A program made the position numbers and the translations under genes. Below, in pieces: positions 1-25,110 of a stretch of DNA of 25,110 nt. This DNA comes from a virus. The stretch spans positions 1 through 25,110 of the IMG/VR virus record IMGVR_UViG_3300047480_000274. The stretch is one strand, 5' to 3'. Positions within the stretch are counted from its first letter, which is position 1; the number at the start of each line of letters is the position of its first letter. The notes below the pieces were generated by a model. That model ran no database searches and was not told the origin of the DNA. It saw only the letters and a program-made list of their open reading frames with translations.

Positions 1-1
1 C

Positions 2-265
2 AACTTGGGTACTCAATGGTATGCTAACGGAAGTTTGACATTCAACGGATTGCCTGTATTTATGGCTAACGGATTGGCTAACGACACTATGATGGCTACA
101 ACTGTATCTAACCTTTATTTCGGTTGTTCTTTGTTAAGCGACACTCAAGAAGTTCGAGTAATTGATACTTCTGCAACCTTAGGCGATGACAACGTTCGAG
201 TTGTTATGCGAATGGCTGCGGGTGCAACTTACGGAGTTATCGAAGACATCGTAATTTACGGATAA
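2..265 (+). CDS. Major capsid protein, C-terminal fragment (cut by window edge)
   Basis: The reading frame is open from the left edge and ends in TAA, giving the last 87 or so residues of a larger protein. The tail of the protein (LYFGCSLLSD, then EVRVID, DDNVRVVMR and a final EDIVIYG) matches my memory of the C-terminus of major capsid proteins of Bacteroidota phages with the HK97 fold. It would build the icosahedral head. The true start lies outside the window, so an internal TTG or ATG should not be taken as the start. An intrinsic terminator follows 22 bases downstream, as expected for a very highly expressed virion gene. The family call rests on a short fragment and on the neighbouring portal and tail genes. 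Confidence 0.72.
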   Translation, partial: NLGTQWYANGSLTFNGLPVFMANGLANDTMMATTVSNLYFGCSLLSDTQEVRVIDTSATLGDDNVRVVMRMAAGATYGVIEDIVIYG

Positions 266-287
266 TCAACCTAACCAAAATATAACG

Positions 288-319
288 GGGTGGTGGATAA
301 AACTGCCACCCTTTTTTTT
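288..319 (+). terminator. Intrinsic terminator after the capsid gene
   Basis: GGGTGG (288-293) pairs with CCACCC (306-311) around a 12-base loop, followed at once by eight T. It sits between the capsid gene and the probable tail tube gene, where partial read-through would set their expression ratio. No promoter is visible between it and the next gene. Confidence 0.85.
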
Positions 320-341
320 AACATTAAAAAACTAAAATAAA

Positions 342-902
342 ATGAGTTGCGATATTTCACACGGTAGATTAGAGCCTTGTAAAGACGTTGTAGGTGGACT
401 TAAAAACATTTACGTACTTAATTACGGACTTTACGACGAAACCGACATTACTTACGATACTACGGTAGGTTACGAAGACCAAATTACGGCAATTACTTTG
501 CCCGCTGCATCGTCTATTTACAAATTCGAATTGAAGGGTACAAACTCCTTTGAAACAACTATTACAAGTTCACGCGAAAACGGAACTACATTCTTCGAAC
601 AAGTATTAAGCGTTCAATTAAAGAAGCAAGACGCGATTACTCACAAGCAAGTTAAGTTATTATCTTACGGACGTCCTAATATTATCGTTGAGACAAACGC
701 GGGTCAATACTTTATTGCGGGATTACTTCGCGGAATGGACGTAACTGCGGGTACTATTTCTAACGGAACTGCGTTAGGCGATATGAACGGATATTCTTTA
801 ACCTTTACAGGTCAAGAAGCCGTACCTGCTAACTTCTTAGATGCTTCAACTGAAGCACAATTAGTTACTTTGCTTAACTCCCCTACGGTAGTTAATTCTT
901 AA
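342..902 (+). CDS. Probable major tail tube protein
   Basis: A 186-residue protein starting MSCDISHGRLEPCKD. It is rich in beta-forming residues. The stretch YKFELKGTNSFE near residue 60 and the C-terminal run GMDVTAGT then GYSLTFTGQEAVPANF resemble tail tube proteins, in which a glycine-rich turn and a 'GYxLTxTGxE' strand near the end are typical. It would polymerise into the hollow tail tube. Context agrees: it follows the capsid gene and is itself followed directly by a strong terminator (924-948), as expected for an abundant virion protein. The ATG has an A-rich leader. I cannot exclude another abundant structural role, such as head decoration. The family call is inference from remembered relatives and context. 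Confidence 0.55.
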   Translation: MSCDISHGRLEPCKDVVGGLKNIYVLNYGLYDETDITYDTTVGYEDQITAITLPAASSIYKFELKGTNSFETTITSSRENGTTFFEQVLSVQLKKQDAITHKQVKLLSYGRPNIIVETNAGQYFIAGLLRGMDVTAGTISNGTALGDMNGYSLTFTGQEAVPANFLDASTEAQLVTLLNSPTVVNS

Positions 903-923
903 GAACTTTGTTTCATATGCGTT

Positions 924-948
924 AAGGGGGTGGCAACACCCCTTTTTT
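924..948 (+). terminator. Intrinsic terminator with GCAA tetraloop
   Basis: GGGGTG (927-932) pairs with CACCCC (937-942) around a GCAA loop (GNRA class), extended by A-T and G-T pairs into a run of six T (943-948). A GTG at 930 inside this hairpin is in frame with the next gene, but it is part of the terminator stem and is not a credible start. Confidence 0.9.
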
Positions 949-983
949 ATTGCACAAAAAAACGGATTAATAGTTATACTTAT

Positions 984-1316
984 ATGATAGTAGTTCAAGA
1001 ACAATTAACAAGCCAAACGTTCGATTTTATACCACGTTACGGTACACCTACAACGTGCGAACTAATCGACGAAAACACGAACGTACTTACAACGGTTGCG
1101 GGTACGTTTACGGCGGGGGATTACGTCTACCAATTTACAGCTATCTTACCCACGGAAGAAAACCACTTTTATTGGATGGTATTAAAAGACGCGAACGGAG
1201 ATTTAGTCCTAAAGGAACGAATCTTTTGCACTAACCAACCGATAGACACGTTTTCAGTAAATAACGGCGGTTACATTAGTAACACCACAACTAACGACTT
1301 TATAATGTATGAGTAA
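984..1316 (+). CDS. Small conserved phage structural-region protein, unknown function
   Basis: A 110-residue protein when started at the ATG at 984. The open frame reaches back to a GTG at 930, but those codons lie inside the terminator hairpin, so the later ATG is preferred. It starts MIVVQEQLTSQTFDF and ends with a segment containing RIFCTNQPI and FSVNNGGY. The sequence looks like a compact beta sandwich (alternating hydrophobic strands, no membrane segment). I recall similar small proteins between capsid and portal genes of other Bacteroidota phages, with no assigned role. Its last 8 bases overlap the portal gene start, so the two are probably translated together. A minor head or neck protein is possible but unproven. 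Confidence 0.72.
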   Translation: MIVVQEQLTSQTFDFIPRYGTPTTCELIDENTNVLTTVAGTFTAGDYVYQFTAILPTEENHFYWMVLKDANGDLVLKERIFCTNQPIDTFSVNNGGYISNTTTNDFIMYE

Positions 1317-3111
1317 TAACGTTCACATACTGCAACTTGCGGAATATCAACAACCGATAATACAAGAATCTAAACGCGATGCGTGGGTAGAATTCGGCGA
1401 AGATAACAATTACTTCGGGTACTTAATAGATAGGTACACGAAATCCACTACAAACAGCGCGATAATAAACAACGTAAGCCGTTTAATTTATGGCAAAGGT
1501 CTTAGCGCCTTAGACGCTTCGCGTAAGCCTAACGAGTACGCTCAAATGATGACCTTGTTTAGTTCCGATTGTTTACGTAAAATGGTATTCGATAGAAAAC
1601 TATTCGGGCAGTTTGCAATGCAAGTTCATTACAACGATAAGCACGATAAAATCTTAAAGGTTTATCATATGCCCGTGAATCTTTTACGTGCGGAAAAATG
1701 CAACGAAAACGGCGAAATTACGGGTTATTACTATTCCGATAATTGGGAAGACGTACGCAGATTCCCGCCTAAACGATTTAACGCATTCGGACACGGAAAA
1801 GACAAAGTAGAAATAATGTTCGTTAAGCCTTACGGAGTAGGGATGAAATATTACGCTTACCCAGACTATCAAGGCGCAATTCCTTACGCAGTTTTGGAAG
1901 AAGAGGTATCGGATTATCTAATTAACGAAGTTCAAAACGGATTCTCGGGAACGAAAGTAGTTAACTTTAATAATGGAGTTCCTTCGGAAGAACAACAAGA
2001 CCTAATTAGCCAAAAAGTATTAAGCAAACTTACGGGTTCAAAAGGTCAAAAAGTTATCGTAGCGTTTAACCTAAACTCGGAATCAAAAACCACGGTAGAC
2101 GATATTCCATTAAACGATGCTCCCGACCATTACACGTACCTAAGCGAAGAATGTTTACGCAAAATAATGCTAGGTCATAACGTTACTTCGCCTTTGTTAT
2201 TTGGTATTGCTTCGGCTAACGGATTCAGTTCTAACGCAGATGAGTTACAAAACTCGTTTATCTTGTTTAATAATATGATTATTAAGCCGTTTCAAGACGA
2301 AATACTTGAAGCGTTTGATAAGGTTTTAGCTTATAACGGAATCGCGTTAAAACTATTCTTTAGAACGTTAAAACCGCTTGAATTTACGGACTTAGAAAAC
2401 GCACAAACGGAAGAACAAGTAACGGAAGAAACGGGAGCGGATACAACCGAATTAAAAGCACAAAGCACGGAAGAACAAATAGCGTTAGCCTTACAAGAAT
2501 TTGGCGAACAACCGCAAGCGGATTGGCTATTAATAGACGAAGCGCCAGTAGATTACGACACGGACGAAGAAGAAAACAACGCGCTTAAAGGCGAAAAAAG
2601 TTTATTTTCTCGTTTAGTTGAATTGGTAAATACTGGTATCGCATTCCCTAACGCTAAGTCCGAACAAGACGAAGTTATCGAAGGGGTTAAGTTTATTACT
2701 AGATATGTTTACGAAGGCGAAGACGGCGGGAAAAGCGGTAAGACAAGACCTTTTTGTAAGTTAATGAAATCGTCTAAAAAGATATACCGAAAAGAAGATA
2801 TTTTACGAATGAGTAAAAGTATAGTAAACGGATATTACGTTAATGCGGAAGGCGAACAAATAGGCTTCGGACCTAAAGGAAATTTAACCTACGATATTTG
2901 GTTATATAAAGGCGGACCAAATTGCCACCACCGATGGAATAAGCAAGTTTACGCGCAGTTCGATAGTCGTTTTGGAATAGACGTAAATAGCCCAAAGGCT
3001 AAACAAATTGCCGTACGTAAAGCGGAGAAATTTGGATATAAAATTAAAAACAATGCACTCGTAAGCACTCGACCTATCGATATGCCGAACCGAGGATTTT
3101 TACCTAAATAG
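1309..3111 (+). CDS. Portal protein with MuF-like C-terminal region
   Basis: 600 residues. Residues 1 to about 370 read as a phage portal: an early WVEFGEDNNYFGYL segment, NNVSRLIYGKG, the FSGTKVVNF region, and LFGIASANGFSSNADEL followed by LFNNMIIKPFQDEIL. The portal ring sits at one head vertex, where it binds terminase and the neck. Residues 370-460 form an acidic linker. Residues 462-600 look like a second domain: a TRPFC motif (C483), then YDIWLYKGG and CHHRW (C539, H540, H541). This resembles the C-terminal Cys/His region of MuF/SPP1-gp7-type head morphogenesis proteins, so the gene may be a portal-MuF fusion. It overlaps the upstream gene by 8 bases. The portal call is firm; the second domain is inferred. 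Confidence 0.88.
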   Translation: MSNNVHILQLAEYQQPIIQESKRDAWVEFGEDNNYFGYLIDRYTKSTTNSAIINNVSRLIYGKGLSALDASRKPNEYAQMMTLFSSDCLRKMVFDRKLFGQFAMQVHYNDKHDKILKVYHMPVNLLRAEKCNENGEITGYYYSDNWEDVRRFPPKRFNAFGHGKDKVEIMFVKPYGVGMKYYAYPDYQGAIPYAVLEEEVSDYLINEVQNGFSGTKVVNFNNGVPSEEQQDLISQKVLSKLTGSKGQKVIVAFNLNSESKTTVDDIPLNDAPDHYTYLSEECLRKIMLGHNVTSPLLFGIASANGFSSNADELQNSFILFNNMIIKPFQDEILEAFDKVLAYNGIALKLFFRTLKPLEFTDLENAQTEEQVTEETGADTTELKAQSTEEQIALALQEFGEQPQADWLLIDEAPVDYDTDEEENNALKGEKSLFSRLVELVNTGIAFPNAKSEQDEVIEGVKFITRYVYEGEDGGKSGKTRPFCKLMKSSKKIYRKEDILRMSKSIVNGYYVNAEGEQIGFGPKGNLTYDIWLYKGGPNCHHRWNKQVYAQFDSRFGIDVNSPKAKQIAVRKAEKFGYKIKNNALVSTRPIDMPNRGFLPK

Positions 3112-3113
3112 AA

Positions 3114-3614
3114 ATGGCAGAAGCATTACTAATTACACGAGACGATTTGGTGCGATTTACCGCACTTAACGGAAACATAGATACCGATACATTTATACAA
3201 TGGATTAAAGTCGCTCAAGACATCCATATACAACAATACACGGGAACGGAACTACTTAATAAAATTAAAGCGGATATAGTAGCGGGAACGTTAGCGAATC
3301 CGTATTTAGATTTAGTTGAGACCTATTTAAAACCTATGTTAATCCATTGGGCAATGGTTGAATACTTGCCGTTTATGGCTTACACTATGGCGAACAAGGG
3401 TATATTTAAACATAGTTCGGAAAACGCTTCTAACGTTGATAAAAACGAAGTTGATTTCCTTATAGACAAGCAAAGATATTTAGCGCAAAACTATACGGAG
3501 CGTTTTATTCAGTTTATGACATTTTCGGGTAACACGTTTCCTGAATACTATACAAACACGAACTCGGATATATATCCAAACACGGATTCAAACTATACGG
3601 GATGGGTAATATAA
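3114..3614 (+). CDS. Head-tail connector / neck protein (DUF6712-like)
   Basis: 166 residues, mostly helical. The N-terminal LLITRDDLVRFTALNGNIDTD, the AQDIHIQQYTGTELLNKIKADI helix and LIHWAMVEYLPF followed by NKGIFKHSSEN match my memory of a connector family found next to portals in Bacteroidota and crAss-like phages. Such proteins bind beneath the portal and complete the head for tail joining. It begins two bases after the portal stop, which suits co-assembly. The last 30 residues are rich in Y, N and T and end GWVI. The name DUF6712 is from memory and was not searched. Confidence 0.65.
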   Translation: MAEALLITRDDLVRFTALNGNIDTDTFIQWIKVAQDIHIQQYTGTELLNKIKADIVAGTLANPYLDLVETYLKPMLIHWAMVEYLPFMAYTMANKGIFKHSSENASNVDKNEVDFLIDKQRYLAQNYTERFIQFMTFSGNTFPEYYTNTNSDIYPNTDSNYTGWVI

Positions 3615-3700
3615 AGAAGGAATACACACCAAAGAAAAGCAACGTAATTAAGTTGCAAAAACTAATTAAAAAGTTAAACAATGTCAATAAGAATAAGTGA
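3602..3700 (+). CDS. Possible 32-residue Lys-rich micro-protein
   Basis: An ATG inside the end of the neck gene opens a 33-codon frame ending TGA at 3698-3700. It starts MGNIKKEYTPKKSNV and is very basic (about a third lysine), with a short amphipathic helix. It fills the 66-base gap between two virion genes and overlaps the next start by 20 bases. Without it, the gap would be the only untranslated stretch in this tightly packed operon. It may simply be a leader that couples translation to the next gene. No family recognised. Confidence 0.4.
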   Translation: MGNIKKEYTPKKSNVIKLQKLIKKLNNVNKNK

Positions 3701-4289
3701 GTTAACACCTAAAGGAGCGCCACTAAGCGAAACGGACTTACTCGAAATTTCGGAATCCACCCCCGACGGCTTTATAACTAAAAGCATTACAGGCGCAGAA
3801 ATTATAGACGCGATACCCGTTCCCGAAACTAACCCCCGAACGTTAGCAAGCGTAAACGGATTAAACCTAACGGGAACGACAAACCAAATTAGCGCTTCAG
3901 TTTTGATTCCTTCGGGAACATTGGTAGCAGATAACACTCTATTTGTTCAAAGTTTATTGTTAAAATCAGCGGGTTCAACAACTTCAACAGGTCGTGTTTA
4001 TATTAATACAAGCAATAGTTTAACGGGTGCGACCTTGTTAGGTACAAGCGCACAAATGACGGGTACTAATTATATACAAAATTGGCGAAGGAATATATTT
4101 TTTGACGGAACTAACTTGAATGTTTATTTAACAACGGGCTTTGTTAGTAATGATTTAACCACTGGTGGAATAGCGCTTATTTCTTTTAATCCCGCTATTG
4201 ATTATTATTTAATTTTTGCCGTTCAAAACTCAACAACTACTCCCGACAACTTAGGACATAAACGCGTAACAATTCAAATTTATGATTAA
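3681..4289 (+). CDS. Fibre/appendage-like virion protein
   Basis: 202 residues. The first 45 (SIRISELTPKGAPLSETDLLEISE, then a TKSITGAEI-type segment) form the short N-terminal module that I associate with fibre and appendage proteins of Bacteroidota phages. It probably acts as the attachment tag to the particle. The rest is rich in T, S, N and G with alternating hydrophobics (TSTGRVYINTSNSLTGATLLG; NIFFDGTNLNVYLTTG), as in a beta jelly-roll or sandwich. It has no signal peptide or membrane helix. Likely role: head fibre or receptor-binding tip. Fibre genes vary a lot, so the substrate cannot be inferred. It overlaps the next gene by 8 bases. Confidence 0.6.
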   Translation: MSIRISELTPKGAPLSETDLLEISESTPDGFITKSITGAEIIDAIPVPETNPRTLASVNGLNLTGTTNQISASVLIPSGTLVADNTLFVQSLLLKSAGSTTSTGRVYINTSNSLTGATLLGTSAQMTGTNYIQNWRRNIFFDGTNLNVYLTTGFVSNDLTTGGIALISFNPAIDYYLIFAVQNSTTTPDNLGHKRVTIQIYD

Positions 4290-4482
4290 TCTAACAACCA
4301 TTAAAGGCGGGTTCGTTATGCGCGAACTTGAATATATCTTCCAAGGCGAAGCGGAAATTCTAGACGAAACACAAGCACACGTGCCAACTGATAAAGGCGT
4401 AATTCTTTGCGACACTACAATGTCAATTAACGAAGAAACTTACGAGAATATTAATGACTTTATAACCGCTTTATATGAATAA
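4282..4482 (+). CDS. Small acidic protein, unknown
   Basis: 66 residues from the ATG at 4282, which overlaps the fibre-like gene by 8 bases. A second in-frame ATG at 4318 would give a 54-residue form starting MRELEYIFQG. The protein is acidic, with no membrane segment or recognised motif. It lies between the fibre-like gene and the lysis cassette. The overlap favours the first ATG by coupling. No function is proposed. Confidence 0.55.
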   Translation: MINLTTIKGGFVMRELEYIFQGEAEILDETQAHVPTDKGVILCDTTMSINEETYENINDFITALYE

Positions 4483-4642
4483 CCACTTACGCGGACTTTC
4501 TTTACTTTATTACATACTATCTTATGCAGGTGTTTTGGTAGCCTTATTCGAAGCGCCTTACATATTTATCAAACTTTTTGCAGTGGCTTACGCATCTAAT
4601 TTAGCGTTTGACTTATTGAACTATTATTACAATGAATACTAA
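4475..4642 (+). CDS. Small membrane protein at the head of the lysis cassette
   Basis: A 55-residue frame that starts within the last codons of the preceding gene (8-base overlap) and runs 11 bases into the holin start. Without it there is a 149-base hole in a gap-free operon. It begins MNNHLRGLSLLYYILSYAG and is very hydrophobic. One or two membrane helices are likely (about residues 9-26 and 28-45), with a tail rich in Y and N. Its place immediately before the holin suggests a second holin-like or antiholin protein, but position is the only evidence. Confidence 0.65.
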   Translation: MNNHLRGLSLLYYILSYAGVLVALFEAPYIFIKLFAVAYASNLAFDLLNYYYNEY

Positions 4643-5054
4643 ACTTCAACTTTTTTTACTTTCGTGTTTAGCTATTTTAGCACCTGTTAAAGGAATGGTT
4701 TCAATAACTATATTTTTTATTTGGTTAGATTTAATCGCGGGTATATGGCGAAGTAAAAAGTTGAAGTTACCTTTACGTTCTCGAGGCTTTGCCCGTACGA
4801 TTTCTAAAACATTACTTTACGCAGGCGCGATTGTTTGCGTTTTCTTCCTTGAGAAATACGTTCTTGAAGATTTAATCGGATTGTTTGTTAGTGTTGATTT
4901 AGTATTAACCAAGGCTTTTACCTTTTATTGCGTTTTCACGGAGTTAAAAAGTATTAATGAAAGTTACTTTGACGTAACTAAAAAAGACGTTCTAAAGTCA
5001 TTTAAGGAGTTTATAACAGCGAAAAAACAAGAATGGGATGAGTTCAAGCCTTGA
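4632..5054 (+). CDS. Phage holin (holin_4/TIGR01593-like)
   Basis: 140 residues with three or four hydrophobic segments (about residues 6-35, 58-77, 78-103). The WLDLIAGIWRSKK motif after the first segment and SRGFARTISKTLLYAG are typical of the toxin-secretion/phage-lysis holin family. Holins gather in the inner membrane and open holes at a set time, releasing the endolysin. The C-terminal tail is charged (KKDVLKSFKEFITAKKQEWDEF), as in many cytoplasmic holin tails. It lies directly before the endolysin and overlaps it by 17 bases. Good confidence in family and role. Confidence 0.85.
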   Translation: MNTKLQLFLLSCLAILAPVKGMVSITIFFIWLDLIAGIWRSKKLKLPLRSRGFARTISKTLLYAGAIVCVFFLEKYVLEDLIGLFVSVDLVLTKAFTFYCVFTELKSINESYFDVTKKDVLKSFKEFITAKKQEWDEFKP

Positions 5055-5691
5055 CATTCAAAAAATAGTACAAAAGCGTTTATCTAAAGGACAGTTCTTC
5101 GAAGAAGTAAGCGACAAAACGCAGATATATTTACACCATACCGCAGGGAACGGAAACGCAGAAGGAGTTGCACGTTTTTGGAATAGCAACGATTCACAAA
5201 TAGCAACCGCGTTCGTAGTTGGGGAAAATGGAACGATAGTACAATGTTTTAGCTCTAAGCATTGGGCTTGGCACTTGGGAATAGATTCGCAGGATTTTAC
5301 AACGCGTGGACTACCTTACAAGAACTTAAATAAACTTTCGGTAGGTATCGAAGTTTGTAATTGGGGAATGCTCAAAGAAAAAAACGGAAAATTCTTTAAC
5401 TACGTAGGCGGGGAAATAAACCCTTCGTATGTTACCACTTTGCAAACTCCGTACAAAGGTTACAAACATTGGTATAAATACACGGATGCACAAATAGAAG
5501 CCACACGGCAGTTAGTCGTATATCTTTGCGAAACGTACGGAATTCCTAAAACCTATCGTAAAGAAATTTGGAGTTTAGATAACGAAGCGTTCAAGGGTTC
5601 TAAGGGGATTTATACGCATAACAGCGTGAGAAAAGACAAAGCGGATATTTACCCGTGTCCGAGAATGATTAAAATGTTACAAAGTTTATGA
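5038..5691 (+). CDS. Endolysin: N-acetylmuramoyl-L-alanine amidase (Amidase_2)
   Basis: 217 residues. It cleaves the amide bond between muramic acid and the peptide stem of peptidoglycan. The Amidase_2/PGRP fold shows as IYLHHTAGN (zinc ligand H33 or H34), ATAFVVGENGTIVQCF, WHLG, and NKLSVGIEVCNWG. The second zinc histidine is H194 in IYTHNSVRKDKADIYPCP, and the third ligand is D203 or C207. A short N-terminal lead (residues 1-28) has no signal peptide, so export would depend on the holin. No cell-wall-binding domain is attached, as is usual for phages of Gram-negative hosts. It overlaps holin by 17 bases and the spanin-like gene by 4. Confidence 0.92.
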   Translation: MSSSLDIQKIVQKRLSKGQFFEEVSDKTQIYLHHTAGNGNAEGVARFWNSNDSQIATAFVVGENGTIVQCFSSKHWAWHLGIDSQDFTTRGLPYKNLNKLSVGIEVCNWGMLKEKNGKFFNYVGGEINPSYVTTLQTPYKGYKHWYKYTDAQIEATRQLVVYLCETYGIPKTYRKEIWSLDNEAFKGSKGIYTHNSVRKDKADIYPCPRMIKMLQSL

Positions 5692-6155
5692 TTCGAATAA
5701 TAGCGATTTTAAGCGTTTTAACGCTACTTTCGTGTTCAAGTGAACGCAAAGCACAATACCACTATAAAAAAGCGCTTAAACACGGGCTAAAGGTGGTACA
5801 AGATAGCGACACGATACGAATAACTACGTTAGATTCGTTCCCCGTAATTAAAAACGATACTATTGTTTGGGAGAAATTTATCGCGTATCGCGATACGGTA
5901 ATAAATTACAAAAATATATATATTCCTAAAACACGTTGGCAAACTAGAATAGAATACAAAGAACGTGTTAAAACATTAAAGATTCAAGGCGAAACAAAAT
6001 GGAAAACTGCTAAGGCTTCGCAAGTGGTTAAATATCGCACTTCGTGGTGGTTGGTGTTTCTTGCTTTTGTACTCGGATTCGTTCTTCGGTTTATTCTAAA
6101 TTCTACCTTTATTTCTCGGGTTCGTCTTTTCTTCCGATATTTCGGGCAAATTTAA
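5688..6155 (+). CDS. Unimolecular-spanin-like protein (lipoprotein signal plus C-terminal membrane helix)
   Basis: 155 residues. The N-terminus is a short lipoprotein signal peptide ending in a lipobox, L13-L14-S15-C16, so C16 could be lipidated and anchored in the outer membrane. Residues 17-115 form a hydrophilic periplasmic stretch with alternating charged residues (repeated IxxDTI and KTRWQTRIEYKERV patterns). Residues about 119-137 are one strong membrane helix followed by a basic tail (R144, R146, R150), consistent with an inner-membrane anchor with its C-terminus inside. This N-OM/C-IM layout is that of unimolecular spanins such as T1 gp11, which fuse inner and outer membranes at lysis. 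It directly follows the endolysin with a 4-base overlap. The assignment rests on architecture and place, not on sequence match. Confidence 0.72.
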   Translation: MIRIIAILSVLTLLSCSSERKAQYHYKKALKHGLKVVQDSDTIRITTLDSFPVIKNDTIVWEKFIAYRDTVINYKNIYIPKTRWQTRIEYKERVKTLKIQGETKWKTAKASQVVKYRTSWWLVFLAFVLGFVLRFILNSTFISRVRLFFRYFGQI

Positions 6156-6160
6156 CATTT

Positions 6161-7027
6161 ATGAATGTAATAAAACACGGAAAAAATATCCACGAATTAC
6201 AATTAGTGGGTACGCAAGTTCACGTAGCTATGCTATCCGACTTGCATTGGGATAACCCTAAATGCGATTGGGTACTATTAAAAAAGCACTTGGACTTTTG
6301 CAAAGAGAATAACATACCCGTAATTATAAATGGGGATTTCTTTTGCTTAATGCAAGGGCGCGGAGATAATCGCCGCAATAAGTCGGACATTAGACCCGAA
6401 CACAATAACACCCGTTATTTAGATAGCATCGTAGAAACGGCTGCGGAATGGTTTGCACCTTACGCTGATATTATTAAAGTAATTGGCTACGGAAACCACG
6501 AAACAGCAATTATTAAGTTTCAAGAAACGGATATTTTAAGGAGGTTTGTAGACCTATTAAACTATAAATGTTCTTCAAACGTTCAAACGGGCGGGTATGG
6601 TGGTTGGGTAATTATTAAACAAACTTTTCACGGCAACGCTAACGTAACTACAAAGGTAAAGTATTACCACGGCTCTGGTGGCGGTGGTGTTGTTACTAAA
6701 GGAGCGTTAAACCTTACTCGTTCCCTTGAAATGTACGAAGATTTCGACGTGTTTAGTATGGGTCATATTCACGAAAATAGTTCGCGTAACGATGTTAGGG
6801 AAACAATTAAGCACAATTCTAAAATCGGTTACTCAGTTAAACAACGTCAACTTCATTTAATGCTTACTGGTACATACAAAGAAGAATACGGAGAAGGCGC
6901 ATTCGGTTGGCACGTTGAACGTGGAGCGCCACCAAAGCCATTAGGCGGTAGAATCTTGAAAATTGAATGTAAAGAAGTTGATAACTCACTAATAAAGAAC
7001 ATAGATTCTTTTAAATTTCCGTTGTAG
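6161..7027 (+). CDS. Calcineurin-like metallophosphoesterase
   Basis: 288 residues from the ATG at 6161, five bases after the spanin-like gene. The frame is open further upstream, but that would run deep into the spanin gene. The metal-binding motifs of the family are all present in order: SDLH (D27, H29), NGDF (D59), GNHE (N112, H113), a histidine in YYHGSG (H170) and GHIH (H202, H204). These bind two metal ions and hydrolyse phosphoester bonds. Relatives include SbcD/Mre11-type nucleases and small-molecule phosphatases; no capping domain tells them apart here. It is the last gene before the terminator at 7048, so it is probably expressed late. Substrate unknown. Confidence 0.85.
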   Translation: MNVIKHGKNIHELQLVGTQVHVAMLSDLHWDNPKCDWVLLKKHLDFCKENNIPVIINGDFFCLMQGRGDNRRNKSDIRPEHNNTRYLDSIVETAAEWFAPYADIIKVIGYGNHETAIIKFQETDILRRFVDLLNYKCSSNVQTGGYGGWVIIKQTFHGNANVTTKVKYYHGSGGGGVVTKGALNLTRSLEMYEDFDVFSMGHIHENSSRNDVRETIKHNSKIGYSVKQRQLHLMLTGTYKEEYGEGAFGWHVERGAPPKPLGGRILKIECKEVDNSLIKNIDSFKFPL

Positions 7028-7047
7028 TTTTGTCATATAGCGTTTAG

Positions 7048-7071
7048 AGGGGTAGAGATACCCCTTTTTTT
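7048..7071 (+). terminator. Intrinsic terminator ending the late/lysis operon
   Basis: GGGGTA (7049-7054) pairs with TACCCC (7059-7064) around a GAGA loop (GNRA class), with seven T from 7065. It separates the lysis/phosphoesterase genes from the early promoter about 75 bases on. Confidence 0.92.
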
Positions 7072-7145
7072 ATGCCTTAAAAACGCTTGAAAATCAACGA
7101 GTTATAAATTATTTTGTAGAAAAGTGAAAAAAAATTGTTAAAAAG

Positions 7146-7177
7146 TTTGGTGGATTGAAACTTAGTATTTATATTTG
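7146..7177 (+). promoter_or_regulatory. Host-type promoter of the early operon (Bacteroidota consensus)
   Basis: TTTG at 7146-7149, a 20-base spacer, then TATATTTG at 7170-7177. This fits the Bacteroidota housekeeping consensus TTTG-N19/20-TAnnTTTG. It lies in an AT-rich gap directly after a terminator and 33 bases before the first early gene. The best of the four promoter-like sites here. Confidence 0.85.
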
Positions 7178-7210
7178 CGTATAGTTATTAACGAACAAAA
7201 ACAAAACGCT

Positions 7211-7390
7211 ATGGAAAAACAAGAAATGATTAACGAGATTTTAGCTTACGAACAGGAGTTAAGATTTATTTACGAAGAATGTAAAAACGCATTCGGCCAT
7301 TTAGATAATGACACGCAAAGCGCATTCAAAGAATGGAACACGATTGACGAATTAATTAACCGCTTAAACTTAAAAAATGAAACGATTTAG
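7211..7390 (+). CDS. Small helical protein, first early gene, unknown
   Basis: 59 residues from the ATG at 7211. The frame is open back to a TTG at 7175, but that codon lies inside the promoter core and cannot be translated from it. The protein starts MEKQEMINEILAYEQEL and is acidic and helical, possibly a short coiled coil. It is the first gene after the strong promoter and so among the first made; such proteins often act on the host, but nothing in the sequence shows a target. It overlaps the next small gene by 14 bases. Confidence 0.65.
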   Translation: MEKQEMINEILAYEQELRFIYEECKNAFGHLDNDTQSAFKEWNTIDELINRLNLKNETI

Positions 7391-7514
7391 AGAATTTTAC
7401 AACGAATTAGACAACGAAGGAAAATTATTCCTTATCGCGATACGCGATTTTACCTTACTATTTGGAACGCTTTTTATTTCACTTTTATTAATCGCTTATT
7501 TTATAATCTTATGA
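7377..7514 (+). CDS. Single-helix membrane micro-protein
   Basis: 45 residues. The ATG overlaps the end of the previous gene by 14 bases, and the TGA overlaps the next ATG (ATGA, 4 bases), so it sits in a coupled chain. A charged N-terminal part (MKRFREFYNELDNEGKLF) is followed by one long hydrophobic helix, about residues 19-44, ending at the C-terminus. It is probably an inner-membrane protein with its N-terminus in the cytoplasm. Tiny early membrane proteins often block superinfection or alter the host envelope; that is only a possibility here. Confidence 0.65.
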   Translation: MKRFREFYNELDNEGKLFLIAIRDFTLLFGTLFISLLLIAYFIIL

Positions 7515-7819
7515 AAATAGAAACTCACTACCCGTTAGCGTACTTTTACGCAGATACTTTTGAAGGCGAATGCACGTTCGAGTTATCCGTAGACGAAGAT
7601 AACGACTTAACCGTAACAATTTGTTCGGCCGTTGCTTACCGCTCGGACTTAGAAATCGAATTAGAACACTTGCTAACCGAATACGACTTGCAACTAATCG
7701 CGAGTGAAATTTACCACGATTTATTGAACTCGGATTTACACGAAGAATTTATACAGGCAGAATATAACACCAAATTACAAAACGCTTATGAAAACGGAAA
7801 GAACTCAAGAAGAATATAA
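7511..7819 (+). CDS. Acidic early protein, unknown
   Basis: 102 residues, strongly acidic in the first 85 (about one in four residues is D or E). There is an early beta-type stretch (CTFELSVDEDNDLTVTICSAV), then helices (IELEHLLTEYDLQLIASEI). The end is basic (GKNSRRI). No motif recognised. Small acidic phage proteins can mimic DNA or bind host regulators, but the sequence does not prove this. It starts at the ATGA junction with the membrane micro-protein and overlaps the next gene by 32 bases. Confidence 0.72.
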   Translation: MKIETHYPLAYFYADTFEGECTFELSVDEDNDLTVTICSAVAYRSDLEIELEHLLTEYDLQLIASEIYHDLLNSDLHEEFIQAEYNTKLQNAYENGKNSRRI

Positions 7820-8021
7820 TTTACCCGACCAAGTTCGTTGGTGGCTTACTGGCGAAGGTTGGCTACATAAAAACGGACACTTTAACTTTAACCATTATTG
7901 TAACGTAGTAAACGCAAAATATGAAGACATACGAAATAACCCATTATTACCAAGAAACACCGAAGGCGCGAAGAAAACGAACAAAATCCGTTGTAGAAGC
8001 GTATTCCCAACATCACGCTAA
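7788..8021 (+). CDS. Small early protein, unknown; overlaps another frame
   Basis: 77 residues. The first 45 look protein-like and compact (DQVRWWLTGEGWLHKNGHFNFN, then a YCNVVNAKYEDI segment) with many aromatic residues. The last 34 run out of frame over the next gene (7921-8073) for 101 bases and are low in hydrophobics, so they may be a poorly constrained tail. The start overlaps the previous gene by 32 bases. No family recognised. Confidence 0.5.
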   Translation: MKTERTQEEYNLPDQVRWWLTGEGWLHKNGHFNFNHYCNVVNAKYEDIRNNPLLPRNTEGAKKTNKIRCRSVFPTSR

Positions 8022-8073
8022 GTTAGTGTTAGATATTTGGGAAGAATTAATAATTAACATAAAAGAGATATGA
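7921..8073 (+). CDS. 50-residue basic-centred early protein, unknown
   Basis: ATG at 7921, stop TGA at 8071-8073 overlapping the next ATG (ATGA), the same junction used throughout this operon. It begins MKTYEITHYYQETPKARRKR; the basic cluster at residues 15-22 is followed by an amphipathic helix (VVEAYSQHHAKLVLDIWEELI). It lies in the +1 frame relative to the gene at 7788-8021 and shares 101 bases with it. The coupled junction makes this the more secure of the two over the shared stretch. Function unknown. Confidence 0.6.
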   Translation: MKTYEITHYYQETPKARRKRTKSVVEAYSQHHAKLVLDIWEELIINIKEI

Positions 8074-8300
8074 CTGCAAGACAAAAAGCCGAAGAACTTT
8101 TATCCAACTTTGGGGATATAGACCATTTAGGTGTTATAGGAGATTTTATGGGAAATTGGGAATGGAGTTCGTCTTTATGGAGACGACAAGCAAAAGAAGC
8201 CGCGTTAATTTGCGTAGATGAAATTTTAGAAACAATTTCCGAGTATCACTTACAAGCAGAATGGTGGCAAGAAGTTAAACAAGAAATAAAAAAATTATAA
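8070..8300 (+). CDS. Small conserved phage protein, unknown
   Basis: 76 residues, helical and aromatic. It starts MTARQKAEELLSNFGDI and ends with CVDEILETISEYHLQAEWWQ followed by EVKQEIKKL. The pattern 'KAxEL... AxICVDEI ... WWQEVKQEI' is one I recall from many small phage proteins of unknown role in Bacteroidota phages. It is coupled on both sides: ATGA at its start, TAATG at its end. No catalytic motif. Confidence 0.75.
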   Translation: MTARQKAEELLSNFGDIDHLGVIGDFMGNWEWSSSLWRRQAKEAALICVDEILETISEYHLQAEWWQEVKQEIKKL

Positions 8301-8707
8301 TGCAACTAAAGAACAAATTCACGGACTTAATAGAAACAAACGATTTAAGAAAACGGAGCAGAAAACGGAAGTATGTAAACCAACGCGGTTACGTAATTAA
8401 ATTAATGCGCCAGTACGGATTCAGCTATATTGAAATAGGCGAAATGTTAGGACTCAACCACGCAACTTGTATACACGCTTTTAATAACGCTAATCTTTGG
8501 GAATCAATTAAAGATAGGCACTTCTTAAACGACACGGAACACCTTCGCGCTGAAATGAATAACTTTAAGGTTAACAGAACTATGTACGATTTATACCTAG
8601 ACGTTAAAAACGCGGGTGGATTAAAAGACCTTGAACACATTCAAGAACGAATACGGCGCGGTGAATATCTTATAAGTTTTCAACTTGAAGAACAAATATT
8701 GAATTAA
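8300..8707 (+). CDS. DnaA domain-IV-like DNA-binding protein
   Basis: 135 residues. Residues about 26-66 resemble the C-terminal duplex-DNA-binding domain of DnaA: a basic helix (RKRKYVNQRGYVIKLMRQ) followed by a helix-turn-helix, YGFSYIEIGEMLGLNHATCIHA. This parallels the DnaA signature in which an 'S..EIG..FGRDHTTV.HA' helix reads the DnaA box. There is no ATPase domain. The C-terminal third (LRAEMNNFKVNRTMYDLYLD) is helical and charged. It could bind origin or operator sites, recruit replication factors or compete with host DnaA. It lies just ahead of the non-coding RNA and the initiator gene, and starts at a TAATG junction with the previous gene. Confidence 0.68.
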   Translation: MQLKNKFTDLIETNDLRKRSRKRKYVNQRGYVIKLMRQYGFSYIEIGEMLGLNHATCIHAFNNANLWESIKDRHFLNDTEHLRAEMNNFKVNRTMYDLYLDVKNAGGLKDLEHIQERIRRGEYLISFQLEEQILN

Positions 8708-8720
8708 TTAGTTATATTTG
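8685..8720 (+). promoter_or_regulatory. Promoter-like site for the non-coding RNA
   Basis: The core TATATTTG (8713-8720) is identical to the cores of the other three promoters. The nearest upstream TTG (8685-8687) is 25 bases away, longer than the usual 19-21, so the -33 part is weak. Transcription would begin close to 8725, exactly where the paired RNA structure starts. Confidence 0.65.
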
Positions 8721-8724
8721 CATA

Positions 8725-8816
8725 CGCATTCATCCTACATTATAAATGCGAAAAGAAGTTATTAAGCTCTTAAATGAACGTGAGGTAGGATGCACGGGAT
8801 TTTAGGGGCTTTTTTA
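8725..8816 (+). ncRNA. Structured RNA of about 90 nt: two hairpins with complementary loops
   Basis: Hairpin 1: CGCATT (8725-8730) pairs with AATGCG (8745-8750), with a 14-base loop. Hairpin 2: an 11-bp stem, 8764-8774 with 8801-8811 (two G-T pairs), then a 4/4 internal loop, an upper stem CGTG (8779-8782)/CACG (8793-8796) and a 10-base apical loop. The loop of hairpin 1 holds CATCCTAC (8731-8738) and the top of hairpin 2 holds GTAGGATG (8785-8792): a perfect 8-bp loop-loop (kissing) match. Hairpin 2 ends in six T, so it doubles as a terminator. A promoter core ends at 8720 and no credible gene is encoded. It could be a free small RNA, or a leader controlling the 8836 gene and initiator. Not recognised as a known family. 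Confidence 0.7.
8764..8815 (+). terminator. Terminator formed by hairpin 2 of the ncRNA
   Basis: The 11-bp lower stem (8764-8774 with 8801-8811) runs straight into T 8810-8815. Its apical loop also pairs with the loop of the upstream hairpin, so loop-loop contact could alter how well it stops transcription. The replication genes begin 21 bases downstream. Confidence 0.65.
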
Positions 8817-8835
8817 TTGATTAAAATTTTAAGTT

Positions 8836-9015
8836 ATGTTATTAAAAGAAGAAAAGTTTACCACCGATTTCGGTAACGAAGCCTTTACGTTGAGTATTGG
8901 CGAATTAACTAAAAGATTATTGTTTTCTACGGAACACGATACTTTACAATTTGAAAAAGAAGAAGTTGCAGAATTGATTTACATTTTACAAGTGTATTAT
9001 GAGCGGATGGATTAA
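8836..9015 (+). CDS. 59-residue acidic protein ahead of the initiator, unknown
   Basis: ATG at 8836, TAA at 9013-9015, overlapping the initiator start by 17 bases. It starts MLLKEEKFTTDFGNEAF and continues with a helical, hydrophobic/acidic half (IGELTKRLLFSTEHDTLQFE, then KEEVAELIYILQVYYERMD). It is the first gene after the structured RNA and terminator, so its expression may depend on read-through. No family recognised; the tight overlap with the next gene supports it as real. Confidence 0.62.
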   Translation: MLLKEEKFTTDFGNEAFTLSIGELTKRLLFSTEHDTLQFEKEEVAELIYILQVYYERMD

Positions 9016-9679
9016 GATACATAGAAAGTTTTTAGATTGGCAGTGGTTCGAGAAAAGCGAAGCGGTACACTTGTTTATATACTTGCTATTGAAAGCGAAC
9101 CACAAGGATTCCCAATGGCAAGGAGTTGATATTAAACGAGGTCAATTTATTTCGTCTTTAGGTAAGATTTCAACCGATACTGGAATCAGTTTGCAGTCGA
9201 TTAGAACACTATTAAACAAGTTAGAAAAGACGAACGAAATAGAGTTAAAATCAACAAACAAATTTACTATCGTAACTATCTGTAAATATGAGTGTTACCA
9301 AGACGAAACCGAAGAAACTAACAAGCCACTAACAAACAAACAACAAACAACTAACAAACAACTAACAACAAACAAGAATGATAAGAAAGAAAAGAATAAT
9401 AAAGAAGTTATTTTGGATAGGTGGATTGAATACCGAAAACAAATTAAGAAGCCAATTAAAGAAGCCACTCAAGAAACTATTTTAGCTAAGATGGAAAACT
9501 TTACGGAAGAACAATGTAAGTTTGTAATTAACAATTCCATAGAAAACGGGTGGCAGGGTTTATTTTGGGATAAACTACCTAAACACGAAACCGAACTATC
9601 CGACGATTTACAACAAACGGCTAACATACTGGCGAAGTTAAATTATAAAGACACTAGAAACTACAAAGATGCTAACTAA
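8999..9679 (+). CDS. Replication initiator, DnaD/O-like, with winged helix
   Basis: 226 residues. The opening SGWIKIHRKFLDWQWFEKSE and LFIYLLLKANH segment is the hallmark of phage replisome-organiser/DnaD-type N-terminal winged-helix domains. A second helix-turn-helix-like stretch follows (LGKISTDTGISLQSIRTLLNKLEK), giving a DNA-binding domain over residues 1-100. Residues about 105-137 are a low-complexity linker rich in T, N, K and Q, encoded by 11-bp DNA repeats. Residues 138-195 form a compact C-terminal domain (ILDRWIEYRKQIKKPIKEAT; NNSIENGWQGLFW), similar to DnaD C-terminal helices that contact helicase or loader. Gene order (initiator then helicase, 11-base overlap) is the classic phage replication pair. 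By analogy with lambda O, it probably binds the repeats inside its own gene. Confidence 0.82.
   Translation: MSGWIKIHRKFLDWQWFEKSEAVHLFIYLLLKANHKDSQWQGVDIKRGQFISSLGKISTDTGISLQSIRTLLNKLEKTNEIELKSTNKFTIVTICKYECYQDETEETNKPLTNKQQTTNKQLTTNKNDKKEKNNKEVILDRWIEYRKQIKKPIKEATQETILAKMENFTEEQCKFVINNSIENGWQGLFWDKLPKHETELSDDLQQTANILAKLNYKDTRNYKDAN
9317..9371 (+). repeat. Five tandem 11-bp iterons inside the initiator gene: candidate replication origin
   Basis: Units start at 9317, 9328, 9339, 9350 and 9361 and follow ACTAACAAACA. The unit at 9339 differs at two bases, and the first and last units vary in their final three bases. The 11-bp period is not a multiple of three, so successive units are read in different frames; the repeat is therefore kept at the DNA level, not for protein. 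One unit per helical turn would place bound initiator on one DNA face. An A-rich, easily melted stretch follows (9372-9415). The layout parallels the lambda origin within gene O. The strand is almost only A and C here. Confidence 0.75.
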
Positions 9680-10538
9680 ACAAGGAGATAGCTTACAATA
9701 CTTACTTGACTACAAAGAAGGTAAGATTCAACAAGGCTTAAAAATTGACTGCGTACTAGACGATTATTTAAGATTCAAACCTAAGCAACTAAACATCATT
9801 TTAGGACACGATAACGTTGGTAAAACTTATTGGGTATTTTGGTACTTTCTTGTTCTCGCATTAAAACACGGATTAAAATTCTGCATATGGTCGGGAGAAA
9901 ACCAAAAAGGACAAATACTCCGAGATTTAATACAAATGTATTCTGGCGAACCATTTAAGAACTTAACGACTAATCAAATACATTCCTATTCTGCGTACAT
10001 AGAACAATTTTTCTACTTCGTTGATAATAGCAAACTTTACAAGCCGTTGGAACTTTTGGAAATCTTCGCTAAATCAAAATGCGATGTCGGTTTAATTGAC
10101 CCGTTTACTGGGTTAGACCGCGAAATGACATACGAGGGAAATTATACCTTTATGAACAAGGCGCGGGAATTCGTAAACAAAACGGGAATGACTATTTACA
10201 TAAACACGCATCCAAATACTGAAAGTGGAAGAAGCGCCAATTTATACACGGACGGCGATTTTAAGGGACATTTGAAGCCACCATTAAAAGACCACATAGA
10301 AGGCGGTAAGGCTTTTCTAAACCGATGCGACGATATGTTTGTTATTCACAGGCTAATCAAACACGAAACAATGAAATACAACACAATGATAGGAGTGGAA
10401 AAAATAAAGGATATGGAAACGGGCGGTAAGCACACAGGAATCAACGACCAAATTATATGTAATTTTAACTCGGGTTTAGGCTTTGAAGTTTACGGGGTTA
10501 ACCCACTTAAACAAATGAGAAATGGAACTAACAAATAA
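9669..10538 (+). CDS. Replicative helicase-like RecA-fold ATPase (DnaB/RepA type)
   Basis: 289 residues. Walker A is G46-HDNV-G51-K52-T53 in NIILGHDNVGKTYW; Walker B is the hydrophobic strand ending at D144 in CDVGLIDPFTGL. A later ITHP-like strand (MTIYINTHPN) and DHIEGGKAFLNRCDDMFVIHR fit the sensor/motif H3-H4 region of RecA-fold hexameric helicases, close to the RepA/AAA_25 group. There is no N-terminal DnaB domain or primase. It probably unwinds phage DNA as a hexamer loaded by the upstream initiator. It overlaps the initiator by 11 bases and the methyltransferase by 17. An accessory ATPase or loader role is the main alternative. Confidence 0.8.
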   Translation: MLTKQGDSLQYLLDYKEGKIQQGLKIDCVLDDYLRFKPKQLNIILGHDNVGKTYWVFWYFLVLALKHGLKFCIWSGENQKGQILRDLIQMYSGEPFKNLTTNQIHSYSAYIEQFFYFVDNSKLYKPLELLEIFAKSKCDVGLIDPFTGLDREMTYEGNYTFMNKAREFVNKTGMTIYINTHPNTESGRSANLYTDGDFKGHLKPPLKDHIEGGKAFLNRCDDMFVIHRLIKHETMKYNTMIGVEKIKDMETGGKHTGINDQIICNFNSGLGFEVYGVNPLKQMRNGTNK

Positions 10539-11154
10539 AATAAGAATAACCAACGAGGATAATATGCTACTAATGGCACGTTACCCCGACAAATACTTTG
10601 ACTTGGCTATTGTTGACCCGCCGTATGGCATTAACATAAATGTTTCAATGGGTCGTAGAAAAGGAGATAAAAAAAGTAATTACCATAAATTTGCTGGTGG
10701 AGATAGTGAAATACCAAATGAAAAATATTTTAGTGAATTGTTTCGTGTTTCTGCAAATCAAATTGTTTGGGGTGGTAATTATATGACTGAATTTTTAAAG
10801 CCTTCTTCTTGTTGGTTGCTTTGGGATAAAGGTTTTTCTGAAGATGTTACATTTGCACAATTCGAAATGGCTTGGACTTCTTTTAATTCAAGTGCCAAAA
10901 AATACGACAAACACCCCAACCAATTAAATAGAATACACCCAACACAAAAACCCGTTGCACTTTACAAATGGATTCTTGACAAGTACGCAAAGCAAGGCGA
11001 CAAGATACTTGACACGCATTTAGGTAGTGGAAGTATTGCAATAGCGTGCCACGACTACGGCTTTGAGTTAACCGCTTGTGAATTAGATTCCGAATACTAC
11101 GAAAAAGCGATACAAAGAATTAAAAACCATATTTCACAACAAAAACTATTCTAA
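10522..11154 (+). CDS. DNA adenine/N4-cytosine methyltransferase, beta-type motif order
   Basis: 210 residues. Motif IV D32-PPYG comes first, HPTQKP (139-144) follows, and the AdoMet-binding motif I (KILDTHLGSGSIAIAC, about 161-176) comes last, the beta-class order. It would methylate the exocyclic amine of A (N6) or C (N4) in a short site. The target recognition region should lie between motif IV and HPTQKP. That middle part (about 10632-10900) has clearly different base usage from its flanks: only three or so CG dinucleotides in 270 bases against one every 15-20 in neighbours, and many T-rich codons. This suggests a swapped recognition cassette. It is short for the family but has all key motifs. 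Confidence 0.88.
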   Translation: MELTNKIRITNEDNMLLMARYPDKYFDLAIVDPPYGININVSMGRRKGDKKSNYHKFAGGDSEIPNEKYFSELFRVSANQIVWGGNYMTEFLKPSSCWLLWDKGFSEDVTFAQFEMAWTSFNSSAKKYDKHPNQLNRIHPTQKPVALYKWILDKYAKQGDKILDTHLGSGSIAIACHDYGFELTACELDSEYYEKAIQRIKNHISQQKLF

Positions 11155-11441
11155 TGGACGATTACACTATTTTACGAAGCCAAGTTTTATTAGGTTTTAC
11201 TTACGCTAAAATACAATCTAGTTTAGACGAAATAAAGACGAAGCACCCAAATAGAACCGACTTAATTACTTCAATGGAAGAAACGTTAGCGCATATACAA
11301 GAAGTTAAGTTATCGTGGAACCAGTTTGAACAAGAATTTAGAGCGATGCGCCAAAACGGATATAGAACCGAGTTAATTAACTTAGAACTTAAAGAAGAAA
11401 ACAATAGGCTTAAAGCCGAACTAAACGCAATAAGATTTTAA
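11154..11441 (+). CDS. Small coiled-coil protein, unknown
   Basis: 95 residues, almost all helix. The C-terminal half carries heptad-like spacing (LINLELKEENNRLKAELNAI), typical of a dimeric coiled coil. It starts at a TAATG junction with the methyltransferase stop and ends one base before the cytosine methyltransferase gene. It has the native CG-rich codon style, unlike the gene that follows. It could be an adaptor or structural scaffold. No family recognised. Confidence 0.7.
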   Translation: MDDYTILRSQVLLGFTYAKIQSSLDEIKTKHPNRTDLITSMEETLAHIQEVKLSWNQFEQEFRAMRQNGYRTELINLELKEENNRLKAELNAIRF

Positions 11442-11442
11442 T

Positions 11443-12522
11443 ATGAAACAAGAACATAAATTCAAATATAATTGGACATTAAAAGATGCCAATTTTACAA
11501 AAGACAAAGGAAAGGTATTTAGTTGTTTTGCTTGTGGTGGTGGTTCAACTATGGGGTATAAATTAGCAGGTTTTGATGTTATAGGACACAATGACATTGA
11601 TAAAAAAATGATAGAAGTTTACAAAGAAAATCATAAACCAAAATTTAGTTATCACGAATCAATTACGACTTTTGCCAAAAGAAAAGATTTACCAAAAGAG
11701 TTATATGAATTAGATATTTTAGACGGTTCACCGCCTTGTTCAAGTTTTTCAATGGCGGGAAATCGTGAAAAAGATTGGGGCAAAGAAAAGGTTTTTCGTG
11801 AGGGTCAAGAATTACAAGTTTTAGACACTTTGTTTTTTGATTTTATTGATTTAGCAAAAGAACTACAACCAAAAGTTGTAGTGGCTGAAAACGTAAAAGG
11901 TCTTTTATTAGGAGCTGCAAAAGAATATGTAATTAAGATATACAAAGCATTCGATGAAGCAGGTTATTATTGCCAACATTTTTTACTTGACGCTTCTAAA
12001 ATGGGCGTACCTCAAAGGCGAGAACGTGTATTTTTTATTTGTTTACGTAAAGATTTAGCAACTAAATTTTTATATCAAGCTGATATATTTACGGAATTAC
12101 CAAAAATAGAAATGAATTTTAATGAAGAAATAATAATATTTAATGAAATAAGAGATTATAGCGGCAAAATAGATAGGCCATTAAAAGGAAATGAATTACC
12201 AAGGATATGGAATTTAAGAAAAAATGGCGATTCGGATATGAGTTGTTCAACTAAAAGAGAAACGGGAAAAGAAAAGTTTTTTTCATATAATTATATTTAT
12301 AATCATAAAGTATTAAATACAATTACCGCAAAAGATTGTAATATTTTATTTGATGAATGTAGGTATTTGAATAACATTGAAAATCAAAAAGCGGGCAGCT
12401 ACCCACTAGATTATAATTTTTTAGATGTTAAACCTCATTATTTAATTGGAATGTCAGTACCTCCAATAATGACGGCACAAATAGCTACTAATATATACGA
12501 ACAATGGTTGTTAAAATTATGA
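11443..12522 (+). CDS. DNA C5-cytosine methyltransferase
   Basis: 359 residues with the ordered motifs of the family: I FACGGGSTMG (about 29-38), IV GSPPCSSFS with catalytic C99, VI AENVKGL (E149-N150-V151), VIII QRRERVFFI (191-199), a recognition region about 215-300, and a C-terminal motif X (MSVPPIMTAQIATNIY). It transfers methyl from AdoMet to carbon 5 of cytosine. The length is normal and I see no break. No cognate restriction enzyme lies beside it, so it is probably a protective orphan enzyme. Base usage over the whole gene is CG-poor and A/T-rich compared with neighbours, suggesting recent gain. It joins NinG by an ATGA overlap. Confidence 0.95.
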   Translation: MKQEHKFKYNWTLKDANFTKDKGKVFSCFACGGGSTMGYKLAGFDVIGHNDIDKKMIEVYKENHKPKFSYHESITTFAKRKDLPKELYELDILDGSPPCSSFSMAGNREKDWGKEKVFREGQELQVLDTLFFDFIDLAKELQPKVVVAENVKGLLLGAAKEYVIKIYKAFDEAGYYCQHFLLDASKMGVPQRRERVFFICLRKDLATKFLYQADIFTELPKIEMNFNEEIIIFNEIRDYSGKIDRPLKGNELPRIWNLRKNGDSDMSCSTKRETGKEKFFSYNYIYNHKVLNTITAKDCNILFDECRYLNNIENQKAGSYPLDYNFLDVKPHYLIGMSVPPIMTAQIATNIYEQWLLKL

Positions 12523-13046
12523 AATGTAAAAATTGTAAAAGCGTGTTTACTCCCATTAAGTTTAATCAAAAGTTTTGCTTAGAATCGGACTGCGTTCGTA
12601 TTTGGGTAGAAACTGAAAAGGAAAAGCAATGGAAGAAAAAGAAGAAGTTATTAAAAGACGAACTTCAAACGCTACCCGAACTTCTTAAATTGGCTCAAAT
12701 AACGTTTAACAAGTACATACGACTAAGAGATAAAGATAAACCTTGCGTAAGTTGCGAAAAGCCGTTAGGCGCAAAATACGATGCGGGACACTATTTTAGT
12801 ATGGGTGGACACAAAGCGGTAACGTTTGACGAAGACAACGTCCACGGGCAATGCGTAACTTGCAATCAATTTAAACACGGAAACTTACTTAACTACCAAA
12901 TAGGAATACAAAAACGAATAGGAGCGGATAGGCTAATCGAATTACATTCCCGCGCTCACGATGTTAAAAAATGGACAAAAGACGAATTAAACGAAATTAT
13001 TAAACGCTATAAACAAAAGATAAATGAACGAACAAACGCTATTTGA
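12519..13046 (+). CDS. ninG: NinG/Rap-family recombination protein
   Basis: 175 residues from the ATG at 12519. The frame offers an ATG 15 bases earlier, but 12519 gives the ATGA overlap used in this operon and the typical MKCKNC start. An N-terminal zinc finger (C3, C6, C20, C25) is followed by a helix with a lysine run (residues 35-46). Then comes the NinG core: PCVSCEKPLG (C76, C79), YDAGHYFSMGGHKAVTFDEDN and VHGQCVTCNQFKHGN (C112, C115, H120), an HNH-like zinc fold. Lambda NinG (Rap) is a structure-specific nuclease acting on D-loops and Holliday junctions. It lies upstream of the ERF/exonuclease genes and overlaps the next gene by 23 bases. Confidence 0.92.
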   Translation: MKCKNCKSVFTPIKFNQKFCLESDCVRIWVETEKEKQWKKKKKLLKDELQTLPELLKLAQITFNKYIRLRDKDKPCVSCEKPLGAKYDAGHYFSMGGHKAVTFDEDNVHGQCVTCNQFKHGNLLNYQIGIQKRIGADRLIELHSRAHDVKKWTKDELNEIIKRYKQKINERTNAI

Positions 13047-13407
13047 TTACTTAAAATGTAAGTATTGGGACGATTTAACCCAAAGCAAAGACAAGTATTC
13101 TTTTTACGATTGCTTTTCGGAGTCCACTAAAACACGAATCGAACTGAAATGCAGGAAAAGACACTACCCTAATTTACTTATTGAAAAAGACAAGTATTTT
13201 AAACTAGTAAAAAGATACATAGAACAAACCGAAATCCCGTTATATATCAATTCAACCCCCGAAGGAGTTTACGCATTCGATTTACGAGTAATTAAGCCAA
13301 CTTGGACTACCGATAAACGGATGCCACAAACAACCGAGTTCGATATAATCAACAAAGTAGAAAAGACATACGCACTAATCAACATAGAACAAGGAAAAAA
13401 AATATAA
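13024..13407 (+). CDS. Possible PD-(D/E)XK-fold nuclease
   Basis: 127 residues. A short helix (EQTLFDYLKCKYW) leads to D29, then E40-L41-K42 in TRIELKCRKRHYPNLLIEK, a D-(X10)-ELK arrangement that matches the catalytic layout of PD-(D/E)XK nucleases. A later strand pair (EIPLYINSTPEGVYAFDL) fits the rest of that fold. Placed between NinG and the ERF/exonuclease module, it could be a junction resolvase or end-trimming nuclease. This is pattern-based inference. It overlaps NinG by 23 bases and is the last gene before the ERF promoter. Confidence 0.55.
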   Translation: MNEQTLFDYLKCKYWDDLTQSKDKYSFYDCFSESTKTRIELKCRKRHYPNLLIEKDKYFKLVKRYIEQTEIPLYINSTPEGVYAFDLRVIKPTWTTDKRMPQTTEFDIINKVEKTYALINIEQGKKI

Positions 13408-13416
13408 AAAAAATAG

Positions 13417-13446
13417 TTGCATATTAAAATATAATGTTTATATTTG
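13417..13446 (+). promoter_or_regulatory. Host-type promoter of the recombination operon
   Basis: TTG at 13417-13419, a 19-base spacer, then TATATTTG at 13439-13446, in a very AT-rich gap. It lies 23 bases before the ERF gene. No terminator precedes it, so it probably boosts transcription already coming from the early operon. Confidence 0.82.
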
Positions 13447-13469
13447 TATGTAATTAAAATATATACGCT

Positions 13470-13997
13470 ATGAAACATTTATTTAAATCGTTGGCAGCCT
13501 TCCAACAAGAAGTTCCCGTAATTCACAAGGGTACGCAAGGCTTCGGGTATTCTTACGCGGATTTACCCGCTATTTTTGAAAAGATTAACCCGTTGTTAGC
13601 AAAACACGGACTAGGCTTTACGCAGTTGCTTAATTCTAAAGATGGTTCGAATTACATAGTAACGGTAATTTTCCACGTTGAAACGGGGGAATCCATAGAA
13701 AGCCAAACTGTTATACCGCAAGTTACGTTAAAAGGAATGAACGATTACCAAAGTTTTGGAAGCGGTGTTACTTACTTTAGAAGATACGCGTTGAGTTCCG
13801 CGCTTGGATTAGTTACTGATAAAGATACGGACGCAAGTGGCGAACAAGTAAAACACGAACCAAAGAAGCCAAGTATAGACCAAAAGCGTTTAGGTAAGGC
13901 TTTGGAAGCAATCGCAGAAGGTAAGTACACTAAAGAGGAATTACTGGCGAACTTTAGTTTAACCGATTCACAAATTAAATTACTCGAAAACGTATGA
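13470..13997 (+). CDS. erf: ERF-family single-strand annealing protein
   Basis: 175 residues. The ERF signature is clear: GFGYSYADLPAIFEKINPLL, KHGLGFTQLL, a central beta region (NYIVTVIFHVETGESIES), then FGSGVTYFRRYALSSALGL and DKDTDA. ERF proteins (P22 Erf) coat single strands as rings and anneal complementary DNA, which allows genome circularisation and recombination repair. After about residue 125 there is a charged linker (KHEPKKPSIDQKRL) and a small helical C-terminal domain. It overlaps the exonuclease gene by 4 bases (ATGA), forming the usual annealase-exonuclease pair. Confidence 0.94.
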   Translation: MKHLFKSLAAFQQEVPVIHKGTQGFGYSYADLPAIFEKINPLLAKHGLGFTQLLNSKDGSNYIVTVIFHVETGESIESQTVIPQVTLKGMNDYQSFGSGVTYFRRYALSSALGLVTDKDTDASGEQVKHEPKKPSIDQKRLGKALEAIAEGKYTKEELLANFSLTDSQIKLLENV

Positions 13998-14665
13998 AAG
14001 TCCGATGTTCTCAAATTGGTAAGATAATGACTAACCCCCGCAAGTCGGGGGAAGTCCTATCGCAAACGGCTAAGTCCTACGTAGAAGAAATTGTATTGAA
14101 AGAAAAATACGGAATCAAAAAGGAATTTAGTTCACGTTACACCGATAAAGGTAACGAAGTAGAAGACCTTTCAATAGCGTTGGTTAACGAGGTTTTGAAT
14201 TATAAGTTCATTTACAAGAACGATGAATTTTTTGAAAACGATTGGATAAAAGGAACCCCCGACGTAAACACGGACGAAGTATTAATCGATGTTAAAAGTA
14301 GTTGGGATGCTTCAACGTTTCCATTCTTCGAAACTGAAATACCAAACAAAGATTATTATTATCAGTTGCAAGGGTATATGTGGTTAACGGGTAAAACGGA
14401 ATCCGTGTTAGCGTATTGTTTAATCGACACCCCGTTAGAAATGGTTGAAGACGAAGTAAGAAGAGCGCATTGGAAGTTACACCTAATTGACGAAAACACG
14501 GAACTACGGCAAGAAATAGAATCTAAACACAAGTTCGGACATATACCAAACAATCGAAGGGTTAAATATTGGTTCGTACAAAAAGACGAAGCCGTTATAG
14601 AACAAATCAAAGAGCGTGTTGAGTTATGCCGTGAATACTATAACTTATTAATGAAAACGATATGA
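13994..14665 (+). CDS. YqaJ/lambda-exonuclease-like recombination nuclease
   Basis: 223 residues. It opens MKVRCSQIGKIMTNPR, followed by SRYTDKGNEVEDLS, where E57 or its neighbour is a likely metal ligand. The PD-(D/E)XK centre is GTPDV (D90) and LIDVKSSW (D99, K101), with the supporting YYYQLQGYMWLTG helix. This is the viral YqaJ/Exo recombinase nuclease pattern: 5'-to-3' resection that gives 3' tails for the ERF partner. Length fits the family. It is coupled upstream to ERF and downstream to a membrane micro-protein by ATGA junctions. Confidence 0.88.
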   Translation: MKVRCSQIGKIMTNPRKSGEVLSQTAKSYVEEIVLKEKYGIKKEFSSRYTDKGNEVEDLSIALVNEVLNYKFIYKNDEFFENDWIKGTPDVNTDEVLIDVKSSWDASTFPFFETEIPNKDYYYQLQGYMWLTGKTESVLAYCLIDTPLEMVEDEVRRAHWKLHLIDENTELRQEIESKHKFGHIPNNRRVKYWFVQKDEAVIEQIKERVELCREYYNLLMKTI

Positions 14666-14787
14666 CACAAGAAGAACAAAAAGAATGGGACGAATTTAAC
14701 AATAGAATATTAAGATTTTTGTTTTTTGGTTTTGGATTCGTTTTTGGAACTATATTTTATTCAATAATGTTAAAATATTATAAATGA
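14662..14787 (+). CDS. 41-residue single-helix membrane protein
   Basis: The ATG overlaps the exonuclease stop and the TGA overlaps the next ATG (both ATGA). A charged start (MTQEEQKEWDEFNNRI) is followed by one phenylalanine- and glycine-rich membrane helix (about residues 17-36) and a short LKYYK tail. The likely topology is a single inner-membrane span. No family recognised. It fills a 118-base gap exactly, which supports it as real. Confidence 0.68.
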   Translation: MTQEEQKEWDEFNNRILRFLFFGFGFVFGTIFYSIMLKYYK

Positions 14788-14996
14788 ACATAACACACGA
14801 AAACGAAATAAAACACGAAGACACGGTACTAATGGCAGTAATGACAAAATATCACGAACGAAGTAAACGCGGGATACAAAAATACGGAACGAACCTAGAT
14901 AGAAAAGACGTTGATTTATTAGGGTGGTTAAACCACTTACAAGAAGAACTAATGGACGCTACGTTATACATAGAAAAACTAAAGAAGGAAATATGA
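14784..14996 (+). CDS. MazG-like small protein
   Basis: 70 residues. After a short lead it has RSKRGIQKYGTNLDRKDVD and WLNHLQEELMDATLYIEKLKKE. The 'LQEELxDAxxYxEKL' helix resembles the metal-binding ExxE..D helix of all-alpha NTP pyrophosphohydrolases (MazG/dUTPase-2 group), and I recall this short form from many phages. It could be a nucleotide-pool enzyme or a reduced, inactive relative: at 70 residues it is shorter than most active MazG domains. ATGA junctions lie on both sides. Confidence 0.65.
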   Translation: MNITHENEIKHEDTVLMAVMTKYHERSKRGIQKYGTNLDRKDVDLLGWLNHLQEELMDATLYIEKLKKEI

Positions 14997-15214
14997 AGGC
15001 GATATTAGAATTTAACTTACCCGAAGACGAAGTAGAATATTACTGCGCTAACAAAGGTACTGCGATGTTAAACGTTCTTTGGGAACTTCAACAGGAACTA
15101 CGTAAAATGTACAAGTACGAAGAATTAAACAAAGACGAAATGTTAATAGTTGAGCGAATGCGGGATTTTCTAAACGATAGCTTAAACGACCACGAAATAA
15201 ACCTAAACAAATGA
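14993..15214 (+). CDS. Small conserved phage protein, unknown
   Basis: 73 residues from the ATG at 14993, chosen because it overlaps the previous TGA (ATGA); the frame is open 69 bases further upstream only inside the previous gene. It starts MKAILEFNLPEDEVEYYC, then ANKGTAMLNVLWELQQELRKMYKY, and ends with an acidic helix. The 'MKAILEFNLPED...LWELxQxLR' pattern is one I recall from many phages without a known role. Its end overlaps the next membrane gene by 4 bases. Confidence 0.75.
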   Translation: MKAILEFNLPEDEVEYYCANKGTAMLNVLWELQQELRKMYKYEELNKDEMLIVERMRDFLNDSLNDHEINLNK

Positions 15215-15459
15215 AATACGGACTAATCTTTTTAAGCGCTTTAATTATCGAAATATGTTCTACCTTTTACATTAGATACGTTTCGGAAGCAAACACGTTA
15301 GGAATGTTGTTCTTTGCGTTTATAGGACCGTTTCTTGGTTTACCTTTTGCGGGTTATATGGTAGAATCCAAACTTTGGAGCGAACGAATTAAAATGGCTT
15401 TCTCGTTAGCCTTTGGATATGTAACGGGAGTAATAATAGTAATAAATTTAATTAAGTAA
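15211..15459 (+). CDS. Small multi-span membrane protein
   Basis: 82 residues with three hydrophobic segments: about 3-20 (YGLIFLSALIIEICSTFYI), 29-51 (TLGMLFFAFIGPFLGLPFAGY) and 60-81 (IKMAFSLAFGYVTGVIIVINL). It is probably an inner-membrane protein. Nothing marks it as a holin (it is far from the lysis cassette and in an early operon). Superinfection exclusion or membrane alteration are possible roles, unsupported by motif. ATGA junction at the start. Confidence 0.68.
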   Translation: MKYGLIFLSALIIEICSTFYIRYVSEANTLGMLFFAFIGPFLGLPFAGYMVESKLWSERIKMAFSLAFGYVTGVIIVINLIK

Positions 15460-15460
15460 T

Positions 15461-15700
15461 ATGGAAACAAAAACAAACACTGGAGCAATCTTTAAGAATG
15501 ACAAAAAACAAGGTAACCAACCCGACTACAGGGGAAAAGTAAACGTAAACGGCAAAGAAATGGAAATAGCGCTTTGGCTTAAAGAATCTTCCAAAGGCTT
15601 AAAATACTTTTCGTGTTCATTTAGTGAGCCTTATTTGAACGAAACCCCGAAACAAGTCCACACCCAAGTAATAGAAAAAGACGATTCATTACCATTTTAA
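15461..15700 (+). CDS. DUF736/SSB-like protein with an acidic LPF tail
   Basis: 79 residues. TGAIFKNDKKQGNQPDYRGK, then VNVNGKEMEIALWLKES and LKYFSCSFSEPY, resemble the DUF736 family and short phage OB-like proteins. The C-terminus is DDSLPF, matching the acidic DDxLPF tail by which bacterial single-strand-binding proteins recruit partners. In a recombination operon with ERF and exonuclease, a single-strand-binding role is attractive. The tail is seen directly; the DNA-binding role is inferred. It starts one base after the membrane gene. Confidence 0.62.
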   Translation: METKTNTGAIFKNDKKQGNQPDYRGKVNVNGKEMEIALWLKESSKGLKYFSCSFSEPYLNETPKQVHTQVIEKDDSLPF

Positions 15701-15702
15701 TT

Positions 15703-15912
15703 ATGTTTATAGACGATAATTCATTACGGAAGGAGTTAAAAGAAATTCTTCTTACGAAAACACGAAACCAAGTAGTAAAGGAAATAAAGTCCAAAGGGTT
15801 AAAGATGCACCAATATACAATAGACCGCTTTTTAAGTGGAGCGTTGGTAAGCATAAAAACTTTAAGAACTTTAGACGAATACGTATATCGAACGCAAAAA
15901 GGTTTTAAGTAA
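15703..15912 (+). CDS. Small helix-turn-helix-like protein, possible regulator
   Basis: 69 residues, basic and helical. DDNSLRKELKEILLTKTRNQ is followed by a helix-turn-helix-like stretch, VVKEIKSKGLKMHQYTIDRFLSG, and IKTLRTLDEYVYR, which resembles the last helices of XRE-type domains. It is the last gene of the early operon, directly before a terminator and the sigma operon promoter. It may regulate that switch. It begins two bases after the previous stop. Confidence 0.6.
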   Translation: MFIDDNSLRKELKEILLTKTRNQVVKEIKSKGLKMHQYTIDRFLSGALVSIKTLRTLDEYVYRTQKGFK

Positions 15913-15918
15913 AGAAAT

Positions 15919-15945
15919 ACCCCGCCGTAAAACGTGGGGTTTTTT
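15919..15945 (+). terminator. Intrinsic terminator ending the recombination operon
   Basis: CCCCG (15920-15924) with CGT (15926-15928) pairs with ACG and TGGGG (15933-15939) around a short A loop, with one bulged C, then six T (15940-15945). It is followed within 10 bases by the next promoter, so it insulates the sigma-factor operon. Confidence 0.88.
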
Positions 15946-15953
15946 GTGAGTTG

Positions 15954-15982
15954 TTGTGATTAGAAATTAATTATTATATTTG
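15954..15982 (+). promoter_or_regulatory. Host-type promoter of the sigma-factor operon
   Basis: TTG at 15954-15956 (or 15951-15953), a spacer of 18 (or 21) bases, then TATATTTG at 15975-15982. It lies 16 bases before the sigma gene, just after a terminator. Being of the host housekeeping type, it would let host polymerase make the phage sigma factor. Confidence 0.83.
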
Positions 15983-15998
15983 ACGACAAACTAAGCAA

Positions 15999-16532
15999 AT
16001 GGAATGGCTTAAAATAGTTGCAAAAGACCACAAAGAATGGGTTAAACTCGTTCAAAGTTTCGGCGAAGATTTCTTTGCTGAAGATATAGTACAAGAATCT
16101 TACCTTAGATTACACAAGTATTGCAAACCCGAAAACATTATACAGGATGGACAAATTAACAAAGGTTTTATGTATTTTGTTCTACGCAATCTTTACCTAT
16201 TACATATTAAGAGCGAAAAAAAGAACGCAATGGTAAGCCTAAACGAGTTAGCCGTATTAAAAGACGAACCCACCAACCTAACTAAAGAAGAAGCCTATAC
16301 AAGATTACTGAGTAAGATACACGAAGAAGTTGATTCTTGGCACTGGTACGACAAGCAACTATTTACAATCTATAAAGACACGGATTTAAGCATAAGGGAT
16401 ATAGCAAAAGAAACTACAATAAGTTCTAGTTCAATTTTTAACACCTTAAAGAACTGCAAAAGCAAAGTAAGGAATAAATTTAAGGAGGATTACGAGGACT
16501 ACAAAAACGAGGATTACGAATTAATTAAATAA
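15999..16532 (+). CDS. Phage sigma-70-family (ECF-like) RNA polymerase sigma factor
   Basis: 177 residues. Region 2 is visible at about 20-75: FAEDIVQESYLRLHKY (the 'AEDLVQETFLRL' core-binding helix) and FMYFVLRNLYLLHIKSEKK (DNA melting/-10 region). Region 4 is at about 115-162: WYDKQLFTIYKDTDLSIRDI followed by AKETTISSSSIFNTLKNCKSKV, a helix-turn-helix for the -35 site. Regions 1 and 3 are missing, as in ECF sigmas. It would redirect host RNA polymerase to phage late promoters. The C-terminus is an acidic Y/D/E/K repeat (KEDYEDYKNEDYELIK). It is first in the operon that leads to terminase and tail genes. No matching late promoter is visible in the window. Confidence 0.85.
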   Translation: MEWLKIVAKDHKEWVKLVQSFGEDFFAEDIVQESYLRLHKYCKPENIIQDGQINKGFMYFVLRNLYLLHIKSEKKNAMVSLNELAVLKDEPTNLTKEEAYTRLLSKIHEEVDSWHWYDKQLFTIYKDTDLSIRDIAKETTISSSSIFNTLKNCKSKVRNKFKEDYEDYKNEDYELIK

Positions 16533-16539
16533 AATAACT

Positions 16540-16932
16540 ATGGCACGACCAAGAAAAAAACAAGCCGAAGGATTAGGCGACACGGTAGAAAACATTTTAG
16601 AAGTTACTGGAATAGCTAAGGTAGCTAAATGGGTATTAGGCGAAGACTGCGGCTGCGAAGAACGCAAACAAAAGTTAAACGACCTTTGGAGATACACTAA
16701 ACCCGAATGCCTAACGGAAGACGAATACACCTACCTAGACGAATTCTTTAAGAAGGGTAGAAATTCAGTTGCACCCAGTGAACAACGAGAACTATTAAAG
16801 ATTTACAATCGAGTATTTAAGCAAAGAATGCAACCTACTTCGTGTGGTTCTTGTCTACGGGAAGTAGTGAACAAATTAAACCAACTTTACGCAATTTATA
16901 AAGAGGAGCAAGATGCAGTTAGTGAAGATTAA
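16540..16932 (+). CDS. Cys-motif protein upstream of terminase, unknown
   Basis: 130 residues. A basic start (MARPRKKQAEGLGDTVENIL) is followed by GEDCGCEERKQKLNDLW, PECLTEDEYTYLDEFF and a C-terminal SCGSCLREVVNKLNQLY. The DCGC and SCGSC pairs could bind one metal ion together. I recall similar proteins just ahead of terminase genes in Bacteroidota phages, with no known role. A packaging or DNA-binding accessory is plausible. It starts seven bases after the sigma gene and overlaps the ParB-methyltransferase gene by 20. Confidence 0.72.
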   Translation: MARPRKKQAEGLGDTVENILEVTGIAKVAKWVLGEDCGCEERKQKLNDLWRYTKPECLTEDEYTYLDEFFKKGRNSVAPSEQRELLKIYNRVFKQRMQPTSCGSCLREVVNKLNQLYAIYKEEQDAVSED

Positions 16933-18091
16933 CGAGGTTAAACCAAACCCAAAGAACCCACGGATAATAAAAGACGAAAAGTTTAATAAACTTGTAAAGA
17001 GCATACAGGAGTTTCCCGATATGCTTAATAAGCGCCCGTTAATCGTTTTTACTGACACGGATGGTAGATACGTTGTCTTGGGTGGAAATATGCGATTAAA
17101 AGCGTTAAAAGAACTAAACTACAAAGAAATACCAATAATCTTAGCAGATGAATGGACGGAAGAACAAAAAGCGGAGTTTTTAATCAAAGATAACGTAGGT
17201 TTTGGGGAATGGGATTGGGATAGTTTAGCGAATGAATGGGACGTAGAAAAATTAGACGATTGGGGTTTAGATTTGCCAGTTGATTTATCGGTTGCAGAAG
17301 AACTTGAAGCTGAAGAAGATAATTACGAAATTCCTGACGAGATAAACACGGACATAGTTTTAGGAGATTTATTTGAAATAGGCGAACACCGTTTACTTTG
17401 TGGGGATTCAACCGATAGCGACCAAGTGGCAAAGCTAATGAACGGGCAAAAGGCTGATATGGTATTTACCGACCCGCCTTATGGAGTAGATTATCAAGGG
17501 GGAGCATTAACTAAAAGAACAAAATTAGATAATGACCAAAAAAATACAAGTATATATCAAGAAGTAATACCAAATCTTTATTTGTTTACAATTGATAAAG
17601 TAGCTATGTATATTTGGCACGCTGCTGGATATGCTGATATGGCTTCTCACTTGGGCGATAATGATATACAAATAAGAAGTCAAATTATATGGAATAAAAA
17701 TATGGCTCAATTTGGTGCGTTATCTGCTCAATACAAACAAAAGCACGAACCTTGTTTTTATTGTTATAAGAAAGGACAATCTCCATATTGGTATGGTCCA
17801 ACAAATGAAGTAACAGTTTGGGATGTTAAAAGAGAATCTAAAAATGAATATCACCCAACTCAAAAACCTATTGAATTGCCAGAAAGGGCTATAAATAATA
17901 GTAGTAAAGTAAATGATATAGTTCTTGATTTATTTGGCGGCAGTGGTTCAACAATGGTAGCTTCACACCAACTTAAACGCAAATGTTACGGAATGGAATT
18001 AGACCCTAAGTATTGCCAAGTTATTATTGACCGAATGAAAAAATTAGACCCAAATTTAGTTATTAAGAAGAATGGAGTTGAATTGAAATAA
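16913..18091 (+). CDS. ParB-domain / DNA methyltransferase fusion
   Basis: 392 residues. Residues 1-95 are a ParB/sulfiredoxin-like domain (LVKINEVKPNPKNPRIIKDE; VVLGGNMRLKALKEL), which in phage proteins may act as a DNA-binding or NTPase module. Residues about 145-385 are a beta-class methyltransferase: NTDIVLGDLFEIGEHRLLCG, motif IV D187-PPYG, HPTQKP (314-319), then motif I DLFGGSGSTM (339-348). It would methylate A (N6) or C (N4). The part between motif IV and HPTQKP (about 17480-17870) and on to about 17960 is CG-poor and T-rich against native-style flanks, suggesting a replaced recognition region. Its position next to small terminase suggests marking of DNA before packaging. Confidence 0.9.
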   Translation: MQLVKINEVKPNPKNPRIIKDEKFNKLVKSIQEFPDMLNKRPLIVFTDTDGRYVVLGGNMRLKALKELNYKEIPIILADEWTEEQKAEFLIKDNVGFGEWDWDSLANEWDVEKLDDWGLDLPVDLSVAEELEAEEDNYEIPDEINTDIVLGDLFEIGEHRLLCGDSTDSDQVAKLMNGQKADMVFTDPPYGVDYQGGALTKRTKLDNDQKNTSIYQEVIPNLYLFTIDKVAMYIWHAAGYADMASHLGDNDIQIRSQIIWNKNMAQFGALSAQYKQKHEPCFYCYKKGQSPYWYGPTNEVTVWDVKRESKNEYHPTQKPIELPERAINNSSKVNDIVLDLFGGSGSTMVASHQLKRKCYGMELDPKYCQVIIDRMKKLDPNLVIKKNGVELK

Positions 18092-18109
18092 CAGCGAATA
18101 AACAGCGAT

Positions 18110-18448
18110 ATGCCAAATAAAGAAAATATACAAAAACACGAATTTAAAAAAGGCGAAAGCGGAAACCCTAACGGAAGGCCTAAAGGAGCAAAGAATAGAA
18201 GCACAATAGCACGGAGGTGGCTTGAAGTTAATCAAAGCCTAAAGAACCCTTTAACAGGTGAACAGGAGACAATGAGCCAAGAAGATTTAATGACGTTAGC
18301 GCTAATTAAAAAAGCAAGGGAAGGGGACGTAAACGCTTACAAGGCTTTAATGGATAGTGGCTATGGCGCACCCGTTCAACAAATCGAACAAACGTTAATG
18401 GAGCAACCTTTATTCCCCGATGTTCAAGAGGACAACAGCGACCAATAA
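18110..18448 (+). CDS. terS: Terminase small subunit-like (DUF5681-type)
   Basis: 112 residues. It begins with a basic FKKGESGNPNGRPKGAKN motif (residues 12-29), which defines the DUF5681-type proteins found ahead of large terminases, and then a helical region (TMSQEDLMTLALIKKAREGD; NAYKALMDSGYG). It would recognise phage DNA and bring it to the large subunit. The C-terminus is acidic (PDVQEDNSDQ), and its coding sequence overlaps the large terminase start by 29 bases. Role inferred from motif and position. Confidence 0.78.
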   Translation: MPNKENIQKHEFKKGESGNPNGRPKGAKNRSTIARRWLEVNQSLKNPLTGEQETMSQEDLMTLALIKKAREGDVNAYKALMDSGYGAPVQQIEQTLMEQPLFPDVQEDNSDQ

Positions 18449-19580
18449 GGTTCTAAGCCTTAAAAAACGGATTAAAATTATTCAAGGTGGAACTTCCGCT
18501 TCGAAAACGTATTCGGTTTTAGCTGTATTAATTAACAAGGCTGTAATGATTCCAAGTTTAGAAATATCGGTAGTCGCAGAAACAATACCGCATTTAAGAC
18601 GGGGAGCGTTAAAGGACTTTATTAAGATTCTAAAATGGACAAACCGATTTAACGAAAATCAATTTAACAAATCTTTACTTACTTACGAATTTAAGAACGG
18701 AAGCGTAATAGAATTTTTTAGCGCAGACGATTCGAGCAAGTTAAGAGGAGCAAGGCGCGACATTTTATATATCAACGAATGCAATAACGTTACCTTTGAT
18801 TCTTATAACGAACTTGCTATTCGAACACGAAAGGAAGTTTATTTAGATTTCAACCCTGCTAACGAATTTTGGGTTCACACGGAACTAAAAGACGAACCCG
18901 ACTCCGACTTTTTAATTCTTACTTATAAAGATAACGAAGCCTTAGACCAAAGTATAGTAGAACAAATCGAAAAGAACCGCGACAAAGCAAAGACGTCTAG
19001 TTATTGGGCGAATTGGTGGAAGGTTTACGGTGAAGGTCAATTAGGAATGCTAGAAGGTGTGGTGTTCTCAAATTGGAAAACAATAGACACGATACCAAAA
19101 GAAGCGAAGTTGTTAGGGATAGGGTTGGACTTCGGTTATACAAACGACCCGACCGCTATAATAGAAATATACAATTACAACGGTCAACGAATAGTAAACG
19201 AATTAGCCTACCAAACGGGGTTACTAAATAGCGACATCGCGAAACTCTTACCAAAACACGTACCCGTTTACGCGGATTCTTCCGAGCCGAAAAGTATAGA
19301 CGAAATAAAACGCTTTGGTGTAACGATTAAAGGAGTAACCAAAGGCAAGGATTCAATAAACTACGGAATAGACGTAATGCAGCGTAACGAATACATAGTA
19401 ACGTCGAATAGCAGTAATTTAATTAAAGAATTACGCTCGTATGTTTGGGATACCGATAAGCAAGGCAACCGCTTAAACAAACCAATAGATTTTAATAACC
19501 ACGCTATCGATGCGTTCCGTTATCACGAAATGGAAACGCTTGGAATAGGCTCAAATTACGGAAGCTATGCAATACGATAA
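18420..19580 (+). CDS. terL: Terminase large subunit (packaging ATPase and nuclease)
   Basis: 386 residues. The ATPase part has Walker A GGTSASKT (23-30) and Walker B ILYINE with E120. The RNase-H-like nuclease part has acidic residues at D237 (GIGLDFGYTNDPTA), D286 (VPVYADSSEP) and D364 (NNHAIDAFRYH), the expected three-aspartate layout of the Terminase_3/PBSX group. It pumps DNA through the portal and cuts the concatemer. Length is slightly short but complete. The ATG at 18420 lies inside the small-subunit gene (29-base overlap). Codon style is native. Confidence 0.96.
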   Translation: MFKRTTATNKVLSLKKRIKIIQGGTSASKTYSVLAVLINKAVMIPSLEISVVAETIPHLRRGALKDFIKILKWTNRFNENQFNKSLLTYEFKNGSVIEFFSADDSSKLRGARRDILYINECNNVTFDSYNELAIRTRKEVYLDFNPANEFWVHTELKDEPDSDFLILTYKDNEALDQSIVEQIEKNRDKAKTSSYWANWWKVYGEGQLGMLEGVVFSNWKTIDTIPKEAKLLGIGLDFGYTNDPTAIIEIYNYNGQRIVNELAYQTGLLNSDIAKLLPKHVPVYADSSEPKSIDEIKRFGVTIKGVTKGKDSINYGIDVMQRNEYIVTSNSSNLIKELRSYVWDTDKQGNRLNKPIDFNNHAIDAFRYHEMETLGIGSNYGSYAIR

Positions 19581-19749
19581 AACAAACGATATGCAAGTAA
19601 TGATTTCTCGCGTAGAGGAATACATTTACGAGCGCACTGGCAAACGGGTTCGAATAGTGTTTAACAATATGCCACGCTTTACGGCTAACTTTGAATTGCT
19701 AATTAAAGCACACGAATACGTTGTGAATTACAAAAACACGAATAAATAA
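19567..19749 (+). CDS. 60-residue protein after terminase, unknown
   Basis: The ATG at 19567 overlaps the terminase end by 14 bases; another in-frame ATG at 19591 would give 52 residues starting MQVMISRVEEYI. The protein looks like a small alpha/beta unit (ISRVEEYIYERTGKRVRIVF, then a helix FELLIKAHEYVVNY). No family recognised. It sits between packaging and tail genes. Confidence 0.6.
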   Translation: MQYDKTNDMQVMISRVEEYIYERTGKRVRIVFNNMPRFTANFELLIKAHEYVVNYKNTNK

Positions 19750-19759
19750 TTATAACTAT

Positions 19760-20497
19760 ATGAAGTTAGAAATAACCGTACCGAGTTCAATTAGCGAAAT
19801 TCCTTTAGTGAACTACCAAAAGTTCCTGAAGTTACAACAATCTTCAAACGATGAAGAATTTATCGCGCAGAAAATGATTGAGATATTTTGCGGAATAGAA
19901 CTCAAAGACGTTGTTAAAATGAAACTAACAAGCGTTAACGACTTAATTATTCACTTCAAAAATATATTCGCGGAGAAACCAAAATTTAAGCCTACGTTTA
20001 AGATTAAAGACCTTGAATTCGGGTTTATTACCGATTTAGAAAATATAAGTTTTGGCGAATACGTAGACTTAGATAACTACTTAGCGAAGTGGGACGATTT
20101 CCATAAAGCTATGGCGGTAATGTACCGACCTATCAAAATACGGAATAAGGATAAATACGAAATAATCGAATACACTGGCGCAGGCGAATACGCGGAACTA
20201 ATGCAGTACGCGCCTATGGACGTAGCAATCGCGGCTTCGGTTTTTTTTTGGACTTTAGGAAGCGAGTTACTAAGCGCTACCCTAAACTATTTAGAGAAGG
20301 AACTGAAGACGATGAGCGAGACCGAACAAGCGACTTTAGCGCACGAACTCAATTCGGAAAAAAGTGGGGATGGTATAGCTCAATCTATGGACTTGCTAAA
20401 GGAGACCTTACAAAATATGACGAGGTTGTTAAATACGGATTATATAAATGTCTTACCTATCTCACATTCGAAGCAGAAAAAAACGAAATCGAATTAA
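19760..20497 (+). CDS. Tail assembly chaperone, G-type (unshifted product)
   Basis: 245 residues. LEITVPSSISEIPLVNYQKF, IFCGIELKDVVKMKLTSVND and the stretch around ISFGEYVDLDNYLAKWDDF followed by MAVMYRPI resemble the N-terminal domain of tail assembly chaperones (lambda gpG class) in Bacteroidota phages. These bind the tape measure protein during tail building and are not in the virion. After residue 160 the gene contains a T-run slippery site and continues in frame (ATLNYLEKELKTMSETEQATL; SGDGIAQSMDLLKETL) to a K-rich end. The second product, made by -1 shift, has a different C-terminus. The identity rests on the remembered family, context and the frameshift layout. Confidence 0.78.
   Translation: MKLEITVPSSISEIPLVNYQKFLKLQQSSNDEEFIAQKMIEIFCGIELKDVVKMKLTSVNDLIIHFKNIFAEKPKFKPTFKIKDLEFGFITDLENISFGEYVDLDNYLAKWDDFHKAMAVMYRPIKIRNKDKYEIIEYTGAGEYAELMQYAPMDVAIAASVFFWTLGSELLSATLNYLEKELKTMSETEQATLAHELNSEKSGDGIAQSMDLLKETLQNMTRLLNTDYINVLPISHSKQKKTKSN
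20242..20248 (+). promoter_or_regulatory. -1 ribosomal frameshift site (T TTT TTT)
   Basis: A run of nine T (20241-20249) contains the classic X-XXY-YYZ heptamer T-TTT-TTT in the chaperone frame (codons 20243-20245 and 20246-20248, both Phe). A -1 slip moves reading into the 20248-20523 frame. A weak 4-bp hairpin (AGCG 20261-20264 with CGCT 20275-20278) lies 12 bases downstream; I see no strong pseudoknot. Confidence 0.82.
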
Positions 20498-20523
20498 TGG
20501 AAATTAAAAAAAGTTACAAATGA
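20248..20523 (+). CDS. -1 frame C-terminal part of tail chaperone GT
   Basis: Open frame -1 relative to the chaperone. It has no ATG start; it would be entered by slippage at 20242-20248, giving a fusion of about 254 residues (163 shared plus 91 new). The new part starts LDFRKRVTKRYPKLFREG, then FGKKWGWYSSIYGLAKGD, and YGLYKCLTYLTFEAEKNEIELM, compact and protein-like. Its TGA (20521-20523) overlaps the ATG of the next gene, the same ATGA junction as elsewhere, which strongly supports translation to this stop. It matches the lambda G/GT pattern, where the minor shifted product (T) recruits tail tube subunits. Confidence 0.78.
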   Translation: MDFRKRVTKRYPKLFREGTEDDERDRTSDFSARTQFGKKWGWYSSIYGLAKGDLTKYDEVVKYGLYKCLTYLTFEAEKNEIELMEIKKSYK

Positions 20524-20975
20524 ACGGATACTATTCTTTACTAAACGAACTTAGAACACACTTTAACGCCGACCCGTTAGTTAACACCGTTTCGCAAGGT
20601 TCTATCTTTAACGTGGACTTAGGTAAGCAAACTATTTTTCCACTGGTTCACGTAATGGTAAACCAAGTTACTTTTAACCATAACGTAATGACTGCGAACG
20701 TTACTTTAATGGCTATGGATAACGTAAGCCAACGTAAAGAAGAAGCGCCTAACTCGTTCGAAACTGCGGATAACGAAATAGACGTTTTGAATACGCAATT
20801 AGCAATTCTTAACCGAGCGTTTGAGATGCTTAAACACGGAAACATTTGGGACAACCTATACCACTTAAACGGAGCGCCTACTTGCGAACCTTTTATAGAA
20901 CGCTTTGAAAATTACTTAGCGGGTTGGGCTATGACTTTTGACGTTGATTTCCCTAACGATATGACACGTTGTTAA
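20520..20975 (+). CDS. Tail completion/terminator-like protein
   Basis: 151 residues. It starts MNGYYSLLNELRTHFNADPL, then VNTVSQGSIFNVDLGKQTIF and PLVHVMVNQVTF, and later VDFPNDMTRC. The pattern of a short N-terminal helix, an 'I..D..K....P..H' strand and a helix with repeated L resembles tail terminator/completion proteins that cap the tail tube. The ATG overlaps the -1 frame stop by 4 bases. Position between the chaperone and the gp10-like gene agrees. The specific role is inferred. Confidence 0.55.
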   Translation: MNGYYSLLNELRTHFNADPLVNTVSQGSIFNVDLGKQTIFPLVHVMVNQVTFNHNVMTANVTLMAMDNVSQRKEEAPNSFETADNEIDVLNTQLAILNRAFEMLKHGNIWDNLYHLNGAPTCEPFIERFENYLAGWAMTFDVDFPNDMTRC

Positions 20976-21508
20976 TGGACAAGGAGTTACAACTTAAAGC
21001 ACTTGAGGAATTTCGCGACTATGTAATAGCTAAAGCGAAAAGCAACCTACGTAGTAAAAACGCTTCGGGTAAACTTAAACAATCTTTAGGTGCAGAAATT
21101 AAGGTAATGCCGAATTCGATTCGTTTCTTTTTTCAAATGGAAGAATACGGATTTTACCAAGACCAAGGAGTTAAGGGGGTAAGCAGCGGTAAAAGTTTAA
21201 GCGGGTTCAAGTTCGGTTCGGGTACAGGTAAAAAAGGCGGTTTAACTCAAGGTATAAAAAAGTGGGTTAAATTAAGGCGAATCCAATTTAGGGATAAGGG
21301 CGGAAGGTTCTTAAGTACTGATGCAACCGCATTTATTATTACGCGTTCCATTTGGCAAAAAGGAATAAAGCCTTCTTTGTTTTTTACACGACCATTTAAC
21401 AACGCATTTAAGAACTTACCTAACGAATTAATAGACGCTTACGGATTAGAAGCACAAGAAACCTTTGACACAATAATGAAAGAAAATTTTAAGAATTATG
21501 GCTACTAA
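20975..21508 (+). CDS. HK97 gp10-like head-tail/tail completion protein
   Basis: 177 residues from the ATG at 20975, which overlaps the previous TAA (TAATG); a TTG six bases upstream is in frame but inferior. KALEEFRDYVIAKAKSNLRS, then GKLKQSLGAEIKVMPNSIRF and EEYGFYQDQGVKG, and the later FFTRPFNNAFKNLPNEL, match the HK97 gp10 type: an N-terminal helix, beta strands, the 'YG.YQDxGxxG' turn and a C-terminal helix. Such proteins sit at the head-tail joint. A G/K/S-rich insert (about 70-95) is likely an exposed loop. It overlaps the next gene by 11 bases. Confidence 0.7.
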   Translation: MDKELQLKALEEFRDYVIAKAKSNLRSKNASGKLKQSLGAEIKVMPNSIRFFFQMEEYGFYQDQGVKGVSSGKSLSGFKFGSGTGKKGGLTQGIKKWVKLRRIQFRDKGGRFLSTDATAFIITRSIWQKGIKPSLFFTRPFNNAFKNLPNELIDAYGLEAQETFDTIMKENFKNYGY

Positions 21509-22583
21509 CATTTATGCACGTTCTCCATTTATAATTGAGGTTAACGAAGTAGGACAAAGCGGAAGTAAAGTCGAACTTTACATTTATCCAAACGGAACAA
21601 CTCCACCAACTTCACCAAGCTACACACTTGAAAAGTTAATCCCCGCGAGTAACAATACACAAACGCTTTACAATATAAGTCCGTATTTACTTGAGAACAT
21701 AACCCACGATACTTTTATAAACAATTACGCAACGGATTCGGCATTACTAAATGTTAGTCAATACGTAATGGTTGACGTAAAGCGTTACAAGTTAGTTTTA
21801 AGTACGTACGTTTTGTTAGATACTTTTACTTATCGAGCGTTTGACGGCTACGGATATTATACGGAAGGGATGAACCCAATGCAGTTGGAAAATTACCACC
21901 TTGAAGAAAAAAGTTATTACTATTGGGTGGACACGAATAACAACCCTTCGGTTAACCCACTTGAACGCGCAGGAACTTTTACGGCTTATTTACCTACGGG
22001 TTACACGGTTGAATACGAGCAACTTCAAACGGGTTTAACGCATTCGTATACGATTGCTTCGGACGATGTTTACAATCTTTACAGGGTTTACCCAAGTTAC
22101 TATTTAACGGGTAACATTTTAAGAATTAAATTAGGTTCGGCGGTTGTTTGGGAATCTACGTTCTACCCAATGGAAGAATGTTTGTACACTCCCGTAGTTA
22201 TTGACTTCATAAACAAATACGGCGCTTGGCAACGTGAATTTATGTTTAAGGCTTCGTTTGAAAGTTTAACTACTTCGGCAACCGAGTTTAACTTAATGCA
22301 AGAATTCTCAAGTCCGTTCGCAAGTTATAATACGAACCTAAACCAAAGACAAACATTTAACACAAACGGGTTAATATCTTACCGCACTAACACGGGTTGG
22401 GTTGACGAATCCTTTAACTCAAACATTCAGCAACTACTTTTAAGCGAACGAATTTTATTAGACGGGCAACCCGTTAAAATGAAGACCAAAGAATTCGAAA
22501 AACAAAAGAACATAAACAACAAAAAAATAAATTACGTTCTTGAGTTCGAAAGTTCAACCGACCTTATAAATAACGTTATCTAA
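21498..22583 (+). CDS. Tail-region structural protein, unknown exact role
   Basis: 361 residues, nearly all beta and rich in T, N, Y and S, with no membrane segment. The N-terminus (IYARSPFIIEVNEVGQSGSK, then VELYIYPNGTTPPTSPSY) reads as an Ig-like or carbohydrate-binding-like fold, followed by KLIPASNNTQTLYNISPYLL. A second part (ECLYTPVVIDFINKYGAWQR, EFMFKASFES) ends with a charged helix region and a last beta hairpin (NNKKINYVLEFESSTDLINN). I recall such proteins paired with the next gene in Bacteroidota siphoviruses as minor tail or baseplate proteins. It is coupled to the 22583 gene by TAATG. Confidence 0.6.
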   Translation: MATNIYARSPFIIEVNEVGQSGSKVELYIYPNGTTPPTSPSYTLEKLIPASNNTQTLYNISPYLLENITHDTFINNYATDSALLNVSQYVMVDVKRYKLVLSTYVLLDTFTYRAFDGYGYYTEGMNPMQLENYHLEEKSYYYWVDTNNNPSVNPLERAGTFTAYLPTGYTVEYEQLQTGLTHSYTIASDDVYNLYRVYPSYYLTGNILRIKLGSAVVWESTFYPMEECLYTPVVIDFINKYGAWQREFMFKASFESLTTSATEFNLMQEFSSPFASYNTNLNQRQTFNTNGLISYRTNTGWVDESFNSNIQQLLLSERILLDGQPVKMKTKEFEKQKNINNKKINYVLEFESSTDLINNVI

Positions 22584-24976
22584 TGAAAAGGCAAGTTCGA
22601 ATCTTTGTTGAGGGTAGGGAGTTAGATTTATTCAACGACGAAACAATAGAAGTAAATTCTACGATTCAAAACATTCAAGACATTTCTAAAACGTTTACGG
22701 ACTTTTCGCAGTCGTTTACAATTCCAACGAGCGCACGAAATAACGCTATTTGGGAATACTTTTACGAAAACGCGGTTAATAGTTCAATTAACTACCAAGA
22801 ACGTTTAGACGGGTACATAGAAATAGATATGACCTTCTTCCGTAGGGGTAAAATCCAAATGGAAAAAAGTCAACTAAAAAACGGACAACCTAACTCATAC
22901 ACGATAACGTTTTACGGCGATGTAACCACGCTTAAAGATTTAGTAGGCGAAGACCTTTTAAGCGACCTAGATTATACAACTATAAACCACGATTACACGT
23001 TTAACGAGGTATTTCAACGGATAATTAATTACGGAACGGATTGGGATGTATGTTACCCGCTCATAACGTCTAATCGAATATGGGAGTATTTAAGTACGCA
23101 ACCACAAAGTAACGTACCGCAGTGGTTAATACCATTTATGGGTTCGGGAAGTAATGACATACACACGAATTCGGGAGCAATTAACTACACCGAGTTATTT
23201 CCTGCGGTTAGGGTAAAATCTATTTTTGATATTATCGGACTTCAGTACGGAGTAACTTTTACTGGTGCATTCTTAAGCGACCCGAAATTTACTCAAGCAT
23301 ATTTGTGGTATAAGAATAAAAATTCGTTCGAGTTTAGTGGGCAACCGCAACAACTTGACTTAGATACAATTGTAAGCCAATTTATACCAACGTACCCGCT
23401 TAATTTATACGTTGATTCTTCGTTAAACCAAATTACAACCCCGTTTTTTAATGGCGCTGTTTGGTTACAGCATTCAATCACGTTAGACGTTACTTCCGTT
23501 AGTTCTCCTACTATAACTTATTGGATTGACACCTACCGAAACGGAGCGTTATTTTCTACGACACAAGGCACGGGAGCGGCTTCGTATGGACTTGCCTTAG
23601 TAACTAACGTTCAAGGCTTAAACGATGTTTATGAGTTTTACATACGTTCAAATTTCCCGTTAACGTTTGATTCGGAAATACAATACGAAGTAACTTATAT
23701 TACTTCCGTGAACCCCATTCCTACAACTGAATTTATTAGGTATTCAAATGTCACGTTAAACCTTACCGCATTTACGGACTTAGCGCAGTTAGCGCCACAA
23801 ATGAAAGTGAATGATTTTATTTCGGGAATCTTAAAGCAATTTAACTTAACGTGTTTTGGTACGGGTGTAAACACTTACGAAATAGTCCCTTTAGATGATT
23901 GGTACGGAGCGGGTGCGGTAATAGATATAACCGAGTTTACAGACAAAACAGAAATAGGAATAGACCGCGTAAAACTTTACAAAAAAATTGGCTTCGCGTT
24001 CGAGCAATCCAATTCGTTAATGAACAAAGCCTTCTTTGAGCAAGGCTTAAAGGAATACGGAAACACGGAATACCAATACCCGTACGATGGCGGGGAATTT
24101 ACTATTAAAGTTCCTTTTGAGAATCTTTTATTTAATCAATTTACAAGCGGTGGAACTCCAACGGGTTTACAAGTAGGATATTCGTTAGATAGCGCCTTTG
24201 CGCCTTACATACCTAAGCCGTGTTTACTTTACAAATATGGCGGTGTTAATTTAGTTGACCATATACACTTTACCGATGGAAGTAGTTTGTACCTTACAAA
24301 TGACTATACGATGTTCGGACAAGATTTAACCGACAACGGAATAAAGTATAGCACCAACTTTGCGCCAGAAACTTCGTCTTATTGGTTAACCCCGATTCAA
24401 CAAAGCATATTTGCTACGTATTATTTTCCTTACTTGACTAACTTATTTAATCCAAAAAATAGGCTAACAACTATTAAGGCGAATTTACCCGTTTCAATTC
24501 TTACTGGGTTGCAGTTAAACGATAGGTTAATCATTCGGGACAAGCGTTATTTAATTAACGAAATGAAAACGAATCTAGTAACGGGAGAAACTACGTTCCA
24601 ACTATTGAACGATTTTATGCCCGTAATGCCCGCGAGAATAATTAACACCGAACCAAACGTGCCAAGCGTAGGGGTTCCGATTACATTTCCGCAGTTAGCA
24701 CCAAATACGGGTAACACTATACGAGCAAGTTTTACAAGTTCAAACCCCGAAGTAATTTTACCCGCACCGATAACGAGCAGTCAAAGAGTAACGTTTATTT
24801 TGCCAACTGCAACGGGTAACGAAGAACGAATAACCGAAAATAGCGATTTAAGAATAGCGGAAGACGGAAACCCGTTAAACACCGAAGGTAGTAACAATGT
24901 AATTACAATTACTGTAACTTTTGAAGGTAGCAACGGAAGCGAACAAACGCAAGAAATAATAATTATTAGGCAATGA
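22583..24976 (+). CDS. Large tail/baseplate-like protein with Ig-like C-terminus
   Basis: 797 residues. The first 150 (RQVRIFVEGRELDLFNDETI, KTFTDFSQSFTIPTS, FFRRGKIQMEKSQLKNGQP) look like the N-terminal domain of a distal-tail or baseplate protein in which self-assembly beta strands frame a central fold. The long middle is rich in N, T, Y and P with mixed strands. Residues about 690-797 form a separate beta-rich tail (ASFTSSNPEVILPAPITSSQ; SNNVITITVTFEGSNG; EIIIIRQ) resembling an Ig-like domain, possibly for surface contact. It follows the 361-residue protein with a TAATG junction and is coupled to the next gene by ATGA. A host-contact or baseplate-hub role is likely, but the exact part is unknown. 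Confidence 0.62.
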   Translation: MKRQVRIFVEGRELDLFNDETIEVNSTIQNIQDISKTFTDFSQSFTIPTSARNNAIWEYFYENAVNSSINYQERLDGYIEIDMTFFRRGKIQMEKSQLKNGQPNSYTITFYGDVTTLKDLVGEDLLSDLDYTTINHDYTFNEVFQRIINYGTDWDVCYPLITSNRIWEYLSTQPQSNVPQWLIPFMGSGSNDIHTNSGAINYTELFPAVRVKSIFDIIGLQYGVTFTGAFLSDPKFTQAYLWYKNKNSFEFSGQPQQLDLDTIVSQFIPTYPLNLYVDSSLNQITTPFFNGAVWLQHSITLDVTSVSSPTITYWIDTYRNGALFSTTQGTGAASYGLALVTNVQGLNDVYEFYIRSNFPLTFDSEIQYEVTYITSVNPIPTTEFIRYSNVTLNLTAFTDLAQLAPQMKVNDFISGILKQFNLTCFGTGVNTYEIVPLDDWYGAGAVIDITEFTDKTEIGIDRVKLYKKIGFAFEQSNSLMNKAFFEQGLKEYGNTEYQYPYDGGEFTIKVPFENLLFNQFTSGGTPTGLQVGYSLDSAFAPYIPKPCLLYKYGGVNLVDHIHFTDGSSLYLTNDYTMFGQDLTDNGIKYSTNFAPETSSYWLTPIQQSIFATYYFPYLTNLFNPKNRLTTIKANLPVSILTGLQLNDRLIIRDKRYLINEMKTNLVTGETTFQLLNDFMPVMPARIINTEPNVPSVGVPITFPQLAPNTGNTIRASFTSSNPEVILPAPITSSQRVTFILPTATGNEERITENSDLRIAEDGNPLNTEGSNNVITITVTFEGSNGSEQTQEIIIIRQ

Positions 24977-25110
24977 GTTATATTAATCAAATAGTCCAAC
25001 TTTTACAAGTTGCTGAATTCGTAGGCGAACACGAATACATAGAAATCGCAAAGGGAAAATATAAATTAAACGACAAAATAAAACCCGCGTACAAACAAAT
25101 GCTTCGGGAG
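24973..25110 (+). CDS. Unknown tail-region protein, N-terminal fragment (cut by window edge)
   Basis: The ATG overlaps the previous TGA (ATGA), and the frame stays open for 46 codons to the right edge. It starts MSYINQIVQLLQVAEFVGEH and continues helical and lysine-rich. Too little is present to name it; it could be another tail protein or lead to the tape measure gene, which is not seen in the window. Confidence 0.6.
   Translation, partial: MSYINQIVQLLQVAEFVGEHEYIEIAKGKYKLNDKIKPAYKQMLRE

Follow-up and report, generated by a model that had tools for sequence, protein, structure and literature searches.

Genomic setting and layout of the leader

The element studied here lies in the 25,110-nt virus record IMGVR_UViG_3300047480_000274, referred to as the window and numbered on its plus strand, on which all features below are encoded. 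Upstream of the element, positions 8300-8707 encode a helix-turn-helix protein resembling DnaA domain IV (Pfam PF08299, E 1.5e-8), which is a stand-alone version of that domain without the ATPase. Downstream, a 59-aa ORF (8836-9015) is followed by genes for a DnaD-like helicase loader (8999-9679; PHROG 2514, E 6.8e-31) and a primase/helicase-like ATPase (9669-10538; PHROG 18375 and 239, E 5e-17). Elsewhere in the window lie an N6/N4 DNA methylase and two more ORFs whose motifs suggest methyltransferases (10522-11154, 11443-12522 and 16913-18091).

The intergenic region begins with TATATTTG (8713-8720), which matches the TAnnTTTG consensus for the -7 box of Bacteroidetes sigma-A promoters. This consensus sits at -12 to -5 in Flavobacterium psychrophilum (PMC9723704), so the expected +1 is 8725, where the first stem begins; a first-pass annotation of the sequence had ended the promoter core at 8720, in agreement with this Flavobacterium spacing. 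It is possible that the DnaA domain IV-like protein regulates this promoter. The other three intergenic plus-strand TATATTTG boxes in the window (7170, 13439 and 15975) are probably promoters of other operons and have leaders of 12-29 nt, which makes the long leader special to the replication operon.

The leader RNA, predicted to run from +1 to the end of a U-tract (8725-8815; about 90 bases) on the basis of promoter spacing, covariation and a covariance model match at 8721-8815, would fold into two hairpins joined by an 8-bp loop-to-loop helix. Stem 1 (8725-8730 paired with 8745-8750) encloses W, the loop 1 half of this helix (CATCCTAC, 8731-8738), and the conserved, unpaired 3' part of the loop, ATTATA (8739-8744). 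Then follows an A-rich linker with TTATT at its end (8751-8763). Stem 2 (8764-8774 with 8801-8811) leads through a conserved 4x4 internal loop, TGAA (8775-8778) facing GGAT (8797-8800), to an upper stem (8779-8782 with 8793-8796). A 2-nt AG/AA step (8783-8784) lies directly 5' of W', the loop 2 half (GTAGGATG, 8785-8792), which is the exact complement of W and joins the 3' arm of the upper stem with no linker. The T-run at 8810-8815, which shares its first two positions with the 3' arm of stem 2, gives the RNA an intrinsic-terminator-like end 20 nt before the ATG of the 59-aa ORF, and no TAnnTTTG box occurs between the U-tract and this ATG in the window. The first-pass annotation had placed the promoter, both hairpins and the upper stem correctly, and its description of the T-run was right, as was its claim that the hairpin 1 loop and the hairpin 2 apical loop are exactly complementary (CATCCTAC and GTAGGATG).

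Within the window, CATCCTAC was found solely at the two loop sites, with 0.21 matches expected. The single-sequence fold of the element is unremarkable (minimum free energy -20.7 kcal/mol, z -1.2, 24 of 200 shuffled sequences as good), and the case for the element therefore rests on comparison.

Distribution of the leader and covariation of its helices

Relatives were gathered from IMG/VR by matching an exact 14-mer of hairpin 2 and by searching with the proteins encoded downstream, and 20 of these formed an alignment (A2) from which a covariance model (R1) was built with the loop-loop helix left out. R1 placed the element in most of 80 loci that carry a related DnaD-like gene, with 71 strong full-length matches including the window, and members picked without any loop-loop criterion still kept the loop-loop match, one of them via a G-U pair. 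A gene-blind scan for TATATTTG, a gap and ACATTATA added dozens more members among the matches listed, and the family extends beyond these. A finder that required the promoter, stem 1, the loop 1 end motif and the terminator (TTTT), with the loop-loop match left free, returned 107 sequences comprising one false positive and 106 members; the promoter, hairpin 1, hairpin 2 and T-run thus occur as a unit in at least 106 distinct phage-contig sequences. Although it was not required, loop-loop pairing is complete (8/8) in 100 of the 106 members and 7/8 in the other six, across 35 different W sequences (alleles). Unpaired positions are also conserved: the end of loop 1 reads ATTATA in 72/106 members and ACCATA in 13/106, TGAA and GGAT are each found in 58/106, and the linker is 13 nt long in 42/106 (range 8-29).

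The promoter box lies immediately 5' of the element in family members. Stem 1 begins 4-6 nt past the box in most of them, within about 2 nt of the expected +1, and a -33 element showed no clear conservation among members. Median distances are 7 nt from the upstream stop codon to the box and 20 nt from the T-run to the next ATG. The DnaA domain IV-like family is encoded upstream in 66/98 members. The leader stands before replication or other early genes: in most cases a DnaD-like helicase loader comes next, directly or after a small ORF, and other genes occur as well. Whole-record searches found a single copy in 23 of 24 matching records. One 47-kb contig (G407) carries two copies with different alleles (CGTCTAAC in L449 and GGTCTCAC in L450), which may reflect two replication modules or a chimera, while records G400 and G404 have the replication gene and no leader. 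In a search for bacterial hosts, none of 395 genomes from the phylum accessed via L190, a group that may hold few suitable hosts, gave a match, and a protein search of bacterial genome contigs returned distant DnaD relatives only.

R1, which was fitted to the stems and not to the loop-loop helix, was used to make a 96-member alignment with 93 distinct rows. Standard pairs fill 98.7% of its 2619 cells, compared with 65.6% after shuffling and 33-47% when partners were slid, two-sided changes occur in 27 of the 29 pairs, and the covariation score reaches 0.874 against 0.224. Stem 1 is paired in 97.5% of cells, with two-sided changes in 6/6 pairs; stem 2 is paired in 97.8-98.9% of cells, with two-sided changes in all counted pairs; and the upper stem is paired in 100% of cells, with two-sided changes in 4/4 pairs. 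The loop-loop helix, at 99.6% of cells, has two-sided changes in 6/8 pairs, and its last two pairs (A-U and C-G) are invariant. Complementary hairpin loops and compensatory changes between them, the features by which a kissing RNA is recognised, were therefore both found across 93 distinct sequences, and the test that the first-pass annotation had named, conservation and covariation in related phages, came out strongly in its favour.

A second, independent, anchored alignment was scored by corrected mutual information over all column pairs. Ranks 1-21 all fall within the four proposed helices, and the loop-loop helix takes ranks 1 and 2. No competing helix appeared among the top covarying pairs of this alignment, from which a short or invariant antiterminator could escape. 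As no antiterminator helix is supported by covariation, a classical two-state attenuator or riboswitch appears unlikely.

G-U pairs are rare in the loop-loop helix (3/848 cells, compared with 181/848 in stem 2), and its calculated duplex energy ranges from -9.4 to -14.7 kcal/mol (-10.4 in the window). W pairs change more slowly than stem pairs (0.43 versus 0.57-0.62 differing pairs), and among close relatives the values are 0.14 in W, 0.27 in stem 1 and 0.38 in stem 2. These lower rates give no sign of diversifying selection on W, and that reading was rejected. The loop-loop helix has been rewritten dozens of times and never broken, which argues that this is a real functional RNA; judged by this comparative evidence, the kissing-loop leader, carried by many phages of flavobacteria, is genuine and formerly uncatalogued, with good support for its structure, its position and its novelty.

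Other explanations for the conservation were rejected. A leader peptide starting at 8747 (MRKEVIKLLNEREVGCTGF) has no conserved frame because its start codon lies within stem 1, whose sequence varies, and a DNA-binding site was ruled out because both arms change together and complementarity alone is conserved. An antisense RNA was also set aside, given that there is no consistent antisense promoter: reverse-strand boxes of the TAnnTTTG type, the only type sought, occur downstream in 7/107 members and inside the element in 0/107.

Divergent forms in cultured phages

When a main-branch member was compared with named phages by BLAST, only low-complexity matches appeared, and members among these phages were reached via Cellulophaga baltica phage phi18:3, which has the element (E 3e-7) with the loops CTTCTGAC and GTCAGAAG. 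Its relatives phi46:3, phi13:2 and phi19:3 carry a divergent form with CTCTCAC and GTGAGAG. In the Flavobacterium phages morran9-1, lillamy9-1, mumin6-1 and FCV-1, the loops are swapped between the hairpins, with AA-GTGAGAAG in hairpin 1 and CTTCTCAC-AATAC in hairpin 2, and further alleles of this form (GTGAGACG, GTGGAACG and GTAGAGAG) also have an exact loop match. A scan for the hairpin 1 half of the swapped form found the full 8/8 partner in 8/8 matches with a promoter directly upstream, compared with 0/112 matches without a promoter. A minor third branch (L129, L130, L091 and L175) has 7-nt loops that pair over their full length, whereas the main branch pairs 8 nt inside loops of 14 and 10 nt. 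As a separate observation, GGTAATCTTAAAACC occurs between hairpin 2 and the ATG (L309:2763-2777 and L314:1529-1545) in the phi18:3 and Lillamyvirus leaders and in 0 main-branch members.

The U-tract differs between these groups. Among main-branch members, the 8 nt after stem 2 contain a mean of 6.6 T's (the finder having required TTTT), and at least five T's are present in 99% of members versus 12% of background windows. In the loop-swapped Flavobacterium phages the U-tract is sometimes interrupted, as in FCV-1 (CTTAACTTTTT), or absent, as in L436, while the loop-loop helix is retained. The proposal of the first-pass annotation that hairpin 2 is also a terminator accordingly holds for stem 2 and its U-tract in the main branch, and does not extend to some Flavobacterium phages, where the U-tract is weak or absent. 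The sequence features of a terminator or attenuator, a G+C-rich hairpin with a U-tract ahead of the first gene, were found for the leader, with L436 falling outside this description and FCV-1 conforming weakly. Since the clamp persists even in phages with a broken or missing U-tract, the clamped fold, and not the terminator, is the universal part, and termination is not the whole function everywhere.

Bacteroidota phages dominate many waters. To our knowledge, the timing of their replication genes is hardly known, and we know of few regulatory parts in Bacteroidota. Because the leader is present in cultured, annotated phages (phi18:3, Lillamyvirus, Muminvirus and the F. columnare phage FCV-1), it is directly testable. 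With dozens of allele pairs and a natural loop exchange, its loop-loop helix ranks among the clearest natural covarying kissing interactions, and these pairs and exchanges are useful for RNA 3D prediction and for switch engineering in Bacteroidota.

Proposed function and relation to known systems

The leader is probably a control switch heading the replication operon. The reading that we favour, at about even odds, is a structured 5' leader that serves as an attenuator, its loop-loop helix clamping the fold around an intrinsic terminator. RNA polymerase would start at 8725, and hairpin 1 would fold on leaving the enzyme, its loop W waiting until the emerging hairpin 2 loop W' could pair with it and lock the two hairpins side by side. 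Stem 2 would then close over the U-tract and act as an intrinsic terminator, 20 nt upstream of the first start codon. Some transcripts would end there as a short RNA of about 90 nt and the others would read through into the replication genes as their mRNA, a split that the loop-loop clamp would set or at which it would be the point of regulation. In favour of this model are the four covarying helices, the U-tract, the short distance to the next ATG, the long leader at this operon alone among those compared in the window, the single copy in nearly all matching records and the confinement of the loop-loop pair to the element. The data show the helices, the loop-loop helix, the promoter position, the U-tract and the location ahead of early genes; that transcripts terminate, that the clamp modulates this and that the loops pair inside a single molecule are steps that we infer. 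On geometric grounds, such pairing appears feasible with linkers of 8-29 nt: the zero-length joins at the 5' end of W and the 3' end of W' bring the two stems together at one end of the loop-loop helix, an arrangement that would let hairpin 1 bend back beside hairpin 2 and that the 13-nt linker is long enough to allow. Leader RNAs may instead form a homodimer.

Several features of the leader could also be accommodated by other functions. It seems doubtful that it is a free-standing, stable ncRNA of about 90 nt with a trans-acting role on a protein of the host or phage, or on one of their RNAs by way of its conserved unpaired parts, with the downstream genes transcribed mainly by read-through from upstream. 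Its own promoter, the structure from the first nucleotide and the U-tract would suit such an RNA, and the conserved unpaired ATTATA, TTATT and TGAA/GGAT exceed the needs of pairing, but the fixed spacing to the ATG, with no intervening TAnnTTTG box in the window, ties the leader to the downstream gene, and members with weak U-tracts are hard to reconcile with a free RNA. The retention of the clamp where the U-tract is broken or missing would be explained by an element like put of phage HK022, in which the clamped RNA, bound to the elongation complex or to a phage protein, would suppress downstream pausing or termination, the U-tract being secondary. Two hairpins at the extreme 5' end of an early transcript are consistent with this, as are the internal loop and the unpaired loop 1 tail, which a protein could read. 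We nevertheless regard it as unlikely: nearly every main-branch member has a strong U-tract after stem 2, which would be odd for an antiterminator, and no loop-loop helix is reported for putRNA in the part of the source available to us (PMC9378689).

A compact fold might alternatively serve as a cap-like stabiliser that guards the early mRNA against 5'-end-dependent decay or host nucleases and leaves the start codon region open. Although stem 1 lies near +1 in most members and hairpin 2 ends about 20 nt 5' of the ATG, this is quite improbable, since such a role needs neither an elaborate loop-loop helix nor a terminator-like end, and the leaders of other operons in this phage are short. The allelic diversity of W raises a further scenario, a P4-like incompatibility or immunity acting in trans, where W' of accumulated short RNA pairs with nascent W and alleles define immunity groups. 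Phages isolated on the same Flavobacterium hosts do carry different alleles, as do the two copies on a single contig, and the 35 W alleles would be in keeping with such groups. However, W changes more slowly than the stems, there is no antisense gene, and second targets for W or W' elsewhere in the phage sequence searched showed no excess (8 seen, 7.7 expected), so we judge this highly improbable.

Beyond the attenuator model, the swapped leaders allow a broader interpretation, offered tentatively, of a portable kissing-loop module that fits a two-hairpin leader in both orientations and acts as an RNA-only co-transcriptional switch or a polymerase-modifying element in Bacteroidota phage replication operons. 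Its loop alpha would consist of N6-AC and AnnATA and its loop beta of A-R/N and GU-N6, and it would involve no ligand, antisense RNA or leader peptide.

Among known systems, put is described in PMC9378689 as two stem-loops that act in cis on RNA polymerase. HK022 put resembles the leader in having a pair of stem-loops near the start of a phage early transcript, a proposed action in cis and a length of about 70-90 nt, but suppresses termination via the RNA polymerase zinc-binding domain. In a comparison by architecture only, the leader differs in the U-tract after hairpin 2, the complementary loops, the host and the sequence. Plasmid attenuators of the pT181/pIP501 type share a replication-gene leader, a terminator and loop-loop recognition, but there the kissing is with an antisense RNA made from the other strand, whereas both partners here belong to one transcript and an antisense promoter was not found. 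ColE1 RNA I and RNA II also have complementary hairpin loops, and the 7-nt loops of the minor branch pair over their full length likewise; the leader, in contrast, does not consist of two transcripts, and its main branch pairs part of larger loops. The P4 immunity (CI) RNA and P1/P7 c4 are small phage RNAs complementary to their own leader that cause early termination, but the leader has no separate target, no Rfam match (c4 included) and a slow-evolving W. Intramolecular contacts between loops also organise riboswitch leaders such as the purine riboswitch; unlike these, the present leader has no visible ligand-binding core, and its contact is a full 8-bp Watson-Crick helix with sequence-free covariation. 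None of put, the plasmid attenuators, ColE1, P4 or c4 is assignable to the leader.

The first-pass annotation recognised no known RNA family and called for an Rfam search, and Rfam 15 indeed gave no match for positions 8600-8950 at E up to 5, none for the whole window at the gathering score and none over the element in L309, L311, L314 and L129. A search of the main text of open papers yielded no account of this element. We class the leader as a new RNA family whose way of working most resembles that of a phage transcription leader or attenuator; its architecture is undescribed in the literature searched. A separate structured RNA lies about 1.3 kb upstream of the morran9-1 leader, where L314:57-91 corresponds to the Rfam DUF805b RNA (RF02914, 52 bits).
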